From the NCBI GenBank assembly GCA_020444065.1, contig JAHLLQ010000005.1, positions 186,001 to 250,000 of the forward strand: DNA of 64,000 bases. Reading direction: 5' to 3'. Under the pieces are notes generated by a model. The model was given only the letters and a program-made list of their open reading frames with translations. It was not told where the DNA came from and ran no database searches. Shown here one piece after another: positions 1 through 64,000 of the stretch; positions within the stretch are counted from its first letter, which is position 1; each line of letters starts with the position of its first letter. This DNA is from a bacterium (GTDB lineage: Bacteria > Sumerlaeota > Sumerlaeia > SLMS01 > JAHLLQ01). The translations under genes were made by a program, and so were the position numbers.

Positions 1-1
1 C

Positions 2-832
2 GACGCGGCAATCGGTTCACATGCAGGCGTGAATCCAAATCTGACCTCCGGGATGGATGAATCCGGGTACGCGGCGCTGCTCTATGGCGGCGGCGACGCG
101 GTCTCTGCCACTGTCATTGGTCACATCAAAGACGGCGCCGTGCCGCGGCGAGGAATCGGAGGTCATCTCGCTCCGGTCAGCCGAGCGCTTGTCGGGTTCC
201 TTGGCGGTACTGGAACGGGCGTGACAACTCTTATCCACCGTGGCGATGGGGATCTCTCCGGACTGGGCGTCGGTCCCGAAGATACGGCCGACGTGTACTG
301 GCACATTCAGGCGGAACGCCAGAACGCCGGCCAGATGCTCGTTGAGTTCTCTTACCGTGATGTTGAGATTCAGGATCAGGAAGAACTTCTGCTCAACCTG
401 TTCTTTGCCCCCAGTGTCGAGGGGCCCTGGTTCCCTGTCGGCAATCAGTATCAGAACATGAATCGCAACACGATCGGCGGCGAGGTTTCGTTGCTCGATG
501 CGTACTTCGCCCTGTCGGACGCACAACCTGAACCTCTCGATCTGACCGACAGCGACGGCGATGGATTCAGCGATGCCATCGAGAAGTCAAAGGGCACAGA
601 TCCGGACGACCCGACCTCCAGGCCCGACTTCGGCGATTATAACACCGATGGCATCGTCAACACTGGCGACGCCGTTGCCTTCTATCGGGCGTTGTCGAAA
701 AACGGAGGCACGCTGGCGTACGACGTGAACCTGGACATCGTTGTCGACCTGGAAGTCAATTACGACGATGCGCAGGCGCTGTACGATTGGGCGATCGGAG
801 GTTCGCCTGAAACCATACCAATCTCCCCGTGA
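2..832 (+). CDS. Secreted-type protein with C-terminal dockerin-like tail (5' partial)
   Basis: The frame is open from base 2, so the start lies outside the window; the GTG at 29 is only the first possible start inside it. About the first 180 residues match no family I recognise. The last 95 residues start with a TSP3-like calcium motif (DSDGDGFSDAIE), followed by SRPDFGDYN and a dockerin-type loop (GDYNTDGIVNTGDA). A second half follows (YDVNLDIVVD...DDAQALYDWAIG) whose loop has lost the usual Gly and carries an insertion. The chain ends in IPISP. The same block, in the same order and ending in IPMP, closes the giant amylase at 35636-47737, so the tail is a shared module, probably for surface attachment or complex assembly. 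That role is inference; the enzymatic or binding role of the rest is unknown. Confidence 0.75.
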   Translation, partial: DAAIGSHAGVNPNLTSGMDESGYAALLYGGGDAVSATVIGHIKDGAVPRRGIGGHLAPVSRALVGFLGGTGTGVTTLIHRGDGDLSGLGVGPEDTADVYWHIQAERQNAGQMLVEFSYRDVEIQDQEELLLNLFFAPSVEGPWFPVGNQYQNMNRNTIGGEVSLLDAYFALSDAQPEPLDLTDSDGDGFSDAIEKSKGTDPDDPTSRPDFGDYNTDGIVNTGDAVAFYRALSKNGGTLAYDVNLDIVVDLEVNYDDAQALYDWAIGGSPETIPISP

Positions 833-893
833 TTCTAGGCGGAATGCCCTCGCGGGTATCCCCAGGACCCACGTGCTCATGCTCAGCGCAGCG

Positions 894-940
894 GTGCTCG
901 TAATCGAGACCGCCCTGCAACGAAACTCGATTACGAGCAC
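894..940. repeat. Perfect 15-bp inverted repeat of GTGCTCG type
   Basis: GTGCTCGTAATCGAG (894-908) and its exact complement (926-940) flank a 17-base loop. GAGCAC repeats again just downstream and GTGCTC/ATGCTC just upstream. There is no T-run, so it is not a standard terminator. It lies in the 241-base gap between the dockerin-tail gene and fmt; no gene is visible in the rest of that gap. A related GCTCGTGCTCG palindrome forms the terminator at 12312-12358. Confidence 0.7.
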
Positions 941-1073
941 GAGCACGGCGAACTCCGACCTGGGTGTTTTCCCGTCGGGCGCATGAGCCGCGACCTACCC
1001 CTTGCCTCCCCAGGGCCGGGCAGCTTAGGCTGCTTGCCGGCTCGCAGCCGGACTTTGCCCTGACGGAGATGCA

Positions 1074-2039
1074 ATGAAAGTCGCCTTTTTCGGAACCCCT
1101 GATTTCGCCGTGATCACGCTGGAGCGCCTGCTCGCCTCGAGCCACGAGGTCGTGGCCGTTGTGACCCAGCCCGACAAACCTGCCGGGCGTGGGCGCAAGT
1201 TGACCCCGCCGCCCGTCAAGGTCCTGGCCGAGCAGTCCGGCCTGCCCGTGCATCAGCCAAAGTCCGTCCGCGGCGAGGAGTTCCGCCGTCAGCTCGCCGA
1301 TCTCAGCGTGGATGTCGCCGTGGTGGTTGCCTACGGCAAGATCCTGCCCAAGGAGCTCCTCGAAGTTCCCAGGCACGGGTTCCTGAACGTTCACGCATCG
1401 CTGTTGCCCAAATACCGCGGGGCGGCGCCGATCCAGTGGGCGCTCGTCAACGGCGAGGAAACCACCGGCGTTTCGATCATGCAGATCGACGAGGGACTCG
1501 ACACGGGCCCGGTGCTGGCGCGCCATTCTGTCGACATTCTAGAAGATGACGACGCGCGCAGCATGATGGAGACGCTGAGCGTCTACGGCGCCGATCTGAT
1601 GATTACGGTCCTCGACATGATCGAGGAGCACGGCCATGCGCACGCCGAGGCTCAGGATGACTCCAAGGCCACAATGGCGCCGCTCATCCACCGCGAAGAT
1701 GCGCACATCGATTGGTCGAAGCCGGCCGAATCGATCATCTGGATGGTGCGCGGGTTCCAGCTCTGGCCCGGCGCCCATACGACGTTCAACAAGGGTCAGG
1801 CGCTGAAGATCACCGGCATGGAAGCCGTCGATCCGACCTGGGTGTCGACCGACTGGCAAGACAAGGCCGTTCCGGAAGGCACGGTCGTGGAGACCTTGCG
1901 TAACCGAGGGTTCGTCGTGAAGACCGGCCACGGCGGACTGGTACTGGTCACGCGGGCCCAGCCCGCCGGAAAGAAGGAAATGGACGCCCATGCCCTCGTA
2001 AATGGCGGCGTCATCGATGTTGGCACGCAGTTTGTCTGA
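1074..2039 (+). CDS. fmt: Methionyl-tRNA formyltransferase
   Basis: This cytoplasmic enzyme transfers a formyl group from 10-formyl-tetrahydrofolate to initiator Met-tRNA. At 321 residues it has the usual family length. The N-terminal Rossmann-type domain starts with KVAFFGTPDFA. The signature NVHASLLPKYRGAAPIQWA carries the catalytic Asn (about 105) and His (about 107), and IDEGLDTG supplies the catalytic Asp (about 143). The C-terminal tRNA-binding domain covers about residues 205-315. The ATG at 1074 has GGAG six bases upstream. The usual partner def is not adjacent upstream; the next gene is a DUF1385 protein 33 bases downstream on the same strand, so the two may be cotranscribed. Confidence 0.97.
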   Translation: MKVAFFGTPDFAVITLERLLASSHEVVAVVTQPDKPAGRGRKLTPPPVKVLAEQSGLPVHQPKSVRGEEFRRQLADLSVDVAVVVAYGKILPKELLEVPRHGFLNVHASLLPKYRGAAPIQWALVNGEETTGVSIMQIDEGLDTGPVLARHSVDILEDDDARSMMETLSVYGADLMITVLDMIEEHGHAHAEAQDDSKATMAPLIHREDAHIDWSKPAESIIWMVRGFQLWPGAHTTFNKGQALKITGMEAVDPTWVSTDWQDKAVPEGTVVETLRNRGFVVKTGHGGLVLVTRAQPAGKKEMDAHALVNGGVIDVGTQFV

Positions 2040-2072
2040 GAAGGGACCAGAACGGGAAGGAAACGGAGTCGA

Positions 2073-3260
2073 ATGCCTCAAAGCGCACCTCATGAAAACG
2101 TCAGCGGCACGCCAATCCTTGAGATGGGAGGGCAGGCTGTTATCGAAGGCGTGCTGATGCGCTCGCGCACCGGCTACGCCGTTGGGCTGCGCCGCAGCAC
2201 CGGCGCCATCATCGTGCGCCAAGTCCCCTACCAGCCGCTGGCCCGGAAATGGGCCTTCCTGAAGCTGCCGATCATCCGCGGTGCCGTCGCGCTGGTGGAG
2301 ATGATGGCCATCGGCACGCGATCGCTGCGCTGGTCAGCCGAGGAATTCGAGAAAGATCTGGCCCGACAGGAAGCCAACCACGCCGGCACCGACCCGCACG
2401 GCGAAGGAGAGGCCGAGGAGAAACCGGCGACGAATCTTCCCACTTCTGCAAAGGACGCCTACAAGCACGCGGGATTCGTCGGGATGATTCTGCTGAGTCT
2501 CGCGATCGTTGTCCTGATGGTCGTCATTGCGCCGAACGTCCTGACCACTCTCGTCGGCAAACTCCCCGTTATTGGCCCCTGGCTGGACAGTCTGCACCCG
2601 ATGGGTTTCGCGGAAGAGAACACGCCGATTGTCTACAACTTGATCGCCGGCTCGTTCCGCGCGATGATCCTGTTTCTGTACGTCTGGGTGATTTCCTGGA
2701 ACAGCGATATCAAGCGCGTCTTCGAGTACCACGGCGCCGAGCACAAGGCCGTGTTGGCACTCGAGGAAGGGCGCGAAGTCACCGTCGCTCGAGCGCAGGC
2801 ACACGACACGCTGCATCCGCGTTGCGGCACGACCTTCATCGCCGTCGTCGTGTTCGTTTCGATCGTCTTCTTTGCACTGATTGCCGCGTTCCTCTCTACC
2901 CGAATCAGCGGCTTCCCCGATTTCCCGTACTGGGAGAAGAAGCTCATCACCTTTGGCAGCCACATACTCGCCTTGCCGTTGGTCGCAGGGACGGCGTTTG
3001 AGTTGATGAAGTTCTGCGCCCGTCGACCGAAGAACCCGATCTGCGCCGCGTTCCTTTGGCCCGGATACAAGTTCCAGCGCATCACGACGCGCCCGCCCGA
3101 CGACACGCAGGTCGAAGTCGCGATCGTGGCGATGCTGGCGGCGCTTGCGATTCCGACAGACATGAAGGACCCCGCCGAGTATGTTGTCCGCGGCCTCGAA
3201 GACGACGAATCGTCTCCCGCTTACAAATCGAAGGCATCCCTCCAGGAGGCAGCCATATGA
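2073..3260 (+). CDS. DUF1385 family integral membrane protein (YqhQ-like)
   Basis: The N-terminus has the family signature GGQAVIEGVLMRS (about residues 19-31). A charged stretch follows, then several hydrophobic segments at about residues 133-160, 188-208, 250-272 and 295-315. Conserved polar motifs EHKAVLALE (about 222) and HPRCGTTF (about 248) sit between them and could bind metal, although the family's function is not established. The length, 395 residues, is somewhat longer than usual because of a Glu-rich loop after about residue 90. Its stop overlaps the start of the DCC protein (ATGA), so the two are translationally coupled. Family assignment is firm; role is unknown. Confidence 0.9.
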   Translation: MPQSAPHENVSGTPILEMGGQAVIEGVLMRSRTGYAVGLRRSTGAIIVRQVPYQPLARKWAFLKLPIIRGAVALVEMMAIGTRSLRWSAEEFEKDLARQEANHAGTDPHGEGEAEEKPATNLPTSAKDAYKHAGFVGMILLSLAIVVLMVVIAPNVLTTLVGKLPVIGPWLDSLHPMGFAEENTPIVYNLIAGSFRAMILFLYVWVISWNSDIKRVFEYHGAEHKAVLALEEGREVTVARAQAHDTLHPRCGTTFIAVVVFVSIVFFALIAAFLSTRISGFPDFPYWEKKLITFGSHILALPLVAGTAFELMKFCARRPKNPICAAFLWPGYKFQRITTRPPDDTQVEVAIVAMLAALAIPTDMKDPAEYVVRGLEDDESSPAYKSKASLQEAAI

Positions 3261-3664
3261 CCGACAGCAAGAAGCTTCTCGCCAAGCCCGTGGTGCTCTA
3301 CGATGGATCGTGCAAATTCTGCAGCAAGTCCACCGACCAGCTAATGGCTTTGGACAAAGATGGCTGCATCGATTGGCTCGATTTACACGACGAGAAGGTC
3401 CAGAAACGATTCGCCGGCATCGATTGGGAGCGCGCGCACGAAGAGATTCACCTGATCCACCGGGACGGAAGAGTCCACACCGGCGTCGGCGCTCTACGCG
3501 ACATCGCCGAGATGATCGGCGGCGAAGCAGGAAAGGCCATGTCTCGCGCCATGGACATCCCAGGAATTCGGGAGTCCGCCGACCTGATCTACAAAGTCAT
3601 CTCCGAGAATCGCCATCGCATCTGGGGCGAAGAAAAGCCCGAGCCGCCCATTAAGGATGTATAA
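3257..3664 (+). CDS. DCC-family thiol-disulfide oxidoreductase (DUF393)
   Basis: A 135-residue protein with the family motif D-G-S-C-K-F-C (DxxC..C type) near residue 16 and a thioredoxin-like pattern after it. The family is named for this Asp-Cys-Cys signature and is thought to act in thiol/disulfide exchange; no substrate is known. The start chosen is the ATG at 3257, which overlaps the stop of the DUF1385 gene and has GGAGG eight bases upstream. The pairing suggests the two proteins work together, perhaps at the membrane, but this is inference. Confidence 0.9.
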   Translation: MTDSKKLLAKPVVLYDGSCKFCSKSTDQLMALDKDGCIDWLDLHDEKVQKRFAGIDWERAHEEIHLIHRDGRVHTGVGALRDIAEMIGGEAGKAMSRAMDIPGIRESADLIYKVISENRHRIWGEEKPEPPIKDV

Positions 3665-3714
3665 TTCCCGGCAAGAGAGCGGCCAACTGAACCCACAGGA
3701 CGTCCCTGATATGG

Positions 3715-3746
3715 ACTCGCCACTCGTCACTCGCCACTTGTCACTC
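3715..3746. repeat. Short direct repeats of ACTCGCCACT/CGTCACTC type
   Basis: The 32 bases carry nearly tandem copies of ACTCGYCACT-like words (ACTCGCCACT, CGTCACTCGCCACT, TGTCACTC). They fill part of the 112-base gap between the DCC gene and the ModE-like gene. No function can be assigned. Confidence 0.5.
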
Positions 3747-3776
3747 CCCTGTGCCGAGAAGGGTGGCTTCTGAAAT

Positions 3777-4145
3777 ATGCCTCGCGATCCATTCGCCGTG
3801 CGTCTTCGCCTATACGCCGGGCCCGAAATCGCCATCGGGCCGGGGAAGGCAGATCTGCTTGAGCTGATCGAAGAAACGGGTTCGATCGCGGAATCGGCCC
3901 GCGAGATGGACATGTCCTACAAACGCGCCTGGTCCTTGGTGAAGGCCATGAACGAGTCCTTCGCAGAGCCACTCGTTGAGCGCGAGGTCGGAGGGCGCAA
4001 GGGCGGTGGCGCGCAGCTGACCGATCTCGGGCGCGAAATCGTGACCGCCTACCGGGCCGCCGAGCGCGCTGCCCACGCCGCAGCCGCCCCCCACATCGAA
4101 CTCATCAAGAGCCGCCTGGCGCCCTCCGAACCCGATCCACATTGA
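3777..4145 (+). CDS. ModE-type winged-helix regulator, DNA-binding domain only
   Basis: The 122 residues match the N-terminal LysR-like winged-helix domain of the molybdate regulator ModE: RLRLYAGPEIAIGPGKADLLELIEETGSI-type start, helix-turn-helix around SIAESAREMDMSYKRAWSLV, and the wing with GGRKGGGAQLT. Full-length ModE (about 260 residues) has two C-terminal Mop/TOBE domains that bind molybdate; these are absent here, as in other stand-alone family members. How the protein senses molybdate is therefore unclear. The neighbouring palindrome at 4159-4182 and modB support a role in molybdate control. Confidence 0.88.
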   Translation: MPRDPFAVRLRLYAGPEIAIGPGKADLLELIEETGSIAESAREMDMSYKRAWSLVKAMNESFAEPLVEREVGGRKGGGAQLTDLGREIVTAYRAAERAAHAAAAPHIELIKSRLAPSEPDPH

Positions 4146-4158
4146 CAGGCCCCCGACC

Positions 4159-4182
4159 CGTTATGTTTCGTCAAACATAACG
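4159..4182. promoter_or_regulatory. Putative ModE-box operator
   Basis: A perfect 10-bp inverted repeat with a 4-base spacer, of the form CGTTATGTTT-N4-AAACATAACG. It lies between the ModE-like gene and modB. It matches the general layout of known ModE sites, which are CG-bounded TATA-rich palindromes (CGNTATAT...ATATNNCG type), and ends 41 bases before the modB start. The match to the consensus is from memory. There is no T-run, so a terminator is less likely. Confidence 0.7.
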
Positions 4183-4223
4183 CTTCGGCGCCCCGAGCGC
4201 CTCCCCGCCCACGAGGACCCCAC

Positions 4224-4904
4224 TTGGATTGGCTTGAACTTCTTCGCCAGGTCGACTGGCACCCCGTCTGGATTTCGCTCAAAGTCGGCATCTCCGCGAC
4301 CGTGATCTCGGTCGTGCTGGGATCGCTGATCGGTTATGCGCTGGCCCATGCGAAGTTCCCAGGCCGCCGGTGGGTGGAGGCCCTGGTTCTGCTGCCGCTC
4401 GTCCTGCCTCCCACGGTTCTTGGCTACTACCTGCTCGTTATCATTGGCCGGCGGGGTCCGATCGGACAGGTTTGGGAGGCCGCATTCGGGTCGCCCCTGG
4501 TGTTCACTCTCAAGGCCGCTGTTCTCGCCGCCAGCGCCGCCACCGTTCCGATCGTGACCCGCCAACTGGCCGCGGCTTTCTCGCAGACCGATCCAGAAGT
4601 CGTGGAGGCCGCCCGCATCGATGGGGCCAGCGGTTGGAGCCTCTTGATTCACGTCCAGCTTCCCCAAATCCGCACGCCGTTGATCGCCGCGGCGACGATC
4701 GCCTTCGCCCGAGCTATCGGCGATTTCGGGGCGACGCTCATGGTTGCCGGCAACCTGCCCAAGCGCACGCAGACCGCCGCCATTGCGATCTGGGACCTGA
4801 TGAACGCCGGCCGCGACGGCCAAGCCTTCATCCTGGTGCTCATCATCTCGGCGGTTTCGCTCGTGGTGCTGGCTTTCACGACCGGAAAGATGGCCAAAGA
4901 GTAG
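4224..4904 (+). CDS. modB: Molybdate ABC transporter permease
   Basis: This inner-membrane permease has 226 residues, the usual ModB length. It has five or six hydrophobic segments and the EAA loop that contacts the ATPase (EAARIDGASGWSLLIHVQLP, about residues 129-148), followed by FARAIGDFGATLMVAGN, a sequence typical of ModB/CysT-type permeases. The start is TTG at 4224 with GAGG seven bases upstream; no ATG fits. Neither a binding protein (modA) nor an ATPase (modC) is adjacent: the next gene is an acyl-CoA dehydrogenase 177 bases away. The partners must be encoded elsewhere. Tungstate or another oxyanion is a possible alternative substrate, but the ModE-type neighbour favours molybdate. 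Confidence 0.88.
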   Translation: MDWLELLRQVDWHPVWISLKVGISATVISVVLGSLIGYALAHAKFPGRRWVEALVLLPLVLPPTVLGYYLLVIIGRRGPIGQVWEAAFGSPLVFTLKAAVLAASAATVPIVTRQLAAAFSQTDPEVVEAARIDGASGWSLLIHVQLPQIRTPLIAAATIAFARAIGDFGATLMVAGNLPKRTQTAAIAIWDLMNAGRDGQAFILVLIISAVSLVVLAFTTGKMAKE

Positions 4905-5081
4905 CTGCCCGGATGACTTTGCGTTTACACCGGTAATTATCCAATTCGACACCGGGAATCCGTTTTTTGGGTTGCCTTTGCCCCGGAGCTTGGGACGTAT
5001 CTAGCCAAACAAAGCGGCCAACCCGGACTATATTTGTCCACTATCAAAGAACCGCAATTATAAGCATGAGGGAATAAGATA

Positions 5082-7301
5082 ATGGCAACGACCTCAGAAA
5101 AGGCCCCGAGGGCCGCGATGAGTACCCTGCCCGGCGACGATCTGCGCCAGGTCATGTGGAGCTTTGCCGACCGCTTCGAACTGCACATGCTCGTGCAGGC
5201 GGTCCGCTCCGTGGCCCGCGGCCCAGTGGCTCATCTCGTCGCCAATGGCGCCCGAAACAGCCACGAGTGGACGCCCGAGAAGAATGAGCTGCTGAAGGCG
5301 TTCGACGAGTCGGGCATCACGGCAGCATTCATGGACACCGAGTACGGCGGATACATCGACGGTCCGAAGAATCTTGTGCTCGCGCTGATCGCGTTCGAGC
5401 TGGCCTGGGTCGATGCTGGCGCTGCGACCGGAAGTCTCGCGGGCAATCTGGGTCTGTCGCCCATTCACGAGTGCGGCACCCCCGAGCAGCGTAGCGAGTA
5501 TCTCAACCGCTGCATCCCGCCGCAGCCCGGCGAAGATCGCAAAGCCGAGCGCGCCGCGTTTGCGCTGACCGAGCCCCTTCCCTACGTCGGTGTTGATACC
5601 GGCGTCCTGAGTGGCAAGGTCCGCATCGACAAGTGGGAAGACGGCGCCGAGCCGATGCTCCACGTCGAGAAGCGCGGCCGTTTCATTACCAACATGGACT
5701 TCGCGAATATCGTGACCGCCGCCGTCGATTCCGACGACGAACGCATCAAGGGCAGTTGCATGGTGATCCTTGAAGAGGGCGACGAGGGCACGTTCGATCG
5801 CGGAGCACCGACGTTGAAGATGGTGCACCAGCTTTCTTCGACGCGCGACCCGATGTTCAACATGAAGGTTCCCGCCAGCCGGATCATCGGCGGCTACGAA
5901 ATCAAGGACGGCGTCATCGTTCCGAATCTGAATCACAGCCAGGTGATCGAATCCGTCTTCAAGCGCACCCGCGTGACTGTCGGCCTGATGACCGCGGCCA
6001 AGCTGCTGTCGGCGATCGAGCCGGTTATGCGCTATCAGCGTCAGCGTTTCCGTGGCGGCTCCAGCGGCCAGCCCGGCTCGCCGCGCTATGAACTCGGCAT
6101 CCAGATGAAGGAAGATGCGCTGCATCGCCTCGTCGACGTTTGGGCGACCGGCGAAGCAGCCGCGGCCCTCGGCTTCGAAGCCGCCCGCGTCTTCGACGAG
6201 TTCGATCCCATCGAACGCGAGAAGGAAGCGTACTTCAAAGAGAACGGCATCGAAGGCCGCCGCGCTGTCATGAAGGAACTGAAAGCCGCGGAAAAGAAGG
6301 CGCTCGAGTATCTCGAAGCGTGCGACAAGGGCGATGCCGCGCCGGCCGAGCCGGATCTGATGACGCGCTACTCGCTGACCGAGGCGGTCGCGAACGTCCT
6401 TTGCCCAGGCACGAAGTTGTGGAACACGGGCCATGGCGCGCGCGTTCTTCGCGAAGCGATCAGCCTGATGGGCGGCTACGGTATCACCGAGGACTGCCCC
6501 GGCTTCCTCTTCCAGAAGTGGATGGACTCGCAGCTTGAAGCAACCTATGAAGGCCCCGAAGCCGTGCAGCGTCGCCAGCTCAGCGTCACCATGCTGTCGC
6601 CGGTTTTCATCGCGCAGTTCAAGCGCTGGACGCGCGACATGCGTCGCATCTCCGCGGCCCGTCCGGGCACCGGCGCCTGCACCCTGGCCTCGGCCATGGA
6701 TATGTGGCTGTGGACGTTGGATCACTTGCAGACAGCGAAGGACGCCGACGGCAACAAGCTGTACCACGGCTCTCGCCAGGGCGTGACGTTCCCGCTGGCC
6801 GATGCGTTGTGCTGGCTTCTTGCCGCGCGTCAGTTGGTCCTCGACACAATGAAGGTTGAAGACCAGGGCGGTATGAACCCGGTGCTGGCAGAAGGTCTCG
6901 AAGGCATCGTGAACTTCTACCAGGATCTCTGCCACGTTCAGTGCGGCGCCGCCGCGGGTGAAGTCGGCCGCATCTGCGCCGAGCTGATCCACGGTTACAA
7001 CCGCCATCCCGCGTGGGACGACCAGGGGCACTGCTGCTTCACGGACAGCGAAGTCGAAGCGATTGGCGCCGTGGTGCCGGGCTTTGGCGGTGGAGCAGGA
7101 ATCGACGATGTTGAAGGCGACGACGGAAGCCACCCGATGAAGGCCGGCCCGTGCGTAACCTGCAACCGCGACATCCGCCCGTTCCTGCGTCTTCGCGTGA
7201 AGCTCGACGGCTGCCTGACCGGCTGCCGCCTGGCAAAGGACAATGCCGCGCACGCACTGACCCAGATCATGATCCCCGAGGCGTTGGACTACCCGCTGTA
7301 A
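5082..7301 (+). CDS. Long acyl-CoA dehydrogenase with Cys-rich C-terminus
   Basis: The flavoprotein oxidises acyl-CoA and passes electrons to ETF. The core is recognisable from FALTEP (FAD-contacting strand), LMGGYGITEDCPGFLFQKWMD and YEGPEAVQRRQL, the position of the catalytic Glu in many family members. At 739 residues it is almost twice the usual 380. A charged helical insertion lies at about residues 365-425, and a C-terminal extension follows about residue 520. The extension ends in a CVTC...CLTGC cluster (codons near 7152-7225) that could hold a metal or Fe-S centre. An RBS (GAGGGA) precedes the ATG. The three following genes are ETF-QO, EtfB and EtfA, so the four make one electron-transfer unit. 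The substrate chain length cannot be read from the sequence. Confidence 0.9.
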   Translation: MATTSEKAPRAAMSTLPGDDLRQVMWSFADRFELHMLVQAVRSVARGPVAHLVANGARNSHEWTPEKNELLKAFDESGITAAFMDTEYGGYIDGPKNLVLALIAFELAWVDAGAATGSLAGNLGLSPIHECGTPEQRSEYLNRCIPPQPGEDRKAERAAFALTEPLPYVGVDTGVLSGKVRIDKWEDGAEPMLHVEKRGRFITNMDFANIVTAAVDSDDERIKGSCMVILEEGDEGTFDRGAPTLKMVHQLSSTRDPMFNMKVPASRIIGGYEIKDGVIVPNLNHSQVIESVFKRTRVTVGLMTAAKLLSAIEPVMRYQRQRFRGGSSGQPGSPRYELGIQMKEDALHRLVDVWATGEAAAALGFEAARVFDEFDPIEREKEAYFKENGIEGRRAVMKELKAAEKKALEYLEACDKGDAAPAEPDLMTRYSLTEAVANVLCPGTKLWNTGHGARVLREAISLMGGYGITEDCPGFLFQKWMDSQLEATYEGPEAVQRRQLSVTMLSPVFIAQFKRWTRDMRRISAARPGTGACTLASAMDMWLWTLDHLQTAKDADGNKLYHGSRQGVTFPLADALCWLLAARQLVLDTMKVEDQGGMNPVLAEGLEGIVNFYQDLCHVQCGAAAGEVGRICAELIHGYNRHPAWDDQGHCCFTDSEVEAIGAVVPGFGGGAGIDDVEGDDGSHPMKAGPCVTCNRDIRPFLRLRVKLDGCLTGCRLAKDNAAHALTQIMIPEALDYPL

Positions 7302-7415
7302 GAACACTCGCTGGTGACCGCCGAGCCCAACTCAGCCAATCGGCCGAGTTGAAGTTCGGCGGTCCCATCGCTTTTCACCCCGTCCACAATCTCTTCGCAC
7401 ACAGGACGTTTTTGC

Positions 7416-9293
7416 ATGGAAGCATCTGCACCTGAACAAGCTCCCTCCATCGAACGCCAGAGCATGGATCTGGATATCGTCTGTGTTGGATTCGGTCCGG
7501 CCATGGGCGGCTTTCTCACGACTCTTTCGAAGGGCCTGGTGAACGAGGACGGTACACCCGCCGTCGATAGCAAAGTCATGCCCGGCATGCCGCCGCAGGT
7601 AATCTGCTACGAGCGCGCCGACGACCTTGGCTTCGGCGTGTCCGGCGTGGTGACTCGCGGTCGCGCAATCAAGGGCTCCTTCCCCGAGTTGAATCTCGAT
7701 GAAATCCCGATGGCCGCGCCCGTGAAGGAAGAGCAGTTGCTCTACCTGATGGATCCGATCGGTGCCAGCCGCCGTCCGCTTTCGATGCGGCTCGCGGATG
7801 GAACGCTGAAGGCCCTCAAGTGGATGCTGCCCGTGAAGGATCATGCCTTCAAAGTGCCTTACATTCCGGCATTCATGGAAAAGCACGACGGTTTCCTCGC
7901 ATCTCTCGGCCAGTTCAACCAGTGGGTCGGCGGTCAACTGATGGCCTCCGGCGCCGTGCAGATCTGGCCCGGTACGCCCGTCGAGAAACCCTTGATCGAA
8001 AACGGCGCCGTGACCGGCGTGCAGTTGATCGACCAGGGCGTCGATAAGAAGGGCGAACCGGATGCCGGCTTCATGCCCGGCATGGAGATCAAAGCGCCCC
8101 TGACCGTCATCGCGGACGGCCCGATCGGTCCGGTCGGGCGACAGATCGACGAAGCGCTTGGAATGCCCGAAGGCCACCATCATCACGACTGGGCCGTTGG
8201 CATGAAGATGGTCATCGACTTGCCGGAAACGTGCGAGTTGGAAGTGGGGACGGTGATCCATACGCTCGGATTCCCCGAGCCGGAGATCTTCGGTTTCCTC
8301 TACGTCTATCCGGGCAAGGTCGCATCGGCCGGCATCTTTGTGCCGTCCTGGTTCGACAATCCCGTGCGCAGCACCTATCGCTACCTGCAGCACTGGTTGC
8401 AGCATCCCGCGCTTTGGAAACACCTCAAGGGCGGCACGATGCGCAGTTGGGGCGCGAAGACGATTCAGGAATCCGGTCGTCGTGGCGAACCGCATCTTGT
8501 CGGCAACGGCTTTGCCCGCATCGGCGAAGGTAGCGGCTCGACGAACGTGCTGACGAACTCCGGCGTCGACGAAGCGTGGATGACCGGCGTACAGTTGGCC
8601 GACGGCGTTCTCGAACTGATGAAAGAGGGCAAGGAATTCACGAAGGAAAACCTTGAGGCGACCTACGTGAAACGTCGCCGCGAGAGTTGGCTCGAAGAAG
8701 AAAGCCGCATGGCCGAGAAAGCGCGCGATGGATTCCAACGCAGTTTCCTGCGTGGCATGATCGGCATGGCGATGTCCGGTTTCACAAAGGGCAAGATGAA
8801 CATGTCGGGCGACGGACGTTCGCCTTACCAGCGCGTTCCGACGCCGGAAGAGTACTACAAGGGCCGCATCTCGCCGGACGGCATTGCGAACCTTCGCGCC
8901 GATTGCCAGAAGGCCGGCAAGTCGCTGCACGATGAACTCATGAATCGCGTCGGTTGGCCGGAGATCGAATACGACGGCCAGATCCTGATGTCGCACCAGG
9001 ACGCACTGCTGAAGGGCGGCAAAGTTCAGGCGCCCGGCGGTTACGCCGACCACGTCGTGTTCCTGTATCCGAGCGAATGCGAGAAGTGCGGGACGCAGGT
9101 GTGCGTCGAGATTTGTTCCGGCCAGGCGATCACGACGAACCCGGACGGCGGCGTGCCGCTGTTCGACCGCGAGAAATGCGTCCACTGCGGCGCGTGCCTG
9201 TGGAACTGCGCCACGCACGATCCGGCCAACCCGGAGAAGGGCGGAATCCAGTTCAAAGCCGGCGCCGGCGGATTGCACTCGGCGGAGAACTGA
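7416..9293 (+). CDS. Electron transfer flavoprotein-ubiquinone oxidoreductase-like protein
   Basis: The enzyme takes electrons from reduced ETF and gives them to the quinone pool at the inner membrane. The 625 residues start with a dinucleotide-binding motif (DIVCVGFGPAMGG, about residues 11-23) followed by the family's FAD-domain pattern, and RIGEGSGSTN later. The C-terminus has ferredoxin-like cysteines: CEKCGTQVC plus a fourth Cys at about 551-564, and CVHCGACLWNC at about 588-598. Classical ETF-QO binds a single 4Fe-4S cluster with four cysteines, so the second set may be extra ligands. It lies 114 bases after the acyl-CoA dehydrogenase and before etfBA. Confidence 0.92.
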   Translation: MEASAPEQAPSIERQSMDLDIVCVGFGPAMGGFLTTLSKGLVNEDGTPAVDSKVMPGMPPQVICYERADDLGFGVSGVVTRGRAIKGSFPELNLDEIPMAAPVKEEQLLYLMDPIGASRRPLSMRLADGTLKALKWMLPVKDHAFKVPYIPAFMEKHDGFLASLGQFNQWVGGQLMASGAVQIWPGTPVEKPLIENGAVTGVQLIDQGVDKKGEPDAGFMPGMEIKAPLTVIADGPIGPVGRQIDEALGMPEGHHHHDWAVGMKMVIDLPETCELEVGTVIHTLGFPEPEIFGFLYVYPGKVASAGIFVPSWFDNPVRSTYRYLQHWLQHPALWKHLKGGTMRSWGAKTIQESGRRGEPHLVGNGFARIGEGSGSTNVLTNSGVDEAWMTGVQLADGVLELMKEGKEFTKENLEATYVKRRRESWLEEESRMAEKARDGFQRSFLRGMIGMAMSGFTKGKMNMSGDGRSPYQRVPTPEEYYKGRISPDGIANLRADCQKAGKSLHDELMNRVGWPEIEYDGQILMSHQDALLKGGKVQAPGGYADHVVFLYPSECEKCGTQVCVEICSGQAITTNPDGGVPLFDREKCVHCGACLWNCATHDPANPEKGGIQFKAGAGGLHSAEN

Positions 9294-9379
9294 GAAGGAC
9301 AAATCGGAAGACAAGCCCCTCGTATGTGAACACCGCGCGAGGGATATCGAACTAACTGAGAATAAAGGGAGCACACACG

Positions 9380-10186
9380 ATGAGCGAACTCCAGATCGTT
9401 GTCTGCGGCGGGATCGTTCCCGATCCGTTGCAGACGCTGGCGCCGCAGATGGGACCAACCGGTCCGGCGCTGAAGAATGAAATGATGCTGCCCGCGGTCC
9501 TTGATCCGTGGGCGTGGCACTCACTGAACGAAGCTGCCAACCTCGCTAAGAAGAACCCCGGCAGCAAAGTCACCCTCGTTAGCCTCGGGCCAAAGGCCAA
9601 GCTGCAGCAGGTCATGATGACCATGGCGCAGAAGGTGCCGTTTGAACTCGTTGCGCTCGACGGCCCCGCCAGCGGCTTCACGGAGTCGGCCGAAGTGGCT
9701 GCGCTTCTCGCCGAAGCGATCGAAGGCATTCCCGGCCTCGACAAGAGCAAACTGCTTGTCTTCGGCGGTTGGGAGTCGGCCAGCCGCGGCGCCGGCACGA
9801 CCATGCAGGTCGTCGGCGAGATCCTCGGTATCGCCGACCAGTTCCTGGCCGTCGACCAGATCGACGTGCAGGCCGATGGGTCCTTCAAGGTCTACGAACG
9901 CGTTGAAGGCGGAAAGCACCAGGTCAGCGTCTGCGCCGGTGCCCCGGCGGTTCTTGGTTGGGCCACGGGCAACCTCCCCGAGCCTCCGAACAACCCGCAG
10001 ATCGGCATGATGAACATGCGCACGATCATGCCGTCGCTGCAGAAGGCCAAGCCGACCCAGGTGAAGTCCGAAGGACTGAAGTTCGCCAGCGTCGAGCAGC
10101 CGCAGCAGCGTCGCGACACGAAGATCGTGAAGGACATGCCGGCCGATCAGATCGCCGCCGAAATCGTGGAATGGATCCGCAAGTAA
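9380..10186 (+). CDS. etfB: Electron transfer flavoprotein beta subunit
   Basis: A 268-residue protein of the adenine-nucleotide alpha-hydrolase-like fold. It starts with LQIVVCGGIVPDPLQ and keeps the family pattern LNEAANLAKKNPGSKVTLVSLGPK (here split as DPWAWHSLNEAANLA, then VTLVSLGP), which corresponds to the EtfB sequence before the AMP-binding loop. It dimerises with EtfA and carries AMP in typical ETFs. GGGAGC precedes the ATG at 9380. It lies in a same-strand run with the acyl-CoA dehydrogenase and ETF-QO, 28 bases before etfA. Confidence 0.92.
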   Translation: MSELQIVVCGGIVPDPLQTLAPQMGPTGPALKNEMMLPAVLDPWAWHSLNEAANLAKKNPGSKVTLVSLGPKAKLQQVMMTMAQKVPFELVALDGPASGFTESAEVAALLAEAIEGIPGLDKSKLLVFGGWESASRGAGTTMQVVGEILGIADQFLAVDQIDVQADGSFKVYERVEGGKHQVSVCAGAPAVLGWATGNLPEPPNNPQIGMMNMRTIMPSLQKAKPTQVKSEGLKFASVEQPQQRRDTKIVKDMPADQIAAEIVEWIRK

Positions 10187-10214
10187 TCCCGACGAATTCC
10201 TGGAGGAATGACCG

Positions 10215-11243
10215 ATGAGTAAGGTTCTCGTACTACTGCACAGCGAGCAGGATGGCTCGCTGGCCAAGTCCGGCCTGGAAGCCGTCGGGGCTGCGAAGTC
10301 TCTGGCGGAGGGCCTGGGCGGCTCTCTTGTCGTCGGCGTGTTCGGCGGCGAGATCGCATCCGCGGCCAATGCCGTTGCCGGTTGCGGTGCAGAGAAGATT
10401 CTGGGCGTTGCCGGTGCGGACTTCGCCGCGTCGCGCTACGCAACCGATGCCGCGGCGGCGGAAGCCATCGCGAAGGCCGCCGGCGCCGACTACATCGTCG
10501 CGCCCGGTACCATGCGGATGAACCGCGTGCTGGCCGGCGTCGCCTATCGCCTAGGCGGTCGTGTCGATTCGCACGTGACCGGCCTCGCCGTCGAAGGCGG
10601 CGCGCCGGTTGTGAATCGCTGGTACTATCGCCAGCGCATGATGGGTCGCGTGCAGCGCGACGTTCGCCCTTGGGTCATCGCAATCGACCCGGGCGCATTC
10701 GCTCCGTTGACCGGCACCGAAGGCACCGCCTCGATCGAAAATGTTGCAGTCGCTTTGGCCGATGGCTCGAAGCGCACCAGCGTCGAGGGCATCGTTGCGC
10801 CCGCCGCCGACGCGCAGACGATTCGCCCCGACGCCGATTTGCTGTTTGTGGCCGGCGCCGGTTGGACGAAGAAACAGGCCGATGGCCAGTCCCACGTCAA
10901 GGAAGCGGAAGAGACGATCCTCGGCTTTGTGAAGGGCGCCGGCGCATCGCTCGGCAGCAGCAAGTCGCTCGTCGACCAGTCCGGCGAAGGCGAAGCAGTT
11001 CTGTCCTTCCTGACCCACCTGAACCAGGTTGGTCAGACCGGCGCCACGCCGCGCCACCCGAAGGGACTCGCGTCATGTTGTCACGGCGAAGAGCCCCACG
11101 CCGTCGGCTGGCGCTTCATCACCGAGCGCCGCGCCATCAACCTGGACGCCAACTGCGGCTGGGCCCAGGGTAAAGCAGACGTGCTCTACGTCGCCGACGC
11201 GTTTGCGGTGATGAAGAAGGTCAACGAGCTGCTGACCTCGTAA
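10215..11243 (+). CDS. etfA: Electron transfer flavoprotein alpha subunit, divergent C-terminal domain
   Basis: EtfA holds the FAD that shuttles electrons between dehydrogenase and ETF-QO. The N-terminal half has the ETF fold with GADYIVAPGTMRMNRVLAGV. The C-terminal half keeps VGQTG, part of the FAD site, at about residue 272. The canonical stretch that follows (ISGAIQH and an INKD motif) is replaced by SCCHGEEPHAVGWRFITERR and INLDANCGWAQGKADVLYVADAF. The length, 342 residues, is normal. GGAGG lies before the ATG. A terminator hairpin at 11271-11300 closes the four-gene unit. Confidence 0.9.
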   Translation: MSKVLVLLHSEQDGSLAKSGLEAVGAAKSLAEGLGGSLVVGVFGGEIASAANAVAGCGAEKILGVAGADFAASRYATDAAAAEAIAKAAGADYIVAPGTMRMNRVLAGVAYRLGGRVDSHVTGLAVEGGAPVVNRWYYRQRMMGRVQRDVRPWVIAIDPGAFAPLTGTEGTASIENVAVALADGSKRTSVEGIVAPAADAQTIRPDADLLFVAGAGWTKKQADGQSHVKEAEETILGFVKGAGASLGSSKSLVDQSGEGEAVLSFLTHLNQVGQTGATPRHPKGLASCCHGEEPHAVGWRFITERRAINLDANCGWAQGKADVLYVADAFAVMKKVNELLTS

Positions 11244-11270
11244 ACAGTTCCAAAACCTGGACAAAACTAC

Positions 11271-11300
11271 GAGCCCCCGGCCAATACCGGGGGCTCTTTG
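11271..11300 (+). terminator. Rho-independent terminator after etfA
   Basis: GAGCCCCCGG (11271-11280) pairs perfectly with CCGGGGGCTC (11287-11296) around a 6-base loop, and a short TTTG run follows. Confidence 0.85.
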
Positions 11301-11397
11301 TGTAATATAGCCCATTTAGAGCGCCAATATCTGGGGCTCGGAACCTATCTTGCAATTGCGGTGACCATTCACAAACTGGCTGAAAGGACTCCACGAA

Positions 11398-12288
11398 ATG
11401 GATAATATTGGAGAGATGATTTCGACGTTCTTTGAAAGGCTGATGCTGGGTGCACCGAAGTTCGCCCTCAGCCTGATCTTCCTGCTCGTCCTGCACATCC
11501 TGCTGGGCCTCATCCTGACGCGCTTCGAGCATTACCTGAAAAGCACGCTGGAAAAGAAAGCCCCTGGCAACAACGAGATCGAGAAGCGCATCAACACGCT
11601 GAAGAAGCTCGTCCGCAAAGTCGCGTTCATTGCGTTGTGGTTCATGGGCGCGCTGATGCTGTTGAAGCAGGTCGGCGTCGATATTGCGCCGCTGCTCGCC
11701 ACTGCCGGCGTCTTTGGACTGGCGATTGGCTTTGGCGCAAAGGACCTGGCCCGCGACCTGATTGCCGGTGCCTTCCTGCTGATCGAAAACCAGATTCGGG
11801 TCGGTGACGTTGCGTTGGTCAATGGCACCGGCGGTGTGGTGGAGGACATCAACGTCCGGACGGTAGTCCTGCGCGATGGTACCGGCACGCTGCACGTCTT
11901 TCCCAACGGCACGATCTCGAAGCTGAGCAACATGACGAAGGACTGGAGCGCATTCATGCTCGAGATGGGCGTTGCTTATAAAGAGGATCTGGATCACGTC
12001 ATGGAAGTCATGAAGCGCGTCGATGCAGAGATGCAGTCCGAAGAGGAATGGAAGGCGAAGTGCCTGGAGCCGATGGAAATGATGGGCGTCGACAGTTTCG
12101 GCGATTCCTCCATCGTCATCAAGTGCCGCATCAAGACGAAGCCGATTCTCCAGTGGGGCGTCGGCCGCGAGTACCGCCGCCGCCTGAAGAAGGCCTTCGA
12201 CGAGGAAGGGATCGAGATTCCGTTCCCGCACATGAGCCTCTATTTCGGCGAAGCCAGCAAGGCGTTCGACGTTGCGATGGCGAAGTAA
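11398..12288 (+). CDS. MscS-family small-conductance mechanosensitive channel
   Basis: The 296-residue inner-membrane protein opens under membrane tension to release solutes. Three hydrophobic segments are seen at about residues 20-42, 72-92 and 97-128. The third is the pore-lining helix with the Gly/Ala pattern of MscS (GVFGLAIGFGAKDLARDLIAGAFLLIEN). The beta domain follows (GDVALVNGTGGVVEDINVRTVVLRDGTGTLHVFPNGTISKLSN, shown only in part here as a family pattern), then the alpha/beta C-terminal domain. AAGGA lies before the ATG. It stands between two terminators and so is probably a single transcription unit. Confidence 0.93.
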   Translation: MDNIGEMISTFFERLMLGAPKFALSLIFLLVLHILLGLILTRFEHYLKSTLEKKAPGNNEIEKRINTLKKLVRKVAFIALWFMGALMLLKQVGVDIAPLLATAGVFGLAIGFGAKDLARDLIAGAFLLIENQIRVGDVALVNGTGGVVEDINVRTVVLRDGTGTLHVFPNGTISKLSNMTKDWSAFMLEMGVAYKEDLDHVMEVMKRVDAEMQSEEEWKAKCLEPMEMMGVDSFGDSSIVIKCRIKTKPILQWGVGREYRRRLKKAFDEEGIEIPFPHMSLYFGEASKAFDVAMAK

Positions 12289-12311
12289 GCCACAGAATCG
12301 GCTGGATTTCC

Positions 12312-12358
12312 AAGCATGCTCGTGCTCGGATTGTCTCCAAGCACGAGCATGCTTTTTT
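12312..12358 (+). terminator. Rho-independent terminator after the MscS gene
   Basis: A perfect 15-bp inverted repeat, AAGCATGCTCGTGCT (12312-12326) with its complement at 12340-12354, is followed by a run of Ts. Its core resembles the GTGCTCG repeat at 894-940. Confidence 0.9.
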
Positions 12359-12375
12359 TCTTAGAGGACCGCGCC

Positions 12376-13038
12376 GTGGATCCGATCCTGTTCGACTTGC
12401 ATTGCCATACCCAGGAGCACAGTTACGACGGGCATCTGCCGGCCGTCCAACTGCTGCAGGGCTCCGTCGAGGCGGGATTCTCCGGCGTCGTCATTACGGA
12501 TCACAATACGGTCTGGACGGCGGACGAGCTGGCCGACCTGCGTCGTGAAGCCGGCGTGCCGGAGGACTTCTTCCTGGCCTCCGGACAGGAAATCCGCACG
12601 GCGGTCGACGGGATCATTTGCGGCGATCTGCTCGCCTACGGATTGACCGAGAACATCGCCGACGGCATCGACCCGGCCGAGGTGCTTCGGATGCTGGATG
12701 AAGCCGGTGGTTTCTGCCTCGCCGCTCACGTTGGCCAACCGCGCTGGGGCTTCTGCGAGAAGATCGCCGATTATCCGATTCGCGTCGCGGAAACATGGAA
12801 CGGGCGCTATGGAAACAGCCATGAATCCCGAGCCGTGCCGCTCGCCGAGGACTACGGCTTGATCCAGACGGGCGGGTCCGACGCCCACAACCCAGACCAG
12901 GTCGCCGGGGGCGGGACCATTCTGGAGGAGCGCCCGGCCGATCTGGCCGACTTGGGGCGCATCCTGCTCGCCGGCAAGTGCAAGCCCTGGAAGCCCAACG
13001 TCATGAAGCGGACTTTGCGCTGGCTGAAACGTAGCTAA
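12376..13038 (+). CDS. PHP-domain metal-dependent phosphoesterase
   Basis: The 220-residue protein has the PHP metal-binding motifs in order: DLHCHTQEHSYDG at the start, TDHNT near residue 44, SGQEI near 72, AAHVG near 120 and SDAHN near 170. PHP proteins of this size are usually phosphoesterases or nucleases of unclear substrate. The GTG at 12376 is chosen because it places DLHCH near the N-terminus and has AGAGG eight bases upstream. The more upstream in-frame ATG at 12316 lies inside the terminator hairpin and would add residues that do not belong to the family. Confidence 0.88.
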   Translation: MDPILFDLHCHTQEHSYDGHLPAVQLLQGSVEAGFSGVVITDHNTVWTADELADLRREAGVPEDFFLASGQEIRTAVDGIICGDLLAYGLTENIADGIDPAEVLRMLDEAGGFCLAAHVGQPRWGFCEKIADYPIRVAETWNGRYGNSHESRAVPLAEDYGLIQTGGSDAHNPDQVAGGGTILEERPADLADLGRILLAGKCKPWKPNVMKRTLRWLKRS

Positions 13039-13134
13039 GAACACCCTCTTTCGACAGATTCCATTGCCCACCCGAATCCGATCCGTCAGGCTCTCTCTGT
13101 AGAGTCACACTCAGGCATTGGCTGACGACTTCCC

Positions 13135-14265
13135 ATGGCCCGTCCGATCCCCAAAGTCATGCACCTCGACACGGAGAAGGGTTTCCGTGGTGGGGAGAAT
13201 CAGGTCATGCTGCTGCTGGATGGATTGCGGCGGCGAGGGATCGAACAGATTGTCGTGGCGCGTACCGGGTGCGAGTTCGGCCGTCGCGCGCGCGAGGCGG
13301 GCTACTCCGTCCATGAAGTTCCCCCCGGGCCGTTTTGGGCTCCGCAGCCCGTGCGGATCGTTCGGCAATTGATCGACGATGAAGACATTGGAATTCTGCA
13401 TGCGCACACCGGCAATGCGCACGGGCTTGCACTCCGGGCTGCCGGGCGGCGCCCACCGCCGCATATTGTCGTGACCCGGCGCGTGGATTTCGCCATCAAG
13501 TCCAACCCGTTCAGCCGGATGAAGTACACCGCGCCTTGCATTCGCTTCATCGCGATCTCGAGTGGCGTTCGCGACGTGCTTGTCGCCGGCGGCGTCGCGG
13601 CGAAGCGCATCGACATAGTGCCGAGCGGCATCGATCTCAGTCGCTTCGATGGAGCCGCAGCGCGTCGTGAAGAATGGCGCAGCCAATGGAACGCCTCCGC
13701 CGACACCCCTGCAATCGGAACCGTCGGCGCATACGTGGATCACAAGGATCCGCTGAACCTGATCGAAGCCGCGCCGCGTGTGCTTGAGAAACTACCCGAT
13801 GCGAAGATTGTCTTCGTCGGGGAGGGCGAGTTGCGCCCCGCGATGGAAGAGCGCCTGGAGGCTCTCGGGATTGCCGATCGCGTTGTCCTGACCGGCTGGC
13901 AGGAAGACGTGCCCGGCTGTCTCGCTGCGCTCGATCTGTTCTGCATGCCGAGCAAGCTCGAAGGGCTCGGCACGTCGCTGATCGATGCGCTGGCGATGGG
14001 GTTGCCGGCGGTTGGGTGTCGGACCGGCGGGATTCCGGATGTCATCGAGGATGGACACAACGGCGTCCTTGTTCCGCCGCAGGATTCCGAAGCCCTCGCC
14101 GCCGCGATTGTTGATTTGTGGGGAGACGAAGAACGCCGCACGCGTTTTGCCGAGGCCGGCCCCCAGACTGTTGCCGAGCGCTTCACCGCTGATCGCATGG
14201 TCGATGGAACCCTTGCCACTTATGAGAATGTCTTGCCCACCGAGTCGCTGTTCGGTTCCGATTAA
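13135..14265 (+). CDS. Family 4-type glycosyltransferase
   Basis: A 376-residue GT-B fold enzyme. The N-terminal domain holds KGFRGGENQVMLLL, the acceptor-side Gly-rich loop common in GT4, and HAHTGNAHG. The C-terminal nucleotide-sugar domain holds IGTVGAYVDHKDPLNLIEA and the E-x7-E region (PSKLEGLGTSLIDALAMGLP, then GGIPDVI). No signal peptide is seen, so it works at the cytoplasmic face, probably in lipopolysaccharide or exopolysaccharide assembly. Donor and acceptor are unknown. The PhoD-like gene follows after 40 bases. Confidence 0.9.
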   Translation: MARPIPKVMHLDTEKGFRGGENQVMLLLDGLRRRGIEQIVVARTGCEFGRRAREAGYSVHEVPPGPFWAPQPVRIVRQLIDDEDIGILHAHTGNAHGLALRAAGRRPPPHIVVTRRVDFAIKSNPFSRMKYTAPCIRFIAISSGVRDVLVAGGVAAKRIDIVPSGIDLSRFDGAAARREEWRSQWNASADTPAIGTVGAYVDHKDPLNLIEAAPRVLEKLPDAKIVFVGEGELRPAMEERLEALGIADRVVLTGWQEDVPGCLAALDLFCMPSKLEGLGTSLIDALAMGLPAVGCRTGGIPDVIEDGHNGVLVPPQDSEALAAAIVDLWGDEERRTRFAEAGPQTVAERFTADRMVDGTLATYENVLPTESLFGSD

Positions 14266-14305
14266 CAATTGGTTGCAGGATAATCCGCTCGATTGGACCA
14301 AGACG

Positions 14306-15718
14306 ATGATGCGAGTAGCTCGCCTCTGCTTTGTGCTGACATTGATTGCCATTCTGGCCGGCTGCGCCGGTGGGCAAAACACCGGCCGAATGCCAACGAT
14401 GGGTCCGGCGATCGAATCGATCATCATCGGTTCCACCACCTGGAGCACGGCAGCGGTCGCGATTCGGACGGATGAACCGGGCATCGGGCAGATCACTTTG
14501 ATCAGCGATGACGATTCCTACGCGCAGCGTCGCACCTTCGAGACGACTCGCGAGGGCGGACGCTTCGCCATCGTTGAATTCGATGTTCTGCAACCGCGCG
14601 AGAAGTACATCCTCTACGATATTCGCGGAGAGATCGGATCCTTCCGCACGATGCCGCGTCCGGGCGAGCGCGTTCCGATGCGATTCGCAGTCGGGTCCTG
14701 CTTCAACTTCAAGAGCGACGAGATCACCGAGTACGCGGGCGGCGAAAAGAACGTCGTCGCAAACCACCAGGTATGGAAGCGCCTCAACAAGCAGAAGAAG
14801 CTCGATGCCTTCTTCATGATCGGCGACCGCTTTTATCTCCCCGGGAAATACTCCGACTACGATGGAATGACGGACGAGCAGGTGCTCGAGCTCTTCCGCG
14901 AGTACTACGACGGGATGATCTCCGTCCCCGGCGTGGAGGAGCGTTTCTCGACCGTTCCAGTCTACTGCATCTGGGACGATCACGACTTCGGGCCAAACGA
15001 CAGCGGCGGGAACTTCGCTTTCAAAGACATCGCACTGATCGCCCTGGGGGAATCGTTCGCCAATCCTCCCATGGGCGAGCCGGACAACCCCGGGTGCTAC
15101 TTCAGGGCGACCTTCGGGGCCGTGGATGCATTCTTCCTGGATGACCGTTACTACCGGGACTGCGGCGGGGGAGAGAACTGCAACCCGAAGAAGCGTCAGC
15201 TTTCAGACGGGACTTACACCTCCGATCCGCCATTGGATCACATGTTGGGGCGCCAGCAGTTCGAATGGCTGAAGAGGGGCCTCGCATCCAGCACCGCGCC
15301 CGTGAAACTCGTCATCGACGGCAATCAGATGCTTTCCAACATCCACAAGTACGAGCACTGGGGCCTGTTCCAGGAGCGCGAGGAATTCTTCGATTGGCTC
15401 AACCAGGAGAAGATTCCGGGGATCGTCTTCATCGCCGGCGACCGCCACACGGGCGAGATCGGCGTTATCCACCGCGGCGTGCCCTATCCGCTGTACGAAT
15501 TGACGGCGTCCGGTATGGGCGTGAACGTCTATGGTGCGGACGAGGACACCCCGGAGAGCCCGTACGATACGATCGGCCCGGTTGCGGACGTTCACCATTT
15601 CGGGCTGATTGAGTACGACCCCAGCGGCAGTGGCAGCGTCACCCTCAGCCTCGTTTCGCGCACCGGCAAGACGATCAACAAGGTGAAGATCCCTCTGACG
15701 GAGCTGCAGGCGAACTGA
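14306..15718 (+). CDS. PhoD-like metallophosphatase lipoprotein
   Basis: The 470-residue protein starts with a lipoprotein signal (hydrophobic stretch, then ILAGC at about residues 16-20), so it is anchored in the membrane facing the periplasm. A beta-sandwich region of about 90 residues precedes the phosphatase domain. That domain shows FAVGSCFN, FFMIGDRFY (metal-binding Asp), WDDHDFGPND and FIAGDRHTGEI, the usual PhoD order. The ATG pair at 14306/14309 is chosen because it precedes the signal peptide; the frame upstream is open but overlaps the glycosyltransferase gene. The substrate could be a phosphate mono- or diester. The next gene is convergent, with its stop 12 bases away. Confidence 0.88.
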   Translation: MMRVARLCFVLTLIAILAGCAGGQNTGRMPTMGPAIESIIIGSTTWSTAAVAIRTDEPGIGQITLISDDDSYAQRRTFETTREGGRFAIVEFDVLQPREKYILYDIRGEIGSFRTMPRPGERVPMRFAVGSCFNFKSDEITEYAGGEKNVVANHQVWKRLNKQKKLDAFFMIGDRFYLPGKYSDYDGMTDEQVLELFREYYDGMISVPGVEERFSTVPVYCIWDDHDFGPNDSGGNFAFKDIALIALGESFANPPMGEPDNPGCYFRATFGAVDAFFLDDRYYRDCGGGENCNPKKRQLSDGTYTSDPPLDHMLGRQQFEWLKRGLASSTAPVKLVIDGNQMLSNIHKYEHWGLFQEREEFFDWLNQEKIPGIVFIAGDRHTGEIGVIHRGVPYPLYELTASGMGVNVYGADEDTPESPYDTIGPVADVHHFGLIEYDPSGSGSVTLSLVSRTGKTINKVKIPLTELQAN

Positions 15719-15730
15719 CCGCCCCTGCCG

Positions 15731-16729
15731 TCAGGAGTAAAGCCCCGCCACGTACTCACCGTAGCCATTATATGGTTGTGTGTCGACCATGCGGTTGTCC
15801 TGGCCGATCAGCCGCTCGCGGGCCTGACTCCACCGCGGGTGTGGCACCTTCGGGTTCACATTCGACAGGAAGCTGTACTCGTTCGGCGCCAGATCGTTCC
15901 AGAACGTGTGCGGCTGCTTATCCGTGAACTCGATGCGGGCGATGTACTTCGGGCTCTTGTAGCCGTACTTCCAGGGCGTCACGACCCGGATCGGTCCGCC
16001 GTTCTGTGGTGACAGCTCCTTCCCGTACATCCCAACAACCAGCATCGTCAGCTCGTTCATCGCTTCATCCAGACGCAAGGCTTCGTAGTACGGCCAGTTG
16101 TACCACGTTTGCGTCCTCTGGCCCACCATTTCGCTCGGGCGCTTGATGGATATGAAGCGCACGTACTTGGCTTGCGGCATTGGCTTCGCCCACTCGATGA
16201 ACTTGCGCAGCGGGTATCCGACCCACGGAACCGTCATCGCCCAGGCCTCGACGCAGCGGTGGCGATAGCGCCGCTCCTCCAGCGCCTTCATGTCCACGAT
16301 GTCCGTATACTCGAAAGTTCCCTTTCGCTCACAGAGGCCGCCGACTTCGACCTGCCAGGGCTTCATTGTGAAGTCCTTCGCGAGTTTCCAGACCTTCTCT
16401 TTGTCCGTCGTGAACTCGTAAGCATTATTGTAGCGTGTTGAGAATTCCGGGGATGTGATCGCTCTGCCAGCCTGATACTTCGAATTGGTCTGATTGGGAA
16501 GATCCGCGAATTGGCCCAGGAAAGCGGCAATCTTCTGATCCATGTCGAAGGAACCGGGCGGCTGGGCTTGCACGCAGGCGGAGAGTCCGCCGCCGATTGC
16601 AAGAGCCGAAAGGCCTGCAAACGCGAGCCCGGACCGCTTCAAGAACTGCCTCCGGGACAGAAAATCGGCCTCGGGGGTGACATTCTTCTCGGGAAGTTGC
16701 CACTCGGGCGGGATTATGACATTGGCCAT
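15731..16729 (-). CDS. msrP: Protein-methionine-sulfoxide reductase catalytic subunit, Tat-exported
   Basis: MsrP repairs oxidised methionines in periplasmic proteins using a molybdopterin cofactor. The 332 residues start with IIPPEWQLPE and carry a Tat signal (SRRQFLKRSG, about residues 26-35). The sulfite-oxidase fold follows, with the molybdenum-ligand Cys in HRCVEAWAM, then VPWVGYPL and TQTWYNWPYYEALRLDEAMNE-type sequence typical of YedY/MsrP. The ATG at 16729 has GGAGG upstream and is preferred over an in-frame start 36 codons earlier. The haem partner MsrQ is not adjacent. The gene adds to the molybdenum-dependent set in this window. Confidence 0.93.
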   Translation of the reverse strand: MANVIIPPEWQLPEKNVTPEADFLSRRQFLKRSGLAFAGLSALAIGGGLSACVQAQPPGSFDMDQKIAAFLGQFADLPNQTNSKYQAGRAITSPEFSTRYNNAYEFTTDKEKVWKLAKDFTMKPWQVEVGGLCERKGTFEYTDIVDMKALEERRYRHRCVEAWAMTVPWVGYPLRKFIEWAKPMPQAKYVRFISIKRPSEMVGQRTQTWYNWPYYEALRLDEAMNELTMLVVGMYGKELSPQNGGPIRVVTPWKYGYKSPKYIARIEFTDKQPHTFWNDLAPNEYSFLSNVNPKVPHPRWSQARERLIGQDNRMVDTQPYNGYGEYVAGLYS

Positions 16730-17154
16730 CGTGTTGCCTCCAGGGGGGAATCGCTCCAAGCTGAAACAGAGCAAAGGGAGGGCCGAGTGGCGAAAAAGGG
16801 CCAAAAACCGGACAAAGGTGGCTGTGAGCCTTGCCAAAGACCGGTGTAAATGTTAAATATTCAGGTTGAAATGAAGATTGGGTTTGCCGAGCGAGGACGG
16901 TCTTTTTATAAAGCGTTTAGTTGCAGGCGCGCCCCATGCGCTTTCTTGATTGGACAATGGACTTGACGCATGATGGAACGGTCTAGTCTCCTTACTGTCG
17001 ACCTGTGGGAAATCTGCCAAAGAGAGGATCGGGAAACCGCCGGACACATTCGCAGCCACTTGCGACAGGGGAAACCGGTACCGGCGATTCATTTGACTTC
17101 TCGAGGCGTTTGCCAATCAGGGGACTAAACCACTGCACACGAGGTGTTGCGTCT
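16730..17154. other. Intergenic region with divergent promoters, no gene seen
   Basis: This 425-base stretch separates msrP (minus strand) from the pseudopilin gene (plus strand) and must hold both promoters. The middle (about 16850-16920) is relatively A+T-rich. TTGACG at 16963-16968 with TAGTCT at 16984-16989 is a weak promoter candidate for the plus strand, with a spacer of only 15 bases. GAGGTG ends a few bases before the ATG at 17155. No convincing small ORF, tRNA or riboswitch was recognised. Confidence 0.5.
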
Positions 17155-17916
17155 ATGAAACTTTCATCTGTGAAGAAGAACAAAAAGGGATTCACGCTGA
17201 TCGAGCTACTGATCGTTGTGGCCATCATCGCGATCCTGGCGGCTATCGCCGTCCCGAACTTCCTCGAGGCTCAGACACGCTCGAAGGTGTCCCGCCTGCT
17301 GGCCGACATGCGCTCCATGAAGACCGCTATCGAGTCCTATCGCGTCGACACCAACAAGTATCCCGAGACCGACTTCGGTATCGAGTCGTTCACAAACGGC
17401 GTTCCCAGTGCCGGCGCCGGTCTCATCCGCATCACGACGCCGATTTCCTACATGACCACCATTCCAAGATCCCCCTTTATGGAGCTCAAGCTTGGCGGTA
17501 CCGCGCCCCTCAATGCCCCCTCCACTGACCCGGCGGATCCGGATACTCGCCACTGCCACGCCTGGAACTCGGTTCTCTGGGTTCGCGCCGCCATTCCGGC
17601 CCCGCTGACCATTGGCCCATACACAGTTAGCGACGACGATCCGGGTGATGACGGTATCGATGACTCCTACCAGAAAGACCGCGTCACCTACTTGTTGGGC
17701 GACGCATCGATCAATGCAGGCAACAGGGGATTCTCCCGTCAGGGCTTCTATATGATGAAGTCCGTCGGCCCGGACAATATCGATAACCGCAATGCTGATC
17801 AGGTTTCACCCATGGCAGAAACCGATGCCCGTATCTATGATCCGACGAATGGAACGGTGAGTTACGGCGACATCGTGACATTCCAGGACACAAGCATCCT
17901 CGCCGCGGGCGGCTGA
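17155..17916 (+). CDS. Prepilin-type / type II secretion pseudopilin-like protein
   Basis: The 253-residue protein has a textbook class III prepilin leader: a Lys-rich start, then KKGFTLIELLIVVAIIAILA with cleavage after the Gly and the conserved Glu at +5. The helix continues to PNFLEAQTRSKVSRLLADMRSM, as in GspG-like proteins. The globular part contains SVGPDNIDNRNAD and ends near YDPTNGTVSYGDIV, a pattern common in large single-gene pseudopilin families of uncultivated bacteria. ATG at 17155 is chosen because it gives the leader. No secretion or pilus genes are adjacent; a secretin is at 51977-53539. Confidence 0.9.
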   Translation: MKLSSVKKNKKGFTLIELLIVVAIIAILAAIAVPNFLEAQTRSKVSRLLADMRSMKTAIESYRVDTNKYPETDFGIESFTNGVPSAGAGLIRITTPISYMTTIPRSPFMELKLGGTAPLNAPSTDPADPDTRHCHAWNSVLWVRAAIPAPLTIGPYTVSDDDPGDDGIDDSYQKDRVTYLLGDASINAGNRGFSRQGFYMMKSVGPDNIDNRNADQVSPMAETDARIYDPTNGTVSYGDIVTFQDTSILAAGG

Positions 17917-17931
17917 TCCTTGAAGTCGTTT

Positions 17932-17966
17932 GATTGGGGGCTGGGCGCAGAGTCCCGCCCCCAATC
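17932..17966 (+). terminator. Hairpin after the pseudopilin gene
   Basis: GATTGGGGGC (17932-17941) pairs perfectly with GCCCCCAATC (17957-17966). No T-run follows, so termination is likely but not certain. Confidence 0.6.
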
Positions 17967-18057
17967 ACGTACTTATATCACCAGGAACAAGAACCAAAAA
18001 CCCTCGACCGCAGTTTGATTGACCAACCAAATTCCCCTCTTTCAGGAGGACCTTTCA

Positions 18058-20241
18058 ATGAGGAAAGCTCTTTTGCGTGGATTGACCGCTGCGGGCGCCC
18101 TTTGCCTTTTGGCGGGCGTTTCCTACGCACAACCTACCATCGACGGTGACATGCAACTCGGCACCGAGTGGGTCGATGCCACTGATCAGACCGATGTCTG
18201 CAACGCTCCTAAGGCTTGGGGCGATGCACAGCAGTTTGAGGCCATGTACGTTAAGTGGGACCTCGACTATCTCTACATCGGCATCTCCGGCAATCACACC
18301 GACGGCCGCGTCTTTGTGTTCGTTGATGGCAATGCCAACGGCACAGTCAACAATGGCTGGCTGAATACGACTGGAGACATGCAGGACTTCAGCGATCCCT
18401 TCGACTTGCGCATGTCCAATCTGGACATCGAGTTCCCCGAAGGATTCAAGCCAGAGATCTGCGCCAGCGCTCCCGCCAGTGTCTTCAACGCTGGTCTCGA
18501 GAATGGCGGCTGGCCGAACAACGGCGGCGTCCGCACCTGGAATGGCGGCGCGGCTGACAACTTTGGCTGGGACCAGAGCGCGACTGCTCTCCCCGCCGGC
18601 AATATGGTTGTCAATGGCAATGCAGGCGCCACCAGCCAGAGCCTTGAAATCGCCATCCGGTGGGATCGCGTCTTCAATGCCCAGTCTGACAATGGCGACT
18701 ACGTCCCCGGCACCGGCGCTCTTCCCGCCTCCATCGACGGCCAGATCGGCATCCTCGCTCTGCACACCAGCAACGACGATAACCCCTGGGTCTCCCGCAT
18801 GTTCCTGCCGTCTCTCCTCGAGACTGGCGACGTCGCACCGACAGGCGATCCCGGCAATGGTGACCTGGTCTCCACAATCAGCACCCCGCGTTATCTGTCC
18901 GGCGTCCGCCTGATCGACGTCGATCTGACCGACGACGGCGTTCTTGACTCCGGCAACGCGACCGATGTTGGCCGCTTGAGCCTCGACACCGACCCACCGG
19001 TCGCGATCGTCGTCGCAGGAGCGGAGACGTTCTTCGACAACGACATGATCCAGGTGACTTTCAACAACGATCCGTTCCTTGGCACTGGCGCCGAAGCTGG
19101 CAGCGCCCTGAACCCGGCGAACTACACGCTTGGCTCCGGCACGATCAGCTCTATCGAAGCAGGCACAGGCGACCGTTCCAACCAGGTCTTCCTGACGCTT
19201 GACGCTGCGATCGCCGGCGACGTGACCATCGATGTCGCGAACGTTGAAGACGCTGGCCAGACGGGCACCGCTCCGGCCGCCCAGTTCACCGTTTCACCCA
19301 AGGACATCATCCAGGTGACCCTGAACTCGACTGGCACCAATGGCTTCCTTCCCGATCCGTACATCCGCGGCACGTGGGACAACTGGGGCGAGACGGGCTG
19401 GCCGCTGGCCAACGGAACCGACCCCTATCCGGACGTTCCGGGCGACCAGACCGAGTCCGACGACACCGTTGATGCCATCTATCGTGGACGCATCTTCACC
19501 GATGGTGGCCTGGTCACCGGTGGTGGCGGCGCCCATCAGTTCGCTATCCGCTCGATGTACGACTTCGGCGGAGCCATCCTGAATACCAATGTCGACCAGC
19601 TTCGCGGCCTTGGTGCTGGATACTGGTTGCCCAACAACTTCAACCGCACTTCCAGCTCCAACACGATCGTTGTCGACGACCTGACGGATAATCGCCTGAC
19701 GGCGAACACCCTTGCCGTGACGATCCGCGCACTCGTGGAAACGAGTGAAGGCTGGCTTCCCACTCTGTCCGAGGCCGAGAATGCCATCATGTATGTCCAG
19801 GCAGGCCCGACCTACGGCGGCGAAGGTGCCATTCCTGACGTCGACGGCGACCTGCTTGGTGAGGCCGACGTCATTGGCGCCAAGACCCTGACCTATGTTG
19901 GCGTTGAGGGCAACTACTACGTCTACTCTGGTACCGTCAACTACGCTGCTGGTCTGCCGGATGTCTCCGAGTATCGTCTCGGCTTCACGATCACCGCTGG
20001 TGGAAACGCGGGCGACTACCGTGAGGCGGAAGCCGAGTTCACTCCGAGTGACTTCTCTCCGGCTCCCACGGGTGTTATCACAACCACCGTCCACGGCCAC
20101 GTTGCCCGGCTTCAGTCGGACGACGGCACGAAGGCCCTTGGTCGCAGCATCGACCTGATCTACAACTTGGCTTCGTTCGATGTTCCGGCTCCTCCGACGG
20201 GTGCTCCGGCTAACGTCAGCAGCTGGGAACTGTACAACTAA
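18058..20241 (+). CDS. Secreted protein with CBM9-like N-terminal domain
   Basis: A signal peptide (MRKALLRGL..., ending SYA-QP at about residue 24) precedes a CBM9/DOMON-like domain: PTIDGDMQLGTEWVDAT, then VKWDLDYLYIGISGNH, reaching to about residue 260. An Ig-like or SbsA-type domain (about 300-415) and a beta-rich region (about 420-720) with YIRGTWDNWGETGW, which resembles starch-binding or early-set modules, come next. No catalytic motif is seen, and there is no dockerin tail. The giant amylase has a similar CBM9-like module (near 45220-46045). AGGAGGA precedes the ATG at 18058; the longer in-frame start at 18019 lacks a signal. The product probably binds glucans outside the cell, with the GH13 gene next to it. 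Confidence 0.75.
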   Translation: MRKALLRGLTAAGALCLLAGVSYAQPTIDGDMQLGTEWVDATDQTDVCNAPKAWGDAQQFEAMYVKWDLDYLYIGISGNHTDGRVFVFVDGNANGTVNNGWLNTTGDMQDFSDPFDLRMSNLDIEFPEGFKPEICASAPASVFNAGLENGGWPNNGGVRTWNGGAADNFGWDQSATALPAGNMVVNGNAGATSQSLEIAIRWDRVFNAQSDNGDYVPGTGALPASIDGQIGILALHTSNDDNPWVSRMFLPSLLETGDVAPTGDPGNGDLVSTISTPRYLSGVRLIDVDLTDDGVLDSGNATDVGRLSLDTDPPVAIVVAGAETFFDNDMIQVTFNNDPFLGTGAEAGSALNPANYTLGSGTISSIEAGTGDRSNQVFLTLDAAIAGDVTIDVANVEDAGQTGTAPAAQFTVSPKDIIQVTLNSTGTNGFLPDPYIRGTWDNWGETGWPLANGTDPYPDVPGDQTESDDTVDAIYRGRIFTDGGLVTGGGGAHQFAIRSMYDFGGAILNTNVDQLRGLGAGYWLPNNFNRTSSSNTIVVDDLTDNRLTANTLAVTIRALVETSEGWLPTLSEAENAIMYVQAGPTYGGEGAIPDVDGDLLGEADVIGAKTLTYVGVEGNYYVYSGTVNYAAGLPDVSEYRLGFTITAGGNAGDYREAEAEFTPSDFSPAPTGVITTTVHGHVARLQSDDGTKALGRSIDLIYNLASFDVPAPPTGAPANVSSWELYN

Positions 20242-20283
20242 TCAAACCACACATGCGGGCCCGCCCGCAGTGAGCACTTGACC

Positions 20284-20323
20284 CCTTCGCCCCTGTCGCT
20301 CTTGACAGGGGCGAAGGTTTTTT
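20284..20323 (+). terminator. Rho-independent terminator after the CBM9-like gene
   Basis: CCTTCGCCCCTGTC (20284-20297) pairs perfectly with GACAGGGGCGAAGG (20304-20317), and six Ts follow. Confidence 0.95.
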
Positions 20324-20338
20324 CCGCTGAGGGTGACA

Positions 20339-21952
20339 ATGAGACGATTCGAGAATTCGCTGGACCGAGCAGGCGCGAAGCCCCCCGATTGGACACGCGA
20401 GGCCGTCTGGTACCAGATCATGGTGGAGCGTTTCCGCGACGGCGATCCGTCGAACAATCCGCCCGACAGCGTTGCATGGACGGCAGACTGGGAGAGCATC
20501 CCGGCACCCGAATTTCGCCGCCGCTATGGGGGCGATCTGCAGGGCGTGATTGAGAAGCTCGACTACCTTGCCGAGCTCGGCGTCACGGCCCTCTATCTCA
20601 ATCCGATCTTTCACTCGCCATCGCACCACAAGTACGACGCCATCGACTATCGCCATGTGGACGATTGCCTTGGCGTGGCGGGGGAGTACGAACGTACCGC
20701 CTCGGCGGAGGATCTGCTCGATCCGGACACATGGCTGTTCAACGCCTCGGATCGTGTGCTGCTCGAGTTGATCCGCGAGGTTCACGCATGCGGCATGCGG
20801 ATCGTGCTCGACGTCTCTTTCAATCACGTTTCTCCGCGCCACCCGGCGTTCCAGGATGTGCGGGCTCACGGTCGCCAGTCCCGTTTCGCGGATTGGTTCG
20901 AGGTCGTCGGTTGGGAGCCATTCGAGTATGAGGGCTGGGCCGGATTCGGCGGAATGCCGGTGTTCCGAAAGACGGCTGCGGGCTTCGCGAGCCCGACGCT
21001 GCGCGATCACATCTTCGCCGTCACACGACGCTGGATGGCGCCGGGCGGCGACCCATCGGCCGGGATCGATGGCTGGCGCCTGGATGTGGCAAACGAGATT
21101 CCACCCGGCTTCTGGCGCGAGTGGAGTGCCCTCGTGAAGTCCATCAATCCCGAGGCCATCATGATCGGCGAGATCTGGGACCAGGCCGATGATTGGGTCG
21201 ACGAGGGGTACTTCGACCTCGTGATGAACTACGAGTTCGCAAAGGCCTCGGTGGAGTTCTTCGTCGACGGCCGCCCGACGGCGAAATTCGCGCAACGACT
21301 CCAATCGCTGCGTCACCGGTACTCTTGGCCGGTTACGCTCGGGCTGCAGAACCTGTACGACAGCCACGACACCGACCGCATCGTCTCGCGCCTCCGCAAT
21401 CCCGGGTTGCCCTACGACAGCATGAATACGCCCGCGCGCAACCCAGATTACGACGTCGCCAAGCCGACTCCGGACGATTATCGGCGGCTTCTCCAGATGG
21501 CGCTATTCCAGGCGACCTACCCTGGTGCGCCGATGATCTGGTACGGCACCGAGGTCGGAATATGGGGTGCCGATGATCCGCATACCCGGAAGCCGATGCT
21601 CTGGCAGGACCTCGAGCCCTGCGAACGCCCGGAAGCGAACCGTGTCGAGAAGGACCTTCTGGCTGCCTATCGCGAGATTCTCGCGCTTCGCAAGCTTCCC
21701 GTCTTCCGGGAAGGCGACTACGTTCAGCTCGTTGCGGATGGGCCGCTGTTCGTGTACGCCCGAATCCTGGATGGGGTGACGGCGGTTGTTGTTCTCAATC
21801 GCAGCGACAAGCCGGCCTCTATCCCGATGATCGCCCTCCCGAATGGCGAATCGATCAGTCCCGACTGGCAGACGATCTATGGATTGCCTGGATCTAACCA
21901 GGAGCAATTGGAGGCCCACGGCGGCGTTGTTCTTCTCCGCGAAGGGGGCTAA
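20339..21952 (+). CDS. Cytoplasmic GH13 family alpha-amylase/maltodextrin-active enzyme
   Basis: The 537-residue (beta/alpha)8 enzyme has no signal peptide, so it acts on imported oligosaccharides. Motifs in order: AVWYQIMVERFRDGDPSNN, GGDLQGVIEKLDYLAELGVTALYLNPIF (early strand, shortened here), DVSFNH (region I), GIDGWRLDVANE with the nucleophile Asp (region II), IMIGEIW with the acid/base Glu (region III) and LYDSHDTDR with the transition-state Asp (region IV). The MVERFRDGD start is typical of neopullulanase and cyclomaltodextrinase-like enzymes. ATG at 20339 has GAGGG just upstream; a GTG two codons earlier is possible. It follows the terminator of the CBM9-like gene and so has its own promoter or relies on readthrough. 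Confidence 0.92.
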   Translation: MRRFENSLDRAGAKPPDWTREAVWYQIMVERFRDGDPSNNPPDSVAWTADWESIPAPEFRRRYGGDLQGVIEKLDYLAELGVTALYLNPIFHSPSHHKYDAIDYRHVDDCLGVAGEYERTASAEDLLDPDTWLFNASDRVLLELIREVHACGMRIVLDVSFNHVSPRHPAFQDVRAHGRQSRFADWFEVVGWEPFEYEGWAGFGGMPVFRKTAAGFASPTLRDHIFAVTRRWMAPGGDPSAGIDGWRLDVANEIPPGFWREWSALVKSINPEAIMIGEIWDQADDWVDEGYFDLVMNYEFAKASVEFFVDGRPTAKFAQRLQSLRHRYSWPVTLGLQNLYDSHDTDRIVSRLRNPGLPYDSMNTPARNPDYDVAKPTPDDYRRLLQMALFQATYPGAPMIWYGTEVGIWGADDPHTRKPMLWQDLEPCERPEANRVEKDLLAAYREILALRKLPVFREGDYVQLVADGPLFVYARILDGVTAVVVLNRSDKPASIPMIALPNGESISPDWQTIYGLPGSNQEQLEAHGGVVLLREGG

Positions 21953-22334
21953 AAAAGGGGCGGACGCCGGATCGGGGGAGAGTCCGGCGCCCAGGTGGGA
22001 GAAAGGGGGACATTGAGATGGTTCACGCAGCCCATACTCTGGTCGTCGGTGGGGGAAACCGGTGTGTGACCTTTGGGCAACGTCCCGCTTTCATGAAAGA
22101 GCGTGTTTGATACCAGATTTCGGAGAAATCGGACGGAAATTCCCAGCGGGCTCCCTCAATCACTTGCAAAAGCCTAAAAATGCAAGGGTTGCAGCACGCA
22201 CTCCTCAATCCGAAACGTCACAGGACGCCTGTAGAAATTCGGCACGGCAGATGTGCAACACAGTTCTCCGGGTAATTCGCTACACGAAGAATGTGCTGAA
22301 TCGTGCACGAAAGCGTGTAAGGAATGCTTGACCG
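21953..22334. other. Intergenic region between the convergent GH13 and lepB genes
   Basis: The 382 bases hold an imperfect hairpin just after the GH13 stop (CGCCGGA at 21965-21971 with TCCGGCG at 21983-21989, no T-run). Beyond that I see only A+T-richer sequence with short ORFs lacking RBS or recognisable motifs. No RNA gene was recognised. Confidence 0.5.
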
Positions 22335-23309
22335 CTACTGGTCCAGGAATCCCAGTTTCCGGAACGGCCAGTAGCGCAGGATGGCCTTGCCGCGCAGGTG
22401 AGAAGTCGGGACCCCACCCCAGTAGCGACTGTCACTGGAGCTCAACTGGTTGTCGCCGAACATGTAGACCTCATCATCGCCGGCCTGGATCACGGTGGGT
22501 TCCTGATTAGGCGAGGGCAGAAACGTCGATGTCGATCGAGGAAAGTGATGCAGCCGCGGGAACGGTTCCTCGGTGACAGGCTCGCCGTTTATGAGTACCG
22601 GGCGGGTATTGAGGACCTTCTCCATCCCACCGTATTCGGGCGGGGAGATCCGGCCGGACACATTTGGCGGGTGCATATCGTATTGATCGACCGGCTGGAG
22701 CGTAATCTCCTCACCGGGCAGACCGACCGCGCGTTTGATGTAAACCGGCTTGTCCGGATCAAACGGGTGACCGCTTTCTGGGCGGTCCGGAACTTTGAAG
22801 ACCACGATGTCGCCACGATCCGGCGGCGAGAACCAGTATGCGAACTTGTTGACCAGGATCATATCGCTGCGGCCCTTGCCGGGGAGATTGGGCTGTCGGA
22901 GTCGATCTCTCAGGCCGTAGTCCGGTGCCTCGAGCACCAGTTCCGTGTCGAATTCGCCCTCCGCGTTCCGCAGGTGAACCTGAACCATGCTGGGCTGGGT
23001 TGGGTGATTCAGGACGATGATATCCTGATCGCCGTCCTGATCCCAATCAAGCTCGCCGACCAGGTGTGCATCGTCGCCGATCAGCGCCGGCGTCATGGAG
23101 CCCGTCGGGATCATGAAGAGCTCAAAGACATACGTCCGGATGAACATGGCCAGCAGAAAGGCGAAGAACAGCGCATCGGCCCAGCCGCGCAGGTCGCGCA
23201 TCACGGCGTGCATCATGCCGCCGGGCGTCTTCTTGGCGCTCTCCGTGCGACGTTCGCGCACGCGCTCCGGAGTCGTTGTCTGCTGGGTCGTTTTCTTTTT
23301 CTTCGCCAT
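22335..23309 (-). CDS. lepB: Signal peptidase I with an FG-GAP-like insertion
   Basis: The membrane serine protease removes signal peptides. A Lys/Arg-rich N-terminal tail is followed by a transmembrane segment (about residues 46-66). The Ser box FMIPTGSMTPALIGDD has the nucleophile at about residue 71. The chain then runs to ILVNKFAYWFSPPDRGDIVVFK (about 151-172, quoted here as a family block), and VYIKRAVGLPGE has the catalytic Lys at about 192. Near the C-terminus is MFGDNQLSSSDSRYWGGV. In other signal peptidases the Ser box runs straight into the ILV-x-KF strand. Here about 68 residues (22866-23069) are inserted and read like an FG-GAP/VCBS repeat (DWDQDGDQDIIVLN, then VHLRNAEGEF). The ATG at 23309 is chosen because GAGG precedes it; a GTG at 23348 is possible. 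Confidence 0.92.
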   Translation of the reverse strand: MAKKKKTTQQTTTPERVRERRTESAKKTPGGMMHAVMRDLRGWADALFFAFLLAMFIRTYVFELFMIPTGSMTPALIGDDAHLVGELDWDQDGDQDIIVLNHPTQPSMVQVHLRNAEGEFDTELVLEAPDYGLRDRLRQPNLPGKGRSDMILVNKFAYWFSPPDRGDIVVFKVPDRPESGHPFDPDKPVYIKRAVGLPGEEITLQPVDQYDMHPPNVSGRISPPEYGGMEKVLNTRPVLINGEPVTEEPFPRLHHFPRSTSTFLPSPNQEPTVIQAGDDEVYMFGDNQLSSSDSRYWGGVPTSHLRGKAILRYWPFRKLGFLDQ

Positions 23310-23408
23310 TGAGCCTCGTCCCGAGCCTGAGTCCGTTGTGGTTGTCACAGAAGAGGACTCAGGCGCAAGGGAAGTGGTTGGTTCCGCATTCGCCCTGTGA
23401 ACTGCGGG

Positions 23409-24119
23409 TCATTTCTTCTGCAGGAGGATCTGGTAATTCGACTCGTGGAAAAGGTCGATTCCGACCGCTCGCATGGCCTTCAGCACGCCGACAAACGGTT
23501 TTCGTGCCCAGCGCAGCTTTGGGTGCTCCATCCAGAGGAATGACGCATCGAGGAAATGCCACCCGACGGCACGAAGGCGGGTGCCTTCCTCTGTCAGTTG
23601 GCGGAAGTTAGTAAAGGTGAAGCGCTGGATGTGCGGGCCGCGCTTGCTGCCCGCGATTCGCGTCGCCAGGCGGAACAGGCGATCTTCCAGCGATCGGTGG
23701 TGGGGGATTGCCACGTAGCACCATCCGCCGGGCCGCAGGACGCGCTCGGCCTCGCGTAGAAAAACGAGCGGTTCTGGCACATGCTCCAGAATGAACCCCA
23801 GCACCACGGCGTCGGCGGATTCGTCTTCGAGGGGAAACGTTTCCAGGCGCCCAAGGCGAAACTCATCTACCGGCTTCATGCCCTCGCGAGAATCCGGCTC
23901 GAACATGTCAAAGGCAATGAACTGTGGGGCGAAACGGTGGTACTCGAATGGCCCGGTCCCGCAACCGACGTCGACGACGACCTGTTCAGTGCCGAGATTC
24001 GCGTAGAGGAGTTCCTTGAGGTTCGGGTGCCCGGCTTCGCCCTGCGGAGGAAACGGGGCGTCGCGATCGAGAGGCGGCCGATAAGCAGGATCGCGCGGAT
24101 CATCGATGGGACGCGTCAT
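23409..24119 (-). CDS. Class I SAM-dependent methyltransferase
   Basis: The 236 residues carry motif I VVDVGCGTGPFE (about residue 48), an acidic residue after the second strand (FDMFEPD), and then ADAVVLGFILEHVPEPLVFL and ERVLRPGGWCYVAIPHH, typical of Methyltransf_11-like enzymes. The substrate is unknown; many such enzymes modify lipids, quinones or polysaccharide units. Its ATG overlaps the stop of the GNAT/FemAB-like gene (ATGA), so the two are coupled, and the pair may act on the same envelope substrate. Confidence 0.85.
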   Translation of the reverse strand: MTRPIDDPRDPAYRPPLDRDAPFPPQGEAGHPNLKELLYANLGTEQVVVDVGCGTGPFEYHRFAPQFIAFDMFEPDSREGMKPVDEFRLGRLETFPLEDESADAVVLGFILEHVPEPLVFLREAERVLRPGGWCYVAIPHHRSLEDRLFRLATRIAGSKRGPHIQRFTFTNFRQLTEEGTRLRAVGWHFLDASFLWMEHPKLRWARKPFVGVLKAMRAVGIDLFHESNYQILLQKK

Positions 24120-25135
24120 GATTGATCTCTTAATCCCAGCATCCCGCGAATAACATTGATCAGGTAGATCCTGTTCGTCGCGTACATGGAGGAGACATAT
24201 GTCTCCAGTCGAGGGCGGAACTTCTTCTTGAACTGCGCGATAGAAGGCGTATTGGCCCCCACCCAATCATAACAATGCGGGAGGCCCCGCCGATCGATTT
24301 CCGCAAGTGCTTCGAAGTGCAGCAAAGTCGACCCACCTGAACCCAGTTCTTCTGGCTCCGATGCGCCAGCGAAGTAGTAGACGCGGTGCTTATCGTACCC
24401 AAAGAGACCAGCAGCATGGGGCTTTCCCGTCCCATCTCGGATAACGATCAAGAAGCCAGAATCTGTCGATTCAAGCCATGGGCCCAGGTTGGAGAGGTTG
24501 TCCGCTAATTGTGGAGGCAGCCCTTGACGTTTTGAATTTCGTCTCCAGAGCTCCTCCAGTTCTGCAGTTTGGCCGGCAGGGAGCACGTCGCCGGCGAGAC
24601 CAGCCTCGCGGGCCTTGCGGGCCTGGCGACGGACTGATGACTCCGGCTGCGCTTCCCAACTCCCCGGTTCATCCCAACACGTGACGTAGTTGTAGTGTAG
24701 AGTGTTTGTCCAGCGCTTCCACGCGAGCCCTCGCGCATCCTGCACCCCTGGAGGGAAGACGATGTTCACGATTTCGGCGACTTTAGGGATCGCCATTGGC
24801 ACTACGCCCAGGCAATCGCGCCAAAAGCTCTCGGAATCTGGATGGTCGGCTGCAATCATGGGCCCGGCGAAAGGCGCAAAGAGGGGTGAGTACCAGTATT
24901 GGGCGTGGCGGCCGTCCAGTCGCCAGAGACGACTGAATGACCGGCTGAAAGGAATCGCCATCACCAGCTTCTTACTTTGAATGATGCCGATGAAGCGAGC
25001 CTCACCTGGCAGTGTTGCATGCTCCGCAAACGCCGGGCATTGAACCAGGTAGCGATTGGCCGTGCTCTCCCACAGCGCATCGAGCGCAGGGCGGTCGCTG
25101 GGGGTCAGGAGTCGGGCTGTGGGTCTCGCGGCCAT
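24116..25135 (-). CDS. GNAT/FemAB-like acyltransferase
   Basis: A 339-residue protein with the two-lobed GNAT layout of the FemAB/BioF2-type acetyltransferase family. The C-terminal lobe has GFLIVIRDGTGKPHAAGLFGYD, RVYYFAGAS and STLLHFEALAEIDRRGLPHCYDWVGAN (shortened here), then QFKKKFRP, patterns of the family that adds aminoacyl or acyl groups to cell-wall or polysaccharide precursors. The N-terminal lobe has WYSPLFAPFAGPMI. The precise donor and acceptor cannot be told. It is first in a two-gene unit with the methyltransferase and diverges from dcd. Confidence 0.8.
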   Translation of the reverse strand: MAARPTARLLTPSDRPALDALWESTANRYLVQCPAFAEHATLPGEARFIGIIQSKKLVMAIPFSRSFSRLWRLDGRHAQYWYSPLFAPFAGPMIAADHPDSESFWRDCLGVVPMAIPKVAEIVNIVFPPGVQDARGLAWKRWTNTLHYNYVTCWDEPGSWEAQPESSVRRQARKAREAGLAGDVLPAGQTAELEELWRRNSKRQGLPPQLADNLSNLGPWLESTDSGFLIVIRDGTGKPHAAGLFGYDKHRVYYFAGASEPEELGSGGSTLLHFEALAEIDRRGLPHCYDWVGANTPSIAQFKKKFRPRLETYVSSMYATNRIYLINVIRGMLGLRDQS

Positions 25136-25275
25136 GGCGTTTGTCTACGGGCCGCGGCCGGTCGGGGCGATGGAAAAGTGGCCTCGCAGATTTCCGATTG
25201 AGCCCACCGCCTGCCGGGCGGGATGGGTTTGACCTTTCGGCGAGAGACCGAGAACTCCCCGCGAAGGCGCCCCTC

Positions 25276-25827
25276 ATGATTCTGTCCGGCAAACAAATCG
25301 AGCAATTGCTCGGCACCAAGATCTTCATCGAGCCCTACGAGCCGCACCTGTTGAACCCGAACAGCTACAACCTGCGGCTGCACGATGAGCTGATGGTGTA
25401 CGAGGACGAAGTGCTGGACATGAAGAAGCCGCCGAAGATCAAGCGACTGGTGATTCCACCCGAGGGCCTGGTGCTGGAGCCCGGGCGGCTTTATCTTGGC
25501 CGGACGATCGAGCACACGCGCACCGAGGGGCTGGTTCCGATGCTGGAGGGGCGATCCTCGATCGGCCGCCTTGGAATGTTCGTCCACATCACGGCCGGAT
25601 TCGGGGATGTCGGATTCTCGGGCTTCTGGACGCTCGAGATTGCTGCGCTCCAGCCGATTCGCATCTATGCCGGCGTTTCCATCTGCCAGATTTTCTACCA
25701 CCAGATCGAAGGCGACTTCGAGACTTACAAGAGCGGCAAGTACCAGGATAACCACGACATCCAGCCGTCGATGCTTTATCGGGATTTCAATCGCAACGCG
25801 GCGCCGGGAGCGGACGAGGCCAAGTGA
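25276..25827 (+). CDS. dcd: dCTP deaminase
   Basis: The enzyme deaminates dCTP to dUTP in thymidylate synthesis. The 183-residue protein has LLNPNSYNLRL near the N-terminus, then GRSSIGRLGMFVHITAGFGD (the nucleotide-binding loop) and FWTLEIAAL, which holds the family's catalytic Glu. ATG at 25276 is chosen because it gives MILSGKQIEQLL, the usual family start; the frame is open further up but lacks family sequence. It overlaps the PAP2 gene by 4 bases (GTGA). A divergent ThyX at the right end of the window would use the same pathway. Confidence 0.95.
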   Translation: MILSGKQIEQLLGTKIFIEPYEPHLLNPNSYNLRLHDELMVYEDEVLDMKKPPKIKRLVIPPEGLVLEPGRLYLGRTIEHTRTEGLVPMLEGRSSIGRLGMFVHITAGFGDVGFSGFWTLEIAALQPIRIYAGVSICQIFYHQIEGDFETYKSGKYQDNHDIQPSMLYRDFNRNAAPGADEAK

Positions 25828-26852
25828 CTTCTTCGAAGGCAGCACTGGGGCCCGAAGGCTCGACCGGGGCCTTCGGGACCGATCTGACGCGCTATCCCTG
25901 GCTGCGCCACGTGCGAGTCTGCGATTGGCTGTTCATCGCGTACATGGTCGCGACGGGAGTGCTGATCCTATTCTCGGTCGATCGCCTGGAGCTCTGGTGG
26001 GCGATGCTGGGTGGGCGCATCCTGACAATCGGGATTGTGCTTCTGGCCGTGCGTCGAGCCGCGGAAACGAAGCATTGGGCATGGCGATTCGTCCGAGACG
26101 CCTACATGCCGATCATCATGGCCTGGCTGTACGTCGAGACAGGTTCGCTCAACAGCCTGATCATTCACGATCCGGTGGATGAACTGCTTTCGCACGCTGA
26201 CGAGGTGATCTTCGGCTTCCAGCCCGCGAAGCAATTCTATCTGGCGTTCCCACAGGCGTGGCTGAGCGAGATTCTGAACTTCTGTTACTTCTCCTATTAC
26301 TTCATCTTCATCGGGGCCTTCGTGCTGTTCTGGTTCCGCACATCGCACCGAAGCCAGTTTTCGTACCAGCGCTACCTCTTCCTGACGGCGCTGGTGATGG
26401 TGCCATGCTACGCGTGGTACACGATGGTGCCGACGTGGGGGCCGCAGTACGTGTGGCACGAACTGCACTCGCGCGATAACTTCGCCGGCTACATATTCAA
26501 ATGGGCGCTCGACTACGTGCTGGCCCGGGGCGAGCGCCCTACCGGTGCGTTCCCGAGCAGCCACACTGCCCTGTCGGCGGGGTTCCTCGTTCTTCTCTGG
26601 CGAGAGAGCAGGCCTTGGTTCTGGGCGGCCTTGCCCACATTCATCGGCCTCTGGTTCTCCACCGTTTACATCCAGGCGCACTTCGCCATCGACATCATCG
26701 TTGGCATTCCGCTTGGCCTGGCGGCCGGGTTTGCCGCACGTCCGCTCCAGCGACGCTGGACAGATCCGGGGTTGGAGCAGGAGATCCTCGCCCTGCCGGA
26801 CGATCCGCTGGTGAAGAACCCATACCCACCGCCGGGACAGACGGCCGCGTAG
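25824..26852 (+). CDS. PAP2-superfamily membrane phosphatase or phosphotransferase
   Basis: The 342-residue protein has about six transmembrane segments. PAP2 motifs are seen late: ARGERPTGAFPSSHTALSAG (about 232-250) and QAHFAIDIIVGIPLG (about 281-295), holding the conserved His residues and Asp. Such enzymes dephosphorylate phosphatidic acid, diacylglycerol pyrophosphate or undecaprenyl pyrophosphate, or transfer phosphoinositol groups to ceramide-like lipids. The length and late motif suggest the inositol phosphotransferase-like branch, but this is weak. It starts with GTG overlapping the dcd stop, probably by translational coupling. Confidence 0.82.
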   Translation: MTSSKAALGPEGSTGAFGTDLTRYPWLRHVRVCDWLFIAYMVATGVLILFSVDRLELWWAMLGGRILTIGIVLLAVRRAAETKHWAWRFVRDAYMPIIMAWLYVETGSLNSLIIHDPVDELLSHADEVIFGFQPAKQFYLAFPQAWLSEILNFCYFSYYFIFIGAFVLFWFRTSHRSQFSYQRYLFLTALVMVPCYAWYTMVPTWGPQYVWHELHSRDNFAGYIFKWALDYVLARGERPTGAFPSSHTALSAGFLVLLWRESRPWFWAALPTFIGLWFSTVYIQAHFAIDIIVGIPLGLAAGFAARPLQRRWTDPGLEQEILALPDDPLVKNPYPPPGQTAA

Positions 26853-26988
26853 TCGAACCGTTCCACGTTGCAAAAGAAACGATTGCCCATTGGCCCAAGG
26901 TCTGTTTGTCATAAGGACAAGCGCAACATTCGGCGGCCGGGGGGTAGTACCAATCGCCGGGGCGCATCGACCACTGGGGGCTGTGGCG

Positions 26989-29961
26989 ATGGATAAGCAC
27001 ACGGGCTCGGAGTCGGATGGCGGGATTCCGCCGCACCTTCCCGCGAATCCGGCTGAATCATACGATCCGGAGAAGACCACGCCGGCCTACTACGACGACT
27101 TCCCCGAAGTCGATAATCGGCGCATCGATCCGTCTCCTTCACCGTGGATCCTCGAAACACAACTCGATGTGGGCGAAGGAACGCCGGTCGAGAGTGCCAA
27201 GCCAGATTCAGAACATGCCCCGCCGGGCTACCGTCTTCGCCGAGTGATTGGAATCGGCGGAATCGGCGAGGTGTGGGAGGCCACGCAGCCATCGCTGGGT
27301 CGCGTGATCGCCGTGAAGCGACTGCGCGGCGACATTTACGAAGGCGGAGCGACCTTCGGGCGCACGCCACACATGTTCGAGCACGCCTTTCGCCAGGAAG
27401 CGCTGACCACCGGCAGTCTCGAGCACCCGAACATCGTTCCCGTCTACGACTTTGGCTTGGATTCGGATGGGCGGCCGCTGCTCGCGATGAAACTCGTCCG
27501 CGGCGAGCCGTGGGATCAGATGATCGCCGTCGATTTTGAATCGCTCGACGTCATGGATTTTCTGGCGCGGCACATCCCTACGTTGATCGACGTTGGAAAC
27601 GCCGTGGCCTACGCGCATTCGCGCGGGATCGTGCATCGCGACATCAAGCCGTCGCAGGTGATGGTTGGCGAGTTCGGTGAAGTCGTTCTGATGGACTGGG
27701 GACTGGCTGTGCGATTCATCTTCGATGAATCCGAACCCAAAACGAGGGACGGAGAAGAGCTATGGCCGTCTCGGATGATCCCGACGACTGCGACGGCATC
27801 GAACCCAAGCGGTACACCCGCCTACATGGCGCCAGAGCAAACAGAAAAGGATGCGACATCGATCGGGCCATGGACCGACGTGTACTTGATGGGCGGTGCA
27901 CTGTACGCGCTGCTGACGGGTTCGCCTCCGCATCGCGCGGAAACGTCTGCGGACGCGTTTGCGCTGGCACGAATGGGAATCATCGAACGCCCCGAGGACC
28001 GCGCGCCGGACCGCACCGTGCCGAAGGAGCTCGCAGACCTTTGCATGCAGGCGATGGCAAAAGACCCGCAGGATCGCATTGCTTCTGCAAAGGAGTTCGT
28101 CGCCGCGCTGCAGGATTTCCTGACGGGCGCGAATCGCCGCCACGAATCGATCGCATTGATGCGGCGCGTCGTCGATCGTTTGCAGGAGATCGAGGACGAT
28201 TATCACGCGCTTGCGGATGCATTGAACCAGTTAGAACGCGCTCTTTTCCTGTGGGATGGAAACACAGAGGCAGCGACCTGGCGACAGCATGTTCTCGCCG
28301 CGTATGCACGCGCCGCAATTGGTAGCAAGGATTTGCGATTGGCGCGCGTGCAAGCGGAACGCCTGGATGAGACGGACGAACGCGCAAGGCTGTTGGAAGA
28401 AATCGCCGTGCTGGAGGCGGAACAGCGTCGGGCGGAAGAGCGTCTCGCCGAAGCATTCCGACAGGCGCAGGAAGAACGCGATCGCGCGCGCAGCGCACGA
28501 GCGCGCGCAGAAGACCTGGTTGGCTTCATGTTGCTCGATTTGCACACGGGGTTGCGACGTATTGGGAAATTGGACGTTCTGCAGAAAATCGCGGAGAAGG
28601 CGTACGAGTACTACGAGTCCTTTCCGATCGACGAGCAGGGCGTCGAGTCGTTGCACAAGCGCGCTCTCTCCCTGCACCACATCGGTGAAGTCCTGCGCGA
28701 ACAGGGAAACCTGGAGCAGGCGCTTCGGACCTTTACTGAGTTCAAGGGGCTTGCGAAACAATTGATCGAGCGCGATCCCGAGAACGACCGATGGGCGCAG
28801 GACCTGGCCGAGGCCTACAGCAAGATGGGTGAGGTCTTGTACGAGCAGCGCGATCTGGAGGGAACGTTGCGGGCGTACTCGTCAGCGCTGGAAGTGCGTA
28901 TCCCTCTGGCGGCGAAGTATCCGGACGATTTCGAAATCCAGAATAAGCTGGCATGGGTGTATGGTGGCATGGGCACCGTTCGCTGGCGCCTGGATCGTAT
29001 CGAGAAAGCGCTCGATGATCTGCACAAGTCGATCGAAATCCGCGAGAAGCTGATCGAACGCGAACCGGACAATCCAGCGTGGAAGGATCACCTGGCCTGG
29101 AGCATGAACTGCATCGGGCCGATCTACATGGCAGCGGGGGAGAAGTCGAAGGCTGTTGCCGCGTATGATCGCGCGATCCAGTTGCGGAAAGACGTCCTGC
29201 ATGTCGACCCAACGTTCGCGAGCGCCCAGCGCGGACTGGCATGGAGCTACGGCTGCATCGGCTACTTGCACCAGCAACTCGCCGACTATCGAAAAGCTGA
29301 ACGCGCGTACCAGGGCGCGCTCGACATTCTGCGGCGCCAGGCCGAACAGGATCCGACCAATGATCGTCTGAGGCGCGACATCGCGTGGAGCCTCGGTGCA
29401 CTGGGGAATACCCTGCAGTTGCAAGGGAATCTCGAAGCTGCCTGCGCGGTTCTCGAAGACTCTGTCGAGATGCAGACCCGGCTTCTGCAGAAAGATCCGA
29501 GCTACGTCAGCCTTCAGAAGGAACTTGGTTGGAGCAATTACTTCCTTGGGGACGTGTACGCGAAACTCAATGACATGCCGTCGGCGCTCGAGTCATTCCT
29601 GCGATCGCTCGACATGCGCGAAAAGACGCGACAGCAGAAATCCGGCAACCCGCTGAACCACCGCGATTCCATTCGGTCCCTGCTGCGCATCGGCGATGTG
29701 CAAGCCGAGACCGGCGAATCCAAGACGGCAGAGGACACCTGGAAGCGAGCGCGTAGCATCTTCGAGGAAAACGGTTCGGAACTCGAAGAACTGGAGCGCG
29801 TGGTGCTGCAGGCCGAGATTGCCCTGCGCCAAGGACGCTTCGACGATGCCCGGCCGCTGATCCAGCGACTGCGCGAGCTGGACGACATGAAGCTTCTCGA
29901 ACACTACGCCACGTCTTCGCCAACTCTGCGGGGCGCGCTTGAAAAAGTGGAGACGGAGTAG
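26989..29961 (+). CDS. Hanks-type Ser/Thr kinase fused to coiled coil and TPRs
   Basis: The 990-residue protein has a kinase domain (about 81-379): P-loop IGIGGIGEVW, VK Lys, HRDIKPSQVMV, DWGLA in place of DFG, and SGTPAYMAPEQT. In the catalytic loop the usual Mg-binding Asn (KPxN) is Gln at about residue 223 (codon 27655-27657). An acidic, Ala/Arg-rich coiled coil covers about 455-515. A run of eight or more TPRs (about 525-900) follows, for protein partners. No transmembrane helix is seen, so it is probably cytoplasmic. ATG at 26989 has GGGGG before it; a TTG at 26890 would add 33 residues. Its stop is 3 bases from the convergent gene. Confidence 0.88.
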   Translation: MDKHTGSESDGGIPPHLPANPAESYDPEKTTPAYYDDFPEVDNRRIDPSPSPWILETQLDVGEGTPVESAKPDSEHAPPGYRLRRVIGIGGIGEVWEATQPSLGRVIAVKRLRGDIYEGGATFGRTPHMFEHAFRQEALTTGSLEHPNIVPVYDFGLDSDGRPLLAMKLVRGEPWDQMIAVDFESLDVMDFLARHIPTLIDVGNAVAYAHSRGIVHRDIKPSQVMVGEFGEVVLMDWGLAVRFIFDESEPKTRDGEELWPSRMIPTTATASNPSGTPAYMAPEQTEKDATSIGPWTDVYLMGGALYALLTGSPPHRAETSADAFALARMGIIERPEDRAPDRTVPKELADLCMQAMAKDPQDRIASAKEFVAALQDFLTGANRRHESIALMRRVVDRLQEIEDDYHALADALNQLERALFLWDGNTEAATWRQHVLAAYARAAIGSKDLRLARVQAERLDETDERARLLEEIAVLEAEQRRAEERLAEAFRQAQEERDRARSARARAEDLVGFMLLDLHTGLRRIGKLDVLQKIAEKAYEYYESFPIDEQGVESLHKRALSLHHIGEVLREQGNLEQALRTFTEFKGLAKQLIERDPENDRWAQDLAEAYSKMGEVLYEQRDLEGTLRAYSSALEVRIPLAAKYPDDFEIQNKLAWVYGGMGTVRWRLDRIEKALDDLHKSIEIREKLIEREPDNPAWKDHLAWSMNCIGPIYMAAGEKSKAVAAYDRAIQLRKDVLHVDPTFASAQRGLAWSYGCIGYLHQQLADYRKAERAYQGALDILRRQAEQDPTNDRLRRDIAWSLGALGNTLQLQGNLEAACAVLEDSVEMQTRLLQKDPSYVSLQKELGWSNYFLGDVYAKLNDMPSALESFLRSLDMREKTRQQKSGNPLNHRDSIRSLLRIGDVQAETGESKTAEDTWKRARSIFEENGSELEELERVVLQAEIALRQGRFDDARPLIQRLRELDDMKLLEHYATSSPTLRGALEKVETE

Positions 29962-29964
29962 CGC

Positions 29965-32802
29965 CTACTCCGCCCCTGCTTTGATCAACTCTGTCTTTGC
30001 TCGCAGTCCATCCTGCTCAAACGTCAGGCCAAGGCGGCCGTGTGCGAATTCGCAGAGCGGCAACGCATCCTCTGGCGCTTTCTCCGGATGAATGGCTGGG
30101 CATCCCAGGACGGTCGATTCGTACGTCTGGAACTCCTCGTTCCAGATGAAATCTCCACCACCGGGACAAATCGGGCGTACGCCCCACCACAATTCCATGA
30201 ATGCGATCGAGTCTTGCGCTCCGAACTCGCGATGCCATTCATTCAGGATCGCCAGGTTTCTCCAAGATGACTGCTGGATCTGAAGCAGAAGCTCGTTGGA
30301 CGTCAGGCGCTGGAACGACCGATAGGCATCCTGGGTCGCTTCGAAGACCATGCTCTTCCCTGGAAGCGACTCGACCACTGCCTTCGGTGTTTCTTTCTCG
30401 CCTTCGGCGGGCGAGGCCTGGCGCTTCAGCGCCTTCTGAATCTGCTGCTCGTTCAGGGAGAGTATCAGGGCTTTGCCTGTCGGTGCGTAGTACAGCGCGA
30501 AGTCATCGATGTCGTCGCCCATGCTGCTGCGGCCTTGTTCTGTCGCGCCGATTCGGACGTAGCTCATGCCAGCATACTCCAGCGATTCCCACGCGGTCAT
30601 CCCCGGAGCTGTCTGCTCGATCCAGGCGCGCAACGCGGCCATGAACGCAGCGAGCTTCAGCCCGTTGACGGATTCGATCTCGATCACGACGGGAAGGCGC
30701 GGCCAATTGCTCTCCAGGAAATCCTCCACGCCGTTCTCACCATTTTCTTCTGCGGCCTTTTGCATGTCATCCCAGAACGGATCCTCATCCGCGTAGATTG
30801 CCATCCAACGTCCCACCCAGTTCAACGGGTTCGTTCCAATGTTCGGCGCCATCTGCGCGGCGAAGTTGGTGACCTGGCGAACGGGCCGGGAATTCGGGTC
30901 CATCGCCATTGTGAAATGCACCAGCGATCCCGCGTGCGGATCGCCATCGCCCGGTTGCAACTGCGTGTCGCCGCAGATCTGCATGAATTCGCGATAGTTC
31001 GAACGCGTGATCAACGGACGCACTGTGAGATCCGTTGCCAACAGATCTTCCCGCAACGTCAGGCGCACGGCGATCGGATCGAAGCGGCGCGTCCAGTTGC
31101 GTTGGTATCCATCGCGCCACCACTCGTAGGCTCGCTTCTCATCGGCCGTCACGCGCTCGATGTCGAGGTGGAGAATTGGTGTCAGAAAGCCGATCGACCC
31201 GTAGCGCGAGGACTCGACTCCCTGCGGTGTCAGTGTCACTTCACCAAGTCCCGTCAGAAGCTCTTCATTCTTCAGCACTCGCGGCTTTTCAACCTCGCCG
31301 GCGACCAACTCGCGCAGGTGTGCTGCCTGAAGCTCTGCCATGGCTGCCATCGCGCGTGTTCGGCGCGATGCGCCGATGCGCCACGCCGGACTGCAGATCT
31401 TGCGAATCGCGGCATCCGTCAGCACCACAAAGCCCGACTCGTCGGCATCGCCCAGCGTGTAGCGATCGCGGAAGAATGTGAACTCCGGCGCCGAAGCCAC
31501 CGATCCGTCGGGGAACTGGGACGTCTCGATGATCTTGTGCAGCAGTTCTACTGAATTGGAGAGCACGACCACGCCATCCAATTCAGCCACGTATGCCGAG
31601 ATGCGCCAATCGCCCGACGTTGCGCCGTGGATCGACACGCCCTCGAAGTCTTCCTTCACTTCCTTCACGCTCGGCTTCATCAGTTGCGTCCCAAGCGCTG
31701 CGCGGAAGGGAGCGGGTGATTTCGTTTCGAACAAGACGGCCATCGCCGTGCCGGTGCGCACGTACGGATCGGATGCCACGACGGCCACGCTCTTCACGAA
31801 CTGATCGCCCATCGCCGCGGTCGCATCGTTCAATGGCATGCCGAGTTGTTGCTCGTAGCGCGACAGCGTCTGCGCATCTTCGGCTCGCATTTGCGCCAGC
31901 GACATTGCCGCCCCGCCGCGATGCAGGCCCTCGTCGATGCATTGCTTCATCGCGCGCAGCGATGGGAAGAACGCCGCCACGTCATCAGCCGGAATATAGG
32001 AGGCCAACGCATCCTTCTTCGGCGTCTTGCCTTCGATTTCCTTGGTCCAGTCGTAGTCCTCGACCGTAATGCCTCGCAGCGATGAGATCGGCGATGTTCC
32101 CTCATCCGTCTCGCGCACGAAGAGATCGCGATCGAGCTGCAGATTCTCGCTCAATGCCCGCCCACCCGTGAACAGGTCGAACGTCCGTGTCATGTCGTTG
32201 CCGAGGTTCCTCGCTCGGCCGGAATCGACAACCTCATCCTCGCGGCCCAACTCGTGAAGAGTCTCCCGAACCTGGTGGCGGAACCACGCCGTGCCCGAGC
32301 CGCCGGAGCGCATCAGCCGGCGATAGTGATCCAGCTTCGCCTCGAGCACATCCTCGCGATTCGCCGCCGAATCGGTCGGCGGCTCCGTGATCTTGAAACG
32401 AATCGCCTGCATGCCCGACCAATCTGCCTTCGGGCAGAACAACGTGCCGACCAGCGGCGGTTCCCCCGACGCGCGCACGGCAAGGAAAGCGGTCTCCGGA
32501 TGCATCGGTCGCCTCGGCAGCCACATCTGCCCCGTGCCGTAACTCAACCACGCGTCCGCATCCTCGGCTTCCATCGCGACATAGGGATGCATCTCCGAAC
32601 CGATGGCGCGCTGGCGCTGCCACGACATGTCCTCCACGCCCGTATCCGTCACGGGAAGAGCGCCCTCGGTGATGGTCAGCTTATCGAGCGAGATATAGTA
32701 GTAGACGACTTCCGCCGTCCCGATCGCCGGCAGCAGCCAGCAGACCAGGGCAAGAATCCCAACCCATCGAGCCACCCTCGCGCTTCGACTGTTCGTTATC
32801 AT
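29965..32802 (-). CDS. Large secreted protein of unknown function
   Basis: The 945-residue protein starts with a signal peptide (VARWVGILALVCWLLPAIGTAE, cleavage near residue 30). I recognise no family. The rest is soluble-looking with alternating helices and strands, many acidic residues and no catalytic signature. Segments such as VVLSNSVELLHKIIETS and STSFFxDRYTLGDADESGFVVLTD-like sequence recall DUF3352-type proteins, but this is only a resemblance. GGGAGG lies before the ATG at 32802. It is convergent with the kinase gene, 3 bases apart, so the two may share no regulation. Confidence 0.75.
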   Translation of the reverse strand: MITNSRSARVARWVGILALVCWLLPAIGTAEVVYYYISLDKLTITEGALPVTDTGVEDMSWQRQRAIGSEMHPYVAMEAEDADAWLSYGTGQMWLPRRPMHPETAFLAVRASGEPPLVGTLFCPKADWSGMQAIRFKITEPPTDSAANREDVLEAKLDHYRRLMRSGGSGTAWFRHQVRETLHELGREDEVVDSGRARNLGNDMTRTFDLFTGGRALSENLQLDRDLFVRETDEGTSPISSLRGITVEDYDWTKEIEGKTPKKDALASYIPADDVAAFFPSLRAMKQCIDEGLHRGGAAMSLAQMRAEDAQTLSRYEQQLGMPLNDATAAMGDQFVKSVAVVASDPYVRTGTAMAVLFETKSPAPFRAALGTQLMKPSVKEVKEDFEGVSIHGATSGDWRISAYVAELDGVVVLSNSVELLHKIIETSQFPDGSVASAPEFTFFRDRYTLGDADESGFVVLTDAAIRKICSPAWRIGASRRTRAMAAMAELQAAHLRELVAGEVEKPRVLKNEELLTGLGEVTLTPQGVESSRYGSIGFLTPILHLDIERVTADEKRAYEWWRDGYQRNWTRRFDPIAVRLTLREDLLATDLTVRPLITRSNYREFMQICGDTQLQPGDGDPHAGSLVHFTMAMDPNSRPVRQVTNFAAQMAPNIGTNPLNWVGRWMAIYADEDPFWDDMQKAAEENGENGVEDFLESNWPRLPVVIEIESVNGLKLAAFMAALRAWIEQTAPGMTAWESLEYAGMSYVRIGATEQGRSSMGDDIDDFALYYAPTGKALILSLNEQQIQKALKRQASPAEGEKETPKAVVESLPGKSMVFEATQDAYRSFQRLTSNELLLQIQQSSWRNLAILNEWHREFGAQDSIAFMELWWGVRPICPGGGDFIWNEEFQTYESTVLGCPAIHPEKAPEDALPLCEFAHGRLGLTFEQDGLRAKTELIKAGAE

Positions 32803-32914
32803 GAGAGGCCTCCCGGCGTTTCTTTGTAAGTAATTGATTACTAACTAAACTCGGTGGCCGCGGCAAGCGAAATCTGCCAGGGCAAAGGACTGGAGGGGAT
32901 GTGCATCCGAGGGC

Positions 32915-33904
32915 CTAATCCTCCATCCACTTGCCGTACACGATGTACTTGAAATCCTCCAGAACCCACCGATCCTCTTGGGCGCAATTGGCCTCCAATT
33001 CCTCGATGTATGGCCGCCACTCCTCGATGTTCTTCGCAATCTCAAACTCCATGTAGTTGTCGAAATCACAGTCAACATCGGCTGACCTGTACTTGGTTGA
33101 ACCATGCCATCGCTTGTAATCCAGGAGCATCTGCAATTCGCGTTTGCCGGGTGAGTACGCAATGACTTGGCTGATTCCGCGGGCGTTTTCGAGCAGCGCG
33201 TCGGGGGCGTACCCGCCGCAGTCTTGTGAGACTCTGCAGAGATAGAGAAAGAGCGTGGGAAACTCCCTTGGATCCACGCTCAAGCCTCTCGTCCCATCCT
33301 GGCGGTAATGCCAAATGGCAAAACTCCGACCTCTCACTTGTCCCTCGTCTGGTTGATGGGGCCTCAGCAGCACATACTCCATCGGTAATCGCCACTCTTG
33401 TTTGCGAGGCGTCTCATTGATCTCGGAGTAGATGTCTCCGCAGTGCACTTCGTGGCCGTGCGTTCGACGAAGCTTCTTCTCCAACTTGCGATAGCGCCGC
33501 GGATGATCCTGCTGGTCCCTCGCCATCACCAGCAGCTTTGCAGCAATGTCATGCCCTTCGTTCTCCAAGGCCCTCGAGTGCTGCGCTTCCGTCATTGTCG
33601 CGGCCAGGACATCAAAGCCATCCTCGAATGCCTGAAGATGTACCGCATACTTCTCTTTCTCGTTTCTGTCCCATCTCCAAGTCGCCGGCCGCGCAGCCTC
33701 GTGGATGATCGTCTTGATGGCCGCAATCTGCACAGCCGTCAGAGAATACGTCGTCTTCGCATCTTCTCCGACAGTGATCAGCGCGCCGTCATCAACGTAC
33801 CCGTCTTGCGCCTGCAGAAGCCGTGCAGCCTTGAGTTCCGTGCTCTCTGAGCACCCGCTCAGGAAGATGAGCGCCATCAAGCCCAGCATCGAAATCGATC
33901 TCAC
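32915..33904 (-). CDS. Putative lipoprotein of unknown function
   Basis: The 329-residue protein starts with a short hydrophobic stretch ending LSGC, a lipobox at about residues 15-18. The rest is charged and hydrophilic with no family I recognise. The GTG at 33904 is chosen because GGAGAGG precedes it; ATG at 33889 is another choice. A much longer in-frame ORF extends upstream to 34576 but its N-terminal part is antisense to the symporter gene and is rejected. The C-terminal part includes an Asp/Cys-rich stretch (ADVDCDFDNYME). Confidence 0.7.
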   Translation of the reverse strand: MRSISMLGLMALIFLSGCSESTELKAARLLQAQDGYVDDGALITVGEDAKTTYSLTAVQIAAIKTIIHEAARPATWRWDRNEKEKYAVHLQAFEDGFDVLAATMTEAQHSRALENEGHDIAAKLLVMARDQQDHPRRYRKLEKKLRRTHGHEVHCGDIYSEINETPRKQEWRLPMEYVLLRPHQPDEGQVRGRSFAIWHYRQDGTRGLSVDPREFPTLFLYLCRVSQDCGGYAPDALLENARGISQVIAYSPGKRELQMLLDYKRWHGSTKYRSADVDCDFDNYMEFEIAKNIEEWRPYIEELEANCAQEDRWVLEDFKYIVYGKWMED

Positions 33905-34048
33905 GTGGCCTCTCCTCCCCCCCGGAAATTCGATCAGGTGTGAATCTGCCACGTCGGATCGGCTTGGGCAATCGGGATTGCGGACGTATCCCTTGCGCCT
34001 GGCCCGCGGCGTTGGGTTTGCTCCGGGGCGCTGCGGAGGCGTGACGCG

Positions 34049-35452
34049 ATGTTGCAGGTTTTTCCCGTTCTGTACCTGGTGGCGGTGATGGCCGTGGGGC
34101 TGTCGTACCGTCGGCGGATGACGGACGAGGCGACGTTCTTCCTCGCCCGGCGATCGGGCAATGTCCTGATGCTGACCGGATCGCTGTTGGCGACGATCCT
34201 GGGTTCGTTCGGCGTGCTCGGGATCTCGGGGCTGGCATACCGCATGGGGTTCGTGGCGGGGTGGTATCTCTGGGGCGGCGTCGTCGGGCTGGCCGTTCTC
34301 GGATTCTGGGGGATCGGGCGGCTCAAGATCACCGACGTTTACACGCTGCCGGAGTTGCTCGGCCGCACGTATGGCCGGCCGGTGCGCGTGATCTCGGCTG
34401 CGCTGATCGTGTTCGCGTGGCTCAGCATAGTCGCCGCGCAGTTGATCGCCGCCGGCAAGATCGTTCACTTCCTCGGCGAGGCCTCCGGGTGGCAGATTGC
34501 AGCCTGGGGCGTGCGTCCATTCGTGGCGGGCGTGGCGGTGGTCTTCATCGCCTACACGTGCCTGGGTGGACAGCACTCGATCCTAAGGACGGACCTGTTC
34601 CAGGCGGTCTTATTGGTGGCCGCGCTTGCAGCACTCCTGGCGGCGGGATTCGCCCGGCCAGAGCCGCTGGCCGCGGTGGATCCGGCCCTGATGCGGTTTC
34701 CATTCAGCGATTCCATGACTCCGATGAAGTGGCTGGCACTCATGCTGACCTTCGGCGTGCCATTCCTTGTGGGGCCGGACATCTACTCGCGGCTGTTCTC
34801 GGGCAGAAGCGCTTCTACAGGCCGCATCTCGGTTCTGCTGGCGGCGGGACTGATGATCCCCATCGTGCTGGCGGTGGTTCTGGGGGGGATGCTGGCGCGC
34901 GGAATCCTGGGCGGGGGAGCGACAGACTGCGACACGATCCTGCTCCAGTCCGCATCGTTGATCTTGTCGCCGATCTGGGGCGGCCTGCTGGTGGCGGCGC
35001 TCCTTGCGGCGGTGATGAGCTCCGCAGACACCTGCCTGCTGACGATCTCCACGCTCGTCAGCCGCGATTTGCTGGGAGCATTGAACTTACGCCGCGGCGA
35101 GGGCGCCTCCATCGTCGTCCAGGCGCGCTGGATCGTGCTGGTGGCCGGGCTGGCATCGCTGGCCGTTGCGCTGTATAACCCCAGTATTGTCAAGGCTCTA
35201 ATGGTCTGTTATAAGCTCTACTCGCCAGCCGTGCTGTGCCCGTTCCTGGCAATCCTTCTGTGGCCCGGACGGAAGTTTCCAGCGTGGACAGGTGCCGCGG
35301 CGGTCCTGCTCGGCGGGGGAACGGCGGGGCTGGGTTTGATCCTGCAAAGCGAAGCGCTTCAACTGGCTGCATTCGGGGTTTCGGCTCTGCCAATAGCAGC
35401 GGGACTACCTTGGAGTGCGTTACAAAAGCCAAATGTAACGCAATCGACATGA
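34049..35452 (+). CDS. Sodium:solute symporter family transporter
   Basis: The 467-residue protein has about 12-13 transmembrane segments and motifs of the SSS family: an early GSLLATILGSFGVLGISGLAYR, then ITDVYTLPELLGRTYGRPVR and a MSSADTCLLTISTLVSRDL block near residue 325 (the family's Na-site helix). Such symporters import sugars, amino acids, organic acids or vitamins with sodium. The substrate is unknown; the downstream starch-degrading gene makes a sugar tempting but not shown. GGAGG precedes the ATG. A gap of 183 bases separates it from the giant gene. Confidence 0.88.
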   Translation: MLQVFPVLYLVAVMAVGLSYRRRMTDEATFFLARRSGNVLMLTGSLLATILGSFGVLGISGLAYRMGFVAGWYLWGGVVGLAVLGFWGIGRLKITDVYTLPELLGRTYGRPVRVISAALIVFAWLSIVAAQLIAAGKIVHFLGEASGWQIAAWGVRPFVAGVAVVFIAYTCLGGQHSILRTDLFQAVLLVAALAALLAAGFARPEPLAAVDPALMRFPFSDSMTPMKWLALMLTFGVPFLVGPDIYSRLFSGRSASTGRISVLLAAGLMIPIVLAVVLGGMLARGILGGGATDCDTILLQSASLILSPIWGGLLVAALLAAVMSSADTCLLTISTLVSRDLLGALNLRRGEGASIVVQARWIVLVAGLASLAVALYNPSIVKALMVCYKLYSPAVLCPFLAILLWPGRKFPAWTGAAAVLLGGGTAGLGLILQSEALQLAAFGVSALPIAAGLPWSALQKPNVTQST

Positions 35453-35635
35453 TATTGTCGCAAAGTAATTTTGCGGCATTCTTTGCGAAATCGTTTCCGA
35501 TCAGATAAAACACTTCAGAAGAAACCGCCCCACATTTGGAGCGGTCTGGCAAATCCAGCTTGGCTTTCGGCCTACAGCATGGGACTTGTCTCCTCATCAT
35601 CCCCCGTTTTGTAGGGTATTTTGAGGAGACCCCTT

Positions 35636-38600
35636 ATGAGGAACCGAGCTTTGAAGCGCCTTCCGATACTTGGCGCGCTCTTCCTTTTTGGCGCGTTGGT
35701 GTCGATGGCCAGCGCCCAAAACACGAGGCCCAAGGTGAGCTGGCACTGGCACATGCACCAGCCCATCTATTGGAACGACCAGTTGGAGAGTGGGACGGAC
35801 CGTTATGAATACGCCTGGGATTCGATCCAGGCCAAGAACGGCGGCCGTGTCCATCCAACGGACAACCTGAATGAGATCTTCGGCAAGGACGATCGCGTTG
35901 CGGCCTATCAGTACCGCATGCGGAACGCGTTGGCGAACATCTCCGGCCATACAAACTCCGGTGCGGCGGTCAGCTACTCCGGCGCGTTGATGGAAAACAT
36001 CAACAGCCTCGGCGACGCGGGCCAGTTTGGGTACGGCAGCAACTGGAACTCGTGGATGAACGAGGCCAACGAGTGGGACACGAGCGGCGGCAAGCCGCGC
36101 ATGGACATCGTGAACTTCTCGTTCCACCACGCACTGGTCGGGCTCCATAACCCCGAGACGGTTTACATGGAGATCAAGTTGCACCAGGAGAAGGTGAAAG
36201 AGGAGTTCGGGACGGATGCTCTGTCCCGCGGCTACTTCCCGACGGAAATGGCATTCTCCACGCGCCTGATCCCGGTGCTCGATCAATTGGGCATCGAGTG
36301 GTCGATCGTCTCCGGTTCGCACATCGCGCGCGCCTGCCCGGACTTCCCGATTGCTGTGGGAAGCGGCGGCGAGAACTGCGATCTGCCGAACGCGGCCGAT
36401 CAGATCAACCCGAACGGCAACAACTTCATCCGCGTCTCCATCGATCGCGGATGTTCGCCGTCGAATGCCAACCCGCTTTCTTACCAGCCCGCCTACGTCA
36501 AGTACGTCGACCCGGAAACGGGCGCCGAGACGAAGATTATCGCCGTTCCGGCGGACCAGGCTTACGGTTGGAAGGACGGCTACAGTTGCCTCGGGGCGGG
36601 ATACCTGGGGGATCTTGAGGCGCTGAACGATCCGTCGCAGCCCTCGCTGTCGCTGCTTGTGCACGACGGCGACAACGCGTTTGGCGGTGGCTACAGCTAC
36701 TACAATGAATGCGTTCCGAACATGGCAAACGGCGCAGCCGGCCAAGGCAACGAGGTTACCTCGATCGAGCAGTACCTGGCCGAATTCCCGCCCGATACGA
36801 ATAACGTCATCCATGTCGAGGACGGCGGTTGGGTGAACGCCGATTCGGACTTCGGTTCGCCGACCTATATTAACTGGAACTATCCGCTTCTCGATTCCAC
36901 CGGCCAGATCGATCCGGTCAACGGTTGGCACGAGAAGGCACGCGACATGGCGATCTTCACGGCCGCCCTGAACCGCGTGCTGACCGCTCAGCAGATCAGC
37001 GGTCACTCGCCGGACTACGCGAAGATCCTGCACCCCGACGGATCGACGCACGAGGTCGATCGCGCATGGCACTACTACCTCGGGTCGCTCGACTCCGGGA
37101 ATGTCTACTACGGCCCGGCACAGGACCTTGAAGTGAAGGCCACCCTCGGCTGCAACGAAGCCGTTGAGCACGCCGATCCCATCATCGGCGACGCGTCCTC
37201 GGATACAACGCCACCGACGATCTGGCTGCCCCAGCGTCATCCGTACAACCCCGGCAGCCGCAACTTTGGCGTGCAGTACGGCTACAAAGAGTACTTCGAC
37301 GACGGCGACTTCCATATCTGGACGTTCATCTCCGACGCCAGCGGCCCGGTCGACGCCGTGCTGAAGTACCGCGTCGACGTCGACGGCTCGAACCCGTTGT
37401 CTTCGAACCAGAACGAAACTTACGCTGGTGGCTCCGAAGTCGGCACCTGGGTTGAATTGCCCATGAACCGCCGCGAGTTCCCGAAGGGCAACATCTACGG
37501 CAATCCGAACATTGATTTCTTCGAACTGCCGACGCACATCGCGGATCACTACTCGGTGGAAGTTACCGGGCTGCGTGAGAAGCTGATCGACTACTACGTT
37601 GAAGCGACGGACGCGAAGGGCATTGTTTCGCGCTCGCCGATCCAGCACGTTTACATTGGCGATGGCAGCGGAGCCACTGGGGCCCGCGTCGTGGTCGCGC
37701 CGAAGCCGCCCGTTCGCGGCCAGCAGGTCACGGTCACTTACGATCAGACCGAAGGCCCGCTCAGTGGCGCTTCGCAAATCTACATTCACCTTGGCAAGAA
37801 CGCGTGGGACGCGACCGTTGCACCCGATCCCGCCATGACCGATGCCGGCAACGGCACCTGGACCTACACCTACACCGTCGACCTCGACGCGCTTCAGGTC
37901 GATTACGTCTTCAACGACGGTGCAGGTAACTGGGACAACAACAGCGGCAGCGACTGGCACTTCACGACGACCGACGACAACGGCTTCACGCCGACTCCGT
38001 CGCCGACTCCTTCGCCCACCCCGACGGTTTCCCCAACGCCTTCGCCGACTCCGATCGTCGGCCAGGTTGTCACCGATCCGGCTCCGCCGGTCGCGGGCCA
38101 GTTGGTCACGGTCACCTACGATGCAAGCGCCGGCCCGCTGGCCAGCGCGACCCTCGTCTACATTCACAAGGGCATCAACGCCTGGAGCACCACGGATCCG
38201 ACCGACACCTTGATGTCGAAGGATCTCGCGACGGGCTTCTGGGAAATCACATACACTGTTCCCTCCACCGCCACTGAATTGAACATGGTCTTCAACGATG
38301 GCGATACGATTTGGGACAACAACGGCGGCAGCGATTGGACCATCGCCGTGACGGGCGGCCCGACGCCGACTCCGTCCCTGACGCCTTCGCCCACGCCGAC
38401 CACGACGCCGTCGCCGACGGCTTCGCCGACGCCGGGCTACACGCCCGATCCGACGTTGGACATCGCTGGCATCCCGGGCCAGGCGCCCATGATCATCCAG
38501 TACTTCGGCGCCACCTGGGAGTCGATTGCACGCCGCATGACCGACGCGTTCACGATTGGCTACGGTGGCATCTGGGTTCCGCCTCCGACACGCGGCGGCT

Positions 38601-41600
38601 CCGGCTTCAGCGTTGGCTACGACCTGTTCGACCGCTTCGACTACGGTTCGATGCTGGGCGAGTGGACGCGTTACGGCCACCTGGATACGATGAGTGCGAT
38701 GCTCGATAATGGCGATCGCGCCGACATCGATATCATCCCCGACACGATCCTTAATCACAACTCCTTCGGCACGAAAGCCGACACGACGTTCGCCGATCTC
38801 GGCGGCTATCCCGGATTCGCTTTTGAAGTAAACGGCGAAAACGGCAACGGCTACGACGCCGACGGCGACTTCCACCCATCCGGCCAGTCCGGCGAGTGGG
38901 AGATGTACCTGGCGGGTCTGATCGACATCGCCCAGGAGAAGAATCACCAATTCATCCGTCAGCCCGTCGATGCGGGCGACTCGCGCAACATTCCGGGCGC
39001 CGGCAAGTTGCTGAAGCCCATTACCGAGAACAACCGCCGCTTCTATCCGGACCTCGATCCGGCACCGGGCGACGTGTTGACGCCTTCCGGCTTCAACCTG
39101 ACGAACCCGCTGGGCGGCGACCCGGTTGAAGAGAACGCAACCGGCCTGCTGCTGCGCTTTGTGCGTTATGCAAACGAAGTCCTTGGCTTCGACGGCTACC
39201 GCATCGACGCCACGAAGCACATGCCCGATTGGTTCTTCAACTTCTACGACGATGCCGTCTTTGGTAACGGCAAGGTCCTGCTCGACGGATCTCGCGAAAC
39301 GCCGTTCAGCTTCAACGAGATCTTCGATGGCGATTACGGCAAGCTGAACCTGTATCGCCGTCGCGACGGCTACGGCAACCGCGACAACCTTGACTTCCCG
39401 TTCTTCTTCAAGGCCACCGACGTTCTGAATCAGCATGGCCTTGGCGATCTTCGCGAACTGGTTTGGGGAACCTACGACAATACCGACGGCAGCGCAATCG
39501 ACGGCTCCGCCGGCGTCCGGTTCATTTCCAGCCATGACAAGGACGGCGCCGGCTGGTCAAACATCGGCCACGCCTTCATCATTCTGCGCAACGGCTACAG
39601 CATCGTTTATCACAACGCTCTGGAGTTCGGTCCGCAGGAACCCGACAACGAAGGTCACCCGTTCCCGAAGGAAGCCAACGCTCGCGGCGACGCCATGGGC
39701 GACTACAGCAGCATCATCACGACGCTCGTGAATATCCGCCGCATCTATGGCCGCGGCGTGATGTACGAGCGCTGGATCGATGCCGATTACCTCATCTACG
39801 AACACGACGCCCGCCTGCTGTGGGGCATCTGCGACAGCGAAAACACCGGCTACGTCGCGCAGACCGTGACGACGAACTTCTCGGCCGGCACGATCCTGCA
39901 CGAGCTCACCGGCAACCATTCCATGTACGCCGACATTCCGGAAAGTATCACCGTCGGCTTCGGCGGCGAAGTGAACCTGCGCATCCCGACCAACGTCGAT
40001 CAGTTCGGCTACGTCGCTTACGCGCCGGCTACTCCGGAGATGACGAGCGTGTCGCTCTCCAATGCGACCGACGTTCCGCCCGACGATGACGGCGCCGATC
40101 CCACCTATGTGGACAAGGCACGTCATCGCAACTACTCGATCTGGTCGACGACGGCTGCGAGCTCGCTGCTCGAGCTGCAGACCGACGGCACCGAAGACAT
40201 CGCGTTGGTGAAGGTGGATGCCGGCGTCGATATCAATGGCAGCGGCGGCGTCGACTACACCAGCGGAGGCCTTGCCGGCTTCGAGCGCTTCAGCTTCGAA
40301 GACGTCGGCGCCCAGGGCGGTTCCGGTCTTTATAACGTGACGCTCGATTGGACGCAGCTCGGTGAAGGTTACCACTTCATCGAAGTGATCGCGGTCAACT
40401 GGGGCGCCGGCGAACATGCGCCGATCTGGTCCAGCCATCGCGAAGCCGTCTACGTCAACAATACGCGCCCGGTCGCGACGATTCGCTACCCGGCCGAAAA
40501 TCAGGTCATCTCCGGCAGCGAAGTCGAAGTTTGGATCGCTACCGACAATACTGAAAACAACGCGCTCGTGAACGTCGCCAGCGCATTCGACGCGAACCGG
40601 CCGACGGATCAGTTCGCTCAGATGAACGACCCGGGTCCGGGCGAGTGGCGCCTGACGGTGCCGGTGACCTCCACCGACCGCGTGATCACCGTTCGCCTGT
40701 ATGAAGAGACGGGCGATTCCATCGACTACCACATCAATTTCCTGCAGAGCGGCGATCCCACGCCGACTCCGACGGATACGCCGACACCGACTCCGACGCC
40801 GGATCCGAATGGTGTGACCGTGGATCCGAATCCGCCGGTTGCCGGTTCCGATGTCCTGATCACGTATAACCCGACGGGTGGCCCACTTGCCTCCGCGTCT
40901 GCCGTCTACATCCACGTTGGCATCAACGACTGGGCTGAAGTGGCAGATCCGGACGAGGCAATGACGTCTTCCGGCGGCAACTGGACCTACACTTACTCCG
41001 TGCCGGCTCACGCCGAGCAGATCGACATCGTCTTCAACGATGGCGCAGGCACGTGGGATAACAACAACGACTCCGATTGGCACTTCGCGACCACTGGTTC
41101 CGTGACGCCGACGGTGACTCCGTCCCCGACGCCGTGCGACACTGTCGCCTACGGTGGCGATCGCGTTGCCGTCGATCCGTCGACCCCGGTTGCGAACCAG
41201 ATCGTGACCGTCTACTACGACAAGGCCTCCGGGCCGCTGTCCGGTGCCGGCCAGATCTTCCTGCACAAGGGAATCAACGGTTGGGCAGACGTGGATGCAG
41301 TCGACGTCGAGATGTTCGATGATGGCTGCGGAAACTGGACGGTTTCCTACACGGTTCCGTCGACAGCACAGCAGGTCGACTACGCCCTCAACGACGGCGT
41401 AGGTAACTGGGACAGCAACGGCGGTGCGGATTGGCACTTCGCCACATCCGGCTTTGAAACGCCGACGCCTACTCCGACCCCGATCCCGGGTCGCGCAGCC
41501 ATCAGCCCGGATCCCGCCTCCGCGGGCCAGCCGGTGACGGTGCTGTACGATCAGGCTGGCGGACCGCTGGCCGGTGCATCCGCCATCTACATCCATAAGG

Positions 41601-44600
41601 GCATCAACAACTGGGGCACCGTCGATGCGACCGACACGGCAATGACGAAGGACGCCGCGACGGGCTTCTGGAAGCTGACCTACACCGTTCCGGCCGACGC
41701 GACCGAACTGAACATGGTCTTCAATGACGGCGCAGGAACGTGGGACAACAACGACTCCGCGAACTGGACCTTCACCGTTACCTCCGGCCCGACGCCGACT
41801 CCGACGCCGACGCCGATCCCCGGCCGCGTCGCAGTCGACCCGAACCCACCGGTGACGAACCAGTCTGTGACGGTGTTCTACGACAAGGCCGGCGGACCGC
41901 TGGCTGGTGCTGCCGAAATCTGGCTGCACAAGGGCATCGACGGCTGGGCGGCGGTGGATTCGCCGGACGTCCAGATGACGCTCAACGCAAGCACCGGCTT
42001 CTACGAGTTCACCTACACGGTGCCTGACGGTGCGACGCAGCTCGACTTCGTCTTCTGGGATGGTCAGTCGACGTGGGACAACAACGACAGCGCCGACTGG
42101 AGCTTCTCGACGAACTCCGGCCCGACGCCGACACCGTCCGACACGCCGACGCCGACACCGACGACGACGGCTACCGAAACTCCAACCGAGACACCGACGG
42201 CAACGCCGACCCCGACGCCCACCGATCGCGCAATCACGATTGGCCAGGGCCCGATGCTCGGCACGACCGCCGGCCAGACCTACTACGAAGAGTTCCAGGA
42301 CTGGGCGACGGACGACTGCCGTGCGCTTGACCCGTACAACGATCGTGTTTCGATCGACAGTGGATCCGATAATGCTCGCGACATCGTCGCCTTCTACACG
42401 TTCGACGATCCTGGCGCCGGTGCCTTCTACATGCGCGCCGACTTCCTCGACCTCTACGAGCAAGCCGAGAACAGCCAGCTTGACCTGTACGTGCTGCTGG
42501 ACTTCACGTCCGGTGGCGCAACGGGCTTCCCGGATGGTCTTGGTGGTTCGACTGGTCAGTGGGATCTCGCTGTTGCGGTTTACAGCGCAGCCTACTGGAA
42601 CATCTACGACACCACGCTGACATCGCTCAGCAGTGCCAGTTCCAACCCGGGTCTGTTCGCCGGCGCTTACTTCCGCGCGGACCTCGACTCGGTCGAGTTC
42701 GGCATCGATCGTTCGCTGCTCACTGACCGCGGCTGGGACGGCTCGTCGCCAATCGGCGTCGAGGTCTGCACCGCGCAGGACATGAACGCGACCATCGCCG
42801 ACCGTCTGCCCGACAGCGGTCAGACGGCGACCGACTCGCACTGCCCGACGGCCAAGTATGCCTTCATTCTGCACGGCAACCAGGCCATCAGCGACTCCGA
42901 GTATATCCAGCAACTCGTCTACAACAATGTTGTAACGACTCCGAACGGCAACCCGACCGGTTATCACCGTGCACTCGATACGGCGCGTATCTTCAACGTG
43001 CCGCCGAATATCCACATCTCTGCAACGCTCGTTGCTTCGTTGATGTGGGCGGACAAGCCCGGCACCACCGATCCCGCCGACGGTCCGAACTTCGTCGACT
43101 ACCTGTCCGACTTTGTGGATGGATACGATGGAAACGGCGAAGGCGAGATCGTCTGGGGCGTGTTCAGCGAACACATCATGCCCTTCTGGGAAGGCGTGGT
43201 GAACCAGGACTCGATCGACCGCAACGAGCAGTACCTGATGGACGTCCTTGGTCTGCCCGCGCCGGATGCGAATTCGACGTTCTGGATTCCGGAACGCGTC
43301 GTCCGCGGCGCCACGTTCGCCGATCTTGTCGCGACGGGTTACAACTACACCGTTCTCGACCAGATCAATCACCTGCGGCACTGGTTCGGTGAGAATGGCC
43401 AGGCACACAAGGTCCACCGCATCAATGGCGTGAACGCGTTCATGATCAACGATGAGCCGGATCGTTTCAAGTTCGCCAACACCGATGACGGCTTGTGGTT
43501 CGATACGCGCGAGCACCTGATCGACATGGCCCGCGCCACGGACCAGGAACAGCTCACGCTCGTCTTCGACGACTGGGAGGCCTATGCCGGCCGCTCCTTC
43601 ACGAGCTTCAACGTTGGTACGGATAACCCGGACAACTTCAACACCAACATCCGTTGGCTGGCCAACCACCAGTGGGTCCAGGTCGTCTCGCTCGAGGAAG
43701 TCGCTTCCTGGGGCTGGACGCCGGTTGACCACGGCACCGATACGACGCTGCCGTTCCAGACCTACGACTGGCTGGATCACGCCACCGAGCACAGCTACGA
43801 AAACTGGTACCTCGGTTCGAGCATCGAAGAGGACTTCGACGACTTCGCGCCTCCGATCCGCAAGGACCTGAGCCAGTGGATGACCAAGCCCTTCGGCGGT
43901 CTGTCCACTTACGTTCCGACTTCCGGTTCGGCCACGAAGGGCCCGGGCACGATCGCTCAGGATGTCTACGACGCAACGTTCGGTTCGCCGACCAATGCGC
44001 TTGGCAACCTGGCGCGCCTGGCCTACTCGACGGCCATCTTCGAAACCGCCTGGCACGACGAGGATAACTCGGCCCGTTGCCCGGACGGCTCCTTCGATTG
44101 CTACGACGACGATACATACGATGCGATCGCCAACTTCGCCCGCCAGTTGCAGTTCCTCAACCTGCGCCGCAGCGGCTTCATCGCTGCCGCCGCCGATTGG
44201 GCTGCGACAGGAAACAGCGGAGTGACTAGCGCCGTTGCGGTCGACCTCGACCAGGACGGCGAGAACGAGTACGTGATCAAGAACGATAACGTGTTCGCGG
44301 TCTTCGAGAACGATGGCGGTCGCCTGATCACTGCGTTTGCGCGCGATGCCGGTTCCGGCAACGCCGTGTCGGTGATCGGCAACCTGCTTGGCTTCCCCGA
44401 TGACGACGATGAAACCGAAGCGTCGGCAAACGGCGGCACACGTACTTCCGGCTTGTCAGACTGGTGGGCGTCCGGTGTCGAAGCCGGCTACGTCAACGAC
44501 GTCTATACGGCCAGCGTGCTGAGCAACGGCGTGCAACTCACTTCCGCCGACGGCAAGATCAGCAAGACGATCACGCTGGGCGATTCGAGCAGCACGCTGG

Positions 44601-47600
44601 AAGTCAGCTACGCGCTGACCGGTGGCGCGACGCGTCTGTACGTTCGCAACGGCCTTGCGCCGGATATCGCGAATCTGTTGGAGACGGGCCAGTCGGCTCT
44701 GACTTTGACGGATGCTGGCGGTGTTGCGACCCTGACAAACACGGCAACGAACGCGAGCGTCTCGCTTGGCTACGCAGACGGTTCGCACACGGCAAACTAC
44801 AACTCGGGCGCCGGCGACGGCACCGCGAACTCGCCGCGCAACCAGGCCATGCTTCACATGGCGGAACTGTACGGCGAAGGCAACTTCACATTCGGCATCA
44901 CGCTGACGGCCGGTTCGACAGGCCCGACGCCCACGCCGACTCCATCCCCGACGCCTTCGGCCACGCCGACGCCGTCCGATACGCCGACTCCGTCTCCGAC
45001 CCCGACGGCTACGCCGAACCCGGATGCACCGATCGTCTCGATCATCGATCCGGCGGATGGCGCGTACGTCAGTGGCAACTTCACGGTTGAAGCGCTCGCG
45101 AGCGACACCGACGGCACGGTCAGCAAGGTCGAGTTCTACGTCGACGGCAACAAGGTTGGCGAGGACACGACTCCGAACGCACGCCGCGGCAGCAAGTCCG
45201 CCGCGCGCGGCACGGGAACGATGAAGACCATTACCATCGATGGCGTGAACACCGGCAGCGAGTGGACCAGCTCCGAGCTGATTGCCACCGATGCTGCCTT
45301 CGATCACGCCAACGTTGTCGGCGCCTGGTCGACGCACGAGCCGCAGTTCGACTACACTGAACTGTACGCTGCGTGGGATGCGAACAACCTGTACGTCGGT
45401 ATCCAGATCGTCGACGTGATCGACGTTGAAGATCCGGCCAACGCGGGTTCGTCCGCCGGCACGAAGCCCTTCCAGATGAATCTACCACAGTTTATCGGCA
45501 TCGACGTCACCTCCGGCGGTTACGGAGTGGACACGGTGAACGGCGACATGTGGGGCAAGGGCCACGGCTTCGGCGGTTCGAACGAACTCGACTACGAGGT
45601 CTACTTCGCTTCGAACTTCTTCCAGGGTCCGTTTGTTTGCCCGTACAATGCGGGCTGGGATCCGGACAACGACGCCACGGGCCCGACGGGCAACGGCGTC
45701 TATCCGAACGAGCACGCAGGCCTTGACGGCGCTTCGGCGAACCATTGGGCCGGCGGCCCGATCACTGGCCCGGGAGGCAAGAACTACCTGACCTCCGGCC
45801 ACGATACGAACCGCGACTCGTTCTTCGAAGTTGCCATTCCGCTCGAACTGATTGGCAGCCCGGACCTGAGCACGCAGTCCATCGGCCTGTTCGTCAGCCA
45901 TGGCGATGGCCCGCTGATGTCCGGCGTCGATTCGCTGCCGGACGATCCGGCCACGGTCGATACGCCTGGCGTGACGGCTTCCAACTCGCCGAACGAGTGG
46001 GAAGACTACGACACCTATACCGAGCCCTTCGCGGTCGTTGGTGCCGGCGGAACGGCTACGCCGACTCCGTCTCCGACGCCGATCACGGGCGACAGCTACT
46101 CGATCACGATTGATGCCGGCACGCTCAGCGATGGCTCACACAGCCTCGAGGCGCGCGCCATCGACAACGATCTGCTCGAGGGCAGCGACACCATCACCAT
46201 CAACATCGGCGCCACGCCGACCCCGACCGAAACCCCGACTCCCACCCCGACGCCGACGGACCGCGTTGTTGTCTCGCCGTATCCGCCGGTTGCCGGCCAG
46301 ACCGTTACAGTGACCTACGATGCCAGTGCGGGCCCGATCACCGGTGCCGCCGCAGTGAATATCTACTGGGCCATCAATAACTGGGATGCCGGCTCGATCA
46401 CCGAAGAAGCCATGACGAACGCCGGAGGCGAGATCTGGACGAAGGATCTGTCTCTGCCGGCGAACGCCACGCAGCTCGACATGGTCTTCAACGATGGCGC
46501 GGGCAACTGGGATAACAACAGTGGCAACGATTGGCACTTCACCGTGACGACGGCGACGGATACCCCGACGCCTACGCCTACGCCGACCGACACCCCAACG
46601 GCGACGCCGACGGATACACCTACTGCGACGCCATCGGATACGCCAACTCCGACCCCGACTCCAGGACCGGACGCGGAGATCTACACGACCAACGTGATTG
46701 GCAATCCGTACGCGGCGAGCAGCTCGTTCACCGTCGATATCGCGGTGCGCAACAACACGATCGCGCCGGTCGCTTCCTACACGATGCTCGTGACCTATGA
46801 CGGCGACTCGGCTTCGCTGGTCAGCGTCAGCGACGTCGACCTCGGTGGCGATCCTCCGACTCTCGGCACCGTCTCCGGCAGCGGCACCAGCACTTCTCGC
46901 CTGGTCAACGCTCTCGGAAATGGATCGAGCACGCAGTACGAGTTGACGGTCTGCCGTTTGACCTTCAACACGACGGCCAGCCCGAACGGCTCCCACAGCG
47001 TGACGATCGCCGCCGACGGCCTGAACGAACCGCTGGTCGATCCGAGTGGTAACCCCATCTCGGCGACCTTCAACAGCAGCGAGACCGATCCGCTGTCCTC
47101 GACTCCGACGCCGACTCCGACTCCGTCCCCCACGCCGACCCCGATCGCAAACGGTGCGACCATCGTTCCGTTGCCGGCGGTTCCGGGCAACAGTGTGACG
47201 GTGATCTACGACGCGTCGCAGGGACCGATCTCTGCAGCCAGCGACGTCTACATCCACAAGGGCATCAACGCCTGGACCGAAGTTGATGCATCCGATCACC
47301 TCATGATCCAGGACGGCTTCACCGGCTACTTCACGTACACCTACACGGTGCCCGCCAACGCGGCGCAGCTTGATATGGTGTTCAATGACGGTGCTGGCAA
47401 CTGGGACAACAACAGCGGCAACGATTGGCACTTCTTGACGACGTTGAACGACCAGGATTCGGACGGCGATGGATTCTCCGACGCAGTCGAAGACTCCTAC
47501 GGATCCGATAAGGGCGATCCGAACAGCCGTCCGCTCTTCGGCGACTACAACGGCGACGGCGTCGTCAACATGACCGATGCGATGTTGTTGAGTCGTGCAA

Positions 47601-47737
47601 CGACCGGCGGCGCACTGTTGCCCTACGACCCGATGCTCGACATCAACCTCGACGGCGTTGTCGACAAGTCCGATGCGACCCTGCTCTACTACTGGAGCAT
47701 TGGATCCAGCACGGCGCCGATGATCCCAATGCCGTAA
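35636..47737 (+). CDS. Giant secreted multidomain amylolytic protein (GH57, GH13, CBM25, cohesin-like, dockerin)
   Basis: A signal peptide (MRNRALKRLP..., cleavage SMASA-QN at about residue 27) and 4033 residues in one frame. Domains by approximate residue: GH57-like 28-680 (HWHMHQP; Glu204 in YFPTEMAF); CBM25 682-779 and 807-905; GH13 935-1469 (Asp1191, Glu1228, Asp1301); beta/Ig-like 1470-1710; four CBM25 1726-2160; beta domain 2198-2400; second GH57-like 2404-3094 (Glu2553 in FWIPERV, Asp2645 region); Ig-like first half 3129-3182; CBM9-like 3195-3471; Ig-like second half 3486-3526; CBM25 3542-3638; cohesin-like 3680-3820; CBM25 3838-3936; TSP3 and dockerin 3939-4033. Pro-Thr linkers separate the modules. 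The product should bind and degrade starch or glycogen outside the cell. ATG at 35636 has GAGGAG seven bases upstream; a TTG at 35621 is possible. Confidence 0.93.
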   Translation: MRNRALKRLPILGALFLFGALVSMASAQNTRPKVSWHWHMHQPIYWNDQLESGTDRYEYAWDSIQAKNGGRVHPTDNLNEIFGKDDRVAAYQYRMRNALANISGHTNSGAAVSYSGALMENINSLGDAGQFGYGSNWNSWMNEANEWDTSGGKPRMDIVNFSFHHALVGLHNPETVYMEIKLHQEKVKEEFGTDALSRGYFPTEMAFSTRLIPVLDQLGIEWSIVSGSHIARACPDFPIAVGSGGENCDLPNAADQINPNGNNFIRVSIDRGCSPSNANPLSYQPAYVKYVDPETGAETKIIAVPADQAYGWKDGYSCLGAGYLGDLEALNDPSQPSLSLLVHDGDNAFGGGYSYYNECVPNMANGAAGQGNEVTSIEQYLAEFPPDTNNVIHVEDGGWVNADSDFGSPTYINWNYPLLDSTGQIDPVNGWHEKARDMAIFTAALNRVLTAQQISGHSPDYAKILHPDGSTHEVDRAWHYYLGSLDSGNVYYGPAQDLEVKATLGCNEAVEHADPIIGDASSDTTPPTIWLPQRHPYNPGSRNFGVQYGYKEYFDDGDFHIWTFISDASGPVDAVLKYRVDVDGSNPLSSNQNETYAGGSEVGTWVELPMNRREFPKGNIYGNPNIDFFELPTHIADHYSVEVTGLREKLIDYYVEATDAKGIVSRSPIQHVYIGDGSGATGARVVVAPKPPVRGQQVTVTYDQTEGPLSGASQIYIHLGKNAWDATVAPDPAMTDAGNGTWTYTYTVDLDALQVDYVFNDGAGNWDNNSGSDWHFTTTDDNGFTPTPSPTPSPTPTVSPTPSPTPIVGQVVTDPAPPVAGQLVTVTYDASAGPLASATLVYIHKGINAWSTTDPTDTLMSKDLATGFWEITYTVPSTATELNMVFNDGDTIWDNNGGSDWTIAVTGGPTPTPSLTPSPTPTTTPSPTASPTPGYTPDPTLDIAGIPGQAPMIIQYFGATWESIARRMTDAFTIGYGGIWVPPPTRGGSGFSVGYDLFDRFDYGSMLGEWTRYGHLDTMSAMLDNGDRADIDIIPDTILNHNSFGTKADTTFADLGGYPGFAFEVNGENGNGYDADGDFHPSGQSGEWEMYLAGLIDIAQEKNHQFIRQPVDAGDSRNIPGAGKLLKPITENNRRFYPDLDPAPGDVLTPSGFNLTNPLGGDPVEENATGLLLRFVRYANEVLGFDGYRIDATKHMPDWFFNFYDDAVFGNGKVLLDGSRETPFSFNEIFDGDYGKLNLYRRRDGYGNRDNLDFPFFFKATDVLNQHGLGDLRELVWGTYDNTDGSAIDGSAGVRFISSHDKDGAGWSNIGHAFIILRNGYSIVYHNALEFGPQEPDNEGHPFPKEANARGDAMGDYSSIITTLVNIRRIYGRGVMYERWIDADYLIYEHDARLLWGICDSENTGYVAQTVTTNFSAGTILHELTGNHSMYADIPESITVGFGGEVNLRIPTNVDQFGYVAYAPATPEMTSVSLSNATDVPPDDDGADPTYVDKARHRNYSIWSTTAASSLLELQTDGTEDIALVKVDAGVDINGSGGVDYTSGGLAGFERFSFEDVGAQGGSGLYNVTLDWTQLGEGYHFIEVIAVNWGAGEHAPIWSSHREAVYVNNTRPVATIRYPAENQVISGSEVEVWIATDNTENNALVNVASAFDANRPTDQFAQMNDPGPGEWRLTVPVTSTDRVITVRLYEETGDSIDYHINFLQSGDPTPTPTDTPTPTPTPDPNGVTVDPNPPVAGSDVLITYNPTGGPLASASAVYIHVGINDWAEVADPDEAMTSSGGNWTYTYSVPAHAEQIDIVFNDGAGTWDNNNDSDWHFATTGSVTPTVTPSPTPCDTVAYGGDRVAVDPSTPVANQIVTVYYDKASGPLSGAGQIFLHKGINGWADVDAVDVEMFDDGCGNWTVSYTVPSTAQQVDYALNDGVGNWDSNGGADWHFATSGFETPTPTPTPIPGRAAISPDPASAGQPVTVLYDQAGGPLAGASAIYIHKGINNWGTVDATDTAMTKDAATGFWKLTYTVPADATELNMVFNDGAGTWDNNDSANWTFTVTSGPTPTPTPTPIPGRVAVDPNPPVTNQSVTVFYDKAGGPLAGAAEIWLHKGIDGWAAVDSPDVQMTLNASTGFYEFTYTVPDGATQLDFVFWDGQSTWDNNDSADWSFSTNSGPTPTPSDTPTPTPTTTATETPTETPTATPTPTPTDRAITIGQGPMLGTTAGQTYYEEFQDWATDDCRALDPYNDRVSIDSGSDNARDIVAFYTFDDPGAGAFYMRADFLDLYEQAENSQLDLYVLLDFTSGGATGFPDGLGGSTGQWDLAVAVYSAAYWNIYDTTLTSLSSASSNPGLFAGAYFRADLDSVEFGIDRSLLTDRGWDGSSPIGVEVCTAQDMNATIADRLPDSGQTATDSHCPTAKYAFILHGNQAISDSEYIQQLVYNNVVTTPNGNPTGYHRALDTARIFNVPPNIHISATLVASLMWADKPGTTDPADGPNFVDYLSDFVDGYDGNGEGEIVWGVFSEHIMPFWEGVVNQDSIDRNEQYLMDVLGLPAPDANSTFWIPERVVRGATFADLVATGYNYTVLDQINHLRHWFGENGQAHKVHRINGVNAFMINDEPDRFKFANTDDGLWFDTREHLIDMARATDQEQLTLVFDDWEAYAGRSFTSFNVGTDNPDNFNTNIRWLANHQWVQVVSLEEVASWGWTPVDHGTDTTLPFQTYDWLDHATEHSYENWYLGSSIEEDFDDFAPPIRKDLSQWMTKPFGGLSTYVPTSGSATKGPGTIAQDVYDATFGSPTNALGNLARLAYSTAIFETAWHDEDNSARCPDGSFDCYDDDTYDAIANFARQLQFLNLRRSGFIAAAADWAATGNSGVTSAVAVDLDQDGENEYVIKNDNVFAVFENDGGRLITAFARDAGSGNAVSVIGNLLGFPDDDDETEASANGGTRTSGLSDWWASGVEAGYVNDVYTASVLSNGVQLTSADGKISKTITLGDSSSTLEVSYALTGGATRLYVRNGLAPDIANLLETGQSALTLTDAGGVATLTNTATNASVSLGYADGSHTANYNSGAGDGTANSPRNQAMLHMAELYGEGNFTFGITLTAGSTGPTPTPTPSPTPSATPTPSDTPTPSPTPTATPNPDAPIVSIIDPADGAYVSGNFTVEALASDTDGTVSKVEFYVDGNKVGEDTTPNARRGSKSAARGTGTMKTITIDGVNTGSEWTSSELIATDAAFDHANVVGAWSTHEPQFDYTELYAAWDANNLYVGIQIVDVIDVEDPANAGSSAGTKPFQMNLPQFIGIDVTSGGYGVDTVNGDMWGKGHGFGGSNELDYEVYFASNFFQGPFVCPYNAGWDPDNDATGPTGNGVYPNEHAGLDGASANHWAGGPITGPGGKNYLTSGHDTNRDSFFEVAIPLELIGSPDLSTQSIGLFVSHGDGPLMSGVDSLPDDPATVDTPGVTASNSPNEWEDYDTYTEPFAVVGAGGTATPTPSPTPITGDSYSITIDAGTLSDGSHSLEARAIDNDLLEGSDTITINIGATPTPTETPTPTPTPTDRVVVSPYPPVAGQTVTVTYDASAGPITGAAAVNIYWAINNWDAGSITEEAMTNAGGEIWTKDLSLPANATQLDMVFNDGAGNWDNNSGNDWHFTVTTATDTPTPTPTPTDTPTATPTDTPTATPSDTPTPTPTPGPDAEIYTTNVIGNPYAASSSFTVDIAVRNNTIAPVASYTMLVTYDGDSASLVSVSDVDLGGDPPTLGTVSGSGTSTSRLVNALGNGSSTQYELTVCRLTFNTTASPNGSHSVTIAADGLNEPLVDPSGNPISATFNSSETDPLSSTPTPTPTPSPTPTPIANGATIVPLPAVPGNSVTVIYDASQGPISAASDVYIHKGINAWTEVDASDHLMIQDGFTGYFTYTYTVPANAAQLDMVFNDGAGNWDNNSGNDWHFLTTLNDQDSDGDGFSDAVEDSYGSDKGDPNSRPLFGDYNGDGVVNMTDAMLLSRATTGGALLPYDPMLDINLDGVVDKSDATLLYYWSIGSSTAPMIPMP
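35717..37677 (+). other. First GH57-like domain of the giant protein
   Basis: The domain opens with SWHWHMHQPIYW, the His-rich first motif of GH57. YFPTEMAF (Glu204) fits the catalytic nucleophile position and LLVHDGDNAFGG the later acidic motif. GH57 members are alpha-amylases, amylopullulanases or branching enzymes; the exact specificity is not clear. Confidence 0.8.
37680..38350 (+). repeat. CBM25-type modules 1 and 2
   Basis: Two copies of a starch-binding module of about 95 residues. Each opens with a P(K/A)PPV(R/A)GQ(Q/L)VTVTYD pattern, has YIHxGxNAW in the middle and closes with VFNDG...WDNNxGxDW. A Pro-Thr linker lies between them (about 37987-38055). Confidence 0.85.
38440..40040 (+). 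other. GH13 catalytic domain of the giant protein
   Basis: The GH13 triad is visible as GFDGYRIDATKH (Asp1191), FSFNEIFDGD (Glu1228) and FISSHDKDG (Asp1301), with the usual spacing. DTILNH fits region I. This is an endo-type alpha-amylase by homology. Confidence 0.88.
40811..42115 (+). repeat. CBM25-type modules 3 to 6
   Basis: Four tandem copies, each preceded by a short Pro-Thr linker, all with the V-x-P-x-x-P start, YIHxGIN or LHKGIxGW middle and VF-x-D-G...WDNN-type end. Copy 4 has DSNGGADW in place of WDNN. Confidence 0.85.
42120..42232 (+). repeat. Pro-Thr linker, tandem CCGACNCCGACN DNA repeat
   Basis: A low-complexity run of Thr, Pro, Glu and Ala codons between CBM25 module 6 and the domain before the second GH57. 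Similar linkers are at 38360-38433, 44928-45018, 46558-46667 and 47099-47149. Confidence 0.8.
42847..44915 (+). other. Second GH57-like domain of the giant protein
   Basis: The domain starts with KYAFILHGNQ and holds WGVFSEHIMPFW, FWIPERVV (Glu2553) and VFDDWEAYAGRSF (Asp2645-2646). The C-terminal part has a beta-rich region (VAVDLDQDGENEYVIKNDN) like the DUF1925/1926 part of GH57 amylases. It is distant from the first GH57 domain. Confidence 0.72.
45022..46210 (+). other. CBM9-like module inside a split Ig-like domain
   Basis: The first Ig half (PIVSIIDPADGAYVSGNFTV, then VEFYVDGNKVGEDTTP) breaks off at 45180. A CBM9-like module (TITIDGVNTGSEWTSSELIA, YAAWDANNLYVGIQIV) and a Pro-Thr linker follow. 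At 46090 the sequence resumes with YSITIDAGTLSDGSHSLEAR and DTITINIG, which is the usual second half of this Ig-like fold. Confidence 0.7.
46258..46545 (+). repeat. CBM25-type module 7
   Basis: DRVVVSPYPPVAGQTVTVTYD opens the copy (first 20 residues of the pattern) and VFNDGAGNWDNNSGNDWHF closes it. The middle has NIYWAINNW in place of YIHKGIN. Confidence 0.85.
46672..47090 (+). other. Cohesin-like domain of the giant protein
   Basis: About 140 residues with the cohesin pattern: FTVDIAVRNNTIAPVASYT, LVTYDGDSASLVSVS, a hydrophobic strand pattern through CRLTFNTTASPNGSHSVTI and a final GLNEPLVDPSGN. It matches cohesin I better than other Ig-like folds I know, but profile searching is needed to decide. 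Confidence 0.55.
47146..47440 (+). repeat. CBM25-type module 8
   Basis: The last starch-binding copy, with VPLPAVPGNSVTVIYD at the start, YIHKGINAWTEVD in the middle and VFNDGAGNWDNNSGNDWHF at the end. Confidence 0.85.
47450..47737 (+). other. TSP3 motif and dockerin at the C-terminus of the giant protein
   Basis: DSDGDGFSDAVEDSYGSD is a TSP3-like calcium loop. GDYNGDGVVNMTDAMLLSRA and DINLDGVVDKSDATLLYYW are two good dockerin-type loops with Asp/Asn at the metal positions. The tail ends in IPMP and matches the tail of the protein at 2-832 in order and spacing. Confidence 0.85.
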
Positions 47738-47764
47738 CGGCGAACCAGAAACCATCAACCAAGA

Positions 47765-47796
47765 GGGGGCGGCTTTCGAGCCGCCCCCTTTGTTGT
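47765..47796 (+). terminator. Rho-independent terminator after the giant gene
   Basis: GGGGGCGGCT (47765-47774) pairs perfectly with AGCCGCCCCC (47779-47788) around a TTCG loop and is followed by a T-rich stretch. The convergent recO ends just beyond. Confidence 0.92.
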
Positions 47797-47798
47797 TT

Positions 47799-48596
47799 TC
47801 AGAGCTTCGCCATGCTGCGCCAGAAGCGGGCGCTGCGGATGGGATGGTCAAGGTGCCATTGCATCAGGCGCACAAGACCCTCGATGAGCTGGATGGCGTG
47901 GGAAGTTTCCAGCGCAGGCAGCTTGGAGAGGTCTTCGAGTTCCGTTCGCTGATTCTCATACAGCGCACGCACCGCTTCCGGTGGCAGGGGAAACTCCAAG
48001 TCCTGCATATTCGTGATGCGAGGCCAGCAAATCGTGCGCGGCTGCGGGCGTGTTGTGTGGATGCGGCCCTCTGCGATATCCAGCCAGAACACGTGCGGCT
48101 TGGCGCCTTCGTCCCAGGGACGCAGCAGCGCCGGATCGATGTTAGGCTCGTAGCCGGCGATGGAGAGCGCTCGCAGCAAGTGATGGAGCGCGGGCGTTGC
48201 GGGTGCCTGCGATTCGGCCTCCAGTGCATCCAGTCCCGCCTGCACAACATCGAACATCTGCGCGCTCTCCTGGTGGATCTCGCAGCAGGCGCTGGCGATC
48301 TCAACCAGGAGCGCACCGAGCGCCAGGCGCTCCAGATCGCCCCGCAGGGCATCGCGCGACTGGAGCGGGGCCGCTTCTTTCAGCGTCCCCATCTCCGACG
48401 TTTCCTTCAGGTAGACGGTGAGTTCCACAGACGCCAGGGGTTGCAGAACTCCGCGCAGGCGGTTCTTGGGATTCCGCAAGCCCTTCGCCATGATCGAAAG
48501 GCGGCCGAACGCACCGCAGAAGATATGCAGCACTTCCGACGTTTCGCCGGTTTCGTATCCTTGCATGACGATGGCGGGAAAGCGTTCGATGGCCAT
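47799..48596 (-). CDS. recO: DNA repair protein RecO
   Basis: RecO helps RecR load RecA at gaps. The 265-residue protein has the usual N-terminal OB-fold start with AIVMQGYETGETSEVLHIF and FGRLSIMAKGLRNPKNRL, and the helical C-terminal half ends with a lipophilic SIRFWRSMAKL-like tail. The zinc-binding Cys set seen in some RecO proteins is not present. The gene is on the minus strand, converging with the giant gene across a terminator. Confidence 0.9.
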   Translation of the reverse strand: MAIERFPAIVMQGYETGETSEVLHIFCGAFGRLSIMAKGLRNPKNRLRGVLQPLASVELTVYLKETSEMGTLKEAAPLQSRDALRGDLERLALGALLVEIASACCEIHQESAQMFDVVQAGLDALEAESQAPATPALHHLLRALSIAGYEPNIDPALLRPWDEGAKPHVFWLDIAEGRIHTTRPQPRTICWPRITNMQDLEFPLPPEAVRALYENQRTELEDLSKLPALETSHAIQLIEGLVRLMQWHLDHPIRSARFWRSMAKL

Positions 48597-48658
48597 TGGA
48601 ACTTATCGCTCGGATGATGTGTAAACTATGTGCTTCGCCTCTTCGATTGCCAGCGCAT

Positions 48659-49759
48659 CTAGAGCCAATGTTCGTCTTCTTCCTGCTCTTTCTCGAGGAG
48701 ATGACGTTCCCAGGGCGTCAATTCTTCCGGCTCTGAATCTTCTTCCGGCCGGCCGTAGATGTCGTAGACATCTTCTTCCGTCAGGGACTCGGCCCAGGCC
48801 TCTTCGACCGCTTCGCGCTGGGCTCGAATGCGGCGGCGGTGACGCAGGATGAAGTAGGCGAGCACCGTCAGCATGATGATCAGAATCCAAAAAGCGGTCC
48901 CGGTCGTCATCAGGATGAACAAATTGTGCATCCGCGACCCCAGCGAAAGTGTCAGGCGCGCATTCCACGCATCGCGAATCTTGGGATCCCAGAGCTCCTT
49001 CGTGAGACGCGGGCCGTAGTCGTCGTGCGCCAATTGGCGCATGATGTCGCCGACATGTCCCGGATCGTCGCCAACGCTGGCCGCCACGAGATCCACGGCC
49101 TTGTAGCTCACCGCGTAGGCGAGCGTCTGCATCTCCGGATCGCGCGGGAATTGTTCTTCCAGATCCTCGAGTCGAGGCAGCGTCCCGAACACTCGCGCGC
49201 GGGCCAGCGCCATCTCGCGGCGCGCATCCCATTCGCCGGACAGGTGCTGGACGAGGCCTTCATTCATCCAGAGCGGCAATCGTCTCCCCGTAGGAAGATT
49301 TCCCACCAGCAAGTGACCCAGTTCGTGCGTCAGAACCTGTGACTGCGCGGAAAGCGGGCTGCGGTGCCACGCCGTAGCATTGATCCAGACGGTCAGCTTC
49401 TCCGCGCTGGCGGCGGCGGCGATGTGCTCGGGCCGGAAGCCCGTCTGCTCGATGAAGTCGTCCTCATCCTCGACCCAGACGATGTAGGCCGTGCCGTCCC
49501 AATCGATCAAGGTCTCCCTCGCGATACGAATACGCGCTTCGTAAGCGAGGTCTTCGATCTGATCGCGCAGCTTCGGACGATCGTCCAGGCCGAGAACCTT
49601 GAGTGGTCCCTCTCGTGGACGGATTTCGTCCGTATCCTTCAGCACACGCAGGTGGAACGGCTCGTGTTCGGACGGAATCGTAAACTGGGCCCACCCACCG
49701 ACGGCCAGCATGGCTATCGCGACAAGAAAAAGAGCCGTTTTGAGGTTCAGGTGAGGCAT
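48659..49759 (-). CDS. Membrane-anchored peptidase MA-like protein
   Basis: A 366-residue protein. A signal or N-terminal anchor (LNLKTALFLVAIAMLAVGGWAQ) precedes an extracytoplasmic domain that has HELGH (about residue 146) and WMNEGLVQH downstream, the gluzincin pattern in which the final Glu is the third zinc ligand. A transmembrane segment near residue 282-305 is followed by Arg-rich and then acidic cytoplasmic tail. The start is ATG at 49759, with GGAGA upstream; a longer in-frame start at 49822 has no RBS. Substrate unknown. The acidic tail resembles that of the neighbouring CarD in composition only. Confidence 0.78.
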   Translation of the reverse strand: MPHLNLKTALFLVAIAMLAVGGWAQFTIPSEHEPFHLRVLKDTDEIRPREGPLKVLGLDDRPKLRDQIEDLAYEARIRIARETLIDWDGTAYIVWVEDEDDFIEQTGFRPEHIAAAASAEKLTVWINATAWHRSPLSAQSQVLTHELGHLLVGNLPTGRRLPLWMNEGLVQHLSGEWDARREMALARARVFGTLPRLEDLEEQFPRDPEMQTLAYAVSYKAVDLVAASVGDDPGHVGDIMRQLAHDDYGPRLTKELWDPKIRDAWNARLTLSLGSRMHNLFILMTTGTAFWILIIMLTVLAYFILRHRRRIRAQREAVEEAWAESLTEEDVYDIYGRPEEDSEPEELTPWERHLLEKEQEEDEHWL

Positions 49760-49832
49760 GAAGATACGTTCTCCGGCCCGGTGGGGGCTGTCAGCGAGAA
49801 TCCTGGCAAGAAACGACCCCATGGGAATGGAA

Positions 49833-49856
49833 CCGCCCCGGCGTGAACCGGGGCGG
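49833..49856 (-). terminator. Hairpin downstream of carD
   Basis: CCGCCCCGG (49833-49841) pairs perfectly with CCGGGGCGG (49848-49856). On the minus strand only a few Ts follow, so it is a weak terminator candidate for carD. Confidence 0.5.
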
Positions 49857-49887
49857 GATTGAAACCAGCAGGGGAGGGATTGGGAGA

Positions 49888-50571
49888 TTACTTTTCCTTT
49901 TCGTCTTCCTCTTCCTCTTCCTCTTCGTCCTCCTCGTACTCCTCGTCTTCCTCTTTCTCCTCTTTCTCCTCGCGCACTTCCTCGCCCTCGCGCTCCTCTT
50001 CCTCGTCATCCTCGTAGCCCAGGATCCCCATGGACACATCGACGCCGGACTTCTTGGCCTTCTCTTTGTCCTTCTGGATCTTCTTCTTGTACATCTGGCG
50101 CAGGGCTTCGTTCAGCGTCTCCATCACCTGGGTCTTGGAGACCTCGCGGACGAAGGAAATCTCGTCGCAGAGGAACTTCTTGGCCTGGTCCATGATCTCC
50201 TTCTCTTTGCCCTTCAGATCGTCGTTCTGATCCAGGATATAGAGATCGCGCAGGAGGCGGGTGATGCGGGCGGGATCGCCGGACTTCATGATCTCGCGGT
50301 AGTTGACGTACTGCAGGCGCGCATCGCTGCGGTTCGGCGACGCCGGCACCTTCAGGTTGGCCAGCACGCGCTTGACTTCGTCGCGAGTCATGGGGCGGCG
50401 GATACCGCGCTTCTCGAGCTGATCCGCCGGCACGTACACCTGGGCATTCTGGGCCTGGAAGATGTACATGATCATGTCCTGACCATCCACGTGCATCCGC
50501 TTCATTCCGATCACGGTGCAGATGCCGATGGTCGGCTCGACGATCGTTTCGCCCTTGTTAAACTTCATCAT
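49888..50571 (-). CDS. CarD-type transcriptional regulator with acidic tail
   Basis: CarD/CdnL proteins bind RNA polymerase beta and stabilise open complexes. The 227-residue protein has the RNAP-interaction domain at the start (FNKGETIVEPTIGICTVIG, then IFQAQNAQVYVPADQLEKRG) followed by the helical DNA-binding domain to about residue 165. The last 50 residues are almost only Glu, Asp and Lys (an EEEE/EDEE run at 49888-50040). Such a tail is not part of typical CarD. ATG at 50571 has GAGGA ten bases upstream; an in-frame ATG at 50568 is equally possible. Confidence 0.88.
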   Translation of the reverse strand: MMKFNKGETIVEPTIGICTVIGMKRMHVDGQDMIMYIFQAQNAQVYVPADQLEKRGIRRPMTRDEVKRVLANLKVPASPNRSDARLQYVNYREIMKSGDPARITRLLRDLYILDQNDDLKGKEKEIMDQAKKFLCDEISFVREVSKTQVMETLNEALRQMYKKKIQKDKEKAKKSGVDVSMGILGYEDDEEEEREGEEVREEKEEKEEDEEYEEDEEEEEEEDEKEK

Positions 50572-50760
50572 GATGAATTCGTCCTCATTCTGGAAACTGG
50601 AGTCGTTGGGAAAGGAAAAGGCCGGCCTCTCGTCCCTCGCGAGAAGGTCCAGCCCAGAACGACTGATTGAATACGTCGCTTTTGGCGACACTCGATTTCA
50701 AGCGAAAAATGAATGACGGCGGCGGATGGCGGGCCGCCAGGGGCGCGGAACAGACATCCC

Positions 50761-50782
50761 GTGACCAGTGTTCAGTGGCCAG
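50761..50782. repeat. Short GTGACCAGTGTTCAGTGGCCAG-type motif
   Basis: It lies in the 243-base gap between carD and rsfS and shows internal CAGTG repeats. No gene or structure is clear in the rest of the gap. Function unknown. Confidence 0.35.
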
Positions 50783-50814
50783 ACAAGAGTGCTTTCGTCC
50801 TTCCGCTCCGGGAC

Positions 50815-51180
50815 TTATTCGGAGACAGCCACCTCTTTGCCGGCCCAGTCGATGGCCTTGCCGTCGCCCCAGATGTCTTCGATGCGGTAGTAGTCCCGCG
50901 ACTCCGGGCTCATGATGTGCACGACGAAATCGCCGTAGTCCAGCACGGCCCACGTTGAGGAGCGCGCGCCGTCCTGCAGCGGCGTCGAGTTGTCGATCTC
51001 TTTGATGCCGTTGACGATGGCGTCGCCGATGGCTTTCAACTGCAGGCGCGTGGCGCCTGTGCAGATTACGAACGCGTCCGTGAACGTGCAGACTCCCCGC
51101 AGGTCCAGGACGTCAATATCCTCGGCTTTCTTTGAATCGGCCAGGCGCGCGGCCTGAATTGCCCGTTGGATGGCATCCAT
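50815..51180 (-). CDS. rsfS: Ribosomal silencing factor RsfS
   Basis: RsfS binds L14 and blocks subunit joining in starvation. The 121-residue protein has the DUF143 pattern: DIDVLDLRGVCTFTDAFVICTG, then LQLKAIGDAIVNGIKE and AVLDYGDFVVHIMSPESRDYY (shortened here), near the full family length. Its ATG at 51180 overlaps the yqeK stop (TGATG), and a GTG at 51183 is the other choice. The yqeK-rsfS order is the classic neighbourhood; nadD is missing upstream. Confidence 0.93.
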   Translation of the reverse strand: MDAIQRAIQAARLADSKKAEDIDVLDLRGVCTFTDAFVICTGATRLQLKAIGDAIVNGIKEIDNSTPLQDGARSSTWAVLDYGDFVVHIMSPESRDYYRIEDIWGDGKAIDWAGKEVAVSE

Positions 51181-51767
51181 CACGATCGATTGTCACCTTT
51201 CCCGTTCTTGGAATCGAGCCATTCAAGCATGGCCCGGGTGCGCGAGTGAGGCACTCGCCCCTTCTGATTGAGGTTGGTCAATTTGCCCTCGGCCACCAGT
51301 CGGGCGGCCCCGAGCATGTCCCGCGAGCCAATTTCGCGCCGGACCGGTTCGACGCCCGGCCAACTGCGCGATGGCTCCATGAAATCCGCCACATACACCG
51401 CCATCCCAACGGGCCGCATCTCTGGCTGGCCGGTGGGGTGAAAAGCAATCGCCTCCAGCACTTCCTCGTCCTCGACCCCATAGCGATCATGGGCTTCCTG
51501 GGCTGAAATCAATCCGTGCCAGATGGCGGAGTGCTCACGATCCTCCTCCGTCATGGGGAAGATGGTGACCTTCTCCACCAACTTGCGCTGGACATTCTTT
51601 GGATAGGGTTTGGCGAGGTCGTGCAGGAGAGCGGCGAGAAGAACGCGTTGGAGATCGATGCCCCATCGATGGGCCAGAACGACACTCATACCCTCGACTC
51701 CCAAAACGTGGGCCTGTCGATCAGGCCGGGTTCGGGCAAGCAGTTCTTCGCGAATCTGATGAATCAG
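51180..51767 (-). CDS. yqeK: YqeK-family HD-domain hydrolase, unusual start
   Basis: YqeK is a metal-dependent HD-domain phosphohydrolase (Ap4A-type substrate reported for the family). The 195 residues hold RQAHVLGVEGMSVVLA (first metal His), LLAALLHDLAKPYP (HD pair), EHSAIWHGLISA and a late AVYVADFMEP. The first ATG/GTG/TTG in the frame (TTG at 51704) falls after the conserved first His, so the true start must lie upstream. The frame is open back to a TAA at about 51828 and offers only near-cognate codons such as CTG at 51765-51767 or ATT at 51762-51764. I set the start at the CTG. A sequencing error that hides an ATG is the alternative. Confidence 0.75.
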   Translation of the reverse strand: MIHQIREELLARTRPDRQAHVLGVEGMSVVLAHRWGIDLQRVLLAALLHDLAKPYPKNVQRKLVEKVTIFPMTEEDREHSAIWHGLISAQEAHDRYGVEDEEVLEAIAFHPTGQPEMRPVGMAVYVADFMEPSRSWPGVEPVRREIGSRDMLGAARLVAEGKLTNLNQKGRVPHSRTRAMLEWLDSKNGKGDNRS

Positions 51768-51910
51768 CGCCGGTGAATACGTAGCGGATTTCCTTCCTTC
51801 CGGCGGCCCGAGGGTGCGCCAGTAGTATTATCGTCATGTTCCGAGTCCCTCGCGTGAAAGGCAACGGTTTTTCGGCCTGTGGAATTCTCGTCGCGGCCAT
51901 TAAATGGATC

Positions 51911-51945
51911 GCCCAGGGCAAGAATCCCAACGGTCTGCCCTGGGC
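51911..51945 (-). terminator. Hairpin downstream of the secretin gene
   Basis: GCCCAGGGCA (51911-51920) pairs perfectly with TGCCCTGGGC (51936-51945). In the minus direction no T-run follows; in the plus direction a few Ts do. A weak terminator for the secretin gene. Confidence 0.5.
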
Positions 51946-51976
51946 ACATGTATTTTTGCGATGTCAGAAAGTCGAG

Positions 51977-53539
51977 TTAGTTGCTCGAAACGGGAAGCGG
52001 CGCTGCCAGGTCCGGATCGTCGTTCAACATGACCGCAGGTGAGGATTCGGGCGTGGAACTCATCAGGCTCGGGGAGCTGTAGAGCACCTGGTTCTTGAAC
52101 TTCGGTGTCACCACGACGAAGACCTTCGAGCGCGATGTCACTTCCTGCTCCATGCTGAACAGCGGGCGGATGATTGGAATGTCCTTCAGCAGCGGAATTC
52201 CGCGGCGCACGAAGTTGTTCGTCTCCTTGTCCAGTCCACCGAGGCTCAGCGGCTGACCGTCGCGCAGCGTTACCATCGATTCGACGAGGCGCTCTGAGAT
52301 GATCGGCTCGTCCAGTGCCGTGTAGCCGGCGAGGCTGTTGAGCACGAGGCGGATCTCGGCCGTTACCATCTCCGTTCCGATCACCGGCTGGATCACCATG
52401 TAGATGCCCTCGGCCTTCTCACTCGTCAGGGTCGACGGATCGCTTGCCGTGGAGCCCGGGCGAGCCGCGCCGAGTGTCGTGTTGACCTTCAGGGACGTTG
52501 TGTTCGGGACGATGGTCACCGGACGCGGACCGGCGGGGCTGTCGTAATCTTCCGCCACGGCGGAGACGCCCGGAGCCGTCTCGGTCAACTCCGACGGTGT
52601 CTGGAAGACCGTGTTGTAGCCGTACGAAGGACGGCGGCGCAGGCTGGACACGATGCCCGGGCGATTGTTCGTCGCCGTCACAGTGCTGCGCGTTACGACC
52701 TTGCCGGTGCCTGCCTGAACCGTGAAGTTCAGGAACGAGGCGAGCACCCCCGCATCGATCGTCACAAGGCTGTCGAGACGATTGAACGACTCACCGCCTT
52801 CGAAGTAATTGCCGGTGAACTCGAACTGACCGCCAACGGCGCGCTTCCATGCATCCCAATCGAGGCCCAGCTTGTCGATGTCGTCTTCTTCCAATTCCAC
52901 AGCCAGAACTTCAAACTCTACCTGCGGCGCGGGAACGTCATAGTACTGTGCCACGACGATGTCCCGCTTCCCGTCGCTCACCGAATCTTCGATGTAGATC
53001 GTATTGGTATCATCATCCGCCGAGACGCTGCCTTCGCCGGAGAGCGTTGTGTTCGCCACGGCCGCGGCGACCTCGGAGGCACGACGGTACTTCGTGCGCA
53101 TGTGGTAGTTGATGTTGCCCGTTGAGGAAACGACTCCAGGCAGATCGAGTGCCTTGATCGTCTGGACGACGGACGGCATTTGCTCGGCGGTTGTGACGAC
53201 CTGCAGGTAGTAGGTCTTCTCGCCGGTCTCCGGATCGGTGTACTTCAACGGACGCGCGGTTCCTTCTTCTAACTGAACGGCGCGAAGTGCATGCGGCAGC
53301 AGTTCGAGAGCTTCGGCGTGCTCCAGCGGAATGACTTCGCTGATATAGTGATTGTACTGTTGCTTGTCGCCCGTGCGGAAAATGGTGAAGTCCGAGACGC
53401 CTTCCGGAACGTTGCGGTTCAGATTGATCTGTTCGTCCTGATTGTTGTCAGCGATCGCCGGCTGCTGCTGCGCCCAGCCGGTCGCGATCAGGCTCCCCGT
53501 CAGCAATGCAGCCGAAAGGAGTTGCGTACACTTCATCAT
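51977..53539 (-). CDS. Type II/III secretion-type secretin
   Basis: A 520-residue outer-membrane secretin. A signal peptide (CTQLLSAALLTGSLIATGWAQ) precedes two N-domain-like repeats (about residues 50-230) and then the secretin core. The core has EFEVLAVELEEDDIDKLGLD, VVTRSTVTATNN, IPVIGTEMVTAEIRLVLNS-type and VTLRDGQPLSLGG, then RRGIPLLKDIPIIRPLFSMEQE, the classic secretin loop (last two shortened). It is shorter than GspD (about 650) and is close to the size of PilQ-core or orphan secretins. ATG at 53539 follows a GGGGGA. No other secretion gene is adjacent. Confidence 0.88.
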   Translation of the reverse strand: MMKCTQLLSAALLTGSLIATGWAQQQPAIADNNQDEQINLNRNVPEGVSDFTIFRTGDKQQYNHYISEVIPLEHAEALELLPHALRAVQLEEGTARPLKYTDPETGEKTYYLQVVTTAEQMPSVVQTIKALDLPGVVSSTGNINYHMRTKYRRASEVAAAVANTTLSGEGSVSADDDTNTIYIEDSVSDGKRDIVVAQYYDVPAPQVEFEVLAVELEEDDIDKLGLDWDAWKRAVGGQFEFTGNYFEGGESFNRLDSLVTIDAGVLASFLNFTVQAGTGKVVTRSTVTATNNRPGIVSSLRRRPSYGYNTVFQTPSELTETAPGVSAVAEDYDSPAGPRPVTIVPNTTSLKVNTTLGAARPGSTASDPSTLTSEKAEGIYMVIQPVIGTEMVTAEIRLVLNSLAGYTALDEPIISERLVESMVTLRDGQPLSLGGLDKETNNFVRRGIPLLKDIPIIRPLFSMEQEVTSRSKVFVVVTPKFKNQVLYSSPSLMSSTPESSPAVMLNDDPDLAAPLPVSSN

Positions 53540-53726
53540 TCCAGTTCCCCCATTGGGATAGAGTGATATGGCCGAGAATTTCCTATTGTATTCTTGCCTC
53601 GGCATCAAAACGAACAGGCTTCTCCCGATGGGGAGGCAAGGTGCAAGATGAATATCCTGACTGGAATGACAGAGGTTCGCAGGGGGGTAACTGAGGACTA
53701 ACGGCGGGCTAACAAACGAGGCAATT

Positions 53727-54860
53727 TCAGCTCAGATATCCGCGAAGTTGACCAGCTCGCAGACGCGCACGAAGAGCCTTTTCCGCCAAGCCTTGGTCGC
53801 GGTCACTGACGAACTCCATCTGCGTGCGGAGAGCCAGAATGCCATCGGGCAGTTTGCCGAGTTCGCGCAGCTTTACGGCATCCTTTTCCGTCACGACCAG
53901 GAAGTCAGCCTTTGCCCGGCGGCGCGCCGAATCCCACGCCAAGACATCGGCGCGTGTGACCTGCGAATGATCCGCGAGAACCTTCATTGCACCAACGGTT
54001 GCGCCCAGATCCTGAACCGTGTGCTTCACCGAGGCGGGATTGCCAACTCCGCACGCAATCAGCACGCGCGCGCCTTCCAGGTCGGAGGCAGGTCGAGCAC
54101 GGCGAGCACTGAGATCCATCAGCCCCGACACGGCGATCCGGGTCCGGACGACTGGCACGTGCGGCAGGCGGCGGCGGATTTCTCGACGAATGCGATCCGT
54201 GCGTTTCGACTGATCGGCGCGTGTCAGAACGATCAGGTGGGCCTTGGAAAGCACTGTTAGCGGCTCGCGCAACGTTCCGCGCGGGAAGAGGCGCAATTCC
54301 GTGATTGGCCGGGTGGCGTCCAGCAGGATGATCTCGGCCTGGCGCTCCAGGCGATGGTGCTGGAGGCCATCGTCCAGGATCAGCGTGTCGACCTTGAGGT
54401 TGTCGATCGCCGCGCGACCCGCGCGGGCGCGGTCGGAACAGGCGATAATCGGCGTTCGCTGCAGCGCGCGGGCCATCATGACCGGCTCGTCGCCGGCCTG
54501 GCGCGTATTCGAGCGCAGCCGCCGGCCATCGTGGACAATTGTCAAGCGGTCCTCGTCGGCCCGGCCGTAGCCCCGAGTCAGGATTGCCGTCGGGCGTCCA
54601 TTCTCGCGCAACCACTCCGCCAGCCAGATCGTGAATGGCGTCTTGCCGGTTCCACCCAGGCTGATATTGCCCACAGAGAGCACCATGGCCGGCAGACGCG
54701 TGCGAGATTTGGCCCCCAAATCGTAGAGTGCGCGGTTTGCCCAGGCCCCCGCGCCATAAACCGGCGCCACGACCGCCATGGCGGACTGGACGGCTCGCTC
54801 CAGTCGCGTCCGGGGGATGCGTTTGTCGGCGATGCGTTGAAAGAGATTGTGAAGGGGCAT
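53727..54860 (-). CDS. lpxK: Tetraacyldisaccharide 4'-kinase
   Basis: LpxK phosphorylates the lipid A disaccharide at the inner membrane, so the cell makes lipid A. The 377-residue protein has an N-terminal membrane-associated helix and the P-loop SVGNISLGGTGKTPFTIWLA, then RGYGR, a DEP near residue 120 and LILDDGLQHHRL, all characteristic. ATG at 54860 is preceded by GAGG; the longer frame to 54941 adds no family sequence. Confidence 0.95.
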   Translation of the reverse strand: MPLHNLFQRIADKRIPRTRLERAVQSAMAVVAPVYGAGAWANRALYDLGAKSRTRLPAMVLSVGNISLGGTGKTPFTIWLAEWLRENGRPTAILTRGYGRADEDRLTIVHDGRRLRSNTRQAGDEPVMMARALQRTPIIACSDRARAGRAAIDNLKVDTLILDDGLQHHRLERQAEIILLDATRPITELRLFPRGTLREPLTVLSKAHLIVLTRADQSKRTDRIRREIRRRLPHVPVVRTRIAVSGLMDLSARRARPASDLEGARVLIACGVGNPASVKHTVQDLGATVGAMKVLADHSQVTRADVLAWDSARRRAKADFLVVTEKDAVKLRELGKLPDGILALRTQMEFVSDRDQGLAEKALRARLRAGQLRGYLS

Positions 54861-55299
54861 GGACGGTGAGCCTCGAACGTTGCGCTGGTGTGTTCGTATG
54901 TTGGGCGAGGCCCTGGCAGCAACGGGGATTTGGCGTTTCAAGCCCTGGGGCAGAGTGGCTGCGGCTGGTCAGCGCAAAAAACGTACAAATAAAAGCGGGC
55001 GGCCCGCCCGAAGGGAATTTCCCTGTTCGGACGGGCCGCTCGCTGCTCAGTACATGGTGGGCGCAAAACGCGACTACCGAGAGTTACCCTCATGGATCGG
55101 CTCTCTCGGGGCAAGGACAAAATTGCGCATTTGTGCAAAAAAATGTGTGCGGAAAAAAGCAACCCTGCGCAGTTTCTGGATAATTCTGACCGGTTGTATC
55201 CGAAATCAATGTCAATTCCCACCCGAGGCCCGCATTCATGCCAAATCACCTTTACTCACAGTGAGCTTTCGAATTTCGCGCCGATTTTCTAATCTGACG
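54861..55299. other. Intergenic region between lpxK and the cardiolipin synthase
   Basis: The 439 bases hold the lpxK promoter and the terminator of the downstream-facing cls (at 54990-55044). The rest, about 55045-55299, has only small ORFs without RBS or motifs. It is A+T-richer than its surroundings and no RNA gene was recognised. Confidence 0.5.
54990..55044 (-). terminator. Rho-independent terminator after the cardiolipin synthase gene
   Basis: A long imperfect inverted repeat (54994-55012 with 55026-55044) rich in GCGGGC/GCCCGC is followed on the minus strand by TTTTATTTG. Confidence 0.8.
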
Positions 55300-56751
55300 T
55301 CACAAGACGGGCTGGAACAGCCGACAGAAATTCTCCACCAATCTCACGCCGGCCCACCGATCGAGGAACGGATCGCCCACTTCGATACTGCGCCCGAAGG
55401 CCTTTTCAAAGAGGCGCTCGACCATCTGGATCTCTTGCTTGGAGTAGAATAGCATCCCCAATTCGAAATTCAGCGCCAGGCTCCGCACGTCGAGATTCGC
55501 CGATCCCACGCCCGCCAGGCGATCGTCCGAGACGAACATCTTCGCGTGCATCATCGAGCCCTGGTACTGGTAGATCTTCACGCCCGCCTTGAGGAGCGGT
55601 TCCCAGTAGTATCGCATCGCGAAGTAGGGAACCCACCGATCCGGCCGGTTGTTTTGGGTCAGCAGGCGCACATCGACGCCGACCAGTGCCGCCGTCATCA
55701 GTACCTGCATCAGCGAATCATCCGGAACGAAGTAGGGCGTTGCGAGCCAAAGGCGCTGGCGGGTGCGCGTTCCGGCCAGGAACAGGACGCTGCGCGTGCG
55801 ATTCACGATCTGGTCGGGACCGGAGGAAACCAACTGAACCCAGCCCCGGCGTCGCGCCTCTGCGTCCGTCTCGTGCGAGGAGTCGTACGTGGGCTCCCAA
55901 TCCGTTCTGTCCGGAAGGCGCTCCTTGCGCTGCGTCGCGGTGAACTCCCAGTCGGCCCGGAACTCCTCCACCAGTGGCCTGGCCGCGGGCCCTTCGATTC
56001 GCAGGTGACAGTCGTACCAGGGGCCGAGCGCTCGATCGCGACCGAGGTACTCTCTGCCCACATTCATCCCGCCCGTAAACGCGACTCGACGATCAATGAT
56101 GACTAGCTTGCGGTGGTTGCGGAAGTTGATCTGGATGCGTCGGCGCAACAGGTTCAGCGGCAGGAACGGGTGACAGAAAACGCCCCCTTCGCGCAGGCGA
56201 TGCACAAAACGGCGATGCAACGACACAGAGCCTATCGCGTCGAAGAGCAGGTAGACGTTCACACCTTCGCGGGCCTTGCGCAGCAGCAGCCGCGCAAAAC
56301 GTTCGCCGCATTCATCCGGCCGCAGGGTGTAGAACTGAAAACAGATCTCGTGGCGAGCATCCTCGATGGCTTCCTCGAGGTGATCGTAGAAGACATGCGC
56401 ATCGGTGAAGAAACGCACGTCGTTGCCGACCGTGGAGGGGGTTTCGCCCAGTCGCGCCAGCATTCTTTGCAGTCGCTCGACTCCGGCGCGGGCCAGCGTG
56501 GTTTGGGCGACTGGGCTGTCGGACTTATGGATCGGGCCGCGGCCCAGCTGACGCAGAGGCTTGCGCACCTCCGGATCGCCGATCGTCCAGAACAAGATCA
56601 CGCCCAGGAACGGCAAGAATGCCACGCCAAACATCCAGGCGATGGCGCTGGTGGAGTTGCGCTTGATCTTGAGAATGCGAGGAATAGTCAGCGCCGCCAT
56701 CACCAGGTGAATGGTCGACGCTGCAGCGGTCATCTCGTTCAGGAACCACAT
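55300..56751 (-). CDS. cls: Cardiolipin synthase, phospholipase D family
   Basis: The 483-residue membrane enzyme joins phosphatidylglycerol molecules to cardiolipin. Two N-terminal transmembrane segments (about residues 8-28 and 36-58) are followed by two HKD motifs: HRKLVIID (about 220) and HAKMFVSDDRLAGVGSANLD (about 400), each with the downstream GGMN or GSAN. ATG at 56751 has GAGGGG upstream; the frame continues upstream on the antisense of the next gene and is rejected there. It is divergent from the aldo/keto reductase. Confidence 0.92.
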   Translation of the reverse strand: MWFLNEMTAAASTIHLVMAALTIPRILKIKRNSTSAIAWMFGVAFLPFLGVILFWTIGDPEVRKPLRQLGRGPIHKSDSPVAQTTLARAGVERLQRMLARLGETPSTVGNDVRFFTDAHVFYDHLEEAIEDARHEICFQFYTLRPDECGERFARLLLRKAREGVNVYLLFDAIGSVSLHRRFVHRLREGGVFCHPFLPLNLLRRRIQINFRNHRKLVIIDRRVAFTGGMNVGREYLGRDRALGPWYDCHLRIEGPAARPLVEEFRADWEFTATQRKERLPDRTDWEPTYDSSHETDAEARRRGWVQLVSSGPDQIVNRTRSVLFLAGTRTRQRLWLATPYFVPDDSLMQVLMTAALVGVDVRLLTQNNRPDRWVPYFAMRYYWEPLLKAGVKIYQYQGSMMHAKMFVSDDRLAGVGSANLDVRSLALNFELGMLFYSKQEIQMVERLFEKAFGRSIEVGDPFLDRWAGVRLVENFCRLFQPVL

Positions 56752-56880
56752 GGTGAACGCCCCTCGCAATGGTCCACATGCAATTCCTAGTCCCGCTTTG
56801 CCGCGGCGCCAATGGATTTCGCCTTGGCCACGGTCTTGCTTCAAGTCAACGATAACAGAATCTTTCCGGGAGGCAGTGAA

Positions 56881-57870
56881 TTGAATACACGGAAACTGGG
56901 AAATACAGATCTTGAATTCACCGTGATCGGCTTCGGCGCTTGGGCCATCGGTGGCCCGTGGGCGTTCGGGTGGGGGCCGACGGATGACGAACTGGCAGTC
57001 GCAGCCATCAAGGAAGGCCTCGATCGCGGCATCAATTGGATCGACACCGCGCACGTCTATGGCTTCGGCCACAGCGAAGAAGTCGTCGGCCGCGCGATCA
57101 AGGGCCGCGATCGCGACAGCGTGCTGGTTGCCACAAAATGCGGCCTGCTCCAGAATCCCGCCAAGCCATTCGAAGCGATGCCGAAGCTGAAGGCGGCCAG
57201 CGTGCGCGAGGAACTGGAAGGTTCGCTGCGCCGGCTCGATGTCGACTACATCGACCTTTACCAGATTCACTGGCCGAACCCGCCCGAGGATATCGAGGAA
57301 GCCTGGACCGAGATGGCGAAGATCCTCGAGGAGGGAAAGGTGCGCGCGATCGGCGTCTCCAACTTCAATCCGGAGCAGATGGATCGCGTTGCGAAGATTC
57401 ATCCGATTGCATCGCTGCAGCCGCCCTACTCGATGGTTGCTCGCGATTCCGAGTTCAGCCAGATCCCGTACTGCAACAAGAACAACATCGGCGTCGTTTG
57501 CTACTCACCGATGCACAGCGGCTTGCTGACCGGCAAGGTCACGCACGAGTGGGTGGAGAACCTGGCCGACGACGATTGGCGGAAGACGAAGAACCCGAAC
57601 TACCAATCGCCGGCGCTCGACATTAATGTCGAGTTCATCGAAGGCGTGCTGCGTCCCATCGCCGACGCGCACGGAGTCGCTCCGGGACAGATCGCCGTCG
57701 CATGGACACTGCGCGGCGACCTGATCACATCTGCCATCGTCGGCGCACGCAATCCGCGCCAGGTTGCAGAGACCGTACGCGCCGCAGAAGTCAAGCTGAC
57801 CGAAGAGGATCTGCAGAAGATTGAGGAAGGCCTGAAGACGAGGACGGCCAAGTTGGAAGCCGCGAAGTAA
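56881..57870 (+). CDS. Aldo/keto reductase
   Basis: A 329-residue NADPH-dependent (beta/alpha)8 oxidoreductase. Motifs: RKLGNTDLEFTVIGFGAWAIGG at the start (first 20 residues as pattern), WIDTAHVYGFGHSEE with the catalytic Asp and Tyr, ATKCGL with the Lys, LYQIHWPNPP with the His, and the C-terminal IVGARNPRQV cofactor region. TTG at 56881 has GGGAGG seven bases upstream, and no ATG fits. The substrate is unknown. It ends at a hairpin shared with the convergent molybdenum hydroxylase operon. Confidence 0.92.
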   Translation: MNTRKLGNTDLEFTVIGFGAWAIGGPWAFGWGPTDDELAVAAIKEGLDRGINWIDTAHVYGFGHSEEVVGRAIKGRDRDSVLVATKCGLLQNPAKPFEAMPKLKAASVREELEGSLRRLDVDYIDLYQIHWPNPPEDIEEAWTEMAKILEEGKVRAIGVSNFNPEQMDRVAKIHPIASLQPPYSMVARDSEFSQIPYCNKNNIGVVCYSPMHSGLLTGKVTHEWVENLADDDWRKTKNPNYQSPALDINVEFIEGVLRPIADAHGVAPGQIAVAWTLRGDLITSAIVGARNPRQVAETVRAAEVKLTEEDLQKIEEGLKTRTAKLEAAK

Positions 57871-57901
57871 CTACGAGAAGTTTCCATCCGAAACAAGATG
57901 A

Positions 57902-57931
57902 AATCGGCCCGGCATTGCTGCCGGGCCGATT
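57902..57931. terminator. Bidirectional hairpin between AKR and the hydroxylase operon
   Basis: AATCGGCCCGGC (57902-57913) pairs perfectly with GCCGGGCCGATT (57920-57931). It serves both convergent genes; T-runs are short on both sides. Confidence 0.7.
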
Positions 57932-57955
57932 GGGTCATTGCATGTCGAGTATTGC

Positions 57956-60346
57956 TCAGGCGTTCGCCTTCTTGGCTTCGATCGCTGCCAGGATCTTTTC
58001 CGGCGTGTAGGGCGATTCGAACAGTCGCACGCCCACGGCGTCGTAGATTGCGTTGGCGATGGTCGGCAACGGTCCGTTGGTCGAGATTTCCGAGACCGAC
58101 TTCGCACCGTAGGGGCCGGTCGGTTCGTGCGTCTCGATCAGGAACGTGCGCAGACGAGGTACATCCTGCGTGCTGTAGAGTTTGTAGTAGTTGAACGTCG
58201 GGTTCACCATGCGGCCCTGATTGTTGAAGATGTACCGCTCGGTGATGGCCGAGGACAGCGCATTGATGACTGCGCCCTCCGTCTGGCCTTCCGCCAGCGC
58301 CGGGTTGATCGCCGTGCCGCAATCGACGCAGGCGACGTATTCCAGACAGCGAACGTGGCCGGTCTCTTCGTCGACTTCGACTTCGGCGAAGTGCGCGGCG
58401 AACGGCGGCGGAGACGCGTGCGAAATTGCCGACGCGTGCGCCATTACCTGGTGCTGGTTCCGCATGTACAGCGTACGCAGCGCGATGTCCTGGAAGGTCA
58501 TGCGCTTGTTCGCGTCGCCCACGACGGAGAACCCGCGGTGCTCGTGAACGAGCTGATCCTTCGCAACGCCGAGGTCTTCCGCGGCAACGTCCATCATCGA
58601 GTCGATCAGCTTCTCCGCGGCCTTCTTCACGGCCTGGCCGGAGAGATAGGTCGTGCTCGAGGCGTACGCGCCGACATCGAACGGCGTGATGTCCGTGTCG
58701 CTGGAGAACGCAACGACTTCGTCCAACGCAACCTTCAGCGTTTCCGCTGCGATCTGCGTCAGGACCGTGTCGCTGCCCGTGCCGAGATCGGTCGCACCGA
58801 CGTGCAGATTCACGCTGCCGTCGTCGTTCAACTTCATCGCGGCCGCGGCCATATCGATTTCGGGAATCGACGAGCCCTGCATCAGGATGCACATGCCGAC
58901 GCCGCGCTTCTTCGGGCCTGGCGCATTGCGTCCCTTGCGGAACTTGTCCTTCCAACCGATGGCTTCTGCGCCCTTCTTGATCGCTTCTTCGAGGCCGCAC
59001 GACATGATGCTCATGTCGACGCCCTCGCGGCCTTCGCCGAGTGCCTTGAATAGCGGCGACGTTTCGCCTTCCTTGATGTGGTTCCGCAGCGAGAATTCCA
59101 CCGGATCCATGCCGCACTTCTCGGCTGCCATGTCCATCAGCACGCCAAGAGGTAACATCCCCTGCGTTGCACCGTAGCCGCGATACGCGCCGCCGACGGG
59201 CAGATTCGTGTAAGCGGAACGGCCGGTCCAACGAAGGTGCTCGCAACGATACAGCGGGAGGCACTTCGAGCCCGCGTTTGTCAGCACGGTCAGCGCGTGT
59301 GCACCGTAGGCGCCGCTGTTCAGAATCGCGTAGAAATCGATCGCCTTGATGTCGCCATTTTTCATCAAGCCGACCTTCATCCGCATGCGGAACGGGTGGC
59401 GCGTGCGGGCGGAGACCAGATCCTCTGCGCGCGTGTATTCCATGATGACCGGCTTGCCGGTTTTCAGCGTCAGCATACCTGCGACCGGCTCGAGCAGAAT
59501 CTCCTGCTTGCCGCCGAATGCACCGCCGACGCGCGGCTTGATCACGTGGATGCGCCCCGCGGGAATCTGCAGAACCTGCGCGCAGATGCGCCGCGCGTGA
59601 TACGGAACCTGGGTCGCTGTGCGAATCACGAGACGACCGTTCGGATCCAGCCACGACACCGTCACGTGGGGCTCGAGCGCCGCATGCGAGGTGTAGTGAT
59701 TGTCGAACGTTCCTTCCAGAATGAAGTCCGCTTCCGCCAGACCCTTCTCAACGTCGCCGACGGCGGCGTCACTCATGCCGGCGATGTTCTTCGTCGGATC
59801 CCACGGCAGGAAAGACTCGGCGTCTTCTTCATCGTGCAATAGCGGCGCGCCTTCGGACATTGCTTCGTCGACGTCATAGACGGCGGGAAGGACTTCGTAC
59901 TCAACTTCGATCGCGCGCGCCGCGGCCAAAGCCGTCTCGCGATCCACCGCCGCGACGGCAGCCACGCGATCGCCCACGTAACGCACCTTCGTGTCGAACA
60001 GGAAGGTGTCGTACGGCGATGGCTCAGGATAGCCCTGGCCGGCCGTCGTGTGCGGAATGCGTGGCACGTTCTTGTAGCAAATCACCGCCTCGACGCCCGG
60101 CATCGCTTCGGCCTTCGACGTGTCGATGCTCTTGATGCGCGCGTGAGCGTGGGGCGAGGTCTTGATAATACCGATCAACGGATTCTTCGGCAGCAGATCC
60201 ATGGCGTACTCAGCCTGGCCGCAAGCCATGCCGAGCGCGTCGACCTTGCGCTGGCTCGTTCCAACGAGGGCGTCCTTCGCCTTGCCGGTGGCATCCTGCT
60301 TCAGCGCCGCCGGGGCGGGCGCCGTGATTTTGCGTGTGTCAGTCAC
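57956..60346 (-). CDS. Molybdenum hydroxylase large subunit (xanthine dehydrogenase family)
   Basis: The 796-residue subunit holds the molybdopterin-cytosine dinucleotide site. Motifs: VGTSQRKVDALGMACGQAEY at the start (20 residues), TFDNHYTSHAALEPH, VGGAFGGKQE, AYRGYGATQG, VGATDLGTGSDTV and, near the end, EPTGPYGAKSVSEI with the family's active-site Glu. GTG at 60346 overlaps the stop of the 2Fe-2S subunit (GTGA) with GGAGG before it; a longer frame to 60691 is antisense and is rejected. Substrate could be a purine, CO, nicotinate, an aldehyde or another N-heterocycle; the AYRCSFR loop of CO dehydrogenase is not seen, so CO is unlikely. Confidence 0.9.
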   Translation of the reverse strand: MTDTRKITAPAPAALKQDATGKAKDALVGTSQRKVDALGMACGQAEYAMDLLPKNPLIGIIKTSPHAHARIKSIDTSKAEAMPGVEAVICYKNVPRIPHTTAGQGYPEPSPYDTFLFDTKVRYVGDRVAAVAAVDRETALAAARAIEVEYEVLPAVYDVDEAMSEGAPLLHDEEDAESFLPWDPTKNIAGMSDAAVGDVEKGLAEADFILEGTFDNHYTSHAALEPHVTVSWLDPNGRLVIRTATQVPYHARRICAQVLQIPAGRIHVIKPRVGGAFGGKQEILLEPVAGMLTLKTGKPVIMEYTRAEDLVSARTRHPFRMRMKVGLMKNGDIKAIDFYAILNSGAYGAHALTVLTNAGSKCLPLYRCEHLRWTGRSAYTNLPVGGAYRGYGATQGMLPLGVLMDMAAEKCGMDPVEFSLRNHIKEGETSPLFKALGEGREGVDMSIMSCGLEEAIKKGAEAIGWKDKFRKGRNAPGPKKRGVGMCILMQGSSIPEIDMAAAAMKLNDDGSVNLHVGATDLGTGSDTVLTQIAAETLKVALDEVVAFSSDTDITPFDVGAYASSTTYLSGQAVKKAAEKLIDSMMDVAAEDLGVAKDQLVHEHRGFSVVGDANKRMTFQDIALRTLYMRNQHQVMAHASAISHASPPPFAAHFAEVEVDEETGHVRCLEYVACVDCGTAINPALAEGQTEGAVINALSSAITERYIFNNQGRMVNPTFNYYKLYSTQDVPRLRTFLIETHEPTGPYGAKSVSEISTNGPLPTIANAIYDAVGVRLFESPYTPEKILAAIEAKKANA

Positions 60347-60819
60347 TTGGCGCCTCCTTTGGAGAGTCGTTCCGCGGCCAGAACGGCGGCGTCGAAGATC
60401 TTCACGTAGCCGGTGCAGCGGCACAGGTTGCCGTCCAGCGCGAGGCGAACATCCGCCTCGGTCGGCTTCGGATTGTCTTTCAGCAGCGCCTCGAGCGTCA
60501 GCGCGATGCCCGGGGTACAGTAACCGCACTGCACACCCGCCGCATCCACCAGGGCTTCCTGGATCGGATGCGGATTCGCCGGCGAACCAAGGCCCTCGAT
60601 CGTCTTGATGTCGGCACCTTCGCAGCGCGCCGCCAGCGTCAGGCAGGAGTTCGCCGGCCGGCCGTCGATCAGAACCGTACAGGTTCCGCATGTGCCTTCG
60701 CGACAGCCGATCTTCGTGCCCGTCAGGTGCGCATTGTCTCGCAGCAGATCGACCAGCGGCAGATCCGGCGCCACGTCGAACTCGCGTTCTTTGCCATTCA
60801 GTTTGAATCGGATAATCAT
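60343..60819 (-). CDS. Molybdenum hydroxylase 2Fe-2S subunit
   Basis: A 158-residue small subunit with two 2Fe-2S clusters. GCREGTCGTCTVL and NSCL supply the plant-type cluster; QCGYCTPG and LCRCTGY supply the second cluster next to the molybdopterin. Its gene is between the FAD subunit (2 bases away) and the large subunit (overlap), so all three are coexpressed. Confidence 0.95.
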   Translation of the reverse strand: MIIRFKLNGKEREFDVAPDLPLVDLLRDNAHLTGTKIGCREGTCGTCTVLIDGRPANSCLTLAARCEGADIKTIEGLGSPANPHPIQEALVDAAGVQCGYCTPGIALTLEALLKDNPKPTEADVRLALDGNLCRCTGYVKIFDAAVLAAERLSKGGAK

Positions 60820-60821
60820 CG

Positions 60822-61697
60822 TTATGCCCCCTTGCCGTTGCCGGAACTGTCGACAGCCAGCGCTTCCGCCAGCGTCCGGCGCACGATCACCGGCGCCACC
60901 TTCGAGCGATAATCGCGGCTGGCGCGGAAGTCCTCGCGCACCGTCACGCCTTCGACCGCCGCGGCACCGGCCTTGGCCAGCACTTCATCGGACAACTCGG
61001 CGCCGGCCAGGATCTTCTCCGCCGCTTCCGAGCGAAACGGCACAACCGATAGCGCACCGACCGCCACGCGGGCTTCACTGCACTTGGCGCCGTCCATTGT
61101 CAGCTTCACGCAGGCCTGAATCAGCGCGTACTCGGTTTGCACTTCTGCATACTTGTGGAACGCGGCGCGCTCGCCGGTCTTCGGCATCGGAATCGTCACG
61201 TGCGTGACGAGATCGCCCTTGTTGAGCGTCTTGACCGGGTGCTGGGCGAAGAACTCAGCCGCGGGGATGTCGCGTCCGCCGGACGCGTTCTCGACGCGGA
61301 CCGTTCCGTCCAGTGCCAACAGAATCGGAGGCAGGGTGGACCAGTAGTAGCACTGTACCACATTGCCGCCGACCGAGATCAGGTTGCGAACGTTGCAACT
61401 GGCGGCGCCGAGCAGCGCCTTCTCCAGCAGTCCTCCCCAGGCCTTCTTTACGCGATCGTCGCGGTGCATCTGGCCAAACGTCACCATCGCGCCGATGCGC
61501 AGCCCCGCAGGCGTTTCTTCAATCTTGTCCAGCCCCAGGCGCCCGAGATCCACGCCTTCGAAGCCCTTGGCGTCTTTCGTCTGAATAATCGAGACGCCTC
61601 CCCCGACCGGCCGCCGGGCCGCGCCGTCTTCAGCCAGCAGCCCCAGGGCCTCCTTCAGATCCGCCGGCCGGTGATAAGCGGTCATTCCAACTGTCAT
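60822..61697 (-). CDS. Molybdenum hydroxylase FAD-binding subunit
   Basis: The 291-residue medium subunit binds FAD and accepts electrons from the 2Fe-2S clusters. GGGVSIIQTKDAKG (pyrophosphate region) and NLISVGGNVVQCYYWSTLPP, the second FAD motif (20 residues), are clear, and the C-terminal CO_deh_flav_C domain follows. The start is ATG at 61697 or 61685; GGAG precedes the latter and AAGGA the former. It is the first gene of the operon. Confidence 0.92.
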   Translation of the reverse strand: MTVGMTAYHRPADLKEALGLLAEDGAARRPVGGGVSIIQTKDAKGFEGVDLGRLGLDKIEETPAGLRIGAMVTFGQMHRDDRVKKAWGGLLEKALLGAASCNVRNLISVGGNVVQCYYWSTLPPILLALDGTVRVENASGGRDIPAAEFFAQHPVKTLNKGDLVTHVTIPMPKTGERAAFHKYAEVQTEYALIQACVKLTMDGAKCSEARVAVGALSVVPFRSEAAEKILAGAELSDEVLAKAGAAAVEGVTVREDFRASRDYRSKVAPVIVRRTLAEALAVDSSGNGKGA

Positions 61698-61871
61698 CTC
61701 CCGGTTTTTCCTTTCTGTCGCCGCGCCCCACGACACTTCCTGCCCGAGCGCGGACCCATAGTGTCCATCTGATGACTCAACCGAGCACGATCCCCATCAC
61801 CCCCGGGGAAGTAAAGAGAAAAACCCCGCGGAGAGACCGAACGTCGTGCGCTACGAGATAGCCGAGCGGGA

Positions 61872-63104
61872 TTAGCGGGTCACCCAATAGGAAGACGGCG
61901 GGGGAGCCTCGATATTGATCTTCTCGACACCTGTGTAGTCGATCGCCTGCGTGCCGGGCGCGGTTACCTTGCCGCTACCGTATTGCGGCAGATCTCCCCA
62001 GGGGCGCACGAAGAGCGTATCCAGGGTTCCTATCGAGCCATCGATGTCGTAAGAGACCTGGGGGCTGAGATCGACGTGGATCGTGTCGTCCCCTTCCCGA
62101 CTGTCGATATTGACGACCTGGAGCCCCTGGAATTCGGGCGTCTGGATGTCGATGTCATCGGAATCGGCGCCACTGAAGATGCCCAACGCCCGCACGTCGA
62201 TGAAGTCAATGCCGCCCGTCGTGGAGCCGCTCAGTGCCACGTTGTAATACGACGTGCCCGGCGTGCCGACCACGTTGACTGGGTCCTTCAAGGAGGAGAG
62301 GTCGATGATCGCATTCACCGGCGCGGCGGTGGCGCCGTCGATTGTGTCGTTGCCGTCGCCCGGCTCGTACCGCACATCCACGCGACCGATCGCCGGACTC
62401 AAATCCATCGTATCGTCATCCGGTCCGCCCCAGATCGTGACGCGGTCCGCGGAGAAAGTGCCGCTGCTGCTGACGCCGATCAGGTCCGTGCCGCCGAGCC
62501 CCATCGCCACGACGCGTTCGACGTTTAGCCCAACACATGTCGTGTCCAGAAAGCGCGAGACCGTTGGCGAGCCATCGAACCCGGAGTCAACCAGCAGGAG
62601 GTCGCCGTCTTCCGTGCCGAAGACAACCATCTCGTCGGCCTGCCCGCCCTGGCCATCGAAGTTGTTCGACCCGTCGCCCGGCCAGATTTCGATGCGATCG
62701 TTGCCGGGGCCACCATCGATATCGTCCGTGCCTGGGCCGGGAAGGATCGTGTCACCGAAGCTGCTGCCGATAATGATGTCGCTTCCGATGCTGCCTTCGA
62801 TGCGGACCAGGAGGCCGGAGTTGAACGCCGGCGTCGCGACTGCGGAGAGATCGATCGTATTCACCGCATCGTCGCCAATCACGGTGATCGCGTTGACCGC
62901 GGCCGTATTGAGCTCCGACCCGAGCGGATCGCTGCCGTTGACTTTCAGAACACCGGCGTCATCGGTGATCGTCACCGAATCGCCGGCCGTCGTCTCGACG
63001 GTCAGCGCATCGACCAAGAGACTTGAAGTGACCGCGGCCGGCAACGGTGCCGCCAGGGCAGCCAGGACACCGGAGACAGAGAGTACAGTTCGCACAGATC
63101 GCAT
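61872..63104 (-). CDS. Secreted RTX-like repeat protein of unknown function
   Basis: A 410-residue protein with a signal peptide (VRTVLSVSGVLAALAAPLPAAV). The rest is rich in Asp, Gly, Thr and Ser with few aromatic residues; the middle holds a set of GxDxIxGxxGxD-like units (SIGSDIIIGSSFGDTI, GGPGNDRIEI, GGPDDDTMDL, EPGDGNDTIDG), resembling RTX/hemolysin-type calcium-binding repeats. A stretch near the C-terminus (SREGDDTIHVDLS) repeats the pattern. No sorting motif is seen. ATG at 63104 gives the signal peptide; the longer frame to 63161 does not. Confidence 0.78.
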   Translation of the reverse strand: MRSVRTVLSVSGVLAALAAPLPAAVTSSLLVDALTVETTAGDSVTITDDAGVLKVNGSDPLGSELNTAAVNAITVIGDDAVNTIDLSAVATPAFNSGLLVRIEGSIGSDIIIGSSFGDTILPGPGTDDIDGGPGNDRIEIWPGDGSNNFDGQGGQADEMVVFGTEDGDLLLVDSGFDGSPTVSRFLDTTCVGLNVERVVAMGLGGTDLIGVSSSGTFSADRVTIWGGPDDDTMDLSPAIGRVDVRYEPGDGNDTIDGATAAPVNAIIDLSSLKDPVNVVGTPGTSYYNVALSGSTTGGIDFIDVRALGIFSGADSDDIDIQTPEFQGLQVVNIDSREGDDTIHVDLSPQVSYDIDGSIGTLDTLFVRPWGDLPQYGSGKVTAPGTQAIDYTGVEKINIEAPPPSSYWVTR

Positions 63105-63171
63105 GAAACAGAAGGCCTTTCTCGCCTGGGAGGCAGGAGCAAATCGGAGGGATTGTAACATAAGCGCAACC

Positions 63172-63474
63172 GTGGAAGATCGCGACTTACGCTCGCAATC
63201 GAAATCCGCCTGTGACTTGGAGGCCCTTCTTGGAATCTGCAGGAACCAGTATGCGCCCTACGAGATCATCCACGGCGCAAGTTATGGCAAGTTGCTCAAA
63301 CTGAAGGACTGGCTCCTCGATGGTCTCCCAGATCACGTTGCTGCGGGTGAACAGGCAGCACAGAGATTCCGCGCCGATCAACTGGACGAAATTCTCCCCG
63401 CGGCCTGGGCGAATGACGAATTCCTGGGGCTGATTCGAGCGATCGAGTTCAATCTCGACAAGTTGCAGGACTGA
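63172..63474 (+). CDS. Possible small hypothetical protein
   Basis: About 100 residues starting at GTG 63172 (EDRDLRSQSKSACDLEALL, then an amphipathic-looking helical remainder ending IEFNLDKLQD). The composition is that of a real soluble protein and the frame is longer than the chance level for this spot. The RBS (GGAGGG at about 63146) is too far for a strong start. The ORF on the opposite strand (63187-63492) competes. No family is recognised. Confidence 0.4.
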   Translation: MEDRDLRSQSKSACDLEALLGICRNQYAPYEIIHGASYGKLLKLKDWLLDGLPDHVAAGEQAAQRFRADQLDEILPAAWANDEFLGLIRAIEFNLDKLQD

Positions 63475-63554
63475 TCCCCCTTCCCCTTGCATTCAGAGCC
63501 GCGCCAACCTAGCACACGGCCAACGACCGATCCCCGTTCGCAGGAGCCCCGCCG

Positions 63555-64000
63555 TTGGTTGCCCTCCCTGAAGCCGCCCCCAGTCCCTTTGTGTCCGCCC
63601 CACCCGCGATTCGCCTGACCAAGGCGTTTGCGACTCCGATGAAGAACACGGTCGCGACCGCGCGGACGTGCTATTCCGGGCGCGGAATTATCTCGGACGA
63701 CGAGGTGGGGGAGCGCGAGCGATTCGGTCCGCTCGCCCAATCGATCTACGAGGCCGGGCACCACACGACGTTCCAGCACGCCAACTTTCAGTTCGCCATC
63801 GCGAATGTTTCACGCCAGTTTATCTGGTCCTTCCTGCACGCGCACCCATTCTACAACTCGGAGCAGGTTTCGCAGCGCTACGTCACGGTGAAGCCGGACA
63901 CGATCTCGGTGCCGGTGCTGGATGGCCCGGCTGCGGCCTTGTACCGCGAGATCGCCGACATGCAGTTCGCGGCCTATCAGAAGTTGTGCGAGATGCTCTC
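63555..64000 (+). CDS. thyX: Divergent FAD-dependent thymidylate synthase-like protein (3' partial)
   Basis: The frame runs off the window end. It reads RLTKAFATPMKNTVATARTCYSG (first 20 as pattern), then GHHTTFQHANFQF, SRQF and NSEQVSQRYV. This is the ThyX pattern of a SAR-CY start, GHxSxxEHxxFxF and S-x-N-E-x-S-x-RY. The hallmark RHR of the ThyX motif is not seen: the equivalent place reads FLHAHPFYNSEQVSQRY. A TTG at 63555 with AGGAG eight bases upstream gives the longest reading; the upstream region lacks ThyX sequence, so the start may be further in. Whether it is an active ThyX or a relative of changed function is unclear. Confidence 0.72.
   Translation, partial: MVALPEAAPSPFVSAPPAIRLTKAFATPMKNTVATARTCYSGRGIISDDEVGERERFGPLAQSIYEAGHHTTFQHANFQFAIANVSRQFIWSFLHAHPFYNSEQVSQRYVTVKPDTISVPVLDGPAAALYREIADMQFAAYQKLCEML

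What the first reader, a model, noticed from the sequence alone, without database searches (positions are those of the whole stretch)
22866..23069. FG-GAP/VCBS-like segment inserted in signal peptidase I
In most signal peptidases the Ser box runs straight into the strand before the Lys region. Here about 68 residues lie between GDD and ILVNKF, including DWDQDGDQDIIVLN and VHLRNAEGEF, close to FG-GAP repeats. The insertion sits beside the active site on the outer face and might guide substrate choice.
Basis: partly seen in the sequence, partly recalled or inferred. Interest (0 to 1): 0.7.

Follow-up and report, generated by a model that had tools for sequence, protein, structure and literature searches.

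The report
Propeller-blade insert in signal peptidase
In a little-known bacterial phylum (Candidatus Sumerlaeota), the enzyme that cuts signal peptides off secreted proteins carries, right beside its active site, a small extra domain resembling one blade of the propeller domains of integrins and FG-GAP proteins; it is real and shared by the whole phylum, but what it does is untested.

Summary
The gene at 22335-23309 (minus) is signal peptidase I with its Ser/Lys site intact. A 71-residue insert (22860-23072) separates the Ser box from box C, where most signal peptidases run straight on. The host belongs to Candidatus Sumerlaeota. Every main lepB found in that phylum carries the insert (38 of 40 genomes, 15 families, both classes); the nearest relatives outside lack it. 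On a tree of the core alone the insert bearers form one clade, so it was probably gained once.

The insert is FG-GAP/VCBS-like. Its profile finds FG-GAP propellers in the PDB (CRTAC1 2.7e-7, integrin alphaIIb 1e-6) and matches the host's own FG-GAP repeats over 40 columns (score 36.5; best of 200 shuffles 12.3; dockerin control 15.5, calcium loop only). Pfam scores stay below the gathering cut-off. AlphaFold gives a confident four-strand blade. The calcium loop is lost in several lineages while the strands remain.

By homology its ends abut the S1 and S3 subsites. Substrate guidance is plausible but untested; partner docking and a neutral extension remain open. Another lineage carries a zinc-ribbon-like insert at the same turn, so the site is a permissive hot spot.

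The parts
22335..23309 (-). lepB, signal peptidase I, 324 aa from the ATG at 23309 (337 aa from the GTG at 23348)
   Evidence: TIGR02227 3.4e-34, Pfam S26 1.1e-33, PDB E. coli LepB; fold match to E. coli LepB
23127..23219 (-). N-terminal helix (model residues 31-61), the presumed single membrane anchor
   Evidence: AlphaFold secondary structure; membrane role inferred from the LepB family
23088..23111 (-). Ser box IPTGSMTP with nucleophile Ser84
   Evidence: alignment with E. coli LepB; invariant in A2
22860..23072 (-). 71-residue FG-GAP/VCBS-like blade insert (residues 93-163)
23022..23048 (-). DWDQDGDQD, calcium-loop consensus DxDxDGxxD (residues 101-109), between strands 1 and 2 of the blade
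   Evidence: sequence; full pattern in 23 of 37 inserts; position in the model
22842..22859 (-). ILVNKF, start of box C, where the core resumes
22710..22742 (-). Lys box YIKRAVGLPGE with general base Lys205
22416..22457 (-). GDNQLSSSDSRYWG box of signal peptidase I

Best explanation
It is a working-type signal peptidase I of Candidatus Sumerlaeota with a phylum-specific accessory subdomain. Shown by computation: one FG-GAP/VCBS-type blade (strand, DxDxDGxxD loop, three more strands) plus a short helix lies between the Ser box and box C; it is present in every main lepB found in the phylum, most simply gained once, and constrained as protein. Inferred: it lies outside the cytoplasm with the catalytic domain and is stiffened by calcium in the lineages that keep the loop. 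Its ends join the core between the residues that correspond to Leu95 (S1) and Ile101 (S3) of E. coli LepB. Most likely it is a rigid, non-catalytic ledge on the substrate-binding side that positions the enzyme relative to preprotein, translocon or a partner protein. Calcium cannot be essential in general, because the loop is lost in several families while the strands remain. Which partner or substrate effect it has is not known.
For: Signal peptidase I with all catalytic boxes. Insert in all 38 genomes with a main lepB, both classes; absent from the insert-less relatives read. Insert bearers form one clade on the core tree, UFBoot 86. FG-GAP identity: 16 of 30 members hit FG-GAP_3; hhalign to host FG-GAP repeats 36.5 against at most 12.3 in 200 shuffles; signal outside the loop above all shuffles, 13.0 against 12.1; dockerin control 15.5 over the loop only; PDB profile hits CRTAC1 and integrin alphaIIb first. 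Four-strand blade at pLDDT 94-97. dN/dS of the insert 0.02-0.17 where it could be estimated. S1 Leu95 and S3 Ile101 from PMC2259416.
Against: No member reaches the Pfam gathering score. The loop-less inserts alone match FG-GAP only weakly, 14.9. Foldseek with the isolated blade is not significant. No coordinates could be measured, so contact with the cleft is inferred from sequence position only. Nothing tests function. Unrelated inserts at the same turn elsewhere show that the site tolerates additions, which favours a neutral role.
Confidence: 0.6

Rival explanations
1. The insert is a substrate-selection element: it borders the S1/S3 subsites and changes which preproteins are cut, while a short insert-less paralogue handles others.
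For: Insertion point between the S1 and S3 residues of E. coli LepB; the host also has a short signal-peptidase-like paralogue without the insert (G000:C1, locus L145).
Against: No substrate data; the short paralogue was not tested for function; the insert sequence varies widely across the phylum.
Confidence: 0.25
2. The insert is a near-neutral addition at a permissive turn, kept by descent without a particular role.
For: Unrelated inserts at the same turn in G174 and G172; calcium loop lost repeatedly; lengths vary.
Against: Never lost in 38 genomes with a main lepB; low dN/dS where estimable; confident fold.
Confidence: 0.3
3. The FG-GAP likeness is convergence on a generic DxDxDG calcium loop between two strands, not common descent.
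For: Most of the score comes from the loop (masked score 13.0); loop-less members match weakly.
Against: With the loop kept and the rest shuffled, at most 25.6 against 36.5; the masked match is in the right register; dockerin, with a similar loop, gives 15.5 over nine residues; Pfam lists FG-GAP but no EF-hand or dockerin; PDB hits are led by FG-GAP propellers.
Confidence: 0.15
4. Assembly chimera of lepB with an FG-GAP gene.
For: The host genome holds many FG-GAP repeats (150 scored matches).
Against: Same insert at the same place in independent assemblies of 15 families.
Confidence: 0.01

Closest known systems
Bacterial signal peptidase I (LepB; TIGR02227, peptidase family S26)
   Same: Ser box, box C, Lys box, GDN/SDSR box; fold of the catalytic core
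   Different: 71-residue blade between the Ser box and box C; E. coli LepB has none there. Domain II of E. coli LepB is another insertion, after the Lys box (general knowledge).
FG-GAP / VCBS repeats (PF13517, PF01839): integrin alpha propellers, CRTAC1
   Same: Strand, DxDxDGxxD loop, strands B-C-D; profile match over 40 columns; four strands in the model
   Different: A single blade inside an enzyme, not a set of repeats closing a propeller; below Pfam's gathering score; loop lost in several lineages
Zinc-ribbon-like insert in the signal peptidase of G174 (probably Planctomycetota)
   Same: Insert of similar size at the same turn: GRHKETTCTQCG...CPNCG...DRILVNKY
   Different: Cysteine-pair sequence, no FG-GAP likeness.

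Membership tests
Signal peptidase I (TIGR02227 / S26) | Score above the family cut-off | tested here: met
   118.1 bits against 47; 117 against 22.9
Signal peptidase I (TIGR02227 / S26) | Ser-Lys dyad and GDN/SDSR boxes | tested here: met
   Ser84, Lys205, GDNQLSSSDSR; equivalent columns invariant in 65 sequences
Signal peptidase I (TIGR02227 / S26) | Cleaves signal peptides | not testable with these tools
   needs an enzyme assay
FG-GAP / VCBS repeat | Pfam gathering score (PF13517, PF01839) | tested here: not met
   17.2-20.1 bits against 26.9; a relative's insert 23.7
FG-GAP / VCBS repeat | Profile similarity beyond chance and beyond the calcium loop | tested here: met
   36.5 against at most 12.3 (shuffles) and 15.5 (dockerin); PDB hits CRTAC1 and integrin alphaIIb
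FG-GAP / VCBS repeat | DxDxDGxxD loop between the first two strands of a four-strand blade | tested here: met
   in the window's sequence and model; full loop in 23 of 37 inserts
FG-GAP / VCBS repeat | Several repeats closing a beta-propeller | tested here: not met
   one matched stretch, one blade
FG-GAP / VCBS repeat | Solved-structure match of the isolated blade | tested here: inconclusive
   no Foldseek hit at E below 0.001
FG-GAP / VCBS repeat | Binds calcium | not testable with these tools
   needs a binding assay

The most novel reading that the evidence does not exclude
The blade is a docking module that brings signal peptidase to particular clients or partners, for instance by pairing its edge strands with the many secreted FG-GAP propeller proteins of these bacteria or with a translocon component: a client-recruiting signal peptidase that defines a phylum.
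Probability: 0.1. Interest if true: 0.8.

Novelty: new variant of a known kind. Interest (0 to 1): 0.5.

Why it matters
Signal peptidase I is widespread and usually essential, and solved structures cover few lineages. A phylum-wide blade next to the active site, and unrelated inserts at the same turn in other lineages, suggest that this turn is a hot spot where bacteria modify the enzyme. No paper in the searched library describes it, and its role can be tested by deleting the insert from one recombinant enzyme. It also gives a simple sequence marker for the phylum.

Tried and rejected
Chance or a generic calcium loop: rejected by shuffles, loop masking and a dockerin control. Assembly error: rejected by independent genomes. 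Single-sequence Pfam: suggestive only. NCBIfam on the insert: no family. PHROGs: one family of unknown function, matched mostly over the catalytic part. Foldseek with the isolated blade: nothing significant; the model is small and only 78.6 pLDDT. A first tree with fewer outgroups put two insert-less L069 sequences inside the insert-bearing clade under one rooting; with more insert-less sisters and IQ-TREE the insert bearers are a pure clade. G001 and G025 yielded no insert-bearing lepB, only a short paralogue (G001) or weak matches (G025); I read this as gaps in those assemblies, which is not shown.

Full report
What is there. The minus-strand ORF 22335-23348 encodes a 337-residue signal peptidase I (likely start ATG at 23309, 324 aa). 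It passes TIGR02227 and Pfam S26 well above cut-off, and E. coli LepB is its best relative in the PDB by sequence and by predicted fold. Ser84 (IPTGSM), Lys205 (YIKRAVGLPGE) and the GDNQLSSSDSR box are intact. Between GD and ILVNKF lie 71 residues, window 22860-23072. In E. coli the same stretch reads GDFILV with nothing between; in an Omnitrophota relative it reads GDLILVNKF.

Distribution. Public record titles place the relatives in Candidatus Sumerlaeota, formerly BRC1. Forty genomes of the phylum are held, in 15 families. A main lepB was found in 38, and all carry the insert, including G039, the one genome outside the host's class, where it is longer and degenerate. In G018 one copy is cut by a contig end and another has a broken frame after the insert. 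G001 and G025 have no main lepB in their assemblies. Some genomes have two insert-bearing copies, side by side or on different contigs. The insert-less relatives read have 47-60 residues between the Ser box and the Lys box where the phylum has 108-135. On a tree of 72 core sequences with the insert columns removed, the 38 insert-bearing sequences form a clade without outsiders (ultrafast bootstrap 86). The next grouping adds insert-less sequences labelled Hinthialibacteria, Omnitrophota (L065, L069) and an unnamed bacterium (bootstrap 62). One gain at the base of the phylum is the simplest reading.

Identity of the insert. Pfam FG-GAP_3 and FG-GAP match 16 and 9 of 30 members, best 3.6e-4, with the window's own score below the gathering cut-off; no EF-hand or dockerin family appears among the seven families listed. 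A profile of 34 inserts (A3) against 12 FG-GAP repeats from the host genome (A4) gives 40 aligned columns, E 1.9e-7, score 36.5. Controls: 200 column shuffles reach at most 12.3. Keeping the loop and shuffling the rest reaches at most 25.6. Masking the loop leaves 13.0 in the right register, just above the best of 200 shuffles, 12.1. Host dockerins align over the nine loop residues only, 15.5. The same profile searched against all PDB sequences returns CRTAC1 (2.7e-7) and integrin alphaIIb (1e-6) first, with other integrin alpha chains and ITFG2 among the weaker hits. The nine inserts without the loop pattern, taken alone, match only weakly, 14.9; their relation rests on alignment with the others.

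Structure. AlphaFold with 65 sequences gives mean pLDDT 90.2. The insert has block means of 94-97, with strands at model residues 84-87, 96-100, 108-114 and 120-127 and a helix at 131-137 (add 13 for ORF numbering). The DWDQDGDQD loop lies between strands 1 and 2, as in an FG-GAP blade. The insert folded alone gives the same strands at lower confidence, 78.6. Foldseek with that small model finds nothing significant; an integrin alphaIIb chain stands at rank 18 with E 3.2 and is not used as evidence.

Position. In E. coli LepB the S1 subsite includes Leu95 and the S3 subsite Ile101 (PMC2259416). By the alignment the insertion point falls between these residues. The catalytic domain is extracytoplasmic in the LepB family (general knowledge), so the insert should be too, where calcium is available. 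How the blade sits relative to the cleft was not measured.

Constraint and variation. Where it could be estimated for pairs of related genomes, dN/dS is 0.02-0.17 for the insert (four pairs) and 0.02-0.09 for the core (six pairs); several dS values are saturated. The full loop pattern is present in 23 of 37 inserts; the sequences of families f6 and f11, among others, lack it. Calcium therefore cannot be essential to the insert in general.

Mechanism. Best supported is a rigid accessory ledge beside the substrate-binding side, not catalytic. Whether it selects substrates, docks a partner or is neutral is undecided. Two other genomes sampled carry unrelated inserts at the same turn: zinc-ribbon-like in G174 (two copies) and an unassigned 130-residue-scale insert in G172. 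That makes the site permissive and weakens any single functional story. About 150 genomes outside the phylum were searched with TIGR02227. The listed matches are mostly continuous over the model. Twenty-two genomes with split or weak matches were fetched, and no FG-GAP-like insert was recognised among the proteins read. The listing was truncated, so this is a sample and not a census.

Literature. No paper in the searched library links signal peptidase I with Sumerlaeota or describes an FG-GAP insert in it (the few co-mentions are incidental by title and abstract and were not read in full). The phylum paper PMC8092238 does not mention FG-GAP. The library lacks most subscription journals.

Noticed in passing
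G139, locus L189 (418-aa frame): A signal peptidase I from another phylum with a PDZ domain (PDZ_6, 3.5e-8, above cut-off) between box C and the Lys box.
   Followed up: partly
G152, locus L179 (253-aa frame): A signal peptidase I with a rubredoxin-like cysteine insert (PF00301 1.1e-6, above cut-off) just before the Lys box.
   Followed up: partly
G174, loci L197 and L203: Two neighbouring long signal peptidases (560 and 621 aa frames) with a zinc-ribbon-like insert at the same turn as the window's blade, and a further large insertion after the Lys box.
   Followed up: partly
G172, locus L181 (411-aa frame): A large insert with no Pfam match at the same turn, between the Ser box and box C.
   Followed up: partly
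L022, L147 with L012, and G020/G026 contigs: Two insert-bearing lepB copies per genome, in tandem in G012 and close together in G031; their division of labour is unknown.
   Followed up: no
G000:C1:947987-948445 (locus L145): A second, short signal-peptidase-I-like gene (205-aa frame) in the host genome without any insert; similar short paralogues occur in many Sumerlaeota genomes.
   Followed up: no
G000, many contigs: The host genome holds at least 150 FG-GAP_3 matches over cut-off (367 candidates, 150 scored) and 18 dockerin_1 matches, a secretome rich in calcium-loop repeat proteins.
   Followed up: no
window 35621-47737 (+): A 4038-aa open frame that overlaps the place of a dockerin match near its 3' end (G000:C5:233540-233686, about window 47540-47686); probably a giant surface protein, with long open frames on the other strand too.
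   Followed up: no
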